Source: Haloterrigena salifodinae
Lineage (GTDB): Archaea > Halobacteriota > Halobacteria > Halobacteriales > Natrialbaceae
Assembly (NCBI RefSeq): GCF_003977755.1
Contig: NZ_RQWN01000002.1
Coordinates: forward strand, 744,001 to 808,000
Reading direction: 5' to 3'
Length of the DNA: 64,000 bases
Shown: in pieces, positions 1 through 64,000 of the stretch
Position numbering within the stretch: the stretch's first letter is position 1
Layout: each line of letters starts with the position of its first letter
Notes under the pieces: generated by a model
The model's input: only the letters and a program-made list of their open reading frames with translations
The model's database searches: none
What the model was told of the DNA's origin: nothing
Program-made: the position numbers and the translations under genes

Positions 1-2
1 CC

Positions 3-431
3 GTCAACGACGACGCGACGACGATCTACGCGACGCTGGTTCTCAAACAGGTCACTCCGGATATCGAGATCATTGCGCGGGCCAACGAGACGGAGAACAT
101 CCCGAAACTCTACCGCGCCGGCGCGGAGTACGTCCTCTCGCTGTCGACGGTGACCGGTCGGATGCTCGCCTCCGTGCTGATCGAGGACGAGGAGATCCTC
201 ACGCCCGAGACGCAGTTCGAACTCGTCCGGACGACCACGCCCCAGATCGCCGGGAAGAGCCTCGGGGAGGTCGACCTGCGGGCGCGGACCGGCTGTACCG
301 TCGTCGCCGTCGAGCGCGACGGCGAACTGTTGACCGACCTCGGCCCGGAGTTCGTCGTCAACACGGACGACGTGTTGATCGTCGCCGGCGACGACGAGGC
401 GATCAACCGGTTCGTCGCACTGGCCTGCTGA
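3..431 (+). CDS. TrkA-type potassium channel/transport regulator, C-terminal part (5'-truncated)
   Basis: The gene enters from the left edge in frame 3, so only about the last 142 residues are present. The first part reads like the end of a Rossmann-type RCK/TrkA-N domain (a stretch ending LYRAGAEYVLSLSTVTG). It is followed by a TrkA-C domain carrying the usual block around SLGEVDLRARTGCTVVAVER and a terminal DDVLIVAGDDEAINRF. TrkA/RCK proteins bind NAD(H) or nucleotides and gate K+ channels or Trk/Ktr transporters at the inner face of the membrane, which matters for a salt-in organism. The missing N-terminus may hold a second RCK domain or an ion-channel pore, so a free regulator cannot be told from a fused channel here. 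Confidence 0.85.
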   Translation, partial: VNDDATTIYATLVLKQVTPDIEIIARANETENIPKLYRAGAEYVLSLSTVTGRMLASVLIEDEEILTPETQFELVRTTTPQIAGKSLGEVDLRARTGCTVVAVERDGELLTDLGPEFVVNTDDVLIVAGDDEAINRFVALAC

Positions 432-473
432 GTCCGCTTCGAACGCACTGATACGCCGATCTTCGACGCGAGC

Positions 474-1430
474 CTATCGGAACGACGGCAGCACGTCCTC
501 CTCGTAGAGTTCGATCGCCTTCTCCTGTTCGTCCCCGACCTGGTGGAAGTAGACGTGGTCGTAGCCGGCCTCGAGCGCCTCTTCGATGCTGTCGATGTGG
601 GCCTGCGCGTCCGGTTCGGTCGTCGTCCCGGCCTCGGCGATGTCCTCCTTCTCGACCATCTGGGCGGCCTGCTCGAAGTGGGCCGGCGTCGGCAGTTCTT
701 GGCCGAGTTCGCCCGGAATCGATCCGTTGGGCCACTGCTCGTAGATCGTCTCGATCGCCGCCGCCTCGCTATCGGCGTAGCAGCCGTGCAGTTGCGTGTA
801 CTTGGGGCCGTCGCCGCCGGCGTCCTCGTAGGCCTCGACGGGCGCTCCCTTCGGGCCGGAACACCAGAGGCCGTCGGCGTTGTCGGCGGTCCACTTCGCG
901 GTCTGCGGACCGAACGCGCTGGCGATCGTCGTCGGCTGTTCGTCGGGACAGGTGTAGAGTCGAGCGTTCTCGACCGTGTAGTGTTCGCCGTGGTGGCTCG
1001 TCGTCTCGCCGGTCCAGAGCTTTCGCATGACGTCCATCGCCTCGTCCAACAGCTCGAGGCGGACGTCGTGTTCCGGCCAGCGCTCCCCGGTGACGTGCTC
1101 GTTCAGGTTCTCGCCGGTGCCGACGCCGAAGGTGAAGCGGTCGCCGAACAGTTCGTCGACGGTGGCGACGGCGTGGGCGACGTTGACCGGGTGGATCCGA
1201 ATCGTCGGACAGGTGACGCCGACGCCGACCTCGATGTCGTCGGTCTCGTTGGCGATCGCGCCTAGCGTCGACCAGACGAAGGGAGACTCGCCTTGCGCCG
1301 AGACCCACGGGTGGAAGTGGTCCGAAATGGAGAGGAAATCGAACCCCGCTTCCTCGGCGCGCCGGGCGATGTCGACGAGTTCGTTCGGGCCGTGCTCCTC
1401 GCTCGAGAGGGTGTATCCGATTTGGGGCAT
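474..1430 (-). CDS. F420-dependent LLM-class oxidoreductase (TIGR03557-like)
   Basis: This 318-residue protein has the single TIM-barrel layout of the luciferase-like monooxygenase superfamily. The N-terminus (MPQIGYTLSSEEHGPNELV) and the following GFDFLSISDHFHPW block match the F420-dependent glucose-6-phosphate dehydrogenase-like branch. In that branch the SDHFHPW region lines the F420 pocket. It would transfer hydride between deazaflavin F420 and an unknown substrate in the cytoplasm. A GVGVTCPTIRIHPVNVAHA block and a FGVGTGENLNEHV block are also as expected. The start is the first Met before the beta-1 strand. The gene stands alone and is convergent with the TrkA-type gene. The substrate cannot be inferred from the neighbours. 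Confidence 0.88.
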   Translation of the reverse strand: MPQIGYTLSSEEHGPNELVDIARRAEEAGFDFLSISDHFHPWVSAQGESPFVWSTLGAIANETDDIEVGVGVTCPTIRIHPVNVAHAVATVDELFGDRFTFGVGTGENLNEHVTGERWPEHDVRLELLDEAMDVMRKLWTGETTSHHGEHYTVENARLYTCPDEQPTTIASAFGPQTAKWTADNADGLWCSGPKGAPVEAYEDAGGDGPKYTQLHGCYADSEAAAIETIYEQWPNGSIPGELGQELPTPAHFEQAAQMVEKEDIAEAGTTTEPDAQAHIDSIEEALEAGYDHVYFHQVGDEQEKAIELYEEDVLPSFR

Positions 1431-1537
1431 TCCCGAGCCGGTACCACGAATCGGCGGGTAACGGTTGACCCTGCGAGGGCAAGAAGTTCCGACGACCGCC
1501 GCTCGTAGCGACGATCCGCGGTAGCGTCGTTGGAAAC

Positions 1538-1625
1538 CTAATCTTTCATCTCGAGCAACGAGAGGACGCCGTCCCAGTCCCCTCGCTCGTACGTTCTCAC
1601 CCTGTACTCGTCGATGCGCTCCGAG
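1538..1625 (-). pseudogene. Possible remnant of a GNAT acetyltransferase N-terminus
   Basis: A minus-strand frame here reads RIDEYRVRTYERGDWDGVLSLLEMKD and then stops. The RVRTYERGDWDG part resembles the first strand and helix of haloarchaeal GNAT N-acetyltransferases, but only about 26 residues remain and there is no plausible complete gene. It may instead be a chance frame. Confidence 0.25.
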
Positions 1626-1844
1626 TGTCCCTGCCCGCCATCGGCTATAGATCGATGGAGCGGCCCTTCATTATGCGGAGGGATGGCCGACCCCGACCCC
1701 TCCCCCGTTTCGTGTACGGTACCGATATGCCGGACAACTACGTCAGATCTCGTTAGCGCGGCTCGAACCCGTCGACGCGACCGCGGTTCGCTGCGAGATA
1801 CAGACGACAACAGCTTTCGAAGTGGAGCCACTGACTGGGAACGA

Positions 1845-3251
1845 ATGGCCACCGAGACCGATGACGGCGACGACGATCGGGTCTACTACGTCATCAGCGA
1901 CCTCCACATCGGCGGCGACGAACAGCTTGAGGACGTCGAGTTTCTCGACGAGTTGCGCTCCTTCCTCGAGCGGCTGGAACGGACCGACGAAAACGCGGAG
2001 CTGATCATCAACGGCGACGCGTTCGGGCTCTGGGAGTTCACGACGGTCGACGGAATCGAGAAGTTCGAGGTCTTAGAGGAGACGTATCCGACGCTGTTCG
2101 AGCAACTCCGGGCGACGGGGGAGAACATCCCAATCACGCTGTTGCCGGGGAACCACGACCACGAACTCGCGGCGTACGACGAGTACGTCGACCGGTTCGC
2201 GGAGTACAACGTCGAGCTCGTGCAGGACCAGACGATCACGAGGCCGGTCGGAGATCAGGCGATCCACTTCGAGCACGGTCACCAGCAGGACGCCAACAAC
2301 CAGATCGAGGACTGGGGGAACCCCCACGCGACGCCGCTCGGCTACTACTACAACACGCTCGTCACGAGCCGGGCGGGCCAACTCTCCGACCGCGGGCGGT
2401 ACAACTGGCTGAAGGACGTACAGGCGGTCACGCCGACCGAGCGGATGCCGATCTGGCTCTTCTCGAAGTACTTCTACAGGGAGATGAACCCGCTGCTACG
2501 GTACTCGCTGGTGCCGTTCCTGTTGCTCTTTAACATCAGCGCCGTCCTCGCGGTGCTGGCTGGGCTGCACCTGGCGGGGATCTGGTCGGTGCCGGTCACC
2601 CAGACGGAAGCGTTCCTCGGCCAGTTCGGCAGGGCCGGCACCGCGGCCTGGTTCCTCCTCACGCTCAACGTCGCCGTCGTCGGCGTGCTCTTGCTCGCGG
2701 GCATTCCGCTGTACTTCATCCGCCGAGACATCAGGAAGACGGTCGACCGCTTCGGCGTCTTCGAGACCGAACTCACCGTCGATCCGGTCGCGTCCTACGA
2801 GGAACGGGCTCGAACGGTCTTCGCGGACGAGCCGGAGACGACGATTTTCTGCTTCGGGCACACCCACCGCCCGATGTTGAAGGAGGTCGACGGCGGCGTG
2901 CTGGTCAACACGGGTACGTGGCTCAAGCGCCTCCACCGCCGGGACGGGATCATCGGCATCCTCCCGCCGGTGTTCTACCCGTCATACCAGCTGGCGGCGG
3001 TCCGCATCGCGCCCGAATCGGCAAGCGAGGGTCGGACCGAGACGGGGACCGAGAGCGCGTTCGCGTCCGATTCGTCGGGTGTCGCCGTCGAGTTCGAACG
3101 GTTCACGAAGCCGAGCCCCGCGACGGAGGAACTGACGCGCACCGAGCGGTTCTTCACGGTCGGTCGCGAGCCCACGCCCGACCTGCCGGATCGCCACGTC
3201 GTCGAGGATCCGGAGCCGGAGACGGTACCCGCGCCGGAAGCGACCGACTGA
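1845..3251 (+). CDS. Membrane-associated calcineurin-like metallophosphoesterase
   Basis: I start this 468-residue protein at the Met that precedes VYYVISDLHIGG; the longer frame upstream has a non-haloarchaeal, poorly acidic composition. The full metallophosphoesterase motif series is present: SDLHIGG (DxH), INGDAFG (GD), LPGNHDHE (GNHD), FEHGHQ (GH) and FCFGHTHRPM (GHTH). These would bind a two-metal centre. After the GH motif there is a hydrophobic helical hairpin at about residues 215-300 with two membrane segments, inserted before the last motif. The enzyme is therefore probably anchored with its catalytic core cytoplasmic. The tail is acidic, Pro/Glu-rich and likely disordered. The substrate is unknown; related archaeal proteins are annotated only as phosphoesterases. 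Confidence 0.85.
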   Translation: MATETDDGDDDRVYYVISDLHIGGDEQLEDVEFLDELRSFLERLERTDENAELIINGDAFGLWEFTTVDGIEKFEVLEETYPTLFEQLRATGENIPITLLPGNHDHELAAYDEYVDRFAEYNVELVQDQTITRPVGDQAIHFEHGHQQDANNQIEDWGNPHATPLGYYYNTLVTSRAGQLSDRGRYNWLKDVQAVTPTERMPIWLFSKYFYREMNPLLRYSLVPFLLLFNISAVLAVLAGLHLAGIWSVPVTQTEAFLGQFGRAGTAAWFLLTLNVAVVGVLLLAGIPLYFIRRDIRKTVDRFGVFETELTVDPVASYEERARTVFADEPETTIFCFGHTHRPMLKEVDGGVLVNTGTWLKRLHRRDGIIGILPPVFYPSYQLAAVRIAPESASEGRTETGTESAFASDSSGVAVEFERFTKPSPATEELTRTERFFTVGREPTPDLPDRHVVEDPEPETVPAPEATD

Positions 3252-3319
3252 TCGACTCGAGTCGGCCGACCGAGTCGCGAATCGAACCCCTTACCCCCGA
3301 CGCGCCGAAACTCGCCCGT

Positions 3320-4321
3320 ATGTCTGCCGTAGTCGACGCAACGGACCTCGAGAAGTCGTACGGCGAGACGACGGCGCTGTCGGGGGCGTCGCTCTCCGTC
3401 TCCGCCGGCGAGGTCTTCGCGCTGATCGGTCCGAACGGGGCCGGGAAGACGACGCTCGTGCGCGCGCTGACCGGAACGACCGAGCCCGATTCCGGCGCGG
3501 CTCGCGTGCTCGGCGAGTCGCCGGCGGCGATCGACCGGGACCGGCTCGGCGTCCTCCCGCAGGATTTCTCGCCGCCGGATCGCCTGAGCGCCCGCGAACT
3601 CCTCGACTACTACGCGGGGCTGTACGACGACCCCCGCGACCCCGACGACGTCCTCGCCGACGTCGGCCTCACGGACGCCGGCGACACCTGGTACGAAGAC
3701 CTCTCGGGCGGCCAGCAGCGCCGGGTCTGCGTCGGCGCGACGCTGGTCAACGACCCCGACGTGCTCTTTCTGGACGAGCCCACGACCGGAATCGATCCCG
3801 CCGGCCGGCGCACCGTCTGGCGGCTGATCGAGGACCTCGCCGACGCGGGGACGACCGTCCTGTTGACGACCCACGACATGGCCGAGGCCGAGCGGCTGGC
3901 CGACCGCGTGGGCCTGCTCGCCGACGGCGCCGTCGTCGCCCGCGGCACCCCCGCGGAGCTCGTCGCCGAACACGGCGGCTCGAGTCGGCTCACGATCACG
4001 ACGACGGCGACTCCCGAGGCCTTCGCTGACCTCGCATATCCGGTCGAACGGCCGGCTCGCGGTCGCGGTCCCCGCGGAGCCCGCGCGGACGGCGCGCTCG
4101 TCGTCCGCGACGTCGGTCCCGCCGAAATCGGGACCGTCGTCGACTACCTCGAGGACCGTGGCCTCGAGTACTCCGGGCTGACGTGGGCCGAACCCGACCT
4201 GGAGGACGTCTACCTCGCGCTGGCCGACGCGACGGAACGCGACCGGACCGGCCGGGCCGACAGGAACGGTGACGGCGAAGCGGACGCCGACGATCTCACT
4301 CGCGCGGGTGAGACGGCGTGA
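3320..4321 (+). CDS. ABC transporter ATP-binding protein (ABC-2 exporter type)
   Basis: This 333-residue ATPase starts at the Met of MSAVVDATDLEKSYGE. It has Walker A GPNGAGKTTL, signature LSGGQQRR, Walker B VLFLDEPTTGIDP and an H-loop in TTHDMAEAE. The roughly 100-residue C-terminal extension is typical of ABC-2 (DrrA/NatA/CcmA-like) ATPases. Its stop overlaps the GTG start of the permease gene by 4 nt, so the two are translationally coupled and form one exporter. Substrates of this class include lipids, drugs, Na+ and polysaccharides; the sequence does not say which. The C-terminal tail is unusually acidic even for this organism. Confidence 0.92.
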   Translation: MSAVVDATDLEKSYGETTALSGASLSVSAGEVFALIGPNGAGKTTLVRALTGTTEPDSGAARVLGESPAAIDRDRLGVLPQDFSPPDRLSARELLDYYAGLYDDPRDPDDVLADVGLTDAGDTWYEDLSGGQQRRVCVGATLVNDPDVLFLDEPTTGIDPAGRRTVWRLIEDLADAGTTVLLTTHDMAEAERLADRVGLLADGAVVARGTPAELVAEHGGSSRLTITTTATPEAFADLAYPVERPARGRGPRGARADGALVVRDVGPAEIGTVVDYLEDRGLEYSGLTWAEPDLEDVYLALADATERDRTGRADRNGDGEADADDLTRAGETA

Positions 4322-5091
4322 CTCGAGTCGGTCGCGTTCGCGCGGCGACGGGCGCGGGCTGGCGGTCGTTCATTCGCCGCCGGACGGCGGTCTTCTTCAC
4401 GTTCTTCTTCCCGGTGATCCTGATCGCCATCTTCGGCGCGCTCGTACAGACGGATCCGACGGGCGGGGGGCTGTTCACGGAGCCGGCGGCCTACTACGTG
4501 CCCGGCTATCTCGCCGTCGTCGTGCTCTTCACGCCGCTGTCGCGGATGGGTAGCGAGGTCGCGCGCCACCGCGAGGGCAACCGCTTCGAGAAGCTCGCGA
4601 CGACGCCGCTGACCCGCGGCGAGTGGCTGCTCGCCCAGACCGCCGTCAACGCCGTGATCATCGGTCTAGCGAGCCTGCTGATCCTCGCGATGGTGGTCGT
4701 CCTGACGGGCGCCGAAATCGCGCTCTCGCCGCTGCTGGTCCCCTACATCCTCGTCGGCGTCGTCGCCTTCTGCAGCGTCGGCGCGATGCTGGGCAGCTAC
4801 ACCGACTCCCAGGACGGCGCCGTCGCCGCCAGCAACGCCATCGGCCTCCCGCTGCTCTTCCTCTCCGAGACGTTCGTCTCGCTCGAGCAACTTCCCGGCT
4901 GGTTCGAGCCGCTGGTGGACCTCTCGCCACTGACCTACTTCGCCCGTGGCGTCCGTGCAGCGACGTACGCCGACGCCGACGTCGCCGGGGTAGCCGGTCT
5001 CGATCCGGCGCTGTCGAACCTCGCCGTGCTGGCGGTCGTCGCCGCGGTCGCGTTCGCCTTCGGCGCGCGATCGATTCCCCGGACGGACTGA
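4318..5091 (+). CDS. ABC-2 type transporter permease
   Basis: This 257-residue membrane protein begins with GTG inside the stop of the upstream ATPase gene (4-nt overlap). I count six hydrophobic segments: one near the N-terminus (TAVFFTFFFPVILIAIFGAL), one after AAYYVPGYL, and four in the second half. The conserved ABC-2 block around SPLTYFARGVRA before the last helix is present. It would form the channel of the exporter energised by the preceding ATPase; one gene pair suggests a homodimeric permease. The gene is convergent with the MFS gene that follows. Confidence 0.9.
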   Translation: MTRVGRVRAATGAGWRSFIRRRTAVFFTFFFPVILIAIFGALVQTDPTGGGLFTEPAAYYVPGYLAVVVLFTPLSRMGSEVARHREGNRFEKLATTPLTRGEWLLAQTAVNAVIIGLASLLILAMVVVLTGAEIALSPLLVPYILVGVVAFCSVGAMLGSYTDSQDGAVAASNAIGLPLLFLSETFVSLEQLPGWFEPLVDLSPLTYFARGVRAATYADADVAGVAGLDPALSNLAVLAVVAAVAFAFGARSIPRTD

Positions 5092-5121
5092 GATCGGACG
5101 GCGGACGCGGGTCGGCTCACG

Positions 5122-6420
5122 TCACGAGTCGGTTTCGAGACTCGCGTCCGCACCCGCGATCAGTAGCGAGCCGACTAGTCCCGCGATTCCCGCGCCGACG
5201 AACGCGGGCGTGTACGTCCCGGCGAGATCGTACGTGAGTCCGGCGAGCCACGGCGCGAGCGATCCCGACACGGCGAACGACAGCGAGACGAGTCCGAAGA
5301 TCGCGTTCGGGTTCGCCGACCCGAAGAGGTCGACCGTGAGCGGCGAGAGCAGCGCGCCGTTGCCGCCGTAGGCGGCGCCGAAGACGACGGCGAAGGCGTA
5401 CAGCCCGATCGCGGAGCCGGCGAGCGGGAGCCACAGCGTCGAGAGGCCCATGACGGCCGAACACGCGACGAACGTCCGGACGTGGCCCAGTCGATCGGCG
5501 AGTCCGCCGATCCCGATGCGCGTGACGGCCGTGGTCGCGCCGACGACGGCGATGGCCGTCGCGCCCGTCCCGTCGCCGAGTCCGGCGTCGCTCGCGTGGG
5601 CGACGACGTGGACGAGCACGACGTACAACGTCGCGTACACGAGCACCCAGCCCGCGAACACCAGCAGGAACGGGCGGGAGAGCGCGACTGCGGCGAGCTC
5701 GCGTCGGTACGTGTCCCAGTCGGGCGGCTCCCGATCCGGAACGCCGTCGGGAAACTCCCGCTCGGCGTCGACGGGAGCGTCGCTCGAGGACGGACCGTCG
5801 GCGAACAGCGGCACGACGCCGGCGACGGCGGCCGCGGAGACGAGGACGAGCGCGAGGATCGCGAGCCGCCACCCCAGCACGGCCACGAGCGCGCTCGCGG
5901 CGGGTGCGAGCGCGACCATTCCGATCCCGAGTCCGGCGGTCGCGATCCCGGTCGCGAGGCCGCGACGGCGGCCGAACCACCGCGGGACGGTCGCGTACGA
6001 GACGACGTAGATCGCGCCGAGGCCGACCGCGGTACAGCCGCCGTAGGCGACGAGGAGGCCGCCATAGGTGTCGGCGCGGCTCGTCCAGAGACCCCCGACC
6101 GCGAGGACGGCCGCGCCGACCGACAGCAGTCGTCGCACGCCGAACCGGTCGGCGAGCACCCCCAGGATCGCCGCCGCAAGGTAGATGACGACCGTCTGCA
6201 GGGAGAAGACGAAGGAGACGCCCGACCGGGAGAGGCCGAGGTCTCGCTGGATCGGCTCGAGAAAGACGCCGAACGCGTAAGAGAGCCCGAAGACGACGAG
6301 CGCGCCGACGAAGCCGCCGGCGACGACGCACCAGCCGCGGTAGAAGTCGAGCCCGCTCGAGTCGACGCCGCGGACGGCGTTCGATCCGCCGTCGGGGGCC
6401 GAGCCGCCGTCGGTTCGCAT
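5122..6420 (-). CDS. MFS transporter, oxalate/formate antiporter (OFA)-like
   Basis: This 432-residue protein has twelve predicted hydrophobic helices and starts at the Met of MRTDGGSAPDGGSNAVRG. The first helix region, FYRGWCVVAGGFVGALVVFGLSYAFGVF, is the characteristic opening of the OFA/monocarboxylate branch of the major facilitator superfamily. A central acidic loop separates the two six-helix bundles. It probably moves an organic anion. It is divergent from the AtoE-like transporter gene, with only 63 nt between the two starts, so both may respond to the same carboxylic-acid signal. A much longer upstream open frame exists only as the antisense of that neighbour and is not coding. Confidence 0.86.
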   Translation of the reverse strand: MRTDGGSAPDGGSNAVRGVDSSGLDFYRGWCVVAGGFVGALVVFGLSYAFGVFLEPIQRDLGLSRSGVSFVFSLQTVVIYLAAAILGVLADRFGVRRLLSVGAAVLAVGGLWTSRADTYGGLLVAYGGCTAVGLGAIYVVSYATVPRWFGRRRGLATGIATAGLGIGMVALAPAASALVAVLGWRLAILALVLVSAAAVAGVVPLFADGPSSSDAPVDAEREFPDGVPDREPPDWDTYRRELAAVALSRPFLLVFAGWVLVYATLYVVLVHVVAHASDAGLGDGTGATAIAVVGATTAVTRIGIGGLADRLGHVRTFVACSAVMGLSTLWLPLAGSAIGLYAFAVVFGAAYGGNGALLSPLTVDLFGSANPNAIFGLVSLSFAVSGSLAPWLAGLTYDLAGTYTPAFVGAGIAGLVGSLLIAGADASLETDS

Positions 6421-6444
6421 TTGATTCGAATCCCCATGCCGTGG

Positions 6445-6460
6445 CACATAATATTTATCA
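6445..6460. promoter_or_regulatory. Shared AT-rich core promoter for two divergent transporter genes
   Basis: The 63-nt gap between the two divergent starts contains a single AT-rich patch (ATAATATTTAT). Its centre at about 6452 lies about 32 nt from each start codon. That is where a TATA box would sit for leaderless or nearly leaderless transcripts in both directions. The arrangement is seen directly; promoter activity is inferred. Confidence 0.55.
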
Positions 6461-6483
6461 CGGTGTCTGATGGCAGTTCGCAT

Positions 6484-7950
6484 ATGTCCGCACCGGTGGA
6501 GTCGGAGCCGCGTGGCACCGTCATCGAACGAGCGGGGGAGAGGATCGCGGACGTCGTCGAACGGTGGATGCCGAGCCCGTTCCTGTTCGCGATCATCCTG
6601 TCGTACGTCGTCTTCGTCGTCGGCATGGTCGTCGAGGGGCAGGGACCGACGGAGATGGTCGGCTTCTGGTACGACGGGTTCTGGGCGTTCCTGACATTCG
6701 CGATGCAGATGGTGCTGATCATCATGACCGGATTCGTGATCGCGTACCATCCGCGGGTCAACGACGCGCTCCAGTGGTTGGCGACGTTTCCCGATAACGG
6801 CCGGCAGGCCGTCGTCCTCGTCGGCGTCGTCTCGATGGCGCTGGCCTGGATCCACTGGGGACTGAGCCTCGTCGTCGGCGCCATCTTCGCTCGAGAGATG
6901 GGCAAGGCCGCGTATCGACGGGACATCGACGTCCACTATCCGCTGCTCTGCGTGGCCGGTTACATGGGGCTGGGGCTCACCTGGCACTGGGGTCTGTCGG
7001 GCTCGGCGCCGCTCCTGCTGGCGACGTCGGGCAACGAGTTCATCGAACTCGGCGTCGTCGACGACACCGTCGGCACGTCCGCGACCATCTTCAGCACATA
7101 CGCGCTCGCGCTCACCGGCCTGTCGATCGTCTTCGCGGCGATCGTGCTCTACCTGCTGTCGCCCTCGCCAGAGCGCTCCCGGGACATCTCCGCGTACGTC
7201 TCCGAGGACGAACTGCTCGAGGCGAAGCCGGAGACGGAGCCGACGACCGACGAGTCGGACGATCTCGCGGTCGACGGCGGCTCGCCCGCGACCGACTCGA
7301 CCGGGGGAACCGACGCCCGGCTGCCGGCTGAGAAAATCGATAACAGTCGACTGCTGGGCGGCGTCATCGCGCTGACCGGCGTCGCCGTGGTCGCCTGGCA
7401 ATTCTATTCACAGGGGCTCGACGCGCTGGATCTGAACGTCCTGAACTTCGCGTTCCTCTTCGCCGGGCTGGCGATCTACACGCGGCCGATGGCCTACCGG
7501 GACCGGTTCGGCGAGGCGTCCGAGGCCGCCGCCGGCATCATCCTGCTGTTCCCCTTCTTCGCGGGGATTCAGGGGATGATGGCCGGCTCCGGCCTCGCGG
7601 AGACGATCGCCACCGGGCTGCTCGCCGTCTCGACGCCAGAGACGTTCCCAATCATCGCGTGGATCACCGGCGCGATCGTCAACTTCTTCGTCCCCTCCGG
7701 CGGCGGCGAGTGGATCGTCCTCGGTCCCTCGGTCCTCGAGGCGGCCCACGAACTGGGGATCGAGACCGGCCACGCAACGATGGCCTACGCCGTCGGCGAC
7801 GCCCATACCAATCTGGCGAACCCGTTCTGGGCGCTGCCGCTGCTGGCGATCACGGATATCCGGGCCCGCGAGATGTTCGGCTACGCGGTCGCGATGTTGC
7901 TCGCGCTGATCCCGTTCCTGACGGTCGCGCTGTACGTCCTGCCCTACTGA
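6484..7950 (+). CDS. Short-chain fatty acid transporter, AtoE family
   Basis: This 488-residue polytopic protein starts at MSAPVESEPRGTVIERAGER. The AtoE/TIGR00366 pattern is clear: an N-terminal RWMPSPFLFAIILSYVV helix, repeated long hydrophobic segments, a GLTWHWGLSGSAPLL block and a C-terminal block FVPSGGGEWIVLGPS. That last block is typical of permeases that carry short-chain fatty acids across the membrane. It is longer than usual because a roughly 60-residue acidic loop at about residues 229-288 separates the two halves; this kind of loop is common in halophile proteins. Divergent transcription with an OFA-type carrier supports a role in carboxylic-acid uptake. Confidence 0.9.
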   Translation: MSAPVESEPRGTVIERAGERIADVVERWMPSPFLFAIILSYVVFVVGMVVEGQGPTEMVGFWYDGFWAFLTFAMQMVLIIMTGFVIAYHPRVNDALQWLATFPDNGRQAVVLVGVVSMALAWIHWGLSLVVGAIFAREMGKAAYRRDIDVHYPLLCVAGYMGLGLTWHWGLSGSAPLLLATSGNEFIELGVVDDTVGTSATIFSTYALALTGLSIVFAAIVLYLLSPSPERSRDISAYVSEDELLEAKPETEPTTDESDDLAVDGGSPATDSTGGTDARLPAEKIDNSRLLGGVIALTGVAVVAWQFYSQGLDALDLNVLNFAFLFAGLAIYTRPMAYRDRFGEASEAAAGIILLFPFFAGIQGMMAGSGLAETIATGLLAVSTPETFPIIAWITGAIVNFFVPSGGGEWIVLGPSVLEAAHELGIETGHATMAYAVGDAHTNLANPFWALPLLAITDIRAREMFGYAVAMLLALIPFLTVALYVLPY

Positions 7951-7973
7951 CCGGGCGCCGGCATCGGCGGCGA

Positions 7974-8489
7974 TCACGACGAGTCCGTCGCCTCGACGTC
8001 CGCCATCCGTTCCGCGAAGTCCCAGCCGTACACCGTCGCCGGCTCGATCGTGATCGTCACCTCTTCGCGATCGTCGTCCAGTAACTTTCCGGCCAGTTCC
8101 GACTCCGTATCGCCGAGGTACCGCTCGAGGAGGTCCCGAAGCGTCTCCTTCTCCGGGTCGGGGTCGAGCGAAACGGCACCGCGACCCCTGACGCCCGCGT
8201 ACGGCGGCTGGTTCGTCGACACCTCGAAGGCGACCCGGGGATCGGCCTCGAGAAAGGAGACGATATCGGCGGACGCCGCGGTGGCACACCGGAGCCGCCA
8301 CTCGCCGTCAGTTTCGGTCTCGGTCTCGCCGTTCGCAGGCTCGTCGGCCTCCGTTCGCTCGAGGCGGTACCACAGCGAGCACATCCAGAGGTTGTCGGCG
8401 GGCGTTCGACAGGCCAGTCGGATCGGAATCGTCGCGTCCTCGAGAAGGTCGATGATCCTTGTCGGCGAGAGGGTCCCGCGTACTTGCAT
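7974..8489 (-). CDS. Pyridoxamine 5'-phosphate oxidase-like split-barrel protein
   Basis: This 171-residue protein starts at MQVRGTLSPTRIIDLLEDA. It reads as an FMN/F420-binding split barrel: an N-terminal helix, strand IPIRLACRTPADNLWMCSLWYRL, a central acidic loop, and the PRVAFEVSTNQPPYAGVRGRGAV segment that forms the cofactor-binding wall. Such proteins bind FMN, F420 or haem and are often of unknown substrate. It is convergent with the AtoE-like gene (23-nt gap). The start chosen gives the standard length for the family; the upstream frame lacks haloarchaeal composition. Confidence 0.75.
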   Translation of the reverse strand: MQVRGTLSPTRIIDLLEDATIPIRLACRTPADNLWMCSLWYRLERTEADEPANGETETETDGEWRLRCATAASADIVSFLEADPRVAFEVSTNQPPYAGVRGRGAVSLDPDPEKETLRDLLERYLGDTESELAGKLLDDDREEVTITIEPATVYGWDFAERMADVEATDSS

Positions 8490-8551
8490 ACCGTTCGTAC
8501 GACCGCGACGACCAAAATACCGCCACCGAGTGCGGCGTCTCGACGAGCCGC

Positions 8552-9154
8552 TCAGAGCAGCGGGGCGAGCGCGATGGCGAACTCGTAGCCGTAGATGTGG
8601 TTGAGCATCAGGTTGGTGATGACGCCGAGCACGAGGCTCAGGATCCACGCGCCGGCGGCGATGCGGCCAATCCGCGCGTGGGCCGTCCGGCGGAGTTCCG
8701 CGGGCGTGTGCGTTAGACCGAGGATCAGCGCGAACAGCACGACCGGGACTGAGACGATCGAGAGGAGGATGTGGATGGCGAGCATGATCAGATAGACGTA
8801 CTTCACCAGTTGCGGTCCGACGAAGTGCTTCGTGCCGCCGCCGCCGACTTTGAGGAGGTAAAGGACCAGGAACAGGAGGATCAGTCCGAACGCAGTGATC
8901 ATCGCGAACCGGTGTTTCGCGATCTCGCCGGCCCGGATCCAGTACCAGCCCGCAGCCAGTACCACGGTCGCGATCGCGTTGTTGACCGCGATCAGGTCAG
9001 TGAGCAGGTTGACCTGCTCGAGGGAGAGATCCGGATAGATCGGGACGTCGAGGAGGAACGTTCCGAGGACGAGCGTGTAGCCGACGATCGTCAGGAGGAT
9101 CGTGGCGCCGATCGGCTGCTCTCGAAGCCGTCGTCTCGCGTCGGCGGTTGCCAT
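8552..9154 (-). CDS. DUF420 family membrane protein
   Basis: This 200-residue protein has five to six membrane segments and starts at MATADARRRLREQP; a Met 39 nt further upstream is possible. The His-containing helices AKHRFAMITAFGLILLF, KHFVGPQLVKYVYLIMLAIHILLS and RTAHARIGRIAAGAWILSLVLG match DUF420, a family related to bacterial CtaM-like proteins linked to cytochrome oxidase assembly or haem handling. The conserved histidines could ligate haem or metal. No terminal oxidase gene is in view, so the link to respiration rests on the family alone. Confidence 0.82.
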   Translation of the reverse strand: MATADARRRLREQPIGATILLTIVGYTLVLGTFLLDVPIYPDLSLEQVNLLTDLIAVNNAIATVVLAAGWYWIRAGEIAKHRFAMITAFGLILLFLVLYLLKVGGGGTKHFVGPQLVKYVYLIMLAIHILLSIVSVPVVLFALILGLTHTPAELRRTAHARIGRIAAGAWILSLVLGVITNLMLNHIYGYEFAIALAPLL

Positions 9155-9235
9155 TATCGACCGTTGGGAGCAATCCCGTATCTGTCTTGCCATTCCGAAA
9201 CGTCGCTGGCAGAGCTGGCGGCCGGAGGCGGCGCG

Positions 9236-9985
9236 CTAGCGGCGGTAGGGGAGACGGTTGAGCCGTTCGCGGACGAGCGGCCGCAGTTCGAAGAGGTAGC
9301 GTTCGGTGTCCGCGTCCGCCCCGTCCTCGCCGGCGTAGTGGGTGTACACGACCTGATCGACGGTCACGTCCGCGGGGAGTTCCTGCGCGATGACGACGGC
9401 GTCGAGCGCTCGGCCGGGATCGATCTCGGCGGCGGACACGCTCCACCGCTCCGGCAGCCGATCGGCATGGGGCGACACAATATTCGACCCCTGGTAGAGG
9501 AAGCCGTCGTCGCCGATGAAACCCGTGTTCGCCGCGCCGTCCCAGGAAATCGTCGTCGAGCCCGTGTTCCGGACGCGGAAGAACGCGACCGTCCGGTCGG
9601 TCGCCGCCGGGACGCCGTCCACGAGTCGCTCGAGGGACACGTGCTGGACGAGTCCCGCGAGCGTCAGGCTGAGTTGCTCGCCGTCGACGGAGAGGGCCTG
9701 GTGTCCGGGGTCGTCGACGTCGACGACAGCCGGATCGTACGTCGGATCGCTCGCCGTCGGTGTCGACCCGTCTCCGACGCGCGAGGTCGCGTCGCCGTCG
9801 ACTTCTGGATCGGCCGGCGATCGTTCGCCCACGAGCGCCTCGTAGGCTTCCTTGATCTGCAGAAATCGTTCTCGAGAGCCACCCTGGTCGGGATGGTGTT
9901 CCTTTAGCAGCGTCCTGTAGGCTCGCCGCACCTCGCGTTCGTCGGCGGTCGGCGAGAGCCCGAGGACCTCGTAGTGGCTCTCCAT
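9236..9985 (-). CDS. J-domain (DnaJ-like) protein with a unique C-terminal domain
   Basis: Residues 3-60 of this 249-residue protein form a J domain, with the catalytic HPD in the stretch KEHHPDQGGSRERF. A functional J domain stimulates DnaK-type ATPases. There is no Gly/Phe region, zinc-finger domain or DnaJ C-terminal substrate domain, so this is a class C J-protein. The rest is an acidic linker (about 55-90) and a beta-rich domain of about 150 residues containing FFRVRNTGSTTISWDG and FIGDDGFLYQGSNIVSP. It looks like an Ig-like or ligand-sensing fold, which I do not recognise. The gene is isolated. Confidence 0.82.
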   Translation of the reverse strand: MESHYEVLGLSPTADEREVRRAYRTLLKEHHPDQGGSRERFLQIKEAYEALVGERSPADPEVDGDATSRVGDGSTPTASDPTYDPAVVDVDDPGHQALSVDGEQLSLTLAGLVQHVSLERLVDGVPAATDRTVAFFRVRNTGSTTISWDGAANTGFIGDDGFLYQGSNIVSPHADRLPERWSVSAAEIDPGRALDAVVIAQELPADVTVDQVVYTHYAGEDGADADTERYLFELRPLVRERLNRLPYRR

Positions 9986-10073
9986 TGATCCGTACTACCG
10001 CACTTCGTCGAAAAGAGTCTTTCCGTCCGGATAGCGTCCCCTCGTTCGGCCCGACCGTCCAGAACGTCGACGG

Positions 10074-10370
10074 CTACTCGGTTCGATCGTCTGTTTCCTC
10101 GAGCGTTATCGATCCGTCGGCCTCGACGGTGACGTGGTAGCCACAGTACGGGAACGAAACCTCCCCGTCAGATCGTGGCGTCCCGTTCGAGCGCGGCGCG
10201 AAGAGCGAGTCCAGCGCTTCCGGATCGACGATGTCGTGGAGCGATGCGTACGTCGGCGGCCGGAGCTCCTCGGTCGGTATACCCTCGGCCTCGGCGACGG
10301 CTTCGATAACTGTCCGGCTTGGCGATCTCCGACACGAGGTGTCGATGCTATCGCCGTCCCCCTCCGTCAT
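10074..10370 (-). CDS. HalOD1 output-domain protein
   Basis: This 98-residue protein matches the halobacterial output domain HalOD1. It has the SRTVIEAVAEAEGIPTEELRPP helix-turn block, the LHDIVDPEALDSLF block, and a terminal beta hairpin SFPYCGYHVTVEADGSITL. Stand-alone HalOD1 proteins are abundant in haloarchaea and are thought to be signal output modules. No partner receiver or PAS protein is next to it. Confidence 0.85.
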   Translation of the reverse strand: MTEGDGDSIDTSCRRSPSRTVIEAVAEAEGIPTEELRPPTYASLHDIVDPEALDSLFAPRSNGTPRSDGEVSFPYCGYHVTVEADGSITLEETDDRTE

Positions 10371-10548
10371 ATTACCATCCTACCAAATCCGATGGAATAA
10401 AACTGTCCTTCTTAATCCCGTTCTTGACAGAAATCCGCCCGTCAGCCTTCGATATCGAAGGTTTTCGGAGATGGCCGTTCGACGGGAGATTATCGATGTT
10501 CTCGAGCCCCCGTCTCAGTGACGGGTACTGCTATTCCTATTCTGATAG

Positions 10549-13356
10549 TTAAGACGATTCGTAACTGATGTGAATCGCCGGCTTGCCCGGCCGCGCCGCC
10601 TCGGCCAGTTCGTCGCCGTCGGTCGCCTGACGCACGGTGATGTCGGCGTCGAACTCGTCGGTGACCAGCCAGGCGCTTCGCTCGAGGATCGAGCGTTCCG
10701 ACGCGGCGTCGGAGATCTCTTCGAGTTCCGTGTGATCGCCGCGAGCCAGCAGATCTGCCACGAACGGAGCGACGGCCTCGCGCTCCGCGTCGAGTCCGGC
10801 CTCGAGGACTCGGTCGACGAGCGATTCGGTGTCCGCCCCTTCGATCGACTCGTCGATATCGTCCCGGAGCAGCCGGATCGTCTCGTACTTCCAGTCCTGG
10901 GCCACGACGAGGTCGATCTGCTCGGGGTCGTCGATCGCCGCGGTGTCGACGATATCGCGAACGTCCGCGAGCGTCGTCTCGACCAGCCGGCGCTCGCGTC
11001 GGTAGTCCGCGACGTCGCTCTCAGGAGTCGGCCAGTCGGCCTCGACGACCAGTCCCTCGCCGCGGAGCTTGTTCCAGCACTCCTCGCCGAGGTGGGGCGC
11101 CATCGGCGCAATCAGCGCCGCAAGCGTCAGCAGTCCCCGGCGGTAGACTTCGCCGTGGGGACGTTCGTACTCCCGGTACCGCCGGAGCAGCCGCGCCAGT
11201 TCGCGGATCTCGGTGGCGGCCCGGTGGAAGCGGAACCGCTCGTACTCGTCGGTGACCGCGACGATCGTGCGGTCGATCTCCCGGGCGAGATAGCCGTCGT
11301 GGGGGCGGCGTTTGACGCGCATGTCGCCCTCCTCGACAAACGCCGAGGCCATCCCGTAGAGATCCTGCTGGAGTTCGTAGGCGCCGCGGACGTTGTTCGC
11401 GGTCCACTCGAAGTCCTGTTCAGGGTGGGCCGCCGAGAGGACGAACAGCCGCGTCGTCTCCGCGCCGTACTCCTGGGGCGCGACGACGTTGCCCTTCGAA
11501 CTCGACATCTTCTCGCCGTCGTACAGCACCGTCCCCTGGCTCTTGAGCTCTCGAATGGGCTCGCGTTGCTCGAGCAGCCCCAGATCGGCCAGTGCCTTCG
11601 TGAAGAAGCGCGTGTAGAGCAGGTGGAGGATGGCGTGTTCCTCGCCACCGACGTAGACGTCGACCGGCAGCCAGTCGTCGGCCAGCTCGGTGTCGAAGGG
11701 CGCGTCCTCGAGGCCGGGCGAGAGAAAGCGGAGGAAGTACCACGAGGAGTCGACGAAGGTGTCCATCGTGTCCGTCTCCCGCTCGGCCAGCCCGCCGCAG
11801 TCGGGACAGGACGTCTGTTTCCACTCCTCGGCGGCGTCTAACGGGTTCCCGGTCGTCCGGACGAACTCCGGCAACTCGATCGGCAGGTCCTCGTCGGGGA
11901 CCGGCACGCGCCCGCAGTCGTCGCAGTGGACGACCGGAATCGGCGTTCCCCAGTAGCGCTGCCGGGAGATCAGCCAGTCGCGCAGCCGGTAGGTGACGTC
12001 GTCCTCGATGGCCGCGACCTCCTCGAGCAGCCGCTCGCGGGCGGTCTCGCTCTCGAGCCCGCTGTACTCGCCGCTGTTCTCGAGGATTCCCTCGCCGGTG
12101 TAAGCGTTCGACCCGAGGTCGACGTCGACGCTCGCGTCCTTCGGCGCGACGACGCCCTCGATCAGTAGGTCGTGCTCGAGCGCGAACGCGTGGTCGCGCT
12201 CGTTGTGCGCGGGGACGCCCATCACGGCGCCGGTGCCGACGTCCTCTAAGACGTAGCCGGCGACGTAGACGGGGAGTTCTTCGCCCGTGAGCGGGTGTGT
12301 CGCGGTCGCGTCGGTTTCGACCCCCGAGAAGCCGACCTCCCCGGGATCTCGTTCGCGGACGTCCTCGACGTATGCCGCGACGTCGTCGTCCCCGGCGGCG
12401 AGTTCGTCGGCGAGGTCGTGGCCCGGCGAGACCGCGAGGTAGGTCGCGCCGTAGACCGTCTCCGGGCGAGTGCTGAAGACGTCGACGGAGGCGGTAGCGG
12501 CCGTGTCGGCGCCGGTCTCGGTTCCGTCAGACTCCCGCGGCTCGGTCCCCTCGCCGCGTTCGTTCGAGGCGCGTAGCGCCTCGCTCACCTCGAACCCGAT
12601 CCGGGCACCCTCTTGGCGGCCGATCCAGTTGCGCTGGATCTCGCGGACGCCGTCGGGCCACTCCTCGAGGTCGTCCAGTCCGTCGTGGAGCTCCTCGGCG
12701 TAGTCGGTGATCGTGAAGAACCACTGGTCAAGTTCGCGCCGGCCGACGGGCGTCTCGCAGCGCCAGCAGACGCGCTCTGTGTCGCGGCTCGCGGCGTCGC
12801 CGCTCGCACCTTCTGAGGTCTCGCTGCGCTCGACCTCGCGTTCCTCCACCTGGGCCGCTGCGAGAACGGTCTCGCAGTCGGGACACCAGTTGACCGACGC
12901 GCCCTCGTACTCGACGAGACCCTCCTCGTAGAGGCGCTTGAAGAACCACTGGTTCCACTGGTAGTACTCCGGCTCGCAGGTCGTGACCTCCCGGGACCAG
13001 TCGTAGCCGAAGCCCATGGTCTCGAGTTCGTCGCGCATGCGACGGATACACGCCTGTGTCCAGGACTCGGGGTCGGTCTTGCGCTCGAACGCGGCGTTCT
13101 CGGCGGGCAGGCCGAAGGCGTCCCACCCCATCGGGTGGAGCACGTCGTCGCCCTGCATCCGCCGGTAGCGCGCGTAGGCGTCGGTGATCGCGTAGTTGCG
13201 CACGTGGCCCATGTGGAGCGTCCCCGACGTGTAGGGGAACATCCCGAGGACGTACGTGGGGTCGTCGGCATCCGCCGGGAGCTCGTAGACGTCGTCGCGC
13301 TCCCAGACGTACTGCCAGAACTCCTGGACCTGCGCGTGATCGTAGTGCGTCGTCAT
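10549..13356 (-). CDS. leuS: Leucyl-tRNA synthetase (bacterial-type) with in-frame inserts
   Basis: This 935-residue class I synthetase charges tRNA-Leu. The signatures are HMGH at residues 48-51 (HIGH) and GEKMSSSKGN near residue 615 (KMSKS). A zinc-finger pair NWCPDCETVL/VCWRCETP and an editing domain (VFSTRPETVYGATYLAV) follow the bacterial LeuRS plan, as is known for haloarchaea. It is longer than the usual 860-880 residues. Two low-complexity acidic inserts stand out: about residues 171-192, between the two zinc-binding pairs, and about 258-291, just before the editing-domain TRPE motif. At DNA level both inserts contain inverted repeats. The gene is monocistronic. The long antisense frames over it are shadows. 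Confidence 0.96.
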   Translation of the reverse strand: MTTHYDHAQVQEFWQYVWERDDVYELPADADDPTYVLGMFPYTSGTLHMGHVRNYAITDAYARYRRMQGDDVLHPMGWDAFGLPAENAAFERKTDPESWTQACIRRMRDELETMGFGYDWSREVTTCEPEYYQWNQWFFKRLYEEGLVEYEGASVNWCPDCETVLAAAQVEEREVERSETSEGASGDAASRDTERVCWRCETPVGRRELDQWFFTITDYAEELHDGLDDLEEWPDGVREIQRNWIGRQEGARIGFEVSEALRASNERGEGTEPRESDGTETGADTAATASVDVFSTRPETVYGATYLAVSPGHDLADELAAGDDDVAAYVEDVRERDPGEVGFSGVETDATATHPLTGEELPVYVAGYVLEDVGTGAVMGVPAHNERDHAFALEHDLLIEGVVAPKDASVDVDLGSNAYTGEGILENSGEYSGLESETARERLLEEVAAIEDDVTYRLRDWLISRQRYWGTPIPVVHCDDCGRVPVPDEDLPIELPEFVRTTGNPLDAAEEWKQTSCPDCGGLAERETDTMDTFVDSSWYFLRFLSPGLEDAPFDTELADDWLPVDVYVGGEEHAILHLLYTRFFTKALADLGLLEQREPIRELKSQGTVLYDGEKMSSSKGNVVAPQEYGAETTRLFVLSAAHPEQDFEWTANNVRGAYELQQDLYGMASAFVEEGDMRVKRRPHDGYLAREIDRTIVAVTDEYERFRFHRAATEIRELARLLRRYREYERPHGEVYRRGLLTLAALIAPMAPHLGEECWNKLRGEGLVVEADWPTPESDVADYRRERRLVETTLADVRDIVDTAAIDDPEQIDLVVAQDWKYETIRLLRDDIDESIEGADTESLVDRVLEAGLDAEREAVAPFVADLLARGDHTELEEISDAASERSILERSAWLVTDEFDADITVRQATDGDELAEAARPGKPAIHISYESS
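12565..12583. repeat. Perfect hairpin inside leuS, 8-bp stem
   Basis: An 8-bp perfect inverted repeat with a 3-nt loop (stem CGAGGCGC, loop GTA) lies in the segment encoding the second LeuRS insert. It resembles the intergenic hairpins near 51.27 kb in stem/loop layout, with GC pairs closing a three-base loop. Confidence 0.7.
12815..12837. repeat. Inverted repeat inside leuS zinc-domain insert
   Basis: A 6-bp inverted repeat (GAGGTC/GACCTC) encloses an 11-nt GC-rich loop in the segment encoding the insert between the LeuRS zinc-ligand pairs. The stem is short, but the location coincides exactly with extra residues absent from typical LeuRS proteins. Confidence 0.5.
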
Positions 13357-13532
13357 TGTGGCGAGCAGTCCTGCCGAGTACTGGGTGTGCCGGCCATATC
13401 ATTGTTCGCCACTCGCCGCGAGCGTTGCCCTCGAAACGACGGTCCTCGACTCCGGTTCGCGGCCGCGAGCGACGCAGCCGCTTTTGGGGAGAGATTAACA
13501 AAGCCCCTGGAACCGAAACGGGCGAGTGACGA

Positions 13533-14123
13533 ATGGCTCCAGACGACGATTCGACGCCGGCGACCGGAACGTTGCTCGTGACCCTCGCCGTCGTCCTGCT
13601 CACGTTCGCGGTCGGCGTCGTGGCCGTCTCCGACGTCGGCCCCGATCCGATCGGTCCGGACGACGACTCCGCGGAGCGGTCGACCGACGATCCGGACGGC
13701 GTCGACGCCGAGACGGCGCCGGACGACTCGAGCGCGGCGTCCTCGGTCGCCGACGGTGATGACGGCGACGAACCGAACGCCAGCAACGAGTCCGACGGCG
13801 AGTCGGAGTCCGGCGGCGACCCCGCGACCGATGTCGACGACTCGAGCGACGAATCGGCCGAACCCGAGACCGATCCCGCCGTCGACGACGAGCCGTCGTC
13901 CGATCCGTTCGATCGGGACTCGCCGGACGGCTCCGACGAGAGTCCGTTCGACGACGGCGGACCGGACTCCGATGACAGTCTATTCGATGACGAGGAGTTC
14001 TCGTCCGATCTGTTCGACGAGGACGACGAATCGGACGACAGCGGCCCGCCCGACGACGCCGGACCGCCGGACGATGCCGGACCGTCCGACGGCGACGGGT
14101 CGCCCGGCAACGGTCCGCCGTGA
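13533..14123 (+). CDS. Acidic, low-complexity, membrane-anchored surface protein
   Basis: This 196-residue protein has one hydrophobic segment (residues about 13-33, TLLVTLAVVLLTFAVGVVAV). About 160 residues of Asp/Ser/Pro/Glu-rich sequence follow, with short repeating units such as SDD, DDAGPPDDAGP and ESDGESES. It looks like a signal anchor with a long, highly charged extracellular tail. No enzymatic domain is visible. It could be a cell-wall spacer or a glycosylation target. It is transcribed away from leuS. The opposite-strand frame in this segment is Ser-rich but is only an antisense reading. Confidence 0.7.
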   Translation: MAPDDDSTPATGTLLVTLAVVLLTFAVGVVAVSDVGPDPIGPDDDSAERSTDDPDGVDAETAPDDSSAASSVADGDDGDEPNASNESDGESESGGDPATDVDDSSDESAEPETDPAVDDEPSSDPFDRDSPDGSDESPFDDGGPDSDDSLFDDEEFSSDLFDEDDESDDSGPPDDAGPPDDAGPSDGDGSPGNGPP

Positions 14124-14255
14124 TTGGCGCGGCTCTCTGTCCCGCCGTGTGATCGGGTTTTTCTTCAGTTGCTTCTCGATCGCGCGCCTGCGACCCGTCG
14201 ACCGCCGGCCACTGCAGGCACCACCGGCTTTCGGCCGTTGGCAGTAGGCGCGCAC

Positions 14256-14729
14256 ATGAGCCCAGCGTTCACCGACGACGACGTCGACAAACGAGTCGAG
14301 ACGGCCGACGGCGACTCGATCGGCGTCGTGACGATGACCGACGCAGACACGGCGTACGTCGACCTCGAGTCGGGGGCGATCGATTCGATCAAAGCGGCGC
14401 TCGACTGGGACGGCGACTCCGAGGAGGTTGTCCCGATCGACGCGGACGATGTCCGGGACGTCGAATCGGACGTGATCCGACTTGAACGCGACGAGACGAC
14501 CGTCCACGAGGACACCGGATCCGAGCAGCGAGGCATGGGTCCCGAGACCGGCGATTCGCCAAACAAGAAGACGGCGGCCGAAGGCGAGGGTCGATCGGGG
14601 AAGGCCCTCGAGCCGGAAACGGACGAGATGACGGAGTCGGGGGCGGAGCGCCACCCCGACGACGACGGACAGCCGCCCCAGGGCGACCGGACCGTGACCA
14701 AGGAGCGCGGCGAGAAGGAAGACCGGTAG
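14256..14729 (+). CDS. PRC-barrel-like domain protein with acidic tail
   Basis: This 157-residue protein starts at MSPAFTDDDVDKRVETADGD. Residues 8-80 give a short all-beta domain, VDKRVETADGDSIGVVTMTD...TAYVDLE...EVVPIDADDVRDVESDVIRL. That matches the PRC-barrel-like pattern common in haloarchaea (related to RimM and photosynthetic reaction-centre H subunits), which mediates protein-protein or RNA contacts. The rest is a disordered, acidic and Lys/Gly-containing tail. The start is chosen because the upstream part of the open frame is rich in Arg, Pro and Leu and not acidic. Function is unknown. Confidence 0.72.
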   Translation: MSPAFTDDDVDKRVETADGDSIGVVTMTDADTAYVDLESGAIDSIKAALDWDGDSEEVVPIDADDVRDVESDVIRLERDETTVHEDTGSEQRGMGPETGDSPNKKTAAEGEGRSGKALEPETDEMTESGAERHPDDDGQPPQGDRTVTKERGEKEDR

Positions 14730-14842
14730 CGTCGGTTCCCGCGTCTCCGTCCTCCGCGCGGGCGACAGGCGTGCGTGAGCAATTATCACGACATGCGTGA
14801 ACCACCATCAGCGTTTTCACCGCGCTCGCCGTTCGATACCGT

Positions 14843-16381
14843 ATGAGCCAGCAAGCAACCGAGCAGGTGTACGGCCACTACATTGGCGGCGAGTGGACCG
14901 ACGGCGCGGACGAGACCTTCGAGAGCCGAAACCCGGCGACCGGCGAGACGCTGGCGACGTTCCAGCGCGGGACCGAAGACGACGTCGACGCCGCCCTCGA
15001 GGCCGCGGAAGACGCCTTCGAGGAGTGGCGCGAACTGTCGTATATCGACCGCGCGGAGTACCTCTGGGACATCTACCACGAACTCCGAGATCGACACGAA
15101 GAGTTGGGTGAGATCGTAACCAAGGAGTGCGGGAAGGAGATCTCCGAGGGGAAGGCGGACGTGACCGAGGCCTGGCACATGGTCGAGTGGGCCGCAGGCA
15201 ACGCCCGTCACCCCCACGGCGACGTCGTCCCGAGCGAGATCGGGAGCAAGGACGCCTACATGCGCCGGAAACCGCGGGGCGTCGTCGGCTGCATCACGCC
15301 GTGGAACTTCCCGGTCGCGATCCCCTTCTGGCACATGGCCATCGCCCTCGTGGAGGGCAACACCGTCGTCTGGAAGCCCGCCGAGCAGACGCCGTGGTGC
15401 GGCCAGATCATCGCCGAGATGATGGACGATTCCGGGATTCCCGACGGCGTCTTCAACATGGTACAGGGCTACGGCGACGCCGGCGCGGCGATCACCGACG
15501 ACGGCCGCGTCGACACGGTCCTCTTTACCGGCTCGGCAGAGGTCGGTCACGAGATCGCCGGCAAGGTCGGCAACGAGCCCGGCAAGCTCGCGGCCTGCGA
15601 GATGGGCGGCAAGAACGGGATCGTCATCACCGACGAAGCGGACCTGGACATCGCCGTCCACTCGGCGGTGATGAGCTCGTTCAAGACCACCGGGCAGCGC
15701 TGCGTCTCGAGCGAGCGCCTGATCGTTCACTCGGACATCTACGACGAGTTCAAGGCGCAGTTCGTCGACGTCGCGGAGAAGATCGCGGTCGGCGACCCCC
15801 TCGAGGAGGACACGTTCATGGGGCCGGCGATCGAGCCGGACCACGTCGAGAAGATCCGCCAGCACAACGACCTGGCCCGCGAGGAGGGCGCCGATGTGCT
15901 CGTCGACCGCTTCGAACTCGACGATGACGAGATCCCCGATGGCCACGAAGACGGCAACTGGGTCGGGCCGTTCGTCTACGAAGTCGACTACGATTCCGAC
16001 GACGAACTGCGCTGTCTGCAAGAGGAGTGTTTCGGCCCTCACGTCGCGCTCATCGAGTACGACGGCGCCATCGATCGGGGCCTCGAGATTCACAACGACA
16101 CGCCCTACGGGCTGGCAGGGGCGGTCATCTCCGAGGACTACCGCCAACTCAACGCCTTCCGTGACCGGGCGGACCTCGGCCTCGCCTACGCGAACCTCCC
16201 GTGTATCGGCGCGGAGGTGCAGTTGCCCTTCGGCGGCGTCAAGAAGTCCGGTAACGGCTACCCGAGCGCGCGCGAGGCCATCGAGGCCGTCACCGAGCGC
16301 ACCGCTTGGACGATGAACAACTCGAAAGATATCGAGATGGCTCAGGGGCTGTCCGCCGACATCACGACCTCCGAGGACTGA
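14843..16381 (+). CDS. NAD(P)+-dependent aldehyde dehydrogenase
   Basis: This 512-residue enzyme oxidises an aldehyde to its acid in the cytoplasm. The cofactor-binding and catalytic landmarks of the ALDH superfamily are all present: the oxyanion Asn in ITPWNFPVAIP (near residue 156), WKPAEQTP, the FTGSAEVG glycine turn, general-base Glu in CEMGGKNG and nucleophile Cys in TGQRCVSSER. The length fits the family. The C-terminal LPFGGVKKSGNGYPSAREAIEAVTE block is canonical. Close relatives include semialdehyde dehydrogenases of sugar or lysine breakdown; the precise substrate cannot be read. No pathway partners are adjacent. Confidence 0.93.
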   Translation: MSQQATEQVYGHYIGGEWTDGADETFESRNPATGETLATFQRGTEDDVDAALEAAEDAFEEWRELSYIDRAEYLWDIYHELRDRHEELGEIVTKECGKEISEGKADVTEAWHMVEWAAGNARHPHGDVVPSEIGSKDAYMRRKPRGVVGCITPWNFPVAIPFWHMAIALVEGNTVVWKPAEQTPWCGQIIAEMMDDSGIPDGVFNMVQGYGDAGAAITDDGRVDTVLFTGSAEVGHEIAGKVGNEPGKLAACEMGGKNGIVITDEADLDIAVHSAVMSSFKTTGQRCVSSERLIVHSDIYDEFKAQFVDVAEKIAVGDPLEEDTFMGPAIEPDHVEKIRQHNDLAREEGADVLVDRFELDDDEIPDGHEDGNWVGPFVYEVDYDSDDELRCLQEECFGPHVALIEYDGAIDRGLEIHNDTPYGLAGAVISEDYRQLNAFRDRADLGLAYANLPCIGAEVQLPFGGVKKSGNGYPSAREAIEAVTERTAWTMNNSKDIEMAQGLSADITTSED

Positions 16382-16440
16382 GCACGCGACGAGCGCACCG
16401 ATTCCGACTCGTTTTATTACTTAGAGCGCGGGGCGGTATT

Positions 16441-16668
16441 ATGGGACCGATGCTCGAGCGTCTGCCCTTCGGGCGCGATATCATCAGCGGCGTTCTCGTC
16501 GCCATGACGCTCGAAACCGTCCTGATATCCCGGACCGGATTTCCGGATCCGAGTCGGTTGGGTTCGAGGCTGGCCTCGATGGTTCTTACCGCGATCGCGT
16601 TCATGACCGTCCTGGTGCTGTCGAAGCGATTTACCGGCGAGGATCGCGCTAGGGTTCGGTCCGTGTAG
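16441..16668 (+). CDS. Small two-helix membrane protein, unknown
   Basis: This 75-residue protein starts at MGPMLERLPFGRDIISGV. It has two hydrophobic segments, about residues 16-30 and 45-62, joined by a short Pro/Arg loop, and a charged C-terminus. No family is recognised. It follows the aldehyde dehydrogenase gene by 59 nt on the same strand. An upstream Met extending into the dehydrogenase gene is unlikely. Confidence 0.6.
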   Translation: MGPMLERLPFGRDIISGVLVAMTLETVLISRTGFPDPSRLGSRLASMVLTAIAFMTVLVLSKRFTGEDRARVRSV

Positions 16669-16761
16669 GGATCGACGACGCCCTGCTGTCAGCGGAGGAA
16701 CTGGATCTCCCTGCGAGGTAGCGAATCGCTTATCCGAGAGGTCATGGAATCGTCCGCACGT

Positions 16762-17943
16762 ATGAAAGCAGTCGTTCTCGCGGCGGGACAGGGCACGCGC
16801 ATTCGACCGCTCTCGGATTCGATCCCGAAACCGATGCTGCCGGTGGCCGACCGGCCGCTTGTGGCCCACACGACCGACGCGGCGATCGACGCCGGCGCCG
16901 ACGAGATCATCCTCGTGATCGGCTACGAGGGCGAGACCGTCCGCGACTACTTCGGCGATGAGTACCGCGGCGTGCCGATCTCCTACGCCGTCCAGACCGA
17001 ACAAGCCGGGACGGCCCACGCCGTCAACACCGCTCGAGAACACATCGACGGTCCCTTCGCCGTCCTGAACGGCGACAACCTCTACGATCCGGCCGCGGTC
17101 GATCGCCTCTTCGAGCACTGTCCGGCCGTCTGCGCGATCGCCGTCGACGAGCCCCGCAATTACGGGGTGCTCAGCACCGACGGCGACTCGGTCACCGGCA
17201 TCGTCGAGAAGCCCTCGGAGCCGCCGACGAACCTCGCCAACGCCGGCGCCTACGCCTTCCCCGAACGCGCCCGCGAGTGGCTCGAGGTCCCCGAAAGCGA
17301 GCGCGGCGAACACGAGATCACCGACGTGCTCGCGAGCGTGATCGAGGAGTTCGACGTAACGCCGGTCACGCTCGATCAGTGGCTCGACGTCGGTCGACCC
17401 TGGGAACTCCTCGAGGCCAACGAGTGGAAGCTCGCCGACCTCGACCGGCGGATCGACGGCCGGGTCAGCGACGACGCCCACCTCGAGGGCGACGTGGTCG
17501 TCGAGGAGGGGGCGACGGTGAAACCGGGCGTCGTCGTCGAAGGGCCGGCGCTGATCCGCTCGGGCGCGACCGTCGGACCGAACGCCTACGTCCGCGGCGC
17601 GACGCTGATCGGCGAGGACGTGTCGGTCGGCCACTCCGTCGAGATCAAGAACAGCGTCATCTCCCGCGGGACGTCGGTCAGTCACCTCTCGTACGTCGGC
17701 GACAGCGTCCTCGGGCGCAACGTCAACTTCGGCGCCGGGACGAACGTCGCGAACCTCCGCCACGACGACGCGGATATTAAATTTACTGTGAAAGGCGAGC
17801 GCGTCTCGACGGGCCGGCGCAAGTTCGGCGTCGTCGCCGGCGACGACGTGAAGACGGGGATCAACTCGAGTCTCTCGCCCGGACTGAAACTCACGACCGG
17901 CGCGACGACGCAGCCCGGCGAGAGCGTCGAGCGAGACCGGTAG
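16762..17943 (+). CDS. Sugar-1-phosphate nucleotidylyltransferase with left-handed beta-helix
   Basis: This 393-residue bidomain protein resembles the archaeal GlmU/ST0452 and RmlA-like enzymes. The N-terminal Rossmann-like pyrophosphorylase opens with KAVVLAAGQGTRIRPLSDSIPK (G-x-G-T-R signature) and has NGDNLY for metal binding. The C-terminal third is a hexapeptide-repeat beta-helix (VSDDAHLEGDVVVEEGATVKPGVVVEG...), as in acetyltransferases. It would make NDP-glucose, dTDP-glucose or UDP-GlcNAc for surface glycans. I place the start at the Met just before KAVVLAAG; a Met six residues earlier is possible. It is 23 kb from a second nucleotidylyltransferase in the glycan locus. Confidence 0.88.
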   Translation: MKAVVLAAGQGTRIRPLSDSIPKPMLPVADRPLVAHTTDAAIDAGADEIILVIGYEGETVRDYFGDEYRGVPISYAVQTEQAGTAHAVNTAREHIDGPFAVLNGDNLYDPAAVDRLFEHCPAVCAIAVDEPRNYGVLSTDGDSVTGIVEKPSEPPTNLANAGAYAFPERAREWLEVPESERGEHEITDVLASVIEEFDVTPVTLDQWLDVGRPWELLEANEWKLADLDRRIDGRVSDDAHLEGDVVVEEGATVKPGVVVEGPALIRSGATVGPNAYVRGATLIGEDVSVGHSVEIKNSVISRGTSVSHLSYVGDSVLGRNVNFGAGTNVANLRHDDADIKFTVKGERVSTGRRKFGVVAGDDVKTGINSSLSPGLKLTTGATTQPGESVERDR

Positions 17944-18077
17944 GGCCTCGAGTTCGCCGCAAAAGGGGTCGCGGCTCGCGTGCCGTAGGACTCGGTCGCC
18001 GTCGGCGGAACCGCCCCCCTCCACCCGCCGGCGAAACCCCGAGGGTTTACGGTGGCCGGCGTCGCCTCCGGTACTAG

Positions 18078-18359
18078 ATGCCGACACATCGACGCATGCG
18101 ATTCATCCGGGGACAGCTCGCCTGGATGCTCGCGGCCGTGCTCGTGCTTTCGCTGCTCGGATCGTTCTCCTACGAGCTGTTTTTCGTGCTCTCGCTGATC
18201 GGCCTGCTGATCGTCACCGAACTGACGGCGCCGTTCGCGGTCACGCCTGACTGGCGCCGTCGCCTCCGGTGGCTCATCGCGCTCGGCCTCGTCGGCTTCG
18301 CGGTCGTCGTCGTCCGTCGTATCCTCGAGATCCTGCCGCCGGAGGTGTTGCCGTGGTAG
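18078..18359 (+). CDS. Small membrane protein preceding the MoxR cluster
   Basis: This 93-residue protein has three hydrophobic segments (WMLAAVLVLSLLGSF, LFFVLSLIGLLIVTEL, LIALGLVGFAVVVV) and a basic N-terminus. It lies 67 nt upstream of the DUF4350 gene on the same strand and is probably the first gene of that operon. Small membrane proteins of this type often open haloarchaeal MoxR gene clusters, but I do not recognise a named family. Confidence 0.65.
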   Translation: MPTHRRMRFIRGQLAWMLAAVLVLSLLGSFSYELFFVLSLIGLLIVTELTAPFAVTPDWRRRLRWLIALGLVGFAVVVVRRILEILPPEVLPW

Positions 18360-18426
18360 CGATCGTCGACGACGGCTCGCGGGTCGACTGCGAGCTGACC
18401 TCTCAGGTCCCAGCGGAGGTGAGCCG

Positions 18427-19551
18427 ATGACCGTCCGCGAGTGGCTCCGCGACGGCGGGGGTCTCGATTGGCCCCGTGTGCTCCTCGCCGCGCTGTCGAC
18501 CACCGTGGTCGTCGCGTTGCTCGTCGCCGCCGCGACCTCGTCGGCCGCGTTCGGCCCCTACAACCCCTCGTGGGACGGCACGTCGGAACTCCGACAGCAG
18601 ACCGCGTCGGAATCGGGCGCCGAGAGCGAACTGATCCGCGACACGGCCCGATACGACGACTACGAGTCCAACGAGACGGTCGCCTTCGTCGTCGCCCCCG
18701 ACGAGACGTACGCGGACGAGGACGTGGATCGAATCCGACGGTTCATCGATAACGGCGGGACCCTCGTCGTCCTCGAGAACTTCGGGACAAACGGGAACCA
18801 ACTGCTGGCCGACGTCGGCGCCGAGACGCGGACCGACGGCGCCGTGCTCCGGGACGAACAGGAGTACTACCGCGGGCCGACGATGCCGGTCGCGACCGGC
18901 GTCGAGAACCACACCTACACCGAGGGCGTCGACCAGTTGACGCTCAACTACGCCTCCGCGCTCGAGACGGACGAAGAGGAGGCGACCGTGCTCGTCCGGA
19001 CCAGCGAGTACGCCTACCGCGATGTCAATCGCAACGATGAACTCGACGACAACGAGACGCTCGACAGCTATCCCGTCGCGGCGGTCGAGAACGTCTCGGA
19101 GGGACAGGTCGTCGTCGTCGGGGACCCGAGTATCGCCATCAACGCGATGATCGACGAACCCGATAACACGGCGTTCCTACAGCGACTGTCCGCCGACGCC
19201 GACCACGTGCTCATCGATCTCTCCCACTCCGAGGATCTACCGCCGTTGACCGCCGCCGTCCTGACGATCCGGGAACTGCCGCTGTTGCAGGTCCTCCTCG
19301 GCGCCGTGGGGATCGCTGGTATCGCGACCCTCTCGCGTCGTCGCCTCCGGCCGTCGCTCGAGCGCGTTCGGACGCGACTCTCCCGCCGGAACGACCCGAC
19401 CGACGCGCCGATCGCCGTGCCGTCAGGGGACGACGTCGATGAGCGTCGGGCGACCGCGATCCGGGACCGCCACCCCGACTGGGACGAGGATCGTGTCCGC
19501 CGCGTGATAGCAGCGCTTAACCGTGACGATATGGAACCGGACGATCAATGA
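18427..19551 (+). CDS. DUF4350-containing membrane protein of the MoxR cluster
   Basis: This 374-residue protein has an N-terminal membrane anchor (residues about 17-41), then an extracytoplasmic domain. That domain contains FVVAPDETYADEDVDRIRRFIDNGGTLVVLENFGTNGNQLL, the hallmark of DUF4350 (a GATase1/ThuA-like fold). A second membrane helix (ELPLLQVLLGAVGIAGIATLS) is followed by a cytoplasmic tail with a short helical C-terminus. DUF4350 proteins occur with MoxR ATPases, DUF58 and DUF4129 proteins and probably sit at the membrane face of that machine. Its stop overlaps the MoxR start by 4 nt (ATGA), showing tight coupling. Confidence 0.82.
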   Translation: MTVREWLRDGGGLDWPRVLLAALSTTVVVALLVAAATSSAAFGPYNPSWDGTSELRQQTASESGAESELIRDTARYDDYESNETVAFVVAPDETYADEDVDRIRRFIDNGGTLVVLENFGTNGNQLLADVGAETRTDGAVLRDEQEYYRGPTMPVATGVENHTYTEGVDQLTLNYASALETDEEEATVLVRTSEYAYRDVNRNDELDDNETLDSYPVAAVENVSEGQVVVVGDPSIAINAMIDEPDNTAFLQRLSADADHVLIDLSHSEDLPPLTAAVLTIRELPLLQVLLGAVGIAGIATLSRRRLRPSLERVRTRLSRRNDPTDAPIAVPSGDDVDERRATAIRDRHPDWDEDRVRRVIAALNRDDMEPDDQ

Positions 19552-20579
19552 ACGGCGACGACCCCGTCGACGGCAGTTCCATTGGTACCCTCGATGCCGA
19601 GCGTATCTACGAGGCCGTCCGCGAGGAGATGAGCCGAGTGTTGATCGGCAACGAATCAGCGGTCGAACACCTCACGATCGCACTATTCACGCGGGGCCAC
19701 GTCCTCCTCGAGGGCGTTCCGGGTGTCGCGAAGACGACGCTCGCGAACCTGTTCGCCCGCGTGACCGGCCTCGACTACACCCGCATCCAGATGACGCCGG
19801 ACATCCTGCCGGCGGACATCACGGGGACTCACGTCTACCGGGAATCCCGCGGCACGTTCGAACTCCAGCGCGGGCCGATCTTCGCCAACATGGTGGTCGC
19901 CGACGAGATCAACCGCGCGACGCCGAAGACCCAGTCGGCGCTGCTCGAGGCGATGCAGGAACGGCGCGTGACCATCGAGGGCGAGACGCTGAGTCTACCG
20001 ACGCCCTTCATGGTTATCGCGACGCAGAACCCGATCGAGATGGAGGGGGTCTTCGAGCTGCCGGAGGCCCAGCGCGACCGCTTCCAGTTCAAACTCACTG
20101 TCGATATCCCCGGTCGAGGGGACGAACGCGAGTTGCTCGAGCGGTTCGACGCCGACCCCGACCTCGGCCCCGAAACCGTCGACCAGGTCGTCGCGGTGTC
20201 GGACCTCCTCGCGGCGCGGGAGTCCATCTCGGAAATTCACGTCGCCGAGCCGATCAAGGAGTACGTCCTCGACCTCGTCGCGGCGACCCGGGACCACCCC
20301 GACGTCACCCACGGCGCCTCGCCTCGAGCGTCGCTGGCGTTTCTCGACGGCGCGAAGGCGCGAGCCGCGATCCACGGACGCGAGTACGTCATCCCCGACG
20401 ACGTGAAGGTCCTGACCGAGTCGATCCTTGCCCACCGACTCGTGTTGAGCACCGACGCCGACCTGAGCGACGTGGCGCCCACCGACGTCGTCGCGGACAT
20501 CGTCGACTCGGTCACGCCGCCGGGCGCCGAAGCCGTCGAACTCCAGCCGGTAAGCGACGGCGGCACGAAGCGAGAGTAG
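19548..20579 (+). CDS. MoxR-family AAA+ ATPase
   Basis: This 343-residue ATPase has Walker A GVPGVAKTTL at about residues 57-66, Walker B VVADEIN near 115-121, and the MoxR block RATPKTQSALLEAMQERRVT. Sensor 1 lies in MVIATQNPIEMEGVFELPEAQ, and a C-terminal lid follows. MoxR ATPases act as chaperones that insert metals or remodel partner proteins carrying vWA/DUF58 domains. Here a DUF58 protein is encoded on the other strand 2.6 kb downstream. The gene is coupled to DUF4350 by a 4-nt overlap. In related genomes the DUF58 gene commonly follows MoxR directly; here the cluster is broken and partly inverted by a lipoprotein gene. Confidence 0.93.
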   Translation: MNGDDPVDGSSIGTLDAERIYEAVREEMSRVLIGNESAVEHLTIALFTRGHVLLEGVPGVAKTTLANLFARVTGLDYTRIQMTPDILPADITGTHVYRESRGTFELQRGPIFANMVVADEINRATPKTQSALLEAMQERRVTIEGETLSLPTPFMVIATQNPIEMEGVFELPEAQRDRFQFKLTVDIPGRGDERELLERFDADPDLGPETVDQVVAVSDLLAARESISEIHVAEPIKEYVLDLVAATRDHPDVTHGASPRASLAFLDGAKARAAIHGREYVIPDDVKVLTESILAHRLVLSTDADLSDVAPTDVVADIVDSVTPPGAEAVELQPVSDGGTKRE

Positions 20580-20780
20580 TCGATCAGGGGCGGTCCCCGT
20601 CGATAGGGAACTCGTTTCTCGGCGTTCGATTTTCGTTGATGGAAACGTTCATGCTCGAGAACCGTGTCGACCCGCTGCTCGCCGATGTCGGCCACGTCGT
20701 CGATCGGTCTTGCTGTTGTGAACAATACCAATTGGACTGGAGAGCGGCTCATTTACCGCCGTGCGGGACCCACCACAGTT

Positions 20781-20790
20781 CTTAATATGA
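20781..20790 (+). promoter_or_regulatory. Promoter (TATA-like) of the lipoprotein gene
   Basis: A TTAATATG box is centred about 25 nt upstream of the ATG at 20810. That spacing fits a leaderless haloarchaeal transcript and gives the lipoprotein gene its own promoter, separate from MoxR. Confidence 0.45.
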
Positions 20791-20809
20791 CAGAACAGTA
20801 TTAATTATC

Positions 20810-21499
20810 ATGAGGCGACGTGATTTCTTCGCTACCGGAAGCATATTCGTTGCTAGTGCAGCTGCAGGATGTGTCGGCGATTCCTTCTCGCCCAACGCTC
20901 GGAGTGAGGCAAACCGCACACACTTTGAGAAAGTAGAGGGAGAGTACGTCGCTTCGATCCGGAATGGACTGGCTAAATCAGTAACTGCGGAGATATCGGT
21001 AACCGATGCTACCGAGACGACGAAAGAAGAGACCGTCTCGCTCCCACCGAGAGACACGACGCAGATTGAACAGTTATTCGAGACGGATTCAGAACCGTAT
21101 ACTGTGTCGATATCGGCTGCTGGTGCAGTGAAAGAAGGAACACTGCAACCGAGCAAGTCACCGGATAACAATTTTGTATACACAATTACTTCGGCTGGAA
21201 TCGAATTCACGCAAGAACGGAGACCGGCAGCCGATATCGCACTCTCGAATAATCTTGATAAACGCGTCGACGTTCGAGTGACGACCAGTGGTCCCGACGG
21301 TTCCGTTTATGATGTTCTCACCGTTTCTTCAGGAAGTTTTGTAAGTTTCAGGGATGTGTTCTCGGAGGAAGCCAAGTACGACGTCCATATCCGGGCCAAC
21401 GGAATGTCTGAATCGGTTACCTTCCAAAATTCAGCTACAAGCGGACTTTCGATCGGTGTTACGAGTAATGAACTCCGCGTCAAATCATACGATCTATGA
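20810..21499 (+). CDS. Tat-exported lipoprotein of unknown function
   Basis: This 229-residue protein begins MRRRDFFATGSIFVASAAAGC. The paired arginines of a Tat signal precede a short hydrophobic stretch and a lipobox ending in Cys21, so it is exported folded and lipid-anchored outside the cell. The mature part contains two beta-rich repeats that look like FxxY/Ig-like folds; the phrases VSLPPRDTTQIEQLF and SSGSFVSFRDVF occupy comparable positions. The gene uses many more A/T-ending codons than its neighbours, suggesting recent acquisition. It interrupts the MoxR cluster. No enzymatic motif is seen. Confidence 0.78.
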   Translation: MRRRDFFATGSIFVASAAAGCVGDSFSPNARSEANRTHFEKVEGEYVASIRNGLAKSVTAEISVTDATETTKEETVSLPPRDTTQIEQLFETDSEPYTVSISAAGAVKEGTLQPSKSPDNNFVYTITSAGIEFTQERRPAADIALSNNLDKRVDVRVTTSGPDGSVYDVLTVSSGSFVSFRDVFSEEAKYDVHIRANGMSESVTFQNSATSGLSIGVTSNELRVKSYDL

Positions 21500-21709
21500 T
21501 CTGGCGTAGCTTCTCCCTTGAAATCGAGAGGAGGGATCGTTGACCGTCTCCACTGGCGGATTTCGAGCCACTAGTCCACTATAGGAGAACGGCCACAACT
21601 AACGAGAAACCGTCGTTCGCGGCGAGGGAGAATACGATTACGGTGCACGAGTGAACACTCGCGAGAGGTACTGTACGCGAGCGTCCCTCGCCTCGCTCCG
21701 TTCCGTCGA

Positions 21710-22705
21710 TTACTGTGCTGTCGTCTCCGCATCCGCCGTCGGCTCCGCATCGCCAGCGGCCGCCGTTTCGTCTTCGGCGTCTGACTCGAGGTCCCACCGG
21801 CAGGTGATCAACCAGTCGGCCCGGTCGTCGCCCGGGGCGATCTCGAGTCGGACCGGCCGCTCGAGGCCGGCAGCGAAGCCGACGGCGAGGAACGAGGGGA
21901 TCGGATGATCGAAGCGGTCGATCGGGCCGAACGCGCTGTCGCTGACCGCGATCGTGGCGCGCCCGTCGCCGGCATCGACGTCCGACTCGGCGCTTCGCGC
22001 GAGTTCGAACTGCTCGACGAGGCCGTCGGTCAACTGGGCGGCCAGCGGCGCCGGGTCGGCGGCGGGGTCGCCGGTCAGCGCCCGTTCGAACGGCCGGAAG
22101 AGTTCGGCCCCGGTCGCCTCGAGCAGGAGGCCCCGGGAGTCGTCGTCGACGACGATCGGTCCGGCGCGCTCGTCGGGGAGCGAGTAGTCGGCGTGCTGGG
22201 GGACGTAGAGCCGGGCCGGTGCCGTCTCGCCGGGGAGGTACACCCGCTCGTCGCGGAGGCCGAGTTCGTCGCCGATCGCGGCGACGTTGGCGGTCGAGGC
22301 GGTATAGACGCGTTCGCCCACGTCGGCCGCGACGAACCGGCTGGGCGTGAGGTAATAGGTCAACAGGGCGCCGAAGAGCCCGGTCGCCCCGAGCGCGACG
22401 AGCACCTCCCGCGCGTCGGGGAAGGCGATGCTTCCCAGGGCGGCGACGATCCCGATCGCGGCGAGACCGATCGCGGTGGCCCGATACCGGGACTGGCGGG
22501 CGCGGACGTACTCCTCGCGCAGCCGTCGGTTCTCGTCGGCGAGGAGTTCGACCTGCGCGGCGAGTTCCCGGCGGTCGTCGTCGGTCGTCGCCTCCGTGTC
22601 GGTGACTGTCTCCGTCTCTGTCTCCGCGCCCGCGTCTTCGGCAGTGCTCGAGGCGGCTGTCGACGACGCGGACGGCTCAGTCGTGTCGATGTTGTTACTG
22701 CTCAT
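21710..22705 (-). CDS. Coiled-coil membrane protein of the MoxR-DUF58 cluster
   Basis: This 331-residue protein has a Thr/Glu/Ser-rich N-terminus and a short coiled coil at about residues 45-70 (ELAAQVELLADENRRLREEYVRARQ). A tandem hydrophobic pair follows at about 75-120. The C-terminal soluble domain has a YTASTANVAAIGDELGL block and ends with RPVRLEIAPGDDRADWLITCRWDL. The layout suggests a cytoplasmic or membrane-facing sensor-like domain. It appears to be a haloarchaea-specific family with no function assigned that I recall. It overlaps the next upstream gene on the minus strand by 11 nt, which places it in the DUF58 operon. Confidence 0.75.
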   Translation of the reverse strand: MSSNNIDTTEPSASSTAASSTAEDAGAETETETVTDTEATTDDDRRELAAQVELLADENRRLREEYVRARQSRYRATAIGLAAIGIVAALGSIAFPDAREVLVALGATGLFGALLTYYLTPSRFVAADVGERVYTASTANVAAIGDELGLRDERVYLPGETAPARLYVPQHADYSLPDERAGPIVVDDDSRGLLLEATGAELFRPFERALTGDPAADPAPLAAQLTDGLVEQFELARSAESDVDAGDGRATIAVSDSAFGPIDRFDHPIPSFLAVGFAAGLERPVRLEIAPGDDRADWLITCRWDLESDAEDETAAAGDAEPTADAETTAQ

Positions 22706-23231
22706 GGGTCGGTGAATCGGCGTCGGCGTCTACGTTTGCGTCCGGCGGGGTGTCGACGGCGTCGGGAACGAGTCCGAGACTGACGAGCTCGTACCGGTGG
22801 AGGGCGTAGGCCGCGAGCGCGACGAGGAGGGGGAGCGTCCCCGCGGCGATCCAGATGGAGCGGGAGTCGGCGACGATCCAGCCCGCCCCAACGAACGCGA
22901 TCGCGCTGGCGAGGACGACGACGGCGTCTCGCAGCACCGTCGGGGTCCGGACGACGGCGGCGAGCAGGACCGCGACGAACGCGAGTTCGACGAGCAGGAA
23001 CGTCTCGAGACCGATCCCCTCCGTGAAGGCGGCCGCGAGCACGACGTGTCCGGCCGCGAGCGCGTACGGCGTTCCGAGCCCGTACCAGGTCAGCGCCGTT
23101 GCGAGCCCGGCCACCGCGCCGATCGGCCCGGCGAGGAGCGCCAGCGCCGCGGTGAGGACGGCGAGTGCACCGATCGTCGACCGGGGACGATCGCCCCGGG
23201 TCGCCGGGTCGGTCGTCGGGGTCGCGCTCAT
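22695..23231 (-). CDS. Polytopic membrane protein of the MoxR-DUF58 cluster
   Basis: This 178-residue protein has five to six hydrophobic helices (starting STIGALAVLTAALALLAGPIGA) and an acidic C-terminal tail. It overlaps the DUF58 gene by 4 nt at its start and the coiled-coil gene by 11 nt at its end, so all three are one transcription unit. Comparable small polytopic proteins accompany haloarchaeal DUF58 genes. No catalytic motif is visible. A scaffold or membrane anchor for the complex is a guess. Confidence 0.75.
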   Translation of the reverse strand: MSATPTTDPATRGDRPRSTIGALAVLTAALALLAGPIGAVAGLATALTWYGLGTPYALAAGHVVLAAAFTEGIGLETFLLVELAFVAVLLAAVVRTPTVLRDAVVVLASAIAFVGAGWIVADSRSIWIAAGTLPLLVALAAYALHRYELVSLGLVPDAVDTPPDANVDADADSPTHEQ

Positions 23232-24700
23232 GCGCGCTCACCTCGAGCGCGGGCGCGTCCGTCCGAGAGGACCGTCGAGAGGCGATCCTGCGGGCCGACC
23301 TCGAGGGCGGTCACGCGGGACATCCGGGCGAGGTCGCGGCGCAGGTCCTCGAACTCGACGTAGCGATCGTAGGCGTCCTCGACGTCCGCGAGGCCGTCGG
23401 GCTCGTAGAGCACCGTCGGCGCGAGCAGCACCAGCACCGAGTTGCCGTTTCCGCGGGCGAGTTTGACCGTCTCACGGAGCTCCGCCGGCCGCGAGTCGTC
23501 GGTGAAGAGGATCGTCCACAGCCCCTCGGTGTTGCCGCTGTGGGATCGCCTGATGGTGCCGTAGAGCGGATCCGATTCGATGCGTTCGCGGTACCCCTCT
23601 CGCGCGGTGTAGAACGGGCGAAGGGTCGCGGCGAACCGGTCGTCGTCGTCACCGAGGCCGATGCGTTTCGCCCGAGCGTCGGCCGCGGTGAAGCCGCTGC
23701 TCCGGAGCGGCGGGGTCCGCCTCCGTCGGCTCTCCCGTCCGATTCCGTCGGCGGCCGACGGATCGACCGTCGGCTCGAGGTCGAGCAACCGACGCCGGAT
23801 CCGATCGTACGCCACCGGCGTCGTCGTCGGGTCGAGGCGAAACGTGATCCCCTCGTCGCCGACGGTGCGCAGTCCGACGGGATCGCCGAGGCGGTGCGCG
23901 CTCGCGGCCGTCGCGAGCGCGACCTCGCGGAGGTAGTCGAGTTCGGTTTCGTCCGGTCGCCCCGTCGCCAGCGAGGCGCGGTGGTCGACGATCAGTAGCG
24001 TCCGCCGGTCGGTCTCGGCCTCGTACTCGCGGACGTGGGGCGTCGCCAGCCTGGCCGTGGCCTTCCAGTCGATCCGATCGGCCGTATCGCCGGGCATGTA
24101 CTCGCGGAGTTCCGCGGGCTCGATCCCCGACCCGAGGCGACCGGCCTCGTGTTCGCCGTAGGCCATCGTGATCCGATCGCCGCCCTCGCCGACGTGGATG
24201 GTCCGCGGACCGCGGGGCTCGACGGTGACCGTCGGGGCCGTTCCGAGCGACACCGTCTCGCGGAGGAATCCGTCCGTCGCGGTCACGGTCGGTTCGTCGA
24301 ATCGGTGGTGGCCCGCGGTCGGCCACGTGACGTCGACCGTTCGGGTGGTCGCGGACGTCGTCGGATCGAGGGACAGCGAGAGCGAGTCGTCGGCCGCGGC
24401 GGCCGTCGGGAGTCCGCCCTCGATCGCGACGGCGAGCGGCGACGGCGCGGCCAGCCTCGCCGAGAGCGTGACCGGGACGGTTTCGCCCGTTCGAATGCCA
24501 GTGCGGGCGGCCGACTGCTCGACGGCCAGCGCGTCGACCGTCTCCTCGAGCGTGCGGTAGAACCGATACTGGCGCGTGACGATCCACGAGCCGATCAGCC
24601 CGGCGCCGCCGAGGAGGAGCGGACGGGCAGTAACGACTGCGACGCCCGCGAGAAAGGCCGCGAGGGCAGCGACGGCCCACAGTCGACGCGTGGGTTTCAT
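23228..24700 (-). CDS. DUF58 (vWA-like) membrane protein, MoxR partner
   Basis: This 490-residue protein has two N-terminal membrane helices (residues about 7-40), a beta-rich extracytoplasmic-like region, then the DUF58 core. The diagnostic string is REYMPGDTADRIDWKATARL, followed by a vWA-like domain beginning RRTLLIVDHRASL (the MIDAS-like Asp is in this strand). Residues about 330-380 form an Arg-rich linker. DUF58 proteins are classical clients of MoxR ATPases. The gene heads a minus-strand operon with two membrane proteins. Its start lies 160 nt from the divergent DUF4129 gene. Confidence 0.9.
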   Translation of the reverse strand: MKPTRRLWAVAALAAFLAGVAVVTARPLLLGGAGLIGSWIVTRQYRFYRTLEETVDALAVEQSAARTGIRTGETVPVTLSARLAAPSPLAVAIEGGLPTAAAADDSLSLSLDPTTSATTRTVDVTWPTAGHHRFDEPTVTATDGFLRETVSLGTAPTVTVEPRGPRTIHVGEGGDRITMAYGEHEAGRLGSGIEPAELREYMPGDTADRIDWKATARLATPHVREYEAETDRRTLLIVDHRASLATGRPDETELDYLREVALATAASAHRLGDPVGLRTVGDEGITFRLDPTTTPVAYDRIRRRLLDLEPTVDPSAADGIGRESRRRRTPPLRSSGFTAADARAKRIGLGDDDDRFAATLRPFYTAREGYRERIESDPLYGTIRRSHSGNTEGLWTILFTDDSRPAELRETVKLARGNGNSVLVLLAPTVLYEPDGLADVEDAYDRYVEFEDLRRDLARMSRVTALEVGPQDRLSTVLSDGRARARGERA

Positions 24701-24860
24701 GTCCGACCGGTCTCCGTGAATCTTGTTGAAGGTATTGGTGTTCGGCGGCTGCAGCGAACGCGCTTGGCCGGCGCGCCCGCATCCGACTGCGCCGACGAGC
24801 GCGAGCTGTCACCCTCGCAGAGAGAATAGTTTTTTGTCGTGGGCAGTAAACTGAATCCCT

Positions 24861-26948
24861 GTGACAAACGCCGTCGGTCGAACGCTCGTCCTCGCCCTCC
24901 TGCTCGTCTGCTTCCCGTTGAGCGCGACGGGTGGCGGAATCGCCGCCGCTTCCGCGGGGAGCGTTGACGACGGCTCGGCACTGGCCAGCGTCGCGGCCCA
25001 ACAGGAGTCGCCGGACGCCGACGGAGACACCGCGGACAACGACACCGTTCGCCACCGAAATCCCGACGAGTACGACGAAGGAGCCGACCAGGCCGAACTC
25101 GAGCGGTGGCTCTCCGACAAGCTGTCGGGACAGCTCGAAGAAGGAGCGATCCAGCTCAGCGAGGGCGAGGCCGACCTCGCGAGCCAGTTCGTCGGAGACG
25201 AGTACAGCGCCAGACTCGAGCAGTACGCCGAGGTGACTGGCGACGCCGAACGGGCCGAATCCTTCGACCAAGCGCAGAACGAGCAGAAGCGAATGACCGA
25301 GGCGGTCAGCGAGTACGAGAAGACGAAAGAAGAGTACGAGGCGGCGCGCGAAGCGGGCGACGAGGAACGCGCTCGCGAACTCGCCCGCGAACTCGAGTCG
25401 CTGGCCGAGGGAATCGGGAACTCGAGTCAGAACGTCCAGGACCACTACGACGCGATCAGCAACGACAGCGATATCGACCTGACCGACGCCGCCGAGGAGA
25501 TCGAAGACGTAAACGAGGAGGTCCAGACCGAACAGGCGGCGGTTCGCGAGGAGTCGTTCGTCGAAACGGAACTGAGTATCGAGGCGACGTCCGAATACAT
25601 TTCGTTTACCGACCCGCTCGACGCGAGCGGCACGATCGAAACCGAAGACGGAACGCCGATCGCGAACGAGGAGATCCGTCTCAAGGTCGGGAATCAGGAG
25701 ATCCGAACCGAGACGGACGAAAGCGGGTGGTTCGATTTCGAGTACCGGCCGATCTCCGTGCCGCTGTCGGCCGACTCGGTGACGGTCGAGTACGTCCCCG
25801 AGAACGAATCGGCGTACCTCGGGAGCGAGACCAGCGTCCCGGTCGATATCGAACAGGTCGAGCCGACAATCGCGATCGATGACGTCGAGCCCGCCACCGT
25901 CGCGTACGGCGATCGCGTCGCCGTCGACTACGACCTCCGCGTCGGCGACGAACGGGTCGACGACGTCCCGGTAGTCGCCTCGATCGACGGGACGCCGCTC
26001 GGACTCTTCGGCTCCAGCAACGGGTCGACTACCGGGAACCCGACGGTGCCGGCGGACGTCCCCTCCGGCGAGCACGACCTCCGGATCTCCCTCCCCTTCG
26101 AGGATCGAGCGCTCGCGAGCGTCGCCGACTCGACGACGGTCACCGTCGCGGAAACGGAGCCCGAACTCTCCGTCTCCGCGAGTTCCACCGGCGAGCGGGA
26201 GGTCACGGTCAACGGCACGCTCGAGGCGACCGGCGGCGGGGTCGAGGGGCAATCGGTTCGACTTGTCGCCGACGGGACGGTTCTCGAGACGGTCTCGACG
26301 GACGCGGACGGCGCGTTCGGCGCCTCGGTCACGGTCCCTGAGGAGACGGCTACCGGCGAGGTGCAACTGGTCGCCGTCCACGACGACGAGGGGACCAACC
26401 TGGCGCGGACGGAGGCCACGACGACGGTCACCTTCCCGACAGCCGCCGACTCGCTGTTGCCCACGTGGGCGTGGCTGGCGCTCGGACTATTCGTCGCGGC
26501 CGTCGGCGCCGGCGGCTACTGGTATCGCAACCGAGCGTCGGAGCCGGCACCGGTGCCGACCGACCCGGACGAGGTCGACGACGCGCCGACGGCGGCCGGG
26601 ACGCCCGACCCCGTCTCGTCTCGGACGCTCCTGTCGCGGGCGAGCGACCAGCTCTCGAGCGGCAATCCGAACGATGCGGTCCGGGACTGCTACGCCGCCG
26701 TTCGGCAGTCCCTCGAGTCGCGGTTCGCCGCGTCCGGTCCCCTGACCCACTGGGAGTTCTACCGCCGGTACAGCGACCGGTCGGCGGACGCCGAGACGGA
26801 GTCGGCCCCGCTCCGGGACGTCACCGAGGGGTACGAACGGGCGGCGTTCGGGCCCGACGGCGTCTCCGAACGCGAAGCCGAGGCGGTCCTCGAGCGGGCT
26901 CGCGAACTGTGTTCCGAGGCGACCCGGACTGGTCCGGCGGACGATTAG
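24861..26948 (+). CDS. Secreted/anchored DUF4129-containing protein with Ig-like domains
   Basis: This 695-residue protein uses a GTG start that puts a signal peptide at the N-terminus (TLVLALLLVCFPLSATGGGIAAA). A coiled-coil, Glu-rich region covers about 70-220, and two or three Ig-like or carboxypeptidase-regulatory-like beta domains about 235-525. One membrane helix lies at about 534-554 (WLALGLFVAAVGAGGYWY). The cytoplasmic C-terminal domain at 586-690 has SGNPNDAVRDCYAAVRQSLESR and THWEFYRR, which match DUF4129. DUF4129 is often fused to transglutaminases and belongs with MoxR, DUF58 and DUF4350 genes; here the transglutaminase is absent. It probably links an extracellular sensor or adhesin to the cytoplasmic machine. 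Confidence 0.85.
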   Translation: MTNAVGRTLVLALLLVCFPLSATGGGIAAASAGSVDDGSALASVAAQQESPDADGDTADNDTVRHRNPDEYDEGADQAELERWLSDKLSGQLEEGAIQLSEGEADLASQFVGDEYSARLEQYAEVTGDAERAESFDQAQNEQKRMTEAVSEYEKTKEEYEAAREAGDEERARELARELESLAEGIGNSSQNVQDHYDAISNDSDIDLTDAAEEIEDVNEEVQTEQAAVREESFVETELSIEATSEYISFTDPLDASGTIETEDGTPIANEEIRLKVGNQEIRTETDESGWFDFEYRPISVPLSADSVTVEYVPENESAYLGSETSVPVDIEQVEPTIAIDDVEPATVAYGDRVAVDYDLRVGDERVDDVPVVASIDGTPLGLFGSSNGSTTGNPTVPADVPSGEHDLRISLPFEDRALASVADSTTVTVAETEPELSVSASSTGEREVTVNGTLEATGGGVEGQSVRLVADGTVLETVSTDADGAFGASVTVPEETATGEVQLVAVHDDEGTNLARTEATTTVTFPTAADSLLPTWAWLALGLFVAAVGAGGYWYRNRASEPAPVPTDPDEVDDAPTAAGTPDPVSSRTLLSRASDQLSSGNPNDAVRDCYAAVRQSLESRFAASGPLTHWEFYRRYSDRSADAETESAPLRDVTEGYERAAFGPDGVSEREAEAVLERARELCSEATRTGPADD

Positions 26949-27036
26949 CGGACAGCGACGCTAGCGCACCGCTTGCGGCCGCAGCGCGTTTTATTATAGA
27001 TGGTAAATCTAAGAATAGGGGGTGAAACGCCGGAAA

Positions 27037-27046
27037 CCTATAAGTA
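27037..27046 (+). promoter_or_regulatory. TATA-like promoter of the two-HTH gene
   Basis: CCTATAAGTA is centred about 31 nt before the ATG at 27072, the spacing expected for a leaderless haloarchaeal transcript. Confidence 0.5.
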
Positions 27047-27071
27047 ACGTTCTGGAATAGGACCGGAGTAG

Positions 27072-28229
27072 ATGGGTGAAACCACCGATTCGAATGCAAC
27101 CCTCGATATCGAACAGAACGCACCGCGTGCAATCATCCACAAACAAATCCTCGATCACGCGGAAGCGAACCCGGACGAGTCGATGGAAGCGATCGCCGAC
27201 GCCGTCAGCGGCGCTACGACGTCGACGGTCGAACGCGTCCTCGAGGAGTACGGCGATCCGGCGGCCGGCTCGGCGAGCGAGCCGGCGCCGACGGCCGACG
27301 CGGAACCGAACGGAGTCGAGAAAGCAATGACCGACGCGGAATCGGTGGATACCGAGCCGCTAGGAGACGACACCGCAACGCTGACGAACGAGACCGAGGT
27401 CGACGAACGGCCCTCGGATCCCGACGTCACGGTGACCGACGGCGGGGCGGCGTCGGAGACCGCCACCGCCGCAGTGACTGCCGATTCGACGACCGAGGAA
27501 CCGGCACCGACCGACCGGAACGCGGCGCGCGACGGCGAACCCGAACTCCCCATCGACCGATCGACGCTGACCGAGAAACAACGCGAGACGTTGCGGGCGA
27601 TCTACGACCATCCCGACGCGACGCAGGCGGAGCTCGCCGACAGGCTCGGCGTCAGCAGCCCGACGATCAGCCAGCGCGTCAACTCGATCGACGGCTTCGA
27701 CTGGGCCGACCGAAACGCGCTCGTCGCGCCGCTGTTCGAGTCCGACGGCGAGGAGGACAAACGCATGCCCCACGCCGACGACAGCGACGACGGCCCCGAC
27801 TCGAGTGAGCGGGACGGCGACGACGGATCCGCCGGGGACGCGACCGACGAGTCCCGCGACGAATCGAGCGACCGCACGCGGCGGCGGACCGACTCGTCCG
27901 CGTCCCGATCGGAACGAACGCCCGCGAACGCGATCGACCGGGCGGACGCGGATGCGCGACTGGCCGAACTGACCGACTGCGTCGACGAACTCGCCGACCA
28001 GCTGGCCGCGGTCGAGCGGGAACTCGAGGACCGCGAGCGAGGGACGACCAGCCGGGAGGGCGGCGCCGAGTCGTCGGTGCTCGCCGACCCCGAGCTCGCA
28101 CACAAGATCGTCCACGCGTGCGTTCACTCCGATCGGATCAGCGAGGAAGAGGAACTGCGACTGCTCCGCGACGTCACCGCGGCCGGTGCGGCCACGAGGA
28201 GAGACGGAAATTCAACGAACTCCGTATAG
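27072..28229 (+). CDS. Two-HTH DNA-binding protein with long acidic linker
   Basis: This 385-residue protein has an N-terminal helical DNA-binding-like domain (residues about 18-62, IIHKQILDHAEANPDESMEAIADAV). An acidic, low-complexity linker spans about 70-160. A winged HTH of MarR/Lrp type follows at about 163-210 (LTEKQRETLRAIYDHPDATQAELADRLGVSSPTISQRV). After a second disordered acidic stretch there is a predicted coiled coil near 297-330 and a short helical tail. It should bind DNA as a dimer through the coiled coil. It is likely a haloarchaeal regulator; its targets are unknown. A CTAG-dense patch lies immediately downstream. Confidence 0.78.
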   Translation: MGETTDSNATLDIEQNAPRAIIHKQILDHAEANPDESMEAIADAVSGATTSTVERVLEEYGDPAAGSASEPAPTADAEPNGVEKAMTDAESVDTEPLGDDTATLTNETEVDERPSDPDVTVTDGGAASETATAAVTADSTTEEPAPTDRNAARDGEPELPIDRSTLTEKQRETLRAIYDHPDATQAELADRLGVSSPTISQRVNSIDGFDWADRNALVAPLFESDGEEDKRMPHADDSDDGPDSSERDGDDGSAGDATDESRDESSDRTRRRTDSSASRSERTPANAIDRADADARLAELTDCVDELADQLAAVERELEDRERGTTSREGGAESSVLADPELAHKIVHACVHSDRISEEEELRLLRDVTAAGAATRRDGNSTNSV

Positions 28230-28562
28230 GAATCCGACTCACTGACGTTTTCTGCCCGCCGTACTCGTCGGCTCGCAGCCGGTCACGACGGATGGACCTG
28301 CGCTACTTTCACTCGCGCTAGTCCCTCCACTAGTGCTAGAGTACTAGCGACCGAACTCGAGTGAGAGTCACTAGTGCACTAGTATCGCTAGTGCGATCGT
28401 GGTACCAGCGCTAGTCCGTCGGCTCCGATAGCGGTAGCGGTCGGGAGCCGGACGCCGATCGCTCGAGCGACGGCTGCGAGTGGCGACGACAGCGGGTTGT
28501 GGCGACCCGTCGCACGCGATGATCGGTTCGCTTTTGGGCACGTCCACAGTACGTAGCAGCCA
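28230..28562. other. Intergenic region with a dense CTAG cluster
   Basis: No gene is visible. Within about 100 bp (28318-28414) there are eight CTAG tetranucleotides, several as ACTAGT palindromes. CTAG is normally scarce in haloarchaeal DNA, so this is not random composition. It could be an operator array for a repressor, a methylation target array, or a remnant of repeated insertions. The DUF1616 gene begins 149 bp after the cluster. Confidence 0.6.
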
Positions 28563-29642
28563 ATGGCTGAGACGCGATCACTGGTGGCACTGCTTCCGCG
28601 GCCGGTCCGGACGCTCCCGGCCGATCTCGCCGCCGTGTTCGCATTCGTGGTCCTGACGAACGTCGCCGCGCTCGCGCCCGTGCTCCGCGAGACGTCGCTT
28701 CGCGTCCCGCTCGGGCTCGCATTCGTCCTCTTTGTGCCCGGGTACGCGTTCATCGCGGCGCTGTTTCCCGAAGCCGGCGACGATCCGACCGCCGATCCGG
28801 AGGTCGACGGCGATAGCGACGGGGACCTCGCTGACGGTGCGAATCGCGGCCCGCTCTCGGCGGGTTCATTCCTCGACGATCGGTCGGGGATCGACGGCAT
28901 CGAACGCGTCGCCCTCTCTTTCGGCCTCAGCATCGCCATTACCCCCCTGATCGGTCTCGTGTTGAATTTCACGCCGTGGGGGATCCGGCTGGTGCCGATC
29001 ATGCTCGCCATCAGCGCGTTCACCGTCAGTGCGGCCGCCATCGCCGCCGTTCGCCGGTGGGAGCTTCCCACGGACGAGCGGTTCCGGGTGCCGTATCGCA
29101 CGTGGTACACGGCGGGGCGCGCCGAACTGTTCGAGCCGGACACCCGCGCGGACGCCGCGTTGAATGTTGTGTTGGTCCTCTCCCTGCTGCTCGCGGTCGG
29201 CAGCGTCGGCTACGCGGTCACGGCGCCGCCCGACGGCGAACAGTTCTCGGCCGTCTACCTCCTCACCGAGGACGACGACGGCGAGCTCACGGCCGATAAC
29301 TACCCGACCGAGTTCACGCAGGGTGAACCCAAGGAGATCGTCCTCGGGGTCGACAACCACGAACACCGGACCGTCGACTACACCGTCGTGCTGGTCGAAC
29401 AGCGGGTCTCGGTCGAGGACAACGAGACGACCGTCGAGGAGCAACGCGAACTCGACCGGTTCGAGACCCGGCTCAGCCACAACGAGAGCTGGCACCATCA
29501 ACACGAACTCGAGCCGACGATGACCGGGGAGAACGTTCGCCTCGTCTGGCTGCTCTACCCCGGCGGGGACGTCCCCGAGGAGCCGTCGGCGGACACGACG
29601 GAGTACTCGGCGCACCTCTGGGCCAACGTGAGCGAGGAGTGA
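28563..29642 (+). CDS. DUF1616 membrane protein
   Basis: This 359-residue protein has a block of membrane helices in residues about 20-65 and 120-165 and another helix near 205-225. The DUF1616 hallmark PLGLAFVLFVPGYAFIAALFP lies near residues 48-70. The extracytoplasmic C-terminal half (residues 225-355) is a beta-rich domain with LGVDNHEHRTVDYTVVLVEQ. DUF1616 proteins are archaeal surface-associated proteins often linked to glycosylation loci. An acidic loop sits between the first two helix groups. The CTAG cluster directly upstream may be its regulator region. Confidence 0.85.
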   Translation: MAETRSLVALLPRPVRTLPADLAAVFAFVVLTNVAALAPVLRETSLRVPLGLAFVLFVPGYAFIAALFPEAGDDPTADPEVDGDSDGDLADGANRGPLSAGSFLDDRSGIDGIERVALSFGLSIAITPLIGLVLNFTPWGIRLVPIMLAISAFTVSAAAIAAVRRWELPTDERFRVPYRTWYTAGRAELFEPDTRADAALNVVLVLSLLLAVGSVGYAVTAPPDGEQFSAVYLLTEDDDGELTADNYPTEFTQGEPKEIVLGVDNHEHRTVDYTVVLVEQRVSVEDNETTVEEQRELDRFETRLSHNESWHHQHELEPTMTGENVRLVWLLYPGGDVPEEPSADTTEYSAHLWANVSEE

Positions 29643-29944
29643 GAGCTTCCCCGAGCAGGGTTTCTGCCGTGACGTTTCGGAAGCGATCGGATTGGTCGCT
29701 GTCGATCAGCCCGAACGGTGGCTGTTCGAATTCGGCCTCGATCCGTCGGCCGAATGATCGAGTATCCAGGTTCAACGGAAGATGGATCAAAGCCAAGTGA
29801 ATTCGGCGCGGATCTTGACGCGTCAGCGGCCCAATCAGTGAGCGGAACCGTACCGATTCGTTAGCGTCGGCGACCTCGAGGGTGTCGGCGGCAACTAACC
29901 CGCGTCGCGGGACCGCGATTTACTTTTTGAAGCGGCGGTCGCAG
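29643..29944. other. Intergenic stretch, no confident gene
   Basis: A minus-strand frame reads ALIHLPLNLDTRSFGRRIEA and continues to about position 29660. It has no homologous signature that I recognise and no upstream start of normal composition. It may be a gene fragment. The DUF1616 gene and the ABC operon are convergent across it. Confidence 0.3.
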
Positions 29945-31180
29945 CTATTCGGTGATGTGCTCGAGGCGAGCGTACCGACTGGTGCGCCAGCCGGCGACGG
30001 CGGCGCCGAGCGTGCCGACGACGACCGCGATCGCCCCGCCGGCGAGGTAGACGATCGGCGGCGTCCGCAACAGGTTCTCGAAGCCGACCAGCGAGGCGGC
30101 GAGGTGGTTCAAGGCGAACGCGGCCGGGGGCGTCGCGAGCAGTCCGAGGAGGCCGCCGCAGAGCCCGAGCACGATCCCCTGGCCGCTGATAATCCCCGTG
30201 AGGAGCCACCGCGAGAGTCCGAGCGCGCGCAACGCCGCCAGCTCCCCGCGCTGTCGGGACGCGACCAGCGCCAGGAGGTTGACCGTCAATACCACGCCCG
30301 CGACGACGGCGAGCACGACGAGGGCGGTCCCGCTGGCCAGCAACAGGACCTGATCCTCGAACATCGACTCGAACTGTTCCTCGCTCGTGCGCACGTCGTA
30401 CTCCGGATGCGCTTCCTGTATCTCGTCGCTGACGGCGCCTCGGTCGGCGCCGGGAGCGACGGTCGCGGTCACAAAGGCCGCGCGATCCGACCCCGTCGTC
30501 CCGGTGATCTCCTGGAGTTCGCTCAGCGGCATCGTCGCGGTCGTGGTCCCCAGGAACTGCGAGTACGATGAGGAAATCCCGACGACGGTAAACTCCTCTT
30601 CGGCCGCGGTCGACGGACTCGTCCCGACGTAAATCGTGTCGCCGACCTCGAGGTCGAACCGCTCGGCCATGCGCGGGTCCACGATCACTTCGCGGGTCAT
30701 CGGCCCGTCGTAGTCGCCCTCGCCGTAGTGGACGTCCCCCTCCGAGAAGCCGTCGCCCTCTTCGAGGGTTAGCCCGCCGTGTTCGCTCGGCACCCCGACG
30801 CCCGAGACGAGTTCGAGCTCCGACGGCTCCGGCTCCGTGCCCACGTAGATCGCGTGAAACGCGATCGGCGACGCGCTCTCGACGTCCTCGCGCTCCTCGA
30901 CGTCGGCCGCGAGTTGATGGGAGTCGGCGATCGGGTTCTCCATGCCGCCGCCGGCCGTGAGCTCGACCGCACCGCCCGAGATCCAGACGTCCTGATCGGC
31001 CTCGTCGAACCGATCCTGTCCGGTCTCGAGGACGCCGAGGCCGAGCCCCGCGAGCAGGGTCACCGCGAGGACGGCCAGCGCAATCGCGACGATCACCAGT
31101 ACGGAGCGACCGATCTCGTGGCGGAGCTGGGCCGCCGAGAGGCGCGCGGTCGCGGCGAGTTTGCGGAGTCTGTGAGCCAT
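29945..31180 (-). CDS. ABC transporter permease, FtsX/MacB-like (second subunit)
   Basis: This 411-residue protein has the FtsX-like permease architecture: one N-terminal helix (SVLVIVAIALAVLAVTLLAGLGLG), a large extracytoplasmic MacB-PCD-type domain of about 230 residues, and three C-terminal helices. It ends the minus-strand operon with only 2 nt between it and the first permease. Two FtsX-type permeases plus one MacB/LolD-type ATPase suggest a heterodimeric mechanotransmission transporter, used for lipoproteins, peptides or surface glycolipids. The substrate is unknown. Confidence 0.88.
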   Translation of the reverse strand: MAHRLRKLAATARLSAAQLRHEIGRSVLVIVAIALAVLAVTLLAGLGLGVLETGQDRFDEADQDVWISGGAVELTAGGGMENPIADSHQLAADVEEREDVESASPIAFHAIYVGTEPEPSELELVSGVGVPSEHGGLTLEEGDGFSEGDVHYGEGDYDGPMTREVIVDPRMAERFDLEVGDTIYVGTSPSTAAEEEFTVVGISSSYSQFLGTTTATMPLSELQEITGTTGSDRAAFVTATVAPGADRGAVSDEIQEAHPEYDVRTSEEQFESMFEDQVLLLASGTALVVLAVVAGVVLTVNLLALVASRQRGELAALRALGLSRWLLTGIISGQGIVLGLCGGLLGLLATPPAAFALNHLAASLVGFENLLRTPPIVYLAGGAIAVVVGTLGAAVAGWRTSRYARLEHITE

Positions 31181-31182
31181 GA

Positions 31183-32454
31183 TTACTGTCTGAGTTCGGC
31201 GACGACGTCCGTTTTCGTCGTGAGGTACAGCGGATAGGGCAACGCGAACAGGCCGGCGACGACGGCGATCGCGAGCGCGTACGGGACGAACAGCGGGTCG
31301 GTCGTCGCGATCGGCGACGACGTCACCGTCGATGTCGCGATCCAGTTCGTGACCGCGACGCCCGCGTAGCCGAGCGCGATCCCGACCACGGCGCCGACGA
31401 CCGTCAGCGTCAGCGTCATCACGGCGACGACGGCGAGCCGCGACCGGCCGGGGAAGCCGACCGCCGAGAGGACGGCGAGCGTCTGGCGTTCGCGTTCGAC
31501 GAGCAGCCCCGTCGCGGTCGTGACGAACAGCGTACAGATGCCGATCCCGACGATCAGCGTGATGAGGCTCGTCGCCAACGCGAGGTCGTCGTCCTGCAGC
31601 GCGGCCAGCCCGGGCTCGGTTCCCGACTCGACCGTCGCGTTCGGATACGTCTCCTCGATCGCCTCGTGAGCGCCGTCCGAGTCCGTGCCCACGAGCACCT
31701 GATCGGCCAGATCCTCGTCGTCGGCGCCGGTCAGCGTCTGGAGTTCGCTCAATCGGAGGACCACCACCGGGAGGCCGTCCGAGAGGCTCGCGGTGTCGGC
31801 CTCCTCGATGGCGGTCACCTCGTAGGTTCCGGCGCTGGCGTTGGCGGTCATCTGCGACCCCCTGACCACCAGCGACGCCTCCTCGGACGCATTGAGCTGG
31901 TCGGACGCCGCCGTCGAGAGGACGACGTCGCCGGTCTGGGGGCCGTCGTAGCTCCCGTTCGCGTAGTGGGGATCGCCCGGCTCGAGGGGCGCCGTCGGGA
32001 CGCCGCCGACCGGTGGCGACGACTCGCGCGGGACGACGCCGACGGCCATGACGTTCACCGACTCCTCGCCCTCGGGCGATCGGGCCTGGACGACCTCCAT
32101 GAGCACCGGCGTCGCGTAGTCGACGTCGGCCCGGTCGTCGATCGTCTCGGTTCGGTCGTGGACGTCGCTGAGCCGCGGCCCCTCGACCCCGACAACCGGG
32201 GAGAAGGTGCCGCCCTCGTGGGGTACGACGCGGAGGTCGGCCTCGTTGTCGTCGGCCGTCGTGTCGCCCGCGAGCGCGACACTGATCCCGGTGACGGTCA
32301 CGAGCAGCGCGATCGTGATCGCGACGAGACCGACCGTCACGGCCGTCCGGCGCGGCGTCCGTCGGGCCTGCGTGGCGATCCGGCCGGCGGCGAAGCGAAC
32401 GAGGGCGAGCCAGCGGCCGACCCTCGTGCGCTCGGTCGACTCCTCATCGACCAT
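31183..32454 (-). CDS. ABC transporter permease, FtsX/MacB-like (first subunit)
   Basis: This 423-residue protein has a helix near residue 37-58 ([20 protein letters not shown]) followed by a large extracytoplasmic domain with an [21 protein letters not shown] block. Three further helices follow, including [21 protein letters not shown]. It overlaps the ATPase gene by 11 nt and abuts the second permease. It shares the FtsX topology with that gene but differs in the periplasmic-side domain, so the two probably form a heterodimer. Confidence 0.88.
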
Positions 32455-33193
32455 CGTCGACCACCGCTCCGTCGAGAAGGGAAATCGCGCGCTCCGTGCG
32501 GTCGACCGCCCGCTCGTCGTGGGTCGCTAGGACGACCGTGCGCTCGGCGGCGGCGTCGACGAGATCGTCGAGGACGGCCATCCCCGTTTCCGTGTCCAGT
32601 TCTCCCGTCGGTTCGTCGGCCAGAATCACGTCGGGGTCGGTCACCAGCGCGCGGGCGATGGCGACGCGTTGCCGTTCGCCGCCGCTGAGTTCGCCGGGCC
32701 GGTGGGTGGTTCGGTCGCCCAGCCCGACCTGCTCGAGCCGGCGTTCGGCTCTTCGGCGTCGTTCCGCTCGGCCGTAGCCTAACTGCACGAGCGGCAGAGC
32801 GACGTTCGCGACGGCCGTCAGCGACGGCAGGAGGTGGAACTGCTGGAAGACGAGGCCGACCCGCTCGCGGCGGAGTCGGGTTCGTTCGCGTTCGGAGCAG
32901 GCGGTGAGATCGTCCCCGAGGAGTTCGACGGTCCCGTCGTCGGGCACGATCAAGCCGGCGAGTACGTGCAGGACCGTCGACTTCCCGCTGCCGCTGGGCC
33001 CGATCAGCCCGACGACCTCGCCGGTCTCGATCTCGAGGGAGACGTCCTCGAGGGCGGTGACCGACCGATCGGAACCGGATCCGATCCAGCCGGACCGCCC
33101 ATCGTACTCGTGGATGACGCCGTCACAGCGGATCGTGACGGATCGACCGGGCGATACGTGGGCGTCGCTCCTCGAGGACGATTCGCTTGCCAT
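32444..33193 (-). CDS. ABC transporter ATP-binding protein, MacB/LolD type
   Basis: This 249-residue ATPase is the first gene of the operon. It has Walker [11 protein letters not shown], the Q-loop in [11 protein letters not shown], signature [15 protein letters not shown] and Walker [13 protein letters not shown], all typical of the MacB/LolD class. ATP use drives the two FtsX-type permeases that follow. The N-terminus is somewhat extended. The intergenic region beyond its start is AT-rich and likely holds its promoter. Confidence 0.95.
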
Positions 33194-33557
33194 GTTCGAG
33201 TGGGACGATTATCACGTCCACCCCTTCGGCCATAGTTTGCATCCACCTAACTTGGCGCGGGAGAACGCAATCGTCAGGTCCGGGGCGCCATCGTCGGTTG
33301 TCTCTCGTTCAATTGTGGGTCTCGACCGCCGAAACTGCACTTCCGTCTGATCCGGATTCGGCGGCCATTACGCGAGCCGTACGTTACCGTCACAACATTG
33401 ATAGCTCAGTAGCTCCCCCGAATTTTTCTCGAGTACGACCTTTCGATTAAGCCCGCCCCCTCCACCATTATCTCTGGTTACGGATGTCCTAACTCCGCCG
33501 AGCGAATAAATATTATATTGAGAAACATTCATTAGTGCTTACTGTAACTGTTGTAGT
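33194..33557. other. Intergenic region between ABC operon and a zinc microprotein gene
   Basis: I see no gene. An AATAAATATTATATTG box at about 33504-33519 lies about 45 nt before the microprotein ATG and is its probable promoter. Confidence 0.45.
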
Positions 33558-33695
33558 ATGGGGGAAAATCTCGAGCAGCAGCTGACAGCTGTCTGTCCGG
33601 AGTGTGGCGACGAACGATCCATCAAACAAACCGTCCCGTGGCAACCTGATATCTGTACCTCGTGCGGGTCGAATATTCCGGATTCGAACGCGTGA
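33558..33695 (+). CDS. CPxCG-type small zinc-finger protein (45 aa)
   Basis: The reading frame begins with ATG and encodes 45 residues. It has two Cys pairs, CPECG and CTSCG, about 18 residues apart. That is the two-knuckle zinc-ribbon pattern of the CPxCG-related microproteins described from haloarchaea. Such proteins are tiny, often chromosomal and of varied function. An AT-rich promoter-like box lies upstream. The frame was read by eye because it is below usual gene-caller length. Confidence 0.7.
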   Translation: MGENLEQQLTAVCPECGDERSIKQTVPWQPDICTSCGSNIPDSNA

Positions 33696-33890
33696 TCCGA
33701 CGGACGGGGTGAGAGACGTGCGGTAGCGGACAGGCAGGAGGATGGCTTTCCAGCGCCTGCGACGACGAACGGCACAGCGACTGCGACAGCGATCGTCTCG
33801 AGGATGATCGGTACGAACAGTGCCTGGCGTCGTCGCCGTACTGTGGACTCTTCGGCGTCGATTGACGGACTCGAGTAGCGCGTGCCTCGG

Positions 33891-34685
33891 TCAGCGATCC
33901 GCGGGCGTCAGCAGGGCGATCCGACGCACGGTCGTAATGCAGGCGCCGACCAGCGTCCCGGCGACCGCGAGCGCCAGCAGACTCGGCCAGTCGACGAGCG
34001 GCACGGGCGGGGACGCCTCGAGGACGACCCGCGCCCACAGCGGGAGGACGAGTACGATTCCGACCACCCAGGCGACGAGCCCCAACTGGAGTCCGAGCAG
34101 CGAGCCGACGAACGGCCGGCGTGCGTAGCGGTCCGGGACAGCCACCGCGACGGCGTAACTCCCCGCGACGCTCGCGACGAGCAGCAGGGCCGCGCTGGCG
34201 AGCGTTCCGTCGGCGCCGACCAGCGCGGCCACGGTCTCGACGCGCCCAGTCGCGGACAACATCGTGCCGACGATCGCGGCCGCGGCCAGCGCTGCAACGG
34301 GGATGCCGAGCCTCGAGACAAACCGTTTCGTGTGTCGCGCTCGCTCCGGGTCGGCCCGAGCGGCCGCCGTGAAGCCGCCGACGGCGAGGCAAAACAGGAG
34401 GATCGACCCGGCGATTCCCGCGAGGGGGCGATCTCGAACGGCCTGGCTGTCGAGCGCGTAGTGAAAGGCGAACGGAGCCGCCCAGAGGGAGTTGTGTAAC
34501 GCGTAGAGTTGCGATCGGAACACCGGCGCGACGTTGTGGAGGTCCGGGCCCAGCCCCCACACGCCCCCCGCGAGGACGAGCCACAGATCTACCCGTCGGA
34601 CGCGCTCGTCGTGCAACGCGACCGGTGTCGCGAGAACGAGCAGTATCGACGCGCCGACGAGGAAGTGGACGATCGCGGGTGCCAT
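33891..34685 (-). CDS. Polytopic membrane protein, unknown (membrane-hydrolase-like start)
   Basis: This 264-residue protein has seven to eight hydrophobic helices. I start it at MAPAIVHFLVGASILLVLAT; further upstream the sequence loses haloarchaeal composition. The opening HFLVGASI... and the first loop GPDLHNV resemble membrane-bound metal-dependent hydrolases of the YdjM/DUF457 group (His in helix 1, Asp-x-x-His after helix 2). The remaining catalytic residues are not certain. No operon partners. Confidence 0.65.
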   Translation of the reverse strand: MAPAIVHFLVGASILLVLATPVALHDERVRRVDLWLVLAGGVWGLGPDLHNVAPVFRSQLYALHNSLWAAPFAFHYALDSQAVRDRPLAGIAGSILLFCLAVGGFTAAARADPERARHTKRFVSRLGIPVAALAAAAIVGTMLSATGRVETVAALVGADGTLASAALLLVASVAGSYAVAVAVPDRYARRPFVGSLLGLQLGLVAWVVGIVLVLPLWARVVLEASPPVPLVDWPSLLALAVAGTLVGACITTVRRIALLTPADR

Positions 34686-35153
34686 AGGGACAGGCCTCGA
34701 GACGAGGTCAGCGGGAGTGCGTCGAGAACAGTGGTAAGTGTCATGCGTGCAATCGTAAGGCTTAGATTGGGCAGCGGTTGATTCGTCGACAACCATGGGA
34801 CTCAGTCTCACCTAATAGTCTTGGCAGAACGACTATCTTCTCGAGATACATATCACCGGGCGGCGAGGACGTAATCGTGGCCCTCGCTCGCGACGCCGCG
34901 ATGTGGGCCGTCTCGCGGTGGTGTGTCGATCGACACTGGTGTGTCGCGTGCGATGCAGCCCACATTCGCCAACTCGCTTCCAGTACTATTTGTGTGTCGA
35001 TCGTCCGTCAATTATGTCTCGACGCGACAGGCTACCGGTCGGGTCTGATGCACTCCTGCGGGACTCGAGCGAACGCTCGGTGCGACCGTCGCGGCGGCGC
35101 CGACAGCACGCGCGAGCACAAGCCACTCGTGATCTGGCGGCGGACCGTCCGGT
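34686..35153. other. Intergenic region, no confident gene
   Basis: Several frames are open but Cys/Arg/Trp-rich and not acidic. The octamer GTGTGTCG occurs three times (near 34921, 34939 and 34991), twice followed by ATCG. This could be an operator or a decayed repeat. Confidence 0.35.
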
Positions 35154-35387
35154 ATGGTGGACGAGCAGCCCGCACGCGACGGTGAACCGGGGCGGTACGA
35201 GTCTGCCGACCGCGATCGACTGGCGCCGTTGGGGTCGCCGGGTGGGGCGGCAGCGGCGGCGTCGATCCTCTGGGGGCTCGTCGCCTACGTGACCACGGGG
35301 TCGCTACTCGTGGCCGTGCTCGTGACGCTCGCCGCGCTCACGACGCTCGAGGCGATCGCTGGGTTCACGAGCGAATGGCTCGAGTGA
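35154..35387 (+). CDS. Small membrane protein, unknown
   Basis: This 77-residue protein has an acidic N-terminal third and then two hydrophobic segments (AAAAASILWGLVAYVTT, LLVAVLVTLAALTTLEAIAG). It starts at MVDEQPARDGEPGRYES and precedes the tRNA-like locus by about 90 bp. No family is recognised. Confidence 0.55.
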   Translation: MVDEQPARDGEPGRYESADRDRLAPLGSPGGAAAAASILWGLVAYVTTGSLLVAVLVTLAALTTLEAIAGFTSEWLE

Positions 35388-35475
35388 GCGTCCGGGTCGG
35401 TGACTCGGGGCGGTCTCATCTCGTCGTGTGGGTGCCAGTGGCTTTTTGCCCGTGGTCATTGTTCTCACGCGGATA

Positions 35476-35623
35476 GGGTATGTAGTTCAGTCCGGAAGAA
35501 CGGCTGAACCGTTGCACCGGTCGGGCGAGGGACGTGAGTCCGCGCGGCACGTCGCTTCGCACTTGGGGGAGCATTCGTACAGCGTCGGTCAGCAGGCCCG
35601 AGGTTCGAATCCTCGCATACCCA
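35476..35623 (+). tRNA. Interrupted tRNA-like gene with complete cloverleaf arms
   Basis: A tRNA cloverleaf folds directly. The acceptor stem is 7 of 7 (GGGTATG at 35476-35482 with CATACCC at 35616-35622), then discriminator A. The D stem is GTTC/GAAC. The anticodon stem is GCTGA at 35503-35507 with TCAGC at 35589-35593. The variable loop is 5 nt, and the T arm is CGAGG-TTCGAAT-CCTCG. CCA is not encoded. The anticodon loop holds an 81-nt insert, so an intron of about 74 nt is likely if a normal 7-nt loop is restored. No U at position 33 can be made with any choice of splice point near 37/38; the read-out would be CGT (Thr) in the usual position. It may therefore be a real spliced tRNA, a tRNA-like RNA, or a pseudogene. 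Confidence 0.65.
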
Positions 35624-35669
35624 CTCGCGAGACGGCGAGTCGTTCGGCCAGTGCGATCGGTTGGCAGTG

Positions 35670-35855
35670 CTACGCGTCCGATTCGGACGGTCCAACCGTG
35701 GGGATTTCGACGGCCGACTCGTCGGTCTCGTTCTTCTTCTTGCCCGTCGGCGAGTAGTGTTCTCGCACGTACTCCTGCCCGAAGGGATGCTTCAGGAGCC
35801 CCCAGTAGGTCATCGTCCGTTCGATTCGGCCCAGCACTCGTTTGCGAACGCTCAT
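35670..35855 (-). CDS. Paralogous small protein A flanking the glycan locus
   Basis: This 61-residue protein starts MSVRKRVLGRIERTMTYWGL. It has a basic amphipathic N-terminus, then YWGLLKHPFGQEYVREHYSP, then a short acidic tail. A second gene at 50818-51000 encodes a clear paralogue with the same length and layout (YWGLLDHPYGREYAKERYTP). I recognise no family. The amphipathic N-terminus suggests membrane-surface association. It lies between the tRNA-like locus and the epimerase gene. Confidence 0.68.
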   Translation of the reverse strand: MSVRKRVLGRIERTMTYWGLLKHPFGQEYVREHYSPTGKKKNETDESAVEIPTVGPSESDA

Positions 35856-36027
35856 GGCCCTACGAGGTGACGACAGCGACTTATCCGTTCGCAGCGTTTC
35901 GGACCGCGTATCGAGCCGTGAGTCGTCGGATCTCTCGAGTCGGCGGTCGGTTTCAGTGGAAAATGGTGCTATCGGAGCCAGTCAGCGGCGCGTGTCGTGA
36001 GCCGCGTGGCTCCGTACCGGAGCAGTG

Positions 36028-36948
36028 CTATTCGGTGTAGGGTTCGCAGACCTGTTCGACGCCCTCCTCGAGGGAGATCTGGGGTTCCCAGCCGGTTTCC
36101 TCGTGCATCTTGCTCGAGTCGGCGCAGGTGTCGTGGACGTACACTGAGTCGGGAATCGGGTTCTCGACGTACTCGGGGTCGATGTCGGTGCCGAGTTCGT
36201 CGTTGAGCATCTCGACGAGTTCGTTGAAGCTGTAGGCCTCGCCGGTGCCGAGGTTGTAGACGCCAGTGAGTTCGTGCTCCGCGGCGAGTTCGAGGCCGCG
36301 GACGATGTCGTCGACGTGGGTGAAGTCTCGCGTCTGGGTGCCGTCGCCGTAGAGGGCGGGCGCGTCGCCGCCGTCGAGGTCGTCGGCGAACTGGGCGATC
36401 ACGTTGGCGTACTCGCCCTTGTGTTCCTCGGCGCCGCCGTAGCCCTGGTAGACCGAGAAGAAGCGCATCCCAGCGACGTCCATGTCGTAGTGGTTCGCGA
36501 AGTACTCGCCGTAGCGCTCGCGGGCGAGTTTGGAGGCCTCGTAGCCGGTGTTGACCGCGACCGGCATGTCCTCCGGCGAGGGGTCGGTCTGGCTCCCGTA
36601 GATGGAGGACGTGGAGGCGTAGACGACGGTGTCACAGCCGTCCTGGCGGGCCTGGTCGACGACGTTGACGAATCCCTCGACGTTCACGCGAGCGCCCGTC
36701 GTGGGGTCCTCCTCGTGCATCGCGTACGACGAGAGCGCGGCGAGGTGGAAGACGACGTCGACGTCCGTCGGGAGGTCGTCCTCGAGGACGCTTCGGTTGC
36801 GGTAGTCGACGGACGACTCGAGGTTTTCGGCCGTGCCGAGGTACTCGTCGTCGATCGCGACGACGTCGTTGTCTTCGGCGAGGTAGTTCGCCAAATTGGA
36901 CCCGATAAACCCTGCTCCGCCCGTTATCAGGACGCGCTGGTTCTGCAT
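36028..36948 (-). CDS. NAD-dependent nucleotide-sugar epimerase/dehydratase
   Basis: This 306-residue SDR-family enzyme starts at MQNQRVLITGGAGFIGSNL, with the NAD-binding glycine-rich GGAGFIG. The catalytic triad is readable: Ser/Thr in YASTSSIYG and Tyr-x-x-x-Lys in GYEASKLARERY. FHLAALSSY and RDFTHVDDIV blocks match UDP-glucose 4-epimerase-like enzymes. It would interconvert a nucleotide sugar for the surface glycan. It faces away from the other glycan genes, with 137 nt to a zinc microprotein. A Met seven codons upstream is possible but follows no better context. Confidence 0.92.
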   Translation of the reverse strand: MQNQRVLITGGAGFIGSNLANYLAEDNDVVAIDDEYLGTAENLESSVDYRNRSVLEDDLPTDVDVVFHLAALSSYAMHEEDPTTGARVNVEGFVNVVDQARQDGCDTVVYASTSSIYGSQTDPSPEDMPVAVNTGYEASKLARERYGEYFANHYDMDVAGMRFFSVYQGYGGAEEHKGEYANVIAQFADDLDGGDAPALYGDGTQTRDFTHVDDIVRGLELAAEHELTGVYNLGTGEAYSFNELVEMLNDELGTDIDPEYVENPIPDSVYVHDTCADSSKMHEETGWEPQISLEEGVEQVCEPYTE

Positions 36949-37085
36949 GTCAGCACAACTGGCAGCCACCTACGAGAACGCTACGGTCTTCAGCCGTCCG
37001 TGAGTCTCGTCCGTGTTGACGGGAGGACTCGTTGCGAGTGGTGCTTCACCAGGACGAAAGAAGAAGCGGGGACCGGTTTCGGGCG

Positions 37086-37253
37086 CTACCAAAGCTGCGC
37101 GGTAGGCGTCTCGCAGTCCTCGCAGACAACGGCGTTCTTCCCCTTGTAAACTCCCTGCACGAGCTCGCCTTCATCGCAGAACGTACAGCTTTTACCCTCG
37201 AGCGCGTCAACTACCGGATGCACGGCGACAGTCCCGTCTACGGTTTCTTGCAT
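37086..37253 (-). CDS. Small zinc-finger protein (55 aa)
   Basis: This 55-residue minus-strand gene starts MQETVDGTVAVHPVVDALEG. It carries two Cys pairs, CTFCDEG and CEDCETP, spaced by a short strand GVYKGKNAVV, so it should bind one zinc. It is below common gene-caller length. It lies immediately upstream of the epimerase gene on the same strand (137-nt gap) and could be co-transcribed. Confidence 0.72.
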   Translation of the reverse strand: MQETVDGTVAVHPVVDALEGKSCTFCDEGELVQGVYKGKNAVVCEDCETPTAQLW

Positions 37254-37709
37254 ATTATCGTACACATCGTAACTTGACGTGTTAAATCCATGGGTTAACC
37301 CGGATAGTATCCGCTTGCTCCCGACTATTTGTTTTATTTACACCTATTGTGTTTTTGAAACGGCTCTGTATGGATATATCCACTTTTCCCCCGATCTCAG
37401 CTTGACCACTTTCCAGACGAATACCCCATAATCATTCTTATTTGAGGTATTCACTGACCGATTACTCTCGCTCCGATACTTTTATCAATATGATTATTGA
37501 TACTGCTGTGTTCTCACTTCAACGAGATCCGTGACCGTCTCTGACGTCGCTATCGAGATGTTACCGCAGTGTCGTATTGTCGCGGGAGCGATTAGTGCGC
37601 TAGTACCCAACACTAGCCTAGTTATTTTTTGTGAAATATGAATAGCTACTGTTAAGAGGCCGGTTCTGTACTAGACAGATCATGCGAGGGAGCTGAAACG
37701 AACTCATCC
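37254..37709. other. AT-rich intergenic region with CTAG sites
   Basis: No gene is seen. The region is AT-rich and holds four CTAGs (37600, 37613, 37618, 37671), three within 22 bp. It separates the divergent zinc microprotein and GT2 genes and likely carries both promoters. Confidence 0.5.
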
Positions 37710-38942
37710 ATGGCTTCAAAATCACACTCGGACGGTTCTACTTCGGCAGAGCAGACTCCGGAGGCGGAGCAGGTCCTCGAGCATCGGTCGGCGGACGAAC
37801 TCCTGGTCGGTCGCGACAGCGACATTAACCCGGAGTTGTCCGTCGTGATGCCGACGTTGAACGAGGAGGAGGGAATCGAAACCTGTATCGGCTGGATCAA
37901 GTCGGCCGTCGAGGAGTTACAGCTGCCGACGGAGATCATCATCAGCGACAGTTCGACGGATCGAACGCCTGAGATCGCCCGCGAGATGGGTTCGATCGTC
38001 GTCGAGCCCGACCAGCCGGGGTACGGCTACGCGTACCGCTACGCCTTCGAGCGCGCCCGGGGCGAGTACATCGCGATGGGCGACGCCGACACGACTTACG
38101 ACTTCAAGGACATTCCGCGCCTACTCAGCCACCTCGAGGAGACCGGCGCGGACATGGTGATGGGCAGTCGCCTCGAAGGCGAAATCAGACCCGGCGCGAT
38201 GCCGACATTGCATCAGTACATCGGTAATCCGCTGCTCACGAAGTTCCTGAACCTATTTTACCGGGCCGGCGTGAGCGACGCCCACAGCGGGTTCCGCGTG
38301 TTCCGCCGGCAGGCCCTCGACGAGATGAACCTCGAGACGACCGGGATGGAGTTCGCCTCCGAGATGATCATGGAGGCCGGCGCAAAGGACCTCGTGATCG
38401 AGGAGACGCCGATCATCTACCACGAACGCGAGGGCGAGGAGACCCTCGAGAGCTTCCGCGACGGCTGGCGCCACGTCCGATTTATGTTGGTTAATGCGCC
38501 GGGCTACCTGTTCTCGGCGCCCGGCCTACTGATGAGCCTACTCGGGATGGCCGTGATGGGCATCGCGTACAGCGATGTCTCCATCGGCGAGGCGAGCCTG
38601 GGGATTCACTCGATGATCGCCGGCAGCCTGCTGACGATCGTCGGCTATCAGGTAGCGAGTCTCGGCGTGTTTGCTGCTGTTACCAGTGACCCGATCCAGA
38701 AGCCCGAGGACCCGATCACGGAACACGTGATCGGCTCGCTGTCGCTCGAGCACGGTGCGACGGCCGGTCTCCTGATATTCGCCGTCGGCGGACTGTACGG
38801 CGCGGGCCTGGTCTACCAGTGGGTCTCGAACGGATTCATGTCGCTCGAGTTCACGATGGGGGCGCTGGTCGCCTTTACCGCGATCGTCATCGGCCTCCAG
38901 ACCGTGTTCTCGTCGTTCTTCCTGAGTTCCGTCGACCGGTAG
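37710..38942 (+). CDS. Membrane glycosyltransferase family 2 (dolichyl-phosphate sugar synthase-like)
   Basis: This 410-residue protein has a GT-A domain: ELSVVMPTLNEEEGIETCIG, ISDSSTDRTPEIA and the metal-binding DADTTYDF at about residue 124-131. Four C-terminal membrane helices span about 255-400. The architecture and length fit enzymes that charge dolichyl phosphate with a hexose on the cytoplasmic side of the membrane, such as those in haloarchaeal agl (N-glycosylation) loci. The first 35 residues are an acidic low-complexity leader. It is the only gene on the plus strand between the two tRNA-like loci. Which sugar is transferred cannot be read. Confidence 0.88.
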   Translation: MASKSHSDGSTSAEQTPEAEQVLEHRSADELLVGRDSDINPELSVVMPTLNEEEGIETCIGWIKSAVEELQLPTEIIISDSSTDRTPEIAREMGSIVVEPDQPGYGYAYRYAFERARGEYIAMGDADTTYDFKDIPRLLSHLEETGADMVMGSRLEGEIRPGAMPTLHQYIGNPLLTKFLNLFYRAGVSDAHSGFRVFRRQALDEMNLETTGMEFASEMIMEAGAKDLVIEETPIIYHEREGEETLESFRDGWRHVRFMLVNAPGYLFSAPGLLMSLLGMAVMGIAYSDVSIGEASLGIHSMIAGSLLTIVGYQVASLGVFAAVTSDPIQKPEDPITEHVIGSLSLEHGATAGLLIFAVGGLYGAGLVYQWVSNGFMSLEFTMGALVAFTAIVIGLQTVFSSFFLSSVDR

Positions 38943-39000
38943 CGCTCGAGCACGTCGGTCGGTGACTTTTTGCGTTCGTTCTGGTTCTCACGCGAGTCGG

Positions 39001-39099
39001 GAGTCTGTAGTTCAGCCCGACAGCACGGCTGAACCGTTGCCAACAGTCGGTCGTACAGCGCCGGTCAGCAGGCCCGGGATTCGAATCCTCGCATACCCA
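39001..39099 (+). tRNA. Second, degenerate tRNA-like element
   Basis: This element matches the one at 35476 in its D arm, the GGCTGAACCGTTGC block, the GTACAGCGYCGGTCAGC block and the T arm/3' acceptor (TTCGAATCCTCGCATACCC). Even the upstream GGTTCTCACGCG is shared. The acceptor 5' strand is GAGTCTG, which pairs only 5 of 7 with CATACCC. The D stem (GTTC/GCAC) and T stem each carry a mismatch. The anticodon loop insert is shorter, at 35 nt. It is best called a tRNA-like pseudogene copy or a site of duplication. Confidence 0.5.
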
Positions 39100-39152
39100 T
39101 CTCTGGTAGCAGTTGAATGCGGAGGTGTACTCGAGGAGAAGTAAGGTACATT

Positions 39153-39190
39153 CGAGGTACTAGTCGGATACTCGAGGTACTAGTGTGATC
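39153..39190. repeat. Tandem CGAGGTACTAGT direct repeat
   Basis: The 12-mer CGAGGTACTAGT occurs at 39153 and 39173, 20 bp apart, each centred on a CTAG. This spacing is two helical turns, as expected for a dimeric repressor operator, but no function is shown. Confidence 0.5.
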
Positions 39191-39358
39191 GATTTGGCGA
39201 CCCACGCTGTCTCACGATCCAGTTATACGACGAATCGCCGGCTCGGTGCCGACGCGTTTACGGAGCCCCACCCGTTCGAACCACTCGTCTAACGTGTCGA
39301 TTCTGCGGCGCGTAACCGAGGTCACGATTCGCTCTGTCCTCGAGTCCTCCCGTCTTCG

Positions 39359-40342
39359 TCAGCGAGTGGAAACGGTTTCCTCGAGCGTCATCTCCGGTCC
39401 GACGAGGGCGGACTCGATGTCCGTCGCGCGAATCACCGTCTCCGTATCGATTACCGATCGTTCGATCGTGCAGTCGGCGATCGTGGCGTCGGGGAAGACG
39501 ACGCAGTTCCGGAGGGTCGCGTCGGTGACTCGGGCGCCCTCCATGACGTGTACGTTCGGGCCGATCGTCGTCCCCTCGAGCGACGCGTCGGGGTGGATCG
39601 CACTGTCGCCGTCGAACCGCCAGGCGACGGCGTCGAGGTAGCTCTCGGGCGTCCCGATGTCGTACCAGGCGCCGTCGAACGTGAACGCGTCAACGCGCTC
39701 CCGGTCGACGAGCCACTGGACGAACCAGCCCGGCTCGTCGGGATTGTTCTCTCCGGCCAGATACGTCTCGAGTAAGTCGAGGTCCTCTGCGCGGAACCCG
39801 TAGCAGGCGACCGACACGAGCGTGCTCGGCGGGTCGTCGGGTTTCTCCTCGAAGGCGACGATCTCGCGGCCGTCGTCGTCGAGTTCGAGCACGCCGTAGG
39901 ACGTCGCGCGGCCGTAATCGCCGACATCGTAGGCGGCGAGCGTCGGTGTTTCTCGTTGACGGAAGAAGTCGACGAACTCGCTGACGTCGAAGCTGAGGAG
40001 GTTATCGCCCGCGATCACGATCGTGTCGTCCGAGAGGTTCTCGCGGTCCACGAGCTGGGCGAGGGCTCCGATGACGCCGAACTTCTCGTCCTCGTCGGTC
40101 GTGTCTTCGATCGAGAGCTGCGGTTTCTGGTAGTCGTGGGTTTCGAGATGGTCTTCGAACGCGTCCGCGAAGCGTTCGTTCGTCGAGACGTAGACGTCGT
40201 CGATTCGGGCGTCTGTCTCGAGGTCCTCAAGGACGTCGCCGATCACGGTCGTGTCGCCGACCGGGAGGAACATCTTGGGTCGGTGTTTCGTGATCGGCCA
40301 GAGTCGTGTCGCGTAGCCGCCGGCGAGTACAATTGCGTCCAT
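39359..40342 (-). CDS. Nucleotide-sugar pyrophosphorylase (AglF-like)
   Basis: This 327-residue enzyme starts at MDAIVLAGGYATRLWPITKHRPKM, the G-x-x-T-R signature of RmlA/GalU-type nucleotidyltransferases. It continues with an IVIAGDNLLSFDV metal site, a YGVLELDDDGREIVAFEEKP block and a short C-terminal beta-helix-like tail. It should make UDP- or dTDP-hexose for glycan assembly; AglF of Haloferax N-glycosylation has this role and layout. It is the 3'-most gene before the composition change into the AT-rich island, reading toward the tRNA-like element. Confidence 0.9.
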   Translation of the reverse strand: MDAIVLAGGYATRLWPITKHRPKMFLPVGDTTVIGDVLEDLETDARIDDVYVSTNERFADAFEDHLETHDYQKPQLSIEDTTDEDEKFGVIGALAQLVDRENLSDDTIVIAGDNLLSFDVSEFVDFFRQRETPTLAAYDVGDYGRATSYGVLELDDDGREIVAFEEKPDDPPSTLVSVACYGFRAEDLDLLETYLAGENNPDEPGWFVQWLVDRERVDAFTFDGAWYDIGTPESYLDAVAWRFDGDSAIHPDASLEGTTIGPNVHVMEGARVTDATLRNCVVFPDATIADCTIERSVIDTETVIRATDIESALVGPEMTLEETVSTR

Positions 40343-40493
40343 TGGTGGGGATTCTCCATCGCGTGAAATCCATCCCCTATTTGATATACGTTGGTCTTCA
40401 GTGATCATCCTAGTACCGCCGTCAAAGCGACCTGATCGTGTCCGTCCATCGTACCGATTGCAAAACGTTACTAAGTGGTAGTTTCACATGTAA

Positions 40494-42005
40494 CTATTTG
40501 AGCCAGCCCCTTATATATGGTATCTCAATCGGTAATTTTTCTTCAACGAAAGAAAGAACTACCCCATCTTCTGGTTGAAGGCCACCCGCGATAATTACAA
40601 CTAGGATAGAAATAACACCTAAGAATGGAATAGACAATATAACAATTACTCCCGTTGGGTCTATAATATTCTTTGTCAACATAAGGAGGGGCAAAAGTAC
40701 TACTGGAAGTGCTGAGAAGGTCCTCTTTGAGTATTTTGATATAGGGCTCACCTGGAATTTATATTCTAGAATTATATAGACGAATAGATTTAATGCAATA
40801 AATGAAACGGCTGATGAGATAGCTGCACCTGTGTGGCCATACCTTGGTATCAGGTAAAAATTCATACATACATTAACAACAAACGCAAGTATGTTAGAAT
40901 ACATAACGTATTTCGTATAACCGAATGCGGAGATCGTTTCTCGGTTTCTGCCGGCAGCAGCACTGCTGAAAAATCCTAATGAAAGTATTGATAACGACAA
41001 CCCAGCTTGTGAGTAATCTGAACCCCAGAAGAAAGTGAGTATTTGGCCTGGGAACAATAGGAATATTGCAAATGCGGGAAATGTAATTATATATATCCAC
41101 TTCGTAGTTAACTCATAGACTGCTTCAGTCTCGTCTCGACTATCTTCTGCATCGAGGCGTGACGCTAGGGGAAGATAGAGAAATCCAAACGAAGATAGTA
41201 CTAGTTGGAGTCCTGCCGCGATAGGATATGCTGCACTATAGAGTCCCGCTTCAGTAGCGGTTCGGAAATATCCAATCATAATCGTATCGGTTCTAGTTAG
41301 TAGAATAGACATGACCATTGAGACAATGAGAGGGGCAGAAAATAGTACGAGTTCTCGAAACCGCCAATTGATGGCTCCTGTAAGCGAAAAAAGTTTGTTC
41401 AGCAGATAGAGAGCGACCACAGCGGTGATCAGTGCTCCCATAACATAAGCGATTGATGGTGCAACTGTTCCTACGCCGATCAGAAAGAGGATCCCTAATA
41501 ATCCGATACGTGCGAGTGGATACAGGAGATCGTGTGAATATGTCCGATAAATAGTGTTCTCTTCACCGCGGATTCCACTCACAGCCATTTTTAAAGCAGT
41601 TAGAAATGGGATAGTTAGTAAAAATATCCGGAGAAGAGTGGTATATTCTGTACCATCAAGTAGAATAACCGACAACTCTTCCGCAAAGACGAAGAGACTA
41701 CTGGTAACTACGATTGATAGTAGGGTTGCAATTAACATCCCACTAGCCCAGACCCCTCGTCTCTTTGATATTGAATCAAATCGAGACATGTACCGTGGAA
41801 CCCCCTGGGTTAATCCGAACATTGAGGTTGTGGCAGCTAATGTAACGATTGCAAGACAGATACTTACTGTACCATACTCCGAGGGCCCTAGAACACGTCC
41901 GATGATCACTCTCTCCACTAAGCCAGAGACCGAACTCAAGACAGTGCCGATGAGTATGAGTGTTGCACTTGAAAGGAGAGTTTCGATATCTTCAGCATCG
42001 GGCAT
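40494..42005 (-). CDS. Polysaccharide flippase (MATE/Wzx-like)
   Basis: This 503-residue protein has about 13-14 hydrophobic helices and no soluble domain. It fits the oligosaccharide flippase superfamily that moves lipid-linked glycans across the membrane (Wzx/RfbX, AglR-type). The start MPDAEDIETLLSSATLILIG and the blocks LGPSEYGTVSICLAIV and RYGHTGAAISSAVSFIALNL are typical. GC content drops sharply here versus flanking genes, marking the start of the AT-rich island. It follows the phosphotransferase/sulfatase-like gene by 3 nt, so both are one operon on the minus strand. Confidence 0.9.
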   Translation of the reverse strand: MPDAEDIETLLSSATLILIGTVLSSVSGLVERVIIGRVLGPSEYGTVSICLAIVTLAATTSMFGLTQGVPRYMSRFDSISKRRGVWASGMLIATLLSIVVTSSLFVFAEELSVILLDGTEYTTLLRIFLLTIPFLTALKMAVSGIRGEENTIYRTYSHDLLYPLARIGLLGILFLIGVGTVAPSIAYVMGALITAVVALYLLNKLFSLTGAINWRFRELVLFSAPLIVSMVMSILLTRTDTIMIGYFRTATEAGLYSAAYPIAAGLQLVLSSFGFLYLPLASRLDAEDSRDETEAVYELTTKWIYIITFPAFAIFLLFPGQILTFFWGSDYSQAGLSLSILSLGFFSSAAAGRNRETISAFGYTKYVMYSNILAFVVNVCMNFYLIPRYGHTGAAISSAVSFIALNLFVYIILEYKFQVSPISKYSKRTFSALPVVLLPLLMLTKNIIDPTGVIVILSIPFLGVISILVVIIAGGLQPEDGVVLSFVEEKLPIEIPYIRGWLK

Positions 42006-42008
42006 AAT

Positions 42009-43325
42009 CTAGGCGTAACCGAGATCTTCTAATTGTTGGCGAACCTCATCCGAAACACCACTTAGATCTTGTTCAGACCCCATTTTCTTTCGATCTATAT
42101 CCTCAACCAATTTTTCTAGCTGTTCGTTTGCTTCTGCCGTTGTGAGTGATCCAGAAACCCTTAGTCCTTCATCATGCGTTTGATAGACGTAATCTGATGA
42201 TGAGGAGATGAATCCATCTAATGCTGTATCACGTGGTTCATACACTTCCGTGTTGACTCCCTCCCGTTCAAATTGATCTCGATGCCAGTGGAGAAATCCG
42301 CGATACTCGAAGAGTCGACTCTTAGATTCAGGCTCATCAAGCAGATCTTGGCCACGCGACTCGACATTGATTCCAGCGAGTTCACAGGCTGTTTTATGAA
42401 CGTCAAGAAGACTTACAATAGTGTTTTCTGTTTCGTCTTCAATATCATCCCCGCTGATTACTAATGGGACGTGAACGAGCTCAGGGTAAAGGCCGTAACT
42501 ATGATTCCACATCCCAAATTCTCCTAACATTTCGCCATGATCTGATAGTGTTATAATGTAGTCGAAATCTTTCTTAAGTTCCTGAAAGATATTTTGATAT
42601 ACATCAGACAGGTATGCACATGCATCTGTATATGCTTGTTTAATTTCTTCCTCATTATCTACATTTTCGGCGAAAGCATCTGCAACGACTACGTCAACTG
42701 GAACATCACAATCCGTATATCTTTTAGGAGGGTTATATGGTGTATGCGCATCCATTAAATTTATATATAGAAATTCCTCCCCTTCATAATTAGTTTGTTT
42801 GACCCTTTCATGGATGTTCTCTGCACCATTCTCTGTAACGCCATAAGCAGTCTTCAAACCAGAAATTATTGATTTAGTAGTGTTTTTATCCGATTTGATG
42901 CAGTGCTTCACTGCATTTATATATTTTAGGAAGCCCTCTTTATCATTTTCTGCGTAAAATTTCTGCCAATCAACTAGTTCTTCACTCCCTGGTTTAAGAT
43001 GTGAAGGACCTACTGTATTATCAAATCCGCGAGTCCAACCCGGCCACATGTATATATTCGGGTTTGCAGACATCATAGATGTAGTATATCCTTCTGCTGA
43101 AAATACTTCTGCGATTGTTTTATCTTCGCACTCCAAAAATACATCTGTTGATTGAACTCCAACTTCACTAGCATATTTCCCCGTATATAAGGAAGCATGA
43201 GCAGGAATAGTCCAATGCGATGTTGAGTAGGCATTTGTGTATTTTTTGCCCTTTAACCATCCAAAGTGCTCCTGGAATGAGTCATACCGGAGCGTGTCTA
43301 AAACGACAATAGCGATACTATCCAT
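42009..43325 (-). CDS. Alkaline-phosphatase-superfamily enzyme (sulfatase-like, Thr nucleophile)
   Basis: This 438-residue protein has the sulfatase-like fold: N-terminal metal ligand in VVLDTLRYD (residues 8-15), substrate-side HWTIPAHASLYTG, and metal ligands in TLSDHGEMLGEFGMW. The position that holds formylglycine Cys/Ser in true sulfatases is Thr39 (in TIPAH). Thr is the nucleophile in phosphoglycerol and phosphoethanolamine transferases of the same superfamily. A phosphotransferase or phosphodiesterase acting on surface glycans is therefore likelier than a sulfatase. No membrane helix is seen, so it may act inside. It is co-transcribed with the flippase gene. Confidence 0.84.
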   Translation of the reverse strand: MDSIAIVVLDTLRYDSFQEHFGWLKGKKYTNAYSTSHWTIPAHASLYTGKYASEVGVQSTDVFLECEDKTIAEVFSAEGYTTSMMSANPNIYMWPGWTRGFDNTVGPSHLKPGSEELVDWQKFYAENDKEGFLKYINAVKHCIKSDKNTTKSIISGLKTAYGVTENGAENIHERVKQTNYEGEEFLYINLMDAHTPYNPPKRYTDCDVPVDVVVADAFAENVDNEEEIKQAYTDACAYLSDVYQNIFQELKKDFDYIITLSDHGEMLGEFGMWNHSYGLYPELVHVPLVISGDDIEDETENTIVSLLDVHKTACELAGINVESRGQDLLDEPESKSRLFEYRGFLHWHRDQFEREGVNTEVYEPRDTALDGFISSSSDYVYQTHDEGLRVSGSLTTAEANEQLEKLVEDIDRKKMGSEQDLSGVSDEVRQQLEDLGYA

Positions 43326-43434
43326 ACTAAAAATACCAATTCACATCGTATATGTATTTTCCTATGTCGATATCATGGACTTAGTTTGATCGCGACCGGT
43401 AGTAATAATAGTCAGGAAGTCTTTTCCAGTACTA

Positions 43435-44139
43435 ATGAATGATTCATCCCACACAAATCATTCCTCTATAGAGTTTTTTGACCGGTCTTCAAATCCCGAT
43501 ATATCTGTTGTGATTCCAACGGTACCATCTAGTGACCACACCAGAATTATTAAAAAACTATCAACTCAGGATTTTGATTGGGAATATGAGATAATAGTGG
43601 TGAATGATAGTACTGTTAATGCCTGTGAAGCAAGAAATATCGGCCTCATGACTGCAAATGCTGAAATAGTTGCCTTCACGGATGATGATTGTTCTCCTAT
43701 AGACAATTGGCTATCCACCATTTATGAGAAATTTCACAAGGAAGATCTAATTTGCCTTGAAGGCCAAGTAACTGGTTCATTAAATTATACTGGATCTAGA
43801 GGCTACTTGACATCAAATCTGGCTGTTGAGCGCTCAGAAGCTCTTTCTGTCGGTGGGTTCAGAAGCAAATATTCTGGCTGGCGAGAAGATACAGAATTCG
43901 GATGGCGAATGGAACGTGATGGTGATGGTAGTTGTATGTACTCAGATGAGTTGATAGTAGAGCATCCAACACGGCCGCGTGCAGAATACAACCATGAAAA
44001 AGAAAAATTATTGCGGAAAGAGTACCCCCATAGATATAATGCGGTGATGAATAAGTCAATTACCAATCGGCTTTTCCGGATTGTTCAAAGAACTGGACTA
44101 TTTGAAAAATATAAAAGAATTGCATACAATGACCGGTAA
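43435..44139 (+). CDS. Glycosyltransferase family 2
   Basis: This 234-residue GT-A protein has the nucleotide-sugar binding start DISVVIPTVPSSDHTRIIKK, a donor/metal motif in AFTDDDCSPIDNW, and acceptor-side GGFRSKYSGWREDTEFGWRM. It has no membrane helix and is short for the family, so it is probably a peripheral transferase. The strand differs from the flippase pair. Its 3' end overlaps the following membrane gene. Codon use is strongly AT-rich. Confidence 0.86.
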   Translation: MNDSSHTNHSSIEFFDRSSNPDISVVIPTVPSSDHTRIIKKLSTQDFDWEYEIIVVNDSTVNACEARNIGLMTANAEIVAFTDDDCSPIDNWLSTIYEKFHKEDLICLEGQVTGSLNYTGSRGYLTSNLAVERSEALSVGGFRSKYSGWREDTEFGWRMERDGDGSCMYSDELIVEHPTRPRAEYNHEKEKLLRKEYPHRYNAVMNKSITNRLFRIVQRTGLFEKYKRIAYNDR

Positions 44140-45727
44140 GGTGACTACCAAGAAGGATTCTTTCTTTTGGGATTGGAGGGTCGCTGTTTCTACTGCCCTA
44201 GTTTTATTAACAGTCCCAATAATTTTCATTACCATCCTCTCCCCCACTAGTTTTTACCGAGATGTGTATTTCTATGCAGATGAGTATATGATACGTCAGA
44301 TTATTTCCCATGGTGAGGTCCAATCAAACATTCATATGTACGATAATCCAAATATTGTTTTAGATAATTGGGGGAAAATAGCCACACGAGAAAAACTACC
44401 GGTCTTGCCAATTCTATTGTCACAATTATCGTTAGTAACTAACCTCCCAGCCAATCTATTCTATATAGCCTTTCCAGGATATATTTTCATAACACTCTGT
44501 TATTTTCTGTTCTTTAGGAAAATATTTGATAATATGTTCCTTGCGACAATACTCTCAGTATTAGGAAGTTTAGCCCCAAATATACCAGTGAACTATACGA
44601 TGAACATCACAATTGCCGCCAATGGAATTATTCTCCTTTCTGTATATTTATTATACCGCATCATTTCAAAAGATTCATCGTTCGTGACACCTATGGCTGA
44701 AATTGTCTCTCTTTGCATATTTTCAACTGCGTTATTCTTTTGGTATCCCCCTCACTTTGGAGTGGTTCTTAGCGTGCTACTGGTTATTTTCTTACTATCG
44801 TTCTTCATAGACACTCGTCAAGTAGTTCCGCTCCTGATACCAATATCTATCTGTATATTAACATTCATTCAAATATTTGAAATCCCTTTATCAACATACA
44901 TACACTACATTCAAATAAGTATCGTGAGAGTTGTGAGTTTGAATATCGGATCGCCAGTGTCTGGGCAAACATCCCCAATACCGACCGCAATTCAACCCCA
45001 GTATTATAGCTTGATTCCACTTATTATTTTAATCCCACTTGGTGGATACGGAGGAGTTATTGCTTTGAAACATACATTAGCAGTACTTCAGCATCAGAAA
45101 TTCGATTTAGTCCCTGTTATCGCTATCAGTTGGGGATTCGCAATTCTTGGTATAGCTTTGTTCTATCTTTCATCTGGAGAGGCATTTCTCACAGGTCGCC
45201 CTTTCCAGTTATCGATACCTGTGATAATGTTAGGTACTGCATTCGGCCTTAATCGAGTATCGTCAAAATCAAAGATCTGGGCTTGTTTAGTACTACTTGT
45301 GCTGGCGCTCCTCATGGTGTCTAGTTTTTATCTTCAATCTTCCGATATGCGAAACGACATCCAGACATATGGAGCTGGTGCGGAGGAAAGTGGTAAGTGG
45401 ACAAGTTCCTACGCACAGGGTAGACTGATTTCAGATATTGGATCAGGAGCACCGAGTGCTAGTTCTGGGTATTTGAATATAGTTCATCCAGATAATAGCT
45501 CAGAACTCTCAGCTTCGTTTTATTCAAGCAATCACAGCGAATATAACAGATACATACATTCAAAAGACGCTTCTGGAAGTATTTTGTCTAGTAGGATGTA
45601 TAATAAAGGCATATTTGCATTAGGACTCCCTCAAAGACCAACTGATAGACACGTAATAGAATCTAGGAGAGATCAATCGAATACTGTTTATTCTAATGGG
45701 AATTATTGGATAGTTTATAATAGATAA
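44129..45727 (+). CDS. Polytopic membrane protein, probable glycan-processing enzyme
   Basis: This protein has about 532 residues when started at MTGKVTTKKDSFF, which leaves an 11-nt overlap with the GT2 gene; a start at 44081 is also open. About ten to eleven hydrophobic helices span the protein, with a large extracytoplasmic tail of about 110 residues after the last helix. The layout resembles membrane GT-C-like or O-antigen polymerase-like proteins, but no catalytic motif (such as a first-loop DxD) is clear. It is the last gene before the IS6-type remnant, and its 3' end lies 17 bp from the IS inverted repeat. Confidence 0.7.
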   Translation: MTGKVTTKKDSFFWDWRVAVSTALVLLTVPIIFITILSPTSFYRDVYFYADEYMIRQIISHGEVQSNIHMYDNPNIVLDNWGKIATREKLPVLPILLSQLSLVTNLPANLFYIAFPGYIFITLCYFLFFRKIFDNMFLATILSVLGSLAPNIPVNYTMNITIAANGIILLSVYLLYRIISKDSSFVTPMAEIVSLCIFSTALFFWYPPHFGVVLSVLLVIFLLSFFIDTRQVVPLLIPISICILTFIQIFEIPLSTYIHYIQISIVRVVSLNIGSPVSGQTSPIPTAIQPQYYSLIPLIILIPLGGYGGVIALKHTLAVLQHQKFDLVPVIAISWGFAILGIALFYLSSGEAFLTGRPFQLSIPVIMLGTAFGLNRVSSKSKIWACLVLLVLALLMVSSFYLQSSDMRNDIQTYGAGAEESGKWTSSYAQGRLISDIGSGAPSASSGYLNIVHPDNSSELSASFYSSNHSEYNRYIHSKDASGSILSSRMYNKGIFALGLPQRPTDRHVIESRRDQSNTVYSNGNYWIVYNR

Positions 45728-45803
45728 TAAAATATCCAATACTTGGCACTGCCTAGTTCTGCACCTCCTCGACTGGCACGCTTCCGTCGGGAGCTTGATG
45801 CGG

Positions 45804-46514
45804 TCATTGGTGGTTGTAGTAATGCACGAGCTATTCAAGCCATTCTCGGACGCTCGACCGACTGCCCACCCACGAGTTATGGAAGCGGTCGATCCGAATC
45901 TTGAGGGTATGAAACCACTTTTCGATGGGGTATCGGTCAGTATAGTTGACCCGACCGCTCAATCCAACTTGGAGAGAGCAGTCCGATAGTCAAATTGATC
46001 GGCGAGAAACTCAGCCTCGGAGAGATCGTGTTTCTCACGGAATTTCTGCAGAAACGTAGCCGCGGATCAGTGCCATGTCGACTGAACAACGCAACGTCGA
46101 AAATCAACGCTGTCTCGATGTCTATTGCAGTATATAGCCAAGATCATTCGCCGTTGATCTTGATAGCGGTTTCGTCGACAGCGACACACGACAGCGAAGC
46201 CGTTCTCAGAACGCTTTGCGTTCTGATGGGCCGCACGAGAGCTTTGCTCTCGTGGACGTCGGCGGGTCGCGTCCTCTATCAGCCAGCCGACGAACCCAGC
46301 TCCAAACTGCTCCGTGAGAGCGTTCAACGCCTAATTCAGTGAGAATCGTTGTTGTCTCTCGAAGCGAACAACCAGTCTGATGGAGGCGGACGGCGAACAC
46401 CCTGACGGGCGTCGCCGTCCGCTCATTATTCCAAAGTTCTTCTAAATTCGCCTCGTAGCTCTCACTGAGCAGGTCTGCGAGCATCCTAACTAATTCACTC
46501 AACGACCTGTTCAT
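45804..46514 (-). pseudogene. IS6-family transposase remnant with frameshifts and stops
   Basis: The reading starts intact at MNRSLSELVRMLADLLSESY with the N-terminal HTH and FAVRLHQTGCSLRETTTILTELGV. After WVRRLADRGRDPPT a double-hairpin insert and a stop break the frame. Downstream pieces match the DDE domain in other frames: AVDETAIKING (first Asp), DIETALIFDVALFSRHGTDP, KFREKHDLSEAEFLADQFDY, and a YYNHQ-like end. Several in-frame stops show the gene is dead. Confidence 0.8.
46206..46254. repeat. Double-hairpin insert in the transposase remnant
   Basis: Two perfect inverted repeats, each with 9-bp stems and 3-nt TTT loops, lie 7 nt apart: TCAGAACGC/GCGTTCTGA (46206-46226) and CACGAGAGC/GCTCTCGTG (46234-46254). 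The pair sits exactly where the transposase reading is broken. A similar pair occurs near 51266-51315. Confidence 0.75.
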
Positions 46515-46611
46515 TTCTCAAACTGGCTCAACTAGATAGTGCCCGCAATTACGATAATACGCACTCATATAGTTTGTTGATCTCAGACCGTTACTTGAAT
46601 AGGTGTTTAAA

Positions 46612-46735
46612 CACGCCTTTTCTGTTCTTCACTATAGTCCTTGACGAAGTGGATAGCGATCCTATAGAACAAAACTCCAACACAAGAAATATATAATGTG
46701 TACCCGCAGTCAGAGTACTGGCAGAGCGAATGTAG
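46612..46735 (-). pseudogene. Fragment of a membrane-protein C-terminus
   Basis: A minus-strand frame ends YRIAIHFVKDYSEEQKRRV followed by a stop. A hydrophobic segment (LYISCVGVLFY) precedes it. It looks like the last 35-40 residues of a lost membrane protein whose body is replaced by the GT4 gene on the other strand. Alternatively it is an unexpressed frame. Confidence 0.3.
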
Positions 46736-46744
46736 ATTGATACA

Positions 46745-47920
46745 ATGAAAATCGTACTCGTATCGCATTATTTTCACCCGCATATTGGCGGTATTGAGTC
46801 GGTAGTTGAGTCACATGCCACGCGACTTAGTTCTCGAGGCCATGACGTCACGGTACTCAGCAGTGATATTGGAGCCAGTCAGATGGCTGTCAACCGTGAC
46901 GGTTACCGGATCGTGCGTTACAAGGCGTGGAATCCTGCGGAGCGGTTCGGTATCCCATATCCAATTCCATATCCGTCAAGTGTAAGTAAAGTCGCTAATG
47001 GGGTCCTCTCAGAAGACGTTGATGTGCTCCACGTACATGGGATGAATTATTTGACAACGTCCATGGTACTTCGACACGCTCCCTCGTTGATTCCGGTATT
47101 GCTGCATCAACATACCCCACACGTCGATTATCCGCTTCCGATACAAGCAGTTGAATATCTTAATGACCGGCTCATTGGTAGGTGGAATCTTCGTCAAGTT
47201 GACCACGTCTTCTGTGTCAGTACGGACATTGAACGATATGTTACTCAGATTGACGACGAGGCGAGTACAGAGCTCATGGTCAATGGAATAGATACGGAGT
47301 CATATCAACCACAAGAATATGACAAAACTGATGTTTTCAACTGTAGGAAGGATGATCCCGTATTCTTCACCTTGTCTCGTATGTCCCAAAAGAAGGGTGT
47401 TGATACGTTACTAGAAGCGATAAATAAACTCGGCCAGAGAGAGGTTGATGTGCACGTTGCTATAGCGGGTGATGGGCCAATGAAGGAGGAAGTCGATGCC
47501 ACCAGCCGGAGACATTCAAATCTGGAAGTGATGGGCACACTTACTGATGACGAACTCAAGCGATGCTACGCCGCTGCGGATGTATTTCTATTCACCTCGA
47601 AGAGTGGAGAGGCATTTCCGACGCTGACAATGATGGAGGCATATGCATCCGGAACCCCAGTGATCGCCTCTAAACTCTCTGAGGAGGCCCCTGGAGTGAC
47701 TGACGATGGAAACTCTATACTTGTAGAGCCAGCCGACGCCGATGAGTTAGCCGAGAAGATGATCAACTGTGCAAATAACCCGAGGAGAGTCGCAATAATG
47801 AGCCAGGATGCCCGCAAGAGTGCAGAACAGCATTTCGCGATCGGATCACGAATTGATCGACTAGAAGAGTGCTATCGGTCAATTTCCGAAACAGCTGAGA
47901 GAAAGAGTTCTTCAAGTTGA
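46745..47920 (+). CDS. Glycosyltransferase family 4
   Basis: This 391-residue GT-B enzyme has the N-terminal acceptor-domain start MKIVLVSHYFHPHIGGIESVV and the C-terminal nucleotide-sugar domain with PVFFTLSRMSQKKGVDTLLEA. The E-x7-E motif appears as EAFPTLTMMEAYASGTPV. It should transfer a sugar from an NDP donor to a growing glycan in the cytoplasm. The last 49 nt overlap the 3' end of the convergent GT4 gene, which is unusual. An AT-rich promoter-like box (ATATATAATG) sits near 46690. Confidence 0.93.
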   Translation: MKIVLVSHYFHPHIGGIESVVESHATRLSSRGHDVTVLSSDIGASQMAVNRDGYRIVRYKAWNPAERFGIPYPIPYPSSVSKVANGVLSEDVDVLHVHGMNYLTTSMVLRHAPSLIPVLLHQHTPHVDYPLPIQAVEYLNDRLIGRWNLRQVDHVFCVSTDIERYVTQIDDEASTELMVNGIDTESYQPQEYDKTDVFNCRKDDPVFFTLSRMSQKKGVDTLLEAINKLGQREVDVHVAIAGDGPMKEEVDATSRRHSNLEVMGTLTDDELKRCYAAADVFLFTSKSGEAFPTLTMMEAYASGTPVIASKLSEEAPGVTDDGNSILVEPADADELAEKMINCANNPRRVAIMSQDARKSAEQHFAIGSRIDRLEECYRSISETAERKSSSS

Positions 47921-49044
47921 TCGGTGGATTTTTCCCAAGTGTGTTGCTCTGCCCATTCTCGAGCGTTCTCACCGATCTCTTCCCTCCGTTGAGTATCCTC
48001 TAGAAGTTGGTGTATCGCCCTCGCGAATTCGTTTGAATCGGAGCCATCTACTAGCAGTCCTGTTTCTTTGTGGCGTATCGAGTCACGGAGACCACTTACG
48101 TTGCTTCCGACTGCAGGCGTACCACAGGCATTCGCTTCTAATACCGCAATCCCCCATCCTTCTACTCGACTAGGGGCGATAAACACCCATGCAGACTGAA
48201 GAAGATCGATTTTTTTCTCTAGAGATACGAACCCGTGATAATGCGCGTCGTTCGTTGATGAGCAATATTCGGCGATTTTCTCCTTCACTGGGCCCTCTCG
48301 ACCAGCGACATCAAGACGAATAGAAGTGTCACTTATATCCTGTATCATCTCATGGATTTCGGGAATTCGGTCCACACCCTTGTACCGCTCAAGCCCACCG
48401 AGATACACTATACGAGAGGTAGAGGACTCTGTTCCGGGACGATATCGTTCCACATCAAGACCATTTCGTATCTCGTAAACGGTCTCCGGATTGTGTCCGC
48501 GGTTAACTAGTTCTTCGGTCGTACTCGGGCTAACGCTTACAGTCAAATTCCGGCGTTCACGGAACACACCGAGTGACTGTGAAACGTACCCTAGGACGTT
48601 CTGGGGAAACGGATGTGTATTGAAGAATGAATCAATCGCGATATGATGGAAGATCGAGACTCGCGGTTTGCGAGTAATAACGGGCCACGGTAGTGGCGTA
48701 TTCACAGTATAGACGATGTCGGGAGATAACTTGTATAGATACCAGTAGAAGTACAACGAGACAGTCAGGTACGAAATTACAACGTCCCACGGTGCAGGCA
48801 CCTTCTCGTCGAATCCGACCCGGTGGATGCGTACAGAGTCGTCGAGTTCCGCCCGCGATCGACCCTCATCGGAGCCGGTCAAAAGGTGAACCTCGTGACC
48901 CCGCTGGGCGAGCCCTTTCATCGTTTCTTCCAGATTTAGCTCGGAGCCACCGGCTTGTGAGTGATGCCAACTCCGCTTGTTCAGAGCTAGAACTCGTAGG
49001 GATGGACCTGATTCATCCTCGGTTGAAGACCTTTTTTCGGCCAC
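47872..49044 (-). CDS. Glycosyltransferase family 4, second copy
   Basis: This 390-residue GT-B enzyme has LALNKRSWHHSQAGGSEL at the acceptor side and the donor domain IVYLGGLERYKGVDRI. E-x7-E is in EGWGIAVLEANACGTPAV. It is not a close copy of the neighbouring GT4. Its 3' end overlaps that gene by 49 nt, and its start lies near the divergent sulfatase-like gene. It is part of the same AT-richer island, although slightly higher in GC than the flippase region. Confidence 0.92.
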   Translation of the reverse strand: MAEKRSSTEDESGPSLRVLALNKRSWHHSQAGGSELNLEETMKGLAQRGHEVHLLTGSDEGRSRAELDDSVRIHRVGFDEKVPAPWDVVISYLTVSLYFYWYLYKLSPDIVYTVNTPLPWPVITRKPRVSIFHHIAIDSFFNTHPFPQNVLGYVSQSLGVFRERRNLTVSVSPSTTEELVNRGHNPETVYEIRNGLDVERYRPGTESSTSRIVYLGGLERYKGVDRIPEIHEMIQDISDTSIRLDVAGREGPVKEKIAEYCSSTNDAHYHGFVSLEKKIDLLQSAWVFIAPSRVEGWGIAVLEANACGTPAVGSNVSGLRDSIRHKETGLLVDGSDSNEFARAIHQLLEDTQRREEIGENAREWAEQHTWEKSTDQLEELFLSAVSEIDR

Positions 49045-49144
49045 TTTAGATAGGGTATCTCGTCAATTCGGATATACCCTTCGAGAACAAAGAATTACGA
49101 AACAGCGCAATTTTAAGAGCTATGAACGAAATGACTTTACATCT

Positions 49145-50611
49145 ATGACCAACGGGAGGACCAATATCGTTCTCGTCGTAATGGATACCGCGCGTGAGAT
49201 CGATACTACCTATATTCGAAATGCGGTTAATAATTCGTGTTTAGAGGAGTTAGCTACGACGGGAGCGGAGTACAACCACGCGTTCGCAAATGCTCCTTGG
49301 ACACTCCCATCTCACACGTCAATGTTCACAGGCACATATACATCCAAACATGGGACACACGCAGGTAGCAAGTTCTACAACGGACAGTTCCCGACTATTG
49401 CCGATCTACTCTCCAATGACGGATATCAGACTGTCGGTTTCACCAATAACGCGTGGGTGACAGACGAATTTGGGCTGGCTAGTGGATTCGAGGGCATGAG
49501 CAAAGTGTGGCAGTATATACAGTCAGACACAGACTTTGGCAAGATCAAACTCACATCGGAAGGAAAAGGAGGCCTGGTTAGAGAGGGGATCTCGGGGCTC
49601 GTTAGTGGTGATATCCTTGCGAATTTTGTTAATGCGGTCTATGGCCAGTTTTTCTACCGGCGAAACGACTACGGGGCGAAGCGAACGAATACATTAGTCG
49701 AGAATTGGATCAAGAATAGAGATCAAAGCTCACCATTCTTTATGTTTATAAACTATCTTGAGCCCCACTTAGATTATCAACCGCCAAAGAGACTCGTGGA
49801 GCAGTTCTTGCCAGAAGGGAGTACGTATCGCGAAGCGATGGCAGTTCCACAGAAACCATGGGAATACACTGCAGGTGTCCTTGGCATGTCCGACCACGAT
49901 TTTGAACTACTACGAGCATTATATCGTGCGGAGATCGCATATCTCGACGAACAAATTGGAGAATTACGCTCGACACTCAAGCAACATGGCGAATGGGACG
50001 ATACAGTACTCATAATTGTGGGAGATCATGGAGAAAACATCGGTGATCATGGACTGATGGATCACCAATATTCGTTGCACGATACTCTTCTTCACGTTCC
50101 CCTCATCGTTCACGGTGGACAATTCAATCAGGTAGGAGACTCTGACAGGTTGATTCAAACATTGGATCTCTTCCCGACGATTCTGGATATTGCAGGACTC
50201 ACGATCCCGGAGCATACACAAGGAACTTCGTTCTATCCGAAGTCGTCCACAGCGCCGCGTAACGAGGCTATCGGAGAATATCTTGCACCACAACCGAGTA
50301 TAGAGAACCTGAGTAATCAGACAGACGTACCCGAAGAAGAACTTGAAGTATTTGGTCAATCTATTAGATCGATCAGGACCACGGAGTACAAACTAATCCG
50401 GAAATCTGGAGGGGAAATCTCGCTTTACAATGTCGGGGATGACCCCGATGAACAGACGGATATATCGAGCGAAAAACCCGATATCAGAGACGAACTGGTC
50501 GAGCGCCTTGATGCATGGCTAGAGTCTTTTGAACAGACTTCAGCAATGGGAAGAGACGAAGAGATGAGTGAGGGGACGAAGAGGAGATTGGAGGATTTGG
50601 GCTACATCTGA
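49145..50611 (+). CDS. Alkaline-phosphatase-superfamily enzyme (sulfatase-like), second copy
   Basis: This 488-residue protein starts at MTNGRTNIVLVVMDTARE; the longer upstream frame antisense to the GT4 start is rejected. Fold and metal motifs match the 42009 gene: MDTAR at residue 13-17, PWTLPSHTSMFTG, YLDEQIGELRS and VGDHGENIGDHGLMDH. The nucleophile position is Thr53, as in its paralogue, and not Cys or Ser. The C-terminal FPTILDIAGLTIPEHTQGTSF block is sulfatase-like. A transferase or phosphodiesterase that decorates the glycan is my preferred role. It marks the right end of the island, 206 bp from small paralogue B. Confidence 0.85.
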   Translation: MTNGRTNIVLVVMDTAREIDTTYIRNAVNNSCLEELATTGAEYNHAFANAPWTLPSHTSMFTGTYTSKHGTHAGSKFYNGQFPTIADLLSNDGYQTVGFTNNAWVTDEFGLASGFEGMSKVWQYIQSDTDFGKIKLTSEGKGGLVREGISGLVSGDILANFVNAVYGQFFYRRNDYGAKRTNTLVENWIKNRDQSSPFFMFINYLEPHLDYQPPKRLVEQFLPEGSTYREAMAVPQKPWEYTAGVLGMSDHDFELLRALYRAEIAYLDEQIGELRSTLKQHGEWDDTVLIIVGDHGENIGDHGLMDHQYSLHDTLLHVPLIVHGGQFNQVGDSDRLIQTLDLFPTILDIAGLTIPEHTQGTSFYPKSSTAPRNEAIGEYLAPQPSIENLSNQTDVPEEELEVFGQSIRSIRTTEYKLIRKSGGEISLYNVGDDPDEQTDISSEKPDIRDELVERLDAWLESFEQTSAMGRDEEMSEGTKRRLEDLGYI

Positions 50612-50639
50612 GAGGCGGTGCGGTTGGCTTCTACCTTGG

Positions 50640-50809
50640 TTACGCTTTTCTGGGATCGAAAATGAACCGATAGAGTCTACGGCTCGCTTTCTTTACCCAC
50701 TCAGCGTCGACTAGTCCGCGCACCGATACGACTGGAATACTGTTACCGAACAGGCAGAGCAGTGCGACCAGCGGGCGATTGACGGCAACTGGTAGGAGCT
50801 GCGTCTCCC
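50640..50809 (-). pseudogene. Possible gene fragment
   Basis: A minus-strand frame without a start reads QLLPVAVNRPLVALLCLFGN and then SVRGLVDAEWVKKASRRLYR before a stop. It has a helix-like hydrophobic stretch and a basic tail, so it could be the end of a lost gene that once followed small paralogue B. I cannot name it. Confidence 0.25.
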
Positions 50810-50817
50810 GTCAGAGA

Positions 50818-51000
50818 TCACCCATCTATTTTGTTCGGTTCCGCAGAACCGTCGTTTTCGTTCGTCGTATATTCTTCGCGTTCCCCACCGAATGGCGTGT
50901 ATCGTTCTTTCGCGTACTCGCGACCGTACGGATGGTCCAAGAGTCCCCAGTAGAGGAGCACCCGGTGGAGTCGCAATCCCAGACGCTTCCGGAGACTCAT
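50818..51000 (-). CDS. Paralogous small protein B flanking the glycan locus
   Basis: This 60-residue protein starts MSLRKRLGLRLHRVLLYWGL and continues with DHPYGREYAKERYTPFGGER. It shares the MSxRKR start, the YWGLLxHP(F/Y)GxEY core and an acidic tail with the gene at 35670-35855. The pair lies just outside the two ends of the glycan gene block. Both genes read on the minus strand. Function is unknown. Confidence 0.68.
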   Translation of the reverse strand: MSLRKRLGLRLHRVLLYWGLLDHPYGREYAKERYTPFGGEREEYTTNENDGSAEPNKIDG

Positions 51001-51400
51001 ACGGCTACCTCGACGACTATCCTAATACGGATGGTGCTAACTATTATTTCCAATAACTATCTCTAGCGGGCGAAAACCCAAAGTCAATCACAGTTAACTG
51101 AATTATCGTCGAACGGATGGACTAGTTCCGATGCTAGTACTAGTACTCTGTATTCGCTATCGATGACTTGCCGATCTGACCACCGCGGGTAGGACTGAAA
51201 GGGGCGACGCGCTCGAGGTGAGAGACGACGGAAGTACTGGAACGAACGGAGTGAGCGAAGTCGTTCGAAAGACGCAGAGCGTCTTTCGTGATGACGAGAG
51301 AGCGAAGCTCTCTCGAACCACGCGCAGCGAGTCGCAGCACTCGAGCGTGTCGGGGCTTTCTGGGTGTTCTCAAAGGTTCAGTAGCAAGCCAGAGTAGCTG
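51001..51400. other. Intergenic region with CTAG sites and paired hairpins
   Basis: No gene is visible. CTAG occurs at 51063, 51122, 51134 and 51140, the last three within 22 bp. A pair of hairpins follows (separate entry). This marks the change from the glycan island to a gene-poor, mobile-element-like region. Confidence 0.5.
51266..51315. repeat. Double-hairpin intergenic repeat
   Basis: Two perfect inverted repeats lie 6 nt apart: CGAAAGACGC-AGA-GCGTCTTTCG at 51266-51288 and CGAGAGAGC-GAA-GCTCTCTCG at 51295-51315. Layout and loop-closing GC match the pair inside the dead IS6 transposase. It may be a terminator or a mobile miniature element. Confidence 0.75.
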
Positions 51401-51706
51401 TCAGTCGTCCTGCTCGAGATCACTCGCCTCGAGTTCGCCCTCGAGATACGCGATCCCCCGATCGGCAACCCTGTAGTAGCCACGTTTCTCGTCGGTCTTC
51501 TCGAGTAATCCTGCATCCGAGAGCACGTTCATGCGTCGAGAAATTGTATTCTGGCTTCGATCTAACACGCCGAGTTCCTCGACGAGGTTGTACCAGAGTG
51601 CAGTCGGTGGTAACGCGATTCGGTGGTCCGTATCGGTCTCGATTTCCTGAAAGTACTCTAGAATCGCGTCGTCGGCTTCGTTCATCCACGACACACGGGC
51701 TCGCAT
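51401..51706 (-). CDS. PhiH1-repressor-like winged-helix protein
   Basis: This 101-residue protein has the layout of haloarchaeal PhiH-type repressors. The start WMNEADDAILEYFQEI is followed by an HTH (PPTALWYNLVEELGVLDRSQNTISRRMNVLSDAGLLEK) and a wing RGYYRVADRGIAYLEGELEA. It should bind an operator as a dimer. Such genes mark proviruses or integrated elements. Its tail-side neighbourhood is the hairpin region; upstream, the coiled-coil gene pair faces away from it. A start at the second Met (MNEADD) is equally likely. Confidence 0.8.
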   Translation of the reverse strand: MRARVSWMNEADDAILEYFQEIETDTDHRIALPPTALWYNLVEELGVLDRSQNTISRRMNVLSDAGLLEKTDEKRGYYRVADRGIAYLEGELEASDLEQDD

Positions 51707-51932
51707 ACCCCGAAAATCATCTGTTCGGTGATTAACTGCACCGGAACCAGTGCTATCTGGACCATATAGCCTATTACTAACCTGTATACGCCAGACAGTT
51801 AAGTAACTGGAACTTCACGCTCTTTTTACGGAAGCAATTCGCGGATTTGACTCTCATGAGAGTCGAAAGCAGCGGATCGGTGCTGGAGACACCGAGTCCG
51901 CGAGAAGCTCCCGTAACCAGCCTACGGAAGCC

Positions 51933-52313
51933 ATGTCGAACGAGGACTCACGGGGCAATGAAAGCTCCGACCGACAGGACGAATCGCCATCAACGAACGA
52001 CCAAACCGCCTACCGACCGATCCTCGAAGCCCTCCACACCCACACGTCCAACCTCCTGAAAACGATCAACGACGACCCTGAATTAGACCCGCCCACACGC
52101 AAAACAGCCAGACGCCACTGCCGCGAGCTCCGGGCAGAACTCGAGTGGATCCACCGAGAACTCCCTGATCCACCCGAGAACGTCCGTCCACCGATCGACC
52201 GTCCCACAGTCATCACGGTCGTCAGCGATCCCGCCGAAGCGACATTCGAGGCGGCCCGCAATCAGTCAGAGCCCGCCGACCCGGACGACGCCGGAGGTGC
52301 GGACGATGACTGA
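51933..52313 (+). CDS. Small acidic helical protein, unknown
   Basis: This 126-residue protein starts at MSNEDSRGNESSDRQDESPS. An N-terminal acidic disordered part of about 25 residues is followed by an all-helical segment (YRPILEALHTHTSNLLKTINDDPELDPPTRKTARRHCRELRAELEWIH) and an acidic tail. Its 3' end overlaps the next gene by 8 nt, so the two are coupled. No family recognised; similar pairs occur in haloarchaeal accessory DNA. Confidence 0.6.
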   Translation: MSNEDSRGNESSDRQDESPSTNDQTAYRPILEALHTHTSNLLKTINDDPELDPPTRKTARRHCRELRAELEWIHRELPDPPENVRPPIDRPTVITVVSDPAEATFEAARNQSEPADPDDAGGADDD

Positions 52314-53262
52314 CCGGTCTCTCGAGAACGCGTCCCTCGAGACGCTTGTCGAGGAACTCCGCGCACTCCGAGCGCGAAACGAGCGACTCGAGGAGCGCGT
52401 CGCCGACCTCGAGCGGCGGGTCGACGAGTGCGAGGCCGACGCGGACGAGCACGAGACTCGTCTCCAAACCCACGATGACCAACTCCAAACCCACGACGAG
52501 GAACTCGAGACCCATACCGAACGCTTCGAGCACCACGAAACCGAGACCGACCGTCTAGAAGCAATCACGGAAGCCACCCGCAAACGCACGGGCGCGAACA
52601 AGGCCCGCATCGAGGAGTTCCAGGCCCGCGAACTCGAGAAGGGCGCCCACCTCCGCACGGACAACGTCGACGAACACGAGATCGACGTCCCCGACGGGAG
52701 ACTCGAGCGGATCACTAAGACCGACAACCGGCCCTACTACCGCTTGCCCGATCATGAGGACCCCCTGAACCGAGACGACGTGACCCTCGCCCACGGGGAC
52801 CTCCTCCCGATCCAGCAATTGGCCCGGATGGATACGGACATGCGCCGCGCGACGGCCGACGCGCTCCCGACCCGACTGGCCGCCAGACTCTGGGAGGCCA
52901 GAGCCGACCCCACAGTGGGAGACGACCCCTGGACGACCGGCTGCAAGTCCGTCCGGGAGTACGTCGCTGCCTCCGATCTGAAACACTGGATCCGCAGACA
53001 GGAAGAAGGCATCAGCGAGACCTACGCGAAGAAACTCGTCTCCCGGACGATCGACGCGGCGCTCGAACTCTCCAAGAACCGCCTCGCGGTCCGCAAACGC
53101 ACCCAGCGCAAGAACGGCCTCGAGTACACCGAACGCAGACTGATCCTCCCGGTCGACGCTGAGATCCCCGGCGAAACGGCGCCCTCGAGGAACGCCGAGA
53201 GCAGTCCCTCGAGTACTACAACGCGAAACTCGAGCGACCCGACCGCCCCCGGAGACAGCTGA
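52306..53262 (+). CDS. Coiled-coil accessory protein with THD heptads
   Basis: This 318-residue protein starts at the ATG in the overlap with the upstream gene. Residues about 5-90 form a long coiled coil, with a repetitive core LQTHDDQLQTHDEELETHTE whose 7-residue spacing is seen directly. A charged linker follows, then a helical domain with PLNRDDVTLAHGDLLPIQQLARMD and a basic C-terminal half (LAVRKRTQRKNGLEY). It could multimerise and bind nucleic acid. The coupling with the small acidic protein and the repressor nearby suggest a plasmid or provirus relic. I recognise no named family. Confidence 0.7.
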   Translation: MTDRSLENASLETLVEELRALRARNERLEERVADLERRVDECEADADEHETRLQTHDDQLQTHDEELETHTERFEHHETETDRLEAITEATRKRTGANKARIEEFQARELEKGAHLRTDNVDEHEIDVPDGRLERITKTDNRPYYRLPDHEDPLNRDDVTLAHGDLLPIQQLARMDTDMRRATADALPTRLAARLWEARADPTVGDDPWTTGCKSVREYVAASDLKHWIRRQEEGISETYAKKLVSRTIDAALELSKNRLAVRKRTQRKNGLEYTERRLILPVDAEIPGETAPSRNAESSPSSTTTRNSSDPTAPGDS

Positions 53263-54615
53263 CGTCCTCGGGCGACCGTGGACGGCCCCCAAACGATCGC
53301 CTCGAGAGAGCGCACGTCTCTCACGGACGACACTGATCCACCCGCCGCGAGCGGTTGTTCGCTGGGTTCGGTAGTCGCGGGTCCACCGCCTCGAGCAGTC
53401 CTCGGCAGTCTCGCAAGCGACGGTCGCGCGTCGTCGACCGTGGACGACTGCTGTCCACGGACAACCGCCACCGACGCCGGTGATCGGGACTGCGTGAGAG
53501 CTGCCCGTCCGTGGCCGTCGGTGCGCTGGTCGCCGACGTCGATCCCCTGCTGGTCCGTCGCATCGGACGTGCTCTCGCGTTCATCACGATCCCGAACAAC
53601 CGAAGGAAGCACTCATAGACTCATCGATGAAGAGTGGATCGAAAGGAAACCTGTGGATCGATCGATTGCTGCTCTCCGAGCGGGCGTCGGTCCGTGCTGC
53701 AGTTCCACCTTGAATTCAGCACCGCTGCTGAAACCGCTCCTCGAGAACAGGGTTCACCGAGGGTCGCTCGCATACTCTTCTCGGGAGCACAACTCTTATG
53801 TCTAATGGTACCGTACCACACAATGTGGGCGAAGCCACGAGGAGTCACCGGACGACTTGATTCGAATGTCCGTACGGGACAGGACGGATCGAGTTTGGGG
53901 GTACAACCAAAGATCCCGTAACAGGGAAACGAGGTCGACACCCGCAAGGAGACGAACGCGGCCCGTAACTCGGCCACCGCGGTGGTCGAGTGTGAAGGCT
54001 CAGTAACGGATCTCGCGTAAGTGAGGTTCGTGAACTGCAGATTTCCAGGCCGAAGGGCCGTAGAAACGCGCTCCCGTTCGGATCCAAATCGTGGCTATCG
54101 CCTGTGTGTTATTTTATCGCCGAGAATCCCATTCTGCTGACCGATAGCGAAGGCATCGGGGAAGAGCGGAGTTCACTCGCCGCCCAGTGGAGTGGGCCCG
54201 CTCCACTCGCCCGGCAGCGACCTGCGTCGCTCCCAGGGCGCGAACGGACTCGCAGATACGCAGTTGACTGGGTGCCGGTGGTACCAGGAAAGACAGGGGC
54301 CTGTTCGTCCACAACCACTCCACTGATCGCAGTGTGACTATCTGACAGACAGCTGATCCCGTATCAGCCCCTCGAGCAACTGGGACGACGACTCCCGGAA
54401 CTGCGTTCGCGGCGGCGCGGACCGGCCGGGTACCGGATGTGACTCAGGAGGACGGCCGTCTCTTCTAGCGGGTGTCTCGTGTTGGTCACGTCTCCCGTGG
54501 TGGCTCCGGTAGCGTAGCCCGCTAGTATGGCCTAATACAACTATATTTAGATAAAGGGAAGACTTAACACTGCACGATAGACAGTGTTTCACACGGTAAC
54601 ACACCGCAAAGACAG
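53263..54615. other. Gene-poor stretch with possible mobile-gene debris
   Basis: I see no convincing complete gene. The many open frames are Ser/Arg/Pro-rich and not acidic. At 53916-54020 a plus frame reads EVDTRKETNAARNSATAVVE and stops after about 33 residues. The NAARN core resembles the C-terminal end of TnpB-like proteins (x-x-NAAxN). The rest has a mixed coding-like pattern on both strands. This may be the decayed end of a mobile gene plus its trailing RNA. Confidence 0.3.
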
Positions 54616-54846
54616 ATGGGACCGGATGAGACGTCTTCGAAGCAGACGGAAACGGAACAGGCTACTGACGACCGATCGAGAACGCAGTGGGCACGGACGC
54701 AGCCGCAACGCGAACCGGTACCGGCAGTCCCCGACCGGTATGCGGCGCTCAGTCTCGCCGAGGACGAGACGTTCGTCTACGACCAGCGAAATCCGGATGC
54801 ATGGGTGCAATCGGACACGGCCCGCTCGCTCGAGCACGCAGCATAA
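54616..54846 (+). CDS. Small acidic haloarchaeal protein, unknown
   Basis: This 76-residue protein begins MGPDETSSKQTETEQATDDR and ends in a conserved-looking block YAALSLAEDETFVYDQRNPDAWVQ. The block resembles the C-terminal half of a small haloarchaeal protein family that I recall but cannot place firmly. The first half is disordered. It stands alone. Confidence 0.6.
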   Translation: MGPDETSSKQTETEQATDDRSRTQWARTQPQREPVPAVPDRYAALSLAEDETFVYDQRNPDAWVQSDTARSLEHAA

Positions 54847-54957
54847 CGCACGTGGCACACCGCCTGCTCCCAGGGGTAGGGTGGGCAGCGAGCGGGTAGT
54901 GAAGGAGAATTATGCGACTGCCAGGAACGCGACCAGTCCGTCGGAACTACGAGCCAC

Positions 54958-55350
54958 CTACCGCTCGGTCCGGTCCGGGACCGCAGCGATCGCGGGATCG
55001 TCCATCGCCCGGATGTGTTCGAGGGCCGGCCGGAGGTCGTCACCGATCGGCGTCAGGGTGATCGCCCCCGCCTCGCGGTCGTAGTCGATAATGTGGAGAT
55101 CGACCAACCGCGGGAACTGGATATGGTGGAACTCGACCATGGCGTCGGCGTCGAAAGCGGCCTCAAGGTCCTCGACGAACACCGTACCCCCGTGGGCCGT
55201 CAGGAAATACAACAACTGCCGCATCCGGTCAGTCGCGAGGAGTTGGAACAGATCACTGAGTGCGATCGGGAGGTCGGCCGCCGCCCCACCTGCGGGCAAC
55301 GCTGCCGGGGAGCCATCGGCGGGATCAGGCCGTGGGTCGTCGCGGTCCAT
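54958..55350 (-). CDS. Winged-helix domain protein (DUF7344-like)
   Basis: This 130-residue protein has a disordered N-terminus, then a helix-rich domain starting LPIALSDLFQLLATDRMRQLLYFL and ending LVDLHIIDYDREAGAITLTPIGDDLRPALEHI. That is the ArsR-like winged-helix pattern of abundant haloarchaeal small regulators. No metal-binding Cys are present. It should be a DNA-binding or adapter protein of unknown target. It is divergent from a region without genes. Confidence 0.7.
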   Translation of the reverse strand: MDRDDPRPDPADGSPAALPAGGAAADLPIALSDLFQLLATDRMRQLLYFLTAHGGTVFVEDLEAAFDADAMVEFHHIQFPRLVDLHIIDYDREAGAITLTPIGDDLRPALEHIRAMDDPAIAAVPDRTER

Positions 55351-55853
55351 AGAAGCACCACTCGCCGGACACAGGTAACTGTTGCCTCAATTACAGCCAG
55401 CCGGCACCTAGCACGGCTCACACGTGGCCAGACCGGAGCGCCTCGAGACGTCCCACCGCGGCGCGCCCGCCCACGGCCACGCGACCGGCGCCCGCGCTCG
55501 CAGAGTCGCCTCGAGAGCGGGCGCGCACACCGGACGACACAGGCGGCATCCGACCGACCGCACGACCCTCGCGAGCGGCGACGGCGGTCCCGCTGCCGGC
55601 GGCCAGGACGCAGGCGACACTCTCCGTGGCCGCGTGGCCACAGCACTCACTCGTCGAAGCCAGCGCTGAGAGAGGGACTCACTGCCGGCGACCGAGCCCG
55701 GTGTAGCCGCCGCCTGCGTGCCCTGACACTGGTGCCCGCATGTCGCCCACCGCGGTGAAACGCGCGCTGCACAGGCCGGTCGGGCAGCAGTGCTGGGCGG
55801 CCGTAATCCAGCGTGCTGGGCGTAGGCTGGGGCCGGTCACGGCTCGGCAGTCG
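55351..55853. other. Intergenic stretch, no gene seen
   Basis: Both strands are open only in Arg/Pro/Ala/Gly-rich, non-acidic frames typical of shadow reading in high-GC DNA. No RNA or repeat structure was recognised. Confidence 0.4.
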
Positions 55854-56165
55854 TTAGCGGTCGCGTTCCGGCTCGCGGCCGAGCACGCTCGCGACGGACT
55901 CGACGCGATCCGCGGCGTCCTGCTCGCGGCTCTGGTAGTCGTCGATCTCGAGCGAGGTGATGATGCGGTCGCTGTCGACGGCGTTGTGCGCTGACTGAAC
56001 GGCCTCGAACACCTCGTCGACCGACTCGGCCTCGATCACCGTATCGGTCGCGGTCAGTTCGTACGCGATGTCGAACTCGTCGAGCGCGTCGATGGCTTGG
56101 GCGATCTCGTCGGAGAGACTCCCGTCGCGGACGGGGATGACTTCGAATCTGGCGATGACTGTCAT
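55854..56165 (-). CDS. Thiamine-binding (MTH1187/YkoF-like) protein
   Basis: This 103-residue protein starts at MTVIARFEVIPVRDGSLSDEI. It has the ferredoxin-like beta-alpha-beta fold of the MTH1187/DUF77 family, with ALDEFDIAYELTATDTVIEA and SVDEVFEAVQSAHNAV blocks. Members bind thiamine or hydroxymethylpyrimidine as tetramers in the cytoplasm. The start at position 56165 is chosen over longer frames because of composition and family length. No thiamine gene is near. Confidence 0.85.
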   Translation of the reverse strand: MTVIARFEVIPVRDGSLSDEIAQAIDALDEFDIAYELTATDTVIEAESVDEVFEAVQSAHNAVDSDRIITSLEIDDYQSREQDAADRVESVASVLGREPERDR

Positions 56166-56757
56166 GGTGAACACCTCGAATGCCGGCCGCGGGGCGGGGC
56201 CCCGCTGGCACCCGTGGAGTACGTGCACGAGGCGCATAGTTCTTCGCGCGCTGGTGCCTCCGCCGCAGACGGCCGCGCTGCGTGTCTCCAACTCGCCGAC
56301 ATGACTGGCGCAGGCGGCCTCGATCTACCAGCTGTGAGATCAGCGGTGGCACGCATTCCAGGTGCCAAACCGGCGCCAGATGCTCGAGCCAGCCGGCACG
56401 GAGCGCCCGACGTGGCGGCCCGCCGCAATCGCAGCCGACGATCGGTGCCGGTCCCGCGTAAGCGAGGGCGCCGAGCGTCGAGACCGGCAACTCGAGCAGC
56501 GCCACCACGCGGCGATACGCACGGCAGTCGGCAGGGAGTGGCGCCAAACGCAACTAAAGGAGGGCAGGAGCAACCGGTGACCACCCGCAACGGCCTGTGG
56601 AGGGCACCGCGGCCGGCGTGACGTGCCCCAGTCCGGAGCGCAGCTCTCGAGGTCGGGCCGAGACTGGCGACCGACACCGCCGCGTTCCCGTGTCTGCCAC
56701 ACCCTGTCCCGCCGCCGCTACGGTAGCTCACCCCAGGACTAGTCGGTCGCGACCGAG
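56166..56757. other. Intergenic stretch, no gene seen
   Basis: About 590 bp with no acidic frame. A few open frames are very Arg/Ser/Gly-rich. This may be a decayed gene or a regulatory gap between two minus-strand genes. Confidence 0.4.
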
Positions 56758-57192
56758 TCACCCCTCGGTTTCGACGACTTCGATGACGTTCCCGTCGGGA
56801 TCGCGGAAGAACAGGATTTCGAGACCGACCTCGATCCGTTGGGGCTGGCTAATAGGGTCGACGTCCGCGGGCAGCGCCTCGTAGAAAGCCTGGAGATCTG
56901 GCACTGCGAACCCGATATGGACGGCCCCGTGCTGGTTGATCGCCGTCGGGTGGGCGTCGTCGCTGGCCGGCTCGTATTCGATGAGTTCGATGCGCGTCCC
57001 GTCGGTCCCGGCCGTCAAGTGGGCGAAGTGACCGGTCGCGTCGTCGACGTCGATCGCTGTCGCGATCCCCTCGCCAGCGAGCGTGAACTCATCCACGACC
57101 TCGAGACCGAGCGTCTCGCGATAGAATCTGAGGGCCTCGTCCAGATCCGTCACGACGACGCCAGTATGATGTGTGTCACTCACATTCATCAT
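56758..57192 (-). CDS. VOC-superfamily (glyoxalase/bleomycin-resistance-like) protein
   Basis: This 144-residue protein has two beta-alpha-beta-beta-beta units. The first contains HHTGVVVTDLDEALRFYRETLGLEVVDEF; the second contains GAVHIGFAVPDLQAFYEAL and ends EILFFRDPDGNVIEVVE. The metal-ligand pattern (His in HHTG, Glu in ELIEYE, His in AVHIGF, Glu in NVIEVV) is complete. It could be a glyoxalase I or a related lyase or dioxygenase. Its substrate is unknown. A second in-frame Met follows the first directly. Confidence 0.87.
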   Translation of the reverse strand: MMNVSDTHHTGVVVTDLDEALRFYRETLGLEVVDEFTLAGEGIATAIDVDDATGHFAHLTAGTDGTRIELIEYEPASDDAHPTAINQHGAVHIGFAVPDLQAFYEALPADVDPISQPQRIEVGLEILFFRDPDGNVIEVVETEG

Positions 57193-57566
57193 CTGGAACT
57201 ACGATCCCCGCATATAAAATAGTCAGCTACGGGAGAAGCTAACGCGAACCGACCGTTCCGCCCTCTACTGCCGACTCGCCCGCGGTGTCGGTGGGTAACG
57301 AGACTGCCACTGTGTCGGACTCGCCACGGCGGGCAGCGCAGCGATGGCGTCGAACCCGGGACGGTGTCGGTGTCGGTTGCTGACGCGGTGTTCGTCTCGT
57401 CGCGGTCGGCAGCGCCGTTACGGCAGGCCCTTGGAGCGGCTGGGCGCACGGGACTGTCGTCCCGGCCGCGTCGCCCTCGCACCGCACCGGTCCCGTGCGT
57501 TCACTCGAGTGGCCGACGAGAACAGAAGACATTTGTCGTGGTTAACTAATCTACGCGAGGAGTAGT
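57193..57566. other. Intergenic stretch, no gene seen
   Basis: About 370 bp with only short, Arg/Cys-rich frames. No repeat or RNA fold recognised beyond general GC richness. Confidence 0.4.
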
Positions 57567-58232
57567 ATGTCGGAGCCGTACGGGCAGTCTGGTCGCATAC
57601 TCGCCGCTATCGTGCTCGTTGGCCTCTTAATCGGCTGTTTGATTTGGGCGGGCGCGACAGTCGGCGACCTGACGGAGACCCAGTATCCGGACGAGACCGA
57701 CGTGACGCCGGAGCCGGCTGCATACGTTGGCGACGAAGTCGCTCTTGGCGGCTACGTTGTCGACACCGACCCCGTCGTGATCGCGACGCGGGCCAGCGGC
57801 TACGGACGGTTCACGCTCGTGGACGCCAACGCTCAGCTCAGAACCGATAACGCGCCGCTCGAGCGGGGCGACCGGGTGACTGCGTTCGGCACCCTCGAGG
57901 ACGACTCGACACTGGTCGTCGAGCGCACGCTGACGCGCGAGCCGACCGAGACGCGCTACATGATCCTCGCCTCGGCGCTGGGCGGGCTCTGGGTCGTCGG
58001 GCGGTTCGTCCGCCACTGGTGCATCGATCGGACCGCACTCGCGTTCGCGCCCCGCAAGCGATCGCGTAGCGGACGGTCCGATCGGGGGAACGGCCCGCGC
58101 GGGACCGGGACGCGGCCAACCGCTCGAGCGAACGACCGTCGAGCCGACCAGTCGCAGACCGACAGTCAACGGAGCGATGCCCACCGAGACCAGGGCGATC
58201 GCACTGCGACCAGGGGTGAGCCGCGTGCCTGA
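57567..58232 (+). CDS. Membrane-anchored OB-fold-like protein
   Basis: This 221-residue protein has an N-terminal hydrophobic segment (ILAAIVLVGLLIGCLIWAGA) and a beta-barrel-like domain of about 80 residues (VGDEVALGGYVVDTDPVVI...RGDRVTAFGTLEDDSTLVV). A second hydrophobic segment follows (YMILASALGGLWVVGRFV), then a basic, disordered tail. The beta domain resembles OB-fold secreted domains. The 3' end overlaps the next gene, so they are probably co-expressed. The long Arg/Ser/Asp tail is unusual, as most haloarchaeal tails are acidic. Confidence 0.68.
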   Translation: MSEPYGQSGRILAAIVLVGLLIGCLIWAGATVGDLTETQYPDETDVTPEPAAYVGDEVALGGYVVDTDPVVIATRASGYGRFTLVDANAQLRTDNAPLERGDRVTAFGTLEDDSTLVVERTLTREPTETRYMILASALGGLWVVGRFVRHWCIDRTALAFAPRKRSRSGRSDRGNGPRGTGTRPTARANDRRADQSQTDSQRSDAHRDQGDRTATRGEPRA

Positions 58233-58731
58233 CGTCTTGACCCACGTGCTCGTCGGCTACATCCTCGGGACGCTGCTCTCGTTTCGCTACGCGCGGCTGC
58301 GCCCGGCCCACGTCACGCTCGTCATGACCGGCGCGCTCGTGCCGGATCTCATGAAGATCCAGCTACTGGTGCCGGACGGGCTCGTCGCTCATGTCCTCGG
58401 CGTCCCGTTCACCTGGAGTCCGATACACACCCTCGTCGGCTCCGCGCTCGTGGTCGGACTCGGCGCGCTCTTCGTTACGCCGGCCCGGCGCCCTCTTGCG
58501 GTCGCCCTGCTCGCGGTCGGTGCTAGCTCCCACCACGCGCTTGACCTCCTGCTGGTGACGGCGTCGGGCGACACCTATGCCGTCTTCTGGCCGCTGCTCG
58601 AGTATCGCCCGCCGACGGGTGATCTCTACCTGAGCAGCGACCGCTGGCCGGCGGTCGTCGCCGGGTTGGGTGCGCTCTGCGTCCGGATCGTCGCCCATCG
58701 GCGGGACACGGACCGGACACCGCTCGAGTGA
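58216..58731 (+). CDS. Membrane-bound metal-dependent hydrolase-like protein (YdjM/DUF457-like)
   Basis: I choose the GTG at 58216, which gives 171 residues with a 17-nt overlap with the preceding gene; an ATG at 58177 would give a longer, unlikely leader. The opening DVLTHVLVGYILGTLL has the first-helix His, MTGALVPDLMK the Asp-containing loop, and the SPIHTLVGSAL helix holds a second His. SSHHALDLLLV carries the last His/Asp pair. This is the pattern of membrane metal-dependent hydrolases. The substrate is unknown. A related gene starts at the right edge of this window. Confidence 0.78.
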   Translation: MSRVPDVLTHVLVGYILGTLLSFRYARLRPAHVTLVMTGALVPDLMKIQLLVPDGLVAHVLGVPFTWSPIHTLVGSALVVGLGALFVTPARRPLAVALLAVGASSHHALDLLLVTASGDTYAVFWPLLEYRPPTGDLYLSSDRWPAVVAGLGALCVRIVAHRRDTDRTPLE

Positions 58732-58849
58732 TACCTGGCATCGTGAGAGTGATGTCCGTCTCATCGCGACCGACTGTGACAGGTGCAGACAGCCGAAAGT
58801 CACCGCGAGCACCGAATAGTATCATAGGGCCAGCTGCTAGAGTATCGGT

Positions 58850-59143
58850 ATGCTCGACGAGGGACGGGTGCCGAGTCCTCGCTCTCGCAGGCAGGCCCCA
58901 GTCGAACCGGAGCCGCGATGGGCCAAGTGTACGACCTGTAACGGCACCCTCCGCCGAGGAGCCATCAGGTGTCCCCACTGTGGCGGGCGGACCCGCCACT
59001 GGTGGCTGACCGGACCGGGCGCGTGGCTGATCGTCACGGGGGCGCTCGTCAGCGGGTTGCTCATTGCGGTCGGCTGGCGGCGCGTGACCCAGCGGCTCCG
59101 CGCCTGTGGGCGTGAGCAGTCCGCCGCGGTGCGGCTTCTGTAG
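58850..59143 (+). CDS. Zinc-ribbon membrane protein
   Basis: This 97-residue protein has a basic N-terminus, a zinc ribbon with CTTC and CPHCG at about residues 27-44, then a hydrophobic segment (GAWLIVTGALVSGLLIAVGW) and a short charged tail. The layout is typical of small archaeal zinc-ribbon membrane proteins. Direction is the same as the hydrolase-like gene (118-nt gap). No function assigned. Confidence 0.65.
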   Translation: MLDEGRVPSPRSRRQAPVEPEPRWAKCTTCNGTLRRGAIRCPHCGGRTRHWWLTGPGAWLIVTGALVSGLLIAVGWRRVTQRLRACGREQSAAVRLL

Positions 59144-59828
59144 CGTTACAGCAGTAGCGAGGTGAAAGCCGTGGAAGGAGGCTAATCGTCTGATCCGGCG
59201 AAAATGCCTGCTCCTCGTTGTCGGATGAGTCCAGCTCGAGTGCCGCCGCACCATCGACCAGCCCGCTGCCCCGATCGCGTTCGGTGGCCTGGCGACCGCG
59301 GCCCCGTCACCCGATGCTCACCGCGACTCGATCAGCGGCGCCGGTGGCAGTCAGAACAGTTCCGGTCAGGCCTGCGACGGCGCTGCCGAGACTGCCGAGC
59401 AGCGTGCGGCCGTCCGGGACGACGGCTGTCCACGGGAGGCCGACGAGTTCGGAACAAGGGCGCGTCGCGACCGCGAGCGACGGGCCGATGCGCTCGAGAG
59501 CGCGCGGACGAACACGACGGCGATACTCGACTCGAGCACGCTACTGCCCGACTCGGGACGACCAACAGAGTAGTCCCGTATCGATGGTGAGTCGAGGACG
59601 TGAAGCGACCGACGCTGATCGCCCCGCCGTCGGGAAACCGAAACGGACGCGAGATGGCAGCCGGCAGTCGCGGCGGTCACTCCGAGACGGCTCGCGATGG
59701 GGATTCGGCCGCAAACTATTCCTGGATAATACCACTTTATTATCGATCTTTCAACCGTTGATTTTCACGAATCCGTGTGTATCAGTCTCAGTCTACGTTT
59801 ATAGCGGCCCTCGTGGCACGTCGTTGTG
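59144..59828. other. Long intergenic region, no gene seen
   Basis: About 680 bp with Arg/Ser-rich frames only. A mildly AT-rich segment (59720-59800) just before the next gene is the likely promoter. Confidence 0.4.
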
Positions 59829-60044
59829 ATGTCCACGAGTGAACGCCGACTAACAGTTCCGAACGAGCTTGCATCGCCGCAGGCCAAACTCGTCTATCTG
59901 GCCGTCCGCGTAACGGACGAGCCGACGGTCACCCAACTGCAGCAGCTGTTAGGGCTCTCCAAACTCACGCTCTTGCCGCTTCTCGCATCGCTCGACGACC
60001 ACGATTTCATTCGGCGGACGGAGGACGGCTATGTCGGCCGGTGA
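59829..60044 (+). CDS. Small winged-helix protein at the head of the thiolase operon
   Basis: This 71-residue protein starts at MSTSERRLTVPNELASPQAK; a GTG three bases earlier gives one more Met. It is a single winged-helix domain (KLVYLAVRVTDEPTVTQLQQLLGLSKLTLLPLLASLDDHDFIRR) as in TrmB/MarR-like small regulators. Its 3' end overlaps the next gene by 14 nt. It may regulate this operon or be an adapter. Confidence 0.72.
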   Translation: MSTSERRLTVPNELASPQAKLVYLAVRVTDEPTVTQLQQLLGLSKLTLLPLLASLDDHDFIRRTEDGYVGR

Positions 60045-60597
60045 GTCCGCTCCGTCTTCGGCCGTCGCGCTCGATGCGGCGGACCTCCGGATCGACTGTT
60101 ACGTCCGATCCGACGTCCCCGCCCCGATCGGCGAGATCGTCGACGGCGTCGTCGGGCGACTGGAGTCCCTCTGCGAGGCCGGGCGAATCGACGAGTACCG
60201 GGTCGTTAGCTGGCCGCCGGAAACAGGCGCCGCGAGCGCGCCGTCGCGGGGCGACCTCGTGGCCGCGTTCGAGCGCTGGGCCGACCGAAACGGGCATTCG
60301 ATCGAGCCGGGGTTTCGTCGACGCGAACTCCCCACGTCACCGCTTGGAGCGGGGTCGGACGCCGCGCGCGAGCGCGTTCGCGTCCCGGTCATGGCGCTCG
60401 CGCTGTCCGCGGACGGCGACGTGACGGATCCGGCGGCCCTCCGCGGAGTCGTCCCGTATACGGAACGGCCGAACACCGCCAACGAGCGGACGTACACCGT
60501 CGACGAGTGGCTGTCCGCGGTCGAATCCGACGCGGCGGACCGCGACGCGCCCGTCGCAGGGTCGGACCCGTCGCCGGTACCGGGGGGACAGCGATGA
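60031..60597 (+). CDS. Haloarchaea-specific protein in the thiolase operon
   Basis: This 188-residue protein has a compact domain with DLRIDCYVRSDVPAPIGEIVDGVVGRLESL and then VRVPVMALALSADGDVTDPA. A C-terminal block ends near YTVDEWLSAVES. Comparable small haloarchaeal proteins are often tagged as HTH-domain proteins, but I see no clear HTH. It overlaps both neighbours (14 nt and 4 nt), so it belongs to the operon. Function unknown. Confidence 0.6.
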   Translation: MSAGESAPSSAVALDAADLRIDCYVRSDVPAPIGEIVDGVVGRLESLCEAGRIDEYRVVSWPPETGAASAPSRGDLVAAFERWADRNGHSIEPGFRRRELPTSPLGAGSDAARERVRVPVMALALSADGDVTDPAALRGVVPYTERPNTANERTYTVDEWLSAVESDAADRDAPVAGSDPSPVPGGQR

Positions 60598-60722
60598 CCG
60601 TCTCCCGAGTCGTGCAACCGGTGACCCTCCCGCGAGGTCGCGGGGCGAGCGACTCCCGATCCGCCGCACGGATACCGCGCCGCCGAATCCGCCAGCCGTC
60701 GACGTGGGGAGGTGACCGGTGA
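60594..60722 (+). CDS. Doubtful 42-aa basic peptide in a coupled position
   Basis: This frame starts in the 4-nt overlap with the previous stop and ends by sharing one base with the thiolase start. Its product (MTVSRVVQPVTLPRGRGASD onward) is very Arg-rich and basic, unlike haloarchaeal proteins. I consider it either a tiny leader that keeps ribosomes loaded for the thiolase gene or an artefact. Confidence 0.3.
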   Translation: MTVSRVVQPVTLPRGRGASDSRSAARIPRRRIRQPSTWGGDR

Positions 60723-61915
60723 TGCCGTCCCGACGGCAGTCCGCCGACGAAGCGGCGGATCGCGTGGCGGTGATCGGCGCATCGATGACGAAGTTCGGGC
60801 AACGTGAGGAGGAGTGGATCCTCGAGCTGCTCGCGGAGGCCGGGCTGGAGTGCCTCGCGGACGCGGGTGCGGAGGCCAGCGACGTCGACCACCTGTACGT
60901 CTCGAACATGGCCAGCGGCGAGTTCGAGGGGATGACGGGCGTAATGAACGCTCTCGCACACGACCTCGGCGCGATGCCAGCGTACACCCAGCGGATCGAC
61001 CAGACGAGTTCCAGCGGCGGCGCGGGAATCTACGCCGCCTGGCAGTCGATCGCCAGCGGCGCCAGCGACCTGACGCTACTTGTCGGCGGCGAGAAAATGA
61101 CCCACCGGACGACCGGCGAATCGACCGATATCATCGCCTCGGTCACTCACCCTGCCGAGTACAAACACGGCGTCACTCTCCCCTCCTTCGCCGGGCTGAC
61201 CGCCCGCCACTACCTCGAGCGGTTCGACGCGCCTCGCGAGAGTCTGGCGACGGTCGCCGCCAAAAACCACAAAAACGGCGTCGACAATCCGAACGCCCAG
61301 TTCCAAAAGGAAGTCGCCGTCGACACCATCCTCGAGTCGCCGGTGATCGCGGATCCGCTGCGGCTGTACGACTTCTGTCCGGTCACCGACGGCTCCGCGG
61401 CGCTCCTGCTCTGTTCCGAGGAGACCGCTCGAGAGTACACGGACGACTACGTCGTCATTTCGGGCATCGACGGCGCCACGGACACCCACGTCGTCCACGA
61501 GCGAGAGGATCCGACCGTGATGGGCGGCGTCGTCGAGAGCGGCGAGGGCGCCTACGAGATGAGCGGCTACGGCCCCGACGACATCGATGTCGCCGAACTC
61601 CACGACATGTTCACTATCCTCGAGTTCCTCCAGATGGAGGGACTCGGATTCGCCGAGCAGGGCGAAGCGTGGGAACTCGTCGAGGACGGCTACACCGAGC
61701 GCGACACGGGCGAACTACCGATCAACACCTCCGGCGGACTCAAATCGAAGGGCCATCCGCTGGGCGCCAGCGGGGTCGCACAAGCGGTCGAGATCTACGA
61801 ACAACTGATGGGCGAAGCGGGCCCGCGACAGGTCGACGCGGACATCGGTCTCTGCTGTAACGTCGGCGGCTTCGGCAACTGCGTTATCACTACCATCATG
61901 GAGGCAGCACGATGA
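60722..61915 (+). CDS. Thiolase-superfamily protein lacking the N-terminal Cys nucleophile
   Basis: This 397-residue protein has the thiolase fold from RVAVIGASMTKFGQ to a C-terminal GLCCNVGGFGNCV. The catalytic His is in KGHPLGASG near residue 343, and the C-terminal Cys motif is present (CNVGGFGNC). The N-terminal site where thiolases use Cys reads QTSSSGGAGIY near residue 94, so Ser replaces the nucleophile. It may be a scaffold, a decarboxylating condensing enzyme or a degenerate family member. In archaea such proteins work with an OB-fold partner, which is encoded directly downstream with a 4-nt overlap. Confidence 0.85.
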   Translation: MPSRRQSADEAADRVAVIGASMTKFGQREEEWILELLAEAGLECLADAGAEASDVDHLYVSNMASGEFEGMTGVMNALAHDLGAMPAYTQRIDQTSSSGGAGIYAAWQSIASGASDLTLLVGGEKMTHRTTGESTDIIASVTHPAEYKHGVTLPSFAGLTARHYLERFDAPRESLATVAAKNHKNGVDNPNAQFQKEVAVDTILESPVIADPLRLYDFCPVTDGSAALLLCSEETAREYTDDYVVISGIDGATDTHVVHEREDPTVMGGVVESGEGAYEMSGYGPDDIDVAELHDMFTILEFLQMEGLGFAEQGEAWELVEDGYTERDTGELPINTSGGLKSKGHPLGASGVAQAVEIYEQLMGEAGPRQVDADIGLCCNVGGFGNCVITTIMEAAR

Positions 61916-62271
61916 GCATGGAAGCGACCCGCTACGACGACGGCTCGATCAGTTACCCCGGCCACCCGCGCGGTCGCGGCGGCGCCGAACCCGTCGGAAC
62001 GATCGATCTCAGCGAGTACACCGGCGAAGTCGTTACCTGGACGACCAGCACGGCGACGCCCCCGGGCGTCCGCGAACCGAACACGCTCGCTATCGTCGAG
62101 TTCGAGATCAAGGGCGAGTCAGTCCGCGCGCTCGGTCAGGTGACCACGGACGACGTCGAGACCGGCGACGAAGTCGAACCCGTCTACGTCGACGAACTTC
62201 GCGAGCCCGGCGCCGGCATCCGCGAACCGGAGAGCCAGGACTGGGACGGCTATCGGTTCCAACCGGTCTGA
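61912..62271 (+). CDS. DUF35/OB-fold partner of the thiolase-like protein
   Basis: This 119-residue protein overlaps the thiolase gene by 4 nt. It has the OB-like part of DUF35 proteins (YTGEVVTWTTSTATPPGVREPNTLAIVEFEIKG...ALGQVTTDDVETGDEVEPV), but the N-terminal Cys pairs of the rubredoxin-like zinc ribbon are missing; only an acidic leader is present. DUF35 proteins bind acyl-CoA and bridge thiolase with HMG-CoA synthase in archaeal complexes. No HMG-CoA synthase is in view. Confidence 0.82.
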   Translation: MSMEATRYDDGSISYPGHPRGRGGAEPVGTIDLSEYTGEVVTWTTSTATPPGVREPNTLAIVEFEIKGESVRALGQVTTDDVETGDEVEPVYVDELREPGAGIREPESQDWDGYRFQPV

Positions 62272-62469
62272 GAGCGCCGGTCCTGCAGTAGCCGGCGGTC
62301 GGCCGTCGTCTCGCGCGTGATCGGGACGCGGCACCGTTCGCGGACGCCGGAACCCGACCTGCGGAGGTGATCGCGAGCCCGAAGGCCGCTTCCGGTGCGA
62401 GCGAGAGCCGCTTCCTACTGTCCCTCGCTTTTTTGAAGACCGTCACGGCGGTTGCACGACCCGTACTCC

Positions 62470-62799
62470 CTACACCTCTTCGAGCACCGCGAGCGAGTAA
62501 AGATCGATCGCGCTGAGGGTGAGGACGGCGAGCGGGAAGGCCACGTCCGCGAAGGCGACGGTCTCGAGGTGGAGGATCGAGAGGACGAGCGGCTCGACGA
62601 GCGGGCCGGCGGCGAGAAGCGATCCGGGACTCAGAAACACGAGCGCGGCCCCGCACAGTGCGGCCCAGCAGCAGCCGCGGCGCCACTGCCGGGCGTAGAG
62701 GTGCCCGGCGCCCGGCCAGCAGATGGTCAGCAGGTACGCCGGCCACGTTGTCACGCGCACGTCCAGCGGGAGTAGCGGCGTGGACTGTGCTGACGACAC
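62470..62799 (-). CDS. Small membrane protein, TM2-like
   Basis: This 109-residue protein has a hydrophobic segment with the WPGAGHLYARQWRRG turn, which resembles the TM2-domain style (G-x-H-x-x-Y). Two more hydrophobic segments follow. The function is unknown, and the neighbours give no clue. Confidence 0.55.
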   Translation of the reverse strand: MSSAQSTPLLPLDVRVTTWPAYLLTICWPGAGHLYARQWRRGCCWAALCGAALVFLSPGSLLAAGPLVEPLVLSILHLETVAFADVAFPLAVLTLSAIDLYSLAVLEEV

Positions 62800-63009
62800 G
62801 GATTATCGCCTCCGATACGCCGACTGTCGCTGCTCGATACGGGACGTCTCGACGGGGAGTCGAGTTACCATACCGGTCGGATCAACGGTCGGGGTGAAAA
62901 ACGTCAGTCAGACGGCTGTACGACGCGCGGCGGAACCGTCGAGCGATCGGACGCCCCGGACGATCACGAGCGACTCCGCGTTTCATTTGTCGTGCGTCTC
63001 GGTCCCGTT

Positions 63010-63135
63010 CTACGTCGTCTTCTCTTGTTTCCACGTGTGATCGCACAGATTGCAGCCGTACTGGATGTGTCGGGCTCGCTCCTCGAGCCAGACGTCCGTT
63101 TCGCCGCAGTTCGGGCATGGCTCTGTGGCTCCCAT
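63010..63135 (-). CDS. Two-knuckle zinc-ribbon microprotein (41 aa)
   Basis: This 41-residue frame starts MGATEPCPNCGETDVWLEER and has CPNCG and CNLC separated by about 20 residues, ending DHTWKQEKTT. It fits the small zinc-ribbon pattern (TFIIS-like knuckles). It is too short for most gene callers. It lies alone between two small genes. Confidence 0.65.
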   Translation of the reverse strand: MGATEPCPNCGETDVWLEERARHIQYGCNLCDHTWKQEKTT

Positions 63136-63322
63136 ACCCCAAATAGCACTGTAAACGGCTTCACAATCACGCTGCCCATGCATGCCGGGCTACCGATCTC
63201 CCAGTCTCGAGTCTCTGCCTGCGGTAACCTGCATCGAGAAGCAGCCGAGCACGGCGAGACACGCCGACGGAGACCCACCGTTCCCAGGGGTTCAGCCGCG
63301 AAACGACGCGATCCGCGTCGGA

Positions 63323-63532
63323 TTAGTCCTTCTGAATATTTGTAGTGGGATCGTCGACAGCGGGCATCTCGCTCTCGTTGGCGTGGGTCGCGAACCGCGC
63401 GATGAGGTCGTCGACCGCGAGCGATCCGGTCATCTGCGGACTGTTTCGAGCCAGCGTGAGGCACATCAGTATCCGCTCGATCTCCTCGTCCGTGAACTCG
63501 AGTGACACCGTAGACTCCGTCTCCTCCTCCAT
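63323..63532 (-). CDS. Small acidic protein, unknown
   Basis: This 69-residue protein starts at MEEETESTVSLEFTDEEIER. One or two helices (EEIERILMCLTLARNS, GSLAVDDLIARFATHANESEM) make up most of it. It ends in an acidic tail. No family recognised. A Met eight codons upstream is possible. Confidence 0.6.
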   Translation of the reverse strand: MEEETESTVSLEFTDEEIERILMCLTLARNSPQMTGSLAVDDLIARFATHANESEMPAVDDPTTNIQKD

Positions 63533-63723
63533 ATAGCGAATAGCTATAAGCAACACTCCTACTTAATGTCCTGCAATCCGGTTTTTCTCACCACGAGGTG
63601 AACGAATCTGCAGTTTTGTGTCCGTTCGTCGAATGAATATTGTCAGCATCCTCGAGCGCGCAGCCACCTCGCTCGAGTCCCGGAACGAAGTACCTTTAGG
63701 GAGTTCGATGCAACCTCGAGACA

Positions 63724-64000
63724 ATGTGGCCCTGGGGACACCTCGCCGTCGCGTATCTGTGTTATTCGATCGCCCGGCACCGCCTCCGCGACCGTCCGCC
63801 GCGTGCGCTGCCGGTGATCGCGCTGGCGATCGGGTCGCAGTTTCCCGATCTGATCGATAAGCCGTTCGCCTGGTCGCTCGAACTCCTCCCCGGCGGGCGG
63901 ACGCTCACCCACTCCGTCTTCGTCGCCGCGCTGTTGCTCCCGTCCGTCTACCTCGCCGCGAGCCGATTCGACCGACCCGACGTCGGAGTCGCGTTCGCCG
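63724..64000 (+). CDS. Membrane-bound metal-dependent hydrolase-like protein, 3'-truncated by the window
   Basis: Only the first 92 residues are in view. The start MWPWGHLAVAYLCYSIARHR has the first-helix His typical of YdjM/DUF457-like hydrolases. IGSQFPDLIDKPFAW holds the Asp motif and GGRTLTHSVF the His motif. The remainder lies beyond the edge. It is related in layout to the gene at 58216. A promoter-like AT patch lies near 63540-63580, 145 nt upstream. Confidence 0.85.
   Translation, partial: MWPWGHLAVAYLCYSIARHRLRDRPPRALPVIALAIGSQFPDLIDKPFAWSLELLPGGRTLTHSVFVAALLLPSVYLAASRFDRPDVGVAFA

Follow-up and report, generated by a model that had tools for sequence, protein, structure and literature searches.

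A family of tRNA-shaped, probably non-decoding RNAs with an extended anticodon arm scattered through Halobacteria

Position and architecture of the RNA

The window analysed here, a stretch of 64,000 nucleotides from Haloterrigena salifodinae, contains a tRNA-like RNA in which an insert occupies the place of the anticodon loop (Table 1). All four arms had been described as paired in an initial annotation made from the sequence alone, and direct reading confirms this for the acceptor (7 of 7 pairs), D (4 of 4), anticodon (5 of 5) and T stems (5 of 5) including the loop TTCGAAT. The Infernal-type comparison proposed there gave a match of the Rfam tRNA model (RF00005) to the exact stretch 35476-35623 with 50 bits (E 2.7e-9), skipping 81 nt in the anticodon loop. 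In its acceptor, D and T arms and in its core residues the RNA resembles a decoding tRNA. Neither cmscan of the whole window at the gathering cut-off nor ARAGORN detected it, most likely because of the insert. Our family model R1 assigns 161.5 bits to the window copy, which was itself one of the training sequences of R1. Folded as a single sequence this copy is moderately better than shuffled sequences (z −2.3), so that the case for the RNA rests on comparison.

Table 1. Features of the RNA and its second copy (positions refer to the window).
Feature	Position	Strand	Basis
TATA-like T-tract of a putative own promoter, −33 to −29	35443..35447	+	A+T peak in upstream sequences
tRNA-like non-coding RNA, full length 148 nt including discriminator A	35476..35623	+	Rfam tRNA, family model, covariation
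Acceptor stem, 5' strand GGGTATG, partner 35616-35622	35476..35482	+	sequence reading; covariation (helix 1)
D arm GTTC-AGTCCGGAA-GAAC with tRNA core residues A14, G15, G18G19	35485..35501	+	Rfam alignment; helix 2
Anticodon-stem equivalent, 5' strand GCTGA, partner 35589-35593	35503..35507	+	helix 3
Insert of 81 nt, predicted extended and branched anticodon arm	35508..35588	+	folding of individual members; no conserved bulge-helix-bulge
Conserved apical hairpin GACGTG-AGT-CC-GCGC-GG-CACGTC	35531..35553	+	helix 4
Self-complementary hexamer CGCGCG, tip of the apical hairpin	35541..35546	+	in 34 of 38 members
Anticodon-stem equivalent, 3' strand TCAGC	35589..35593	+	helix 3
T arm CGAGG-TTCGAAT-CCTCG	35599..35615	+	helix 6
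Acceptor stem, 3' strand CATACCC, and discriminator A (35623); CCA not encoded	35616..35623	+	sequence reading; covariation
Second, decayed copy: acceptor 5/7, D stem 3/4, without apical hairpin	39001..39099	+	sequence reading, family model

The insert had been regarded as an anticodon loop of 81 nt. Its length and place are as described; it is not an unpaired loop, and the anticodon stem rather appears to be prolonged into an irregular, branched arm. The length of this arm varies among the members. Many individual folds contain a long helix and, next to the apical hairpin, another small one; both were obtained by single-sequence folding and are less certain than the covarying helices. The apical hairpin has the consensus GYGAGUYCGCGCGRCRC across the relatives, and its CGCGCG tip is the most conserved element apart from the tRNA body. 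Three members (L088-L090) retain the hexamer despite a rebuilt surrounding stem, and one (L080) has a tip that is longer by 2 nt, CGCGCGCG, with self-complementarity preserved. The exceptions are a plain tetraloop hairpin in place of the palindrome (L093 and L099) and the non-palindromic CACGCG (L092); CCAUGG stands at a similar place in L182, to which we give little weight since folding L182 by itself does not place this sequence clearly in a loop. An apparent UGC anticodon in the arm of the window copy (GTTGCAC) is a coincidence, since it is missing from two relatives (G002 and G005). The sole other near-match to the apical hairpin in the genome lies inside a coding sequence for what we take to be a UbiA-like protein, and was rejected as a further copy.

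The copy at 39001-39099 is a relic. It lies 3.5 kb downstream of the complete RNA, flanks a segment with epimerase and glycosyltransferase genes, has retained an upstream T-tract as well, and gave no Rfam match up to E=1. The same copy is present in two related genomes (G001 and G003), and in G002 a complete copy follows the glycosyltransferase gene at the place corresponding to the relic. A different loss is seen in G004, where the copy (L045/L091) lacks the acceptor stem and may be inactive. A tRNA-Glu reported by ARAGORN at 36795-36874 is antisense within an NAD-dependent epimerase gene and most likely false.

Conservation, distribution and promoter signal

Covariation was evaluated for 29 pairs in 37 distinct aligned members (alignment A5), where it has to be kept in mind that A5 was fitted with the model and leans to its structure. 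In this alignment 96.6% of the cells are paired compared to 85.3% in shuffles, 18 of the 29 pairs are changed on both sides (10.0 in shuffles), and 147 cells carry such double changes compared to 36.7. The covariation score is 0.405, and 0.192 in shuffles. None of 500 shuffles reached the observed value on any of the measures of pairing, double change or covariation, and sliding the partner by one to three columns as a control left 32-54% of the cells paired. For the first nine sequences we used a plain MAFFT alignment without the model; here 13 of the 29 pairs of the hand-written structure were changed on both sides, in agreement with the larger set.

Pairs changed on both sides are found in the acceptor, anticodon, apical and T helices. 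The acceptor stem is paired in 97.6% of its cells with double changes in 5 of 7 pairs, the anticodon-stem equivalent has compensatory changes in all 5 pairs, the apical hairpin is paired in 98.2% (double changes in 4 of 6 pairs) and the T arm in 98.4%; the D stem, paired in 99.3%, is nearly invariant in sequence. The earlier statement that the structure is too well formed for chance is confirmed: being kept with compensatory changes in 37 sequences, it is far beyond chance. Sequence comparison shows that selection maintains the acceptor, D and T arms and the T-loop of the tRNA body, together with its core residues U8, A14, G15, G18-G19 and C48.

Absence of a homologous cloverleaf from related genomes had been named as a result that would speak against the RNA. 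Homologous cloverleaves were found across the order. A DNA search of 60 relatives returned the element in G026 and in each of the five remaining genomes of the genus, and more weakly in G008, G019, G035, G044 and G046; these relatives share the tRNA ends and the apical motif. A covariance model was then run on a sample of the order and identified further members, with ten candidates scored per genome, so that absence is not proof, and matches of the family model below approximately 70 bits were mostly ordinary tRNAs. Patterns that required solely the D arm and the T arm at a spacing of 64-125 nt, with the CGCGCG hairpin kept outside the query, identified 17 and 9, together 26, genuine genomes among 392 of the order, most of them with this hairpin. 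Three additional matches in the second of these searches share one sequence that is not a cloverleaf and look like coding matches. The covariance model and the DNA search (including G008 and G035) add about ten genomes, leading to at least 36 genomes in 9 of the 17 sampled families (f1, f4, f5, f9, f10, f11, f13, f14 and f17). These counts are lower bounds. The distribution is patchy, with a detectable copy in less than 10% of the sampled haloarchaeal genomes.

A pattern scan of 84,980 species gave no genuine match beyond Halobacteria; its bacterial matches (Verrucomicrobiales, Streptomyces, others) lack the cloverleaf and are attributed to chance. Within Halobacteria the scan returned two copies in Halonotius pteroides and identified Halovenus rubra, Halobellus salinus, Halorutilus salinus, Haloterrigena salina, Natronococcus sp. 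A-GB1, Natrarchaeobius chitinivorans and several MAGs as carriers. Halovenus salina has five copies on three plasmids (unnamed1, unnamed2 and unnamed3). The PLSDB table contains no gene at these Halovenus loci; as RNA genes are not listed in it and its numbering jumps over one locus tag, RefSeq may well annotate the RNA as a tRNA.

The gene order around the RNA is common to the genus of the window (G000, G001, G003, G004, G005) and is likewise constant inside the Halorutilus group (L104/L111/L113) and inside another genus (L118-L120). Depending on the genus the neighbours are a carbamoyl-phosphate synthase together with an FtsZ-like protein, a prenyltransferase, a P450, an RPE65-like protein or TnpB, and a gene or protein partner conserved beside the RNA across genera was not found. 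Neighbours that are variable across genera and constant within them speak for an RNA that probably stands alone.

A haloarchaeal TATA box is expected at approximately −31 to −27 if the transcript begins at the mature 5' end or slightly ahead of it. Upstream of 35 non-redundant family copies the A+T content reaches 0.60-0.77 at exactly −31 to −27, compared to a mean of 0.48, and the starts of six-base A/T runs cluster at −34 to −30. With this TATA-like peak the copies look like independently promoted genes, each with a promoter of its own, and the promoter signal together with the selection on the structure supports a probable expression of the RNA.

Alternative explanations

We consider it likely that the locus is a gene standing on its own, that its product, a tRNA-shaped non-coding RNA, does not decode and belongs to a family dispersed over Halobacteria, and that the hairpin at the tip of its arm is functional. 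For such an RNA, a conserved tRNA body and the lack of an anticodon are both found, with the promoter signal as the backing for a putative independent transcription. The suggestion of the initial annotation that this could be a new tRNA-like RNA is supported by the covariation, the promoter signal and the homologues across the order.

The strongest competitor, though an improbable one, is that the RNA belongs to mobile elements or travels with them, for instance as a decoy against tRNA-cleaving nucleases of defence systems or toxins, or as an integration site. The five plasmid copies of Halovenus salina would fit, and tRNA-like genes with rebuilt anticodon arms are also held by phage tRNA arrays. 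On plasmids and islands the RNA is found near a 330-aa hypothetical protein in four genera and beside an XPB/Bax1-like helicase-nuclease pair in three (L160 7542-12651, L139 and L153). The 330-aa protein as a dedicated partner was rejected, since it is equally frequent in genomes without and with the RNA (14 of 19 and 14 of 18), and models of anti-phage systems produced on the neighbours helicase-type matches to the XPB-like gene only, including the PADLOC PbeA models. Against a mobile nature stand the several genera with the RNA at one chromosomal site among ordinary genes, the absence of viral contigs from the matches of the tight pattern, and the duplicated stretch in the window, which spans both ends of the RNA and not just a 3' attachment site. 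For the earlier term "domesticated element" the evidence points both ways: several relatives lie on plasmids or mobile islands, others are fixed at one chromosomal locus within their genus.

A functionless relic of a tRNA, decayed or split by an insertion, is very improbable. The second copy in the window fits this description, and the acceptor stem is missing in G004, but compensatory changes are seen across nine families in every helix except the D stem, the insert included, and a promoter signal stands at a fixed position upstream of the copies. The family-wide covariation excludes decay for the family.

Slightly less probable still is an intron-containing tRNA whose unusual intron is removed by the splicing endonuclease to give a normal tRNA. 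Archaeal tRNA introns are located in the anticodon loop, as is this insert, and the haloarchaeal precursors of tRNA-Trp, tRNA-eMet and tRNA-Gln resemble the RNA in having a cloverleaf with an insert in the anticodon region and a similar total length. The RNA has kept an intact tRNA body, which in 18 of the 37 members is closest to tRNA-Ala, and tRNA-Ala(UGC) was not found in the assembly by two patterns. H. volcanii has three tRNA introns (Met 75 nt, Gln 31 nt, Trp 103 nt), each of them with an almost perfect hBHBh' motif (PMC2584109). The window copy has no splice choice leaving a 7-nt loop that yields U33, as had been noted before, and none that yields a bulge-helix-bulge, which had been suggested as a check of the insert borders. 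Among the 37 members one such bulge-helix-bulge choice each exists in L079 and L095 only, at different splice positions and with U33 only in L095, while the elongator tRNA-Met of the same genome as a positive control gave exactly one hit, at 37/38, with CAU and U33. A free search of the arm detected strict bulge-helix-bulge motifs in 7 of 37 members compared to 4.25 expected. More than 90% of the sampled haloarchaea have no detectable copy of the RNA.

Unlike the intron-bearing precursors, the RNA thus has no bulge-helix-bulge, U33 or anticodon, and its insert has a conserved hairpin of its own that is found in unrelated anticodon-stem contexts. The earlier remark that it does not look like the known haloarchaeal cases holds, as a conserved bulge-helix-bulge is missing while the tRNA-Met control passes; the "spliced isoacceptor" is not supported, with neither a conserved motif of this kind nor an anticodon loop in the family, and we regard the intron as largely refuted by these comparisons. 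As tRNA-Ala is closest for 18 members and shares the variable region AGGCCC with the RNA, descent of the family from tRNA-Ala is possible. The alanine pair G3:U70 is present in only 4 of 37 members and replaced by G3-C70 in the window copy, so alanine identity is not maintained.

A relationship to Y RNAs of the YrlA type, the tRNA-mimicking partners of Ro60, has hardly any probability left. YrlA RNAs are tRNA mimics, and with bacterial Y RNAs (RF02553) the RNA shares non-decoding mimicry and a patchy distribution; Ro60/TROVE genes do occur in haloarchaea with weak YrlA matches beside them. The RF02553 model, however, has no match at the RNA, there is no likeness in sequence, and the topology of the ends is opposite: the ends of Y RNAs are situated in the Ro-binding stem, those of our RNA in the acceptor stem. 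TROVE is carried by 2 of the 18 genomes that have the RNA and by 4 of 18 that lack it, and since it is missing from the genome of the window and from 16 of the 18 RNA-positive ones a partnership with Ro60 was rejected. A tmRNA, which likewise has a tRNA-like domain with its anticodon stem prolonged into a long helix, is rejected, as the D stem is normal in nearly all members, neither a tag reading frame nor pseudoknots were seen, ARAGORN reports no tmRNA, and SmpB is to our knowledge not known in archaea.

As a separate observation, dense tRNA arrays were seen near TROVE (Ro60) genes at the loci L195-L204 on contigs of G052, G021, G055, G032, G017, G274, G039 and G164, with TROVE confirmed for the genomes G021, G052, G055, G274, G039 and G164 only. 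Two of these loci have weak YrlA-like matches (31-32 bits, cut-off 69), and it is possible that YrlA-like sequences near haloarchaeal TROVE genes represent archaeal Y RNAs.

Possible function and related observations

Since the design recurs with compensating changes in scattered haloarchaea and on plasmids, it looks like an undescribed non-coding RNA family that is neither a tRNA nor a relic. Rfam 15 gave only tRNA matches in the window and the relatives, and a literature search found no description of the family; coverage of subscription papers was limited, and an earlier description is possible. Non-decoding tRNA mimics have been described in bacteria (tmRNA, YrlA), plant viruses and vertebrates (mascRNA), and we are aware of no such stand-alone family in archaea. 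In mascRNA and the plant-virus structures a tRNA shape serves end processing and protein recognition outside decoding. Those structures are parts of longer RNAs, whereas the RNA described here apparently has its own gene and promoter.

Judging by what is known of tRNAs in general, this tRNA body would recruit RNase P, tRNase Z and the CCA-adding enzyme, by which the RNA would be matured and protected, and it would make the RNA resemble a tRNA to tRNA-binding proteins. The long branched arm in place of the anticodon loop would leave it unable to decode. The CGCGCG tip could then be the working site, a weaker suggestion for which the conservation of the palindrome is the basis. It might most readily pair RNA to RNA, either in a kissing homodimer or with a complementary target, or alternatively be bound by a protein reading the palindrome. 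A kissing homodimer would need a self-complementary tip of six bases, and a conserved binding site would look identical. We tentatively propose, as a minority possibility, an undescribed class of archaeal regulatory RNA, namely a tRNA mimic that dimerises or grips its target by a palindromic kissing loop on a rebuilt anticodon arm.

The RNA is missed by annotation pipelines, as by ARAGORN here, or would probably be labelled an intron-bearing tRNA, so that haloarchaeal tRNA counts and surveys of introns may include it. It further offers, in genetically tractable organisms, a test of what a tRNA body is useful for once decoding is removed. If the kissing-loop regulatory RNA were true, it and the tRNA-like genes of phages would be instances of a broader pattern, in which tRNAs with a rebuilt anticodon arm have been put to use convergently by cellular and mobile genomes.

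Loose patterns applied to viral contigs returned, among the matches listed, tRNA arrays and other tRNA-like genes, none of them belonging to this RNA family. We further report that viral contigs with tRNA arrays contain tRNA-like genes of approximately 101-107 nt with 7-bp acceptor stems (L358:7258-7364 on the plus strand; L417, L434, L444 and L455). In place of the anticodon loop they have a conserved insert similar to UAUGAUGGUAAAAGACACCGCAAAAG, and their Rfam match is to tRNA only. Further viral contigs (L402, L387, L409 and L436) contain tRNA-like genes 120-139 nt long whose anticodon arms are likewise non-standard, but which are not of that sequence family.
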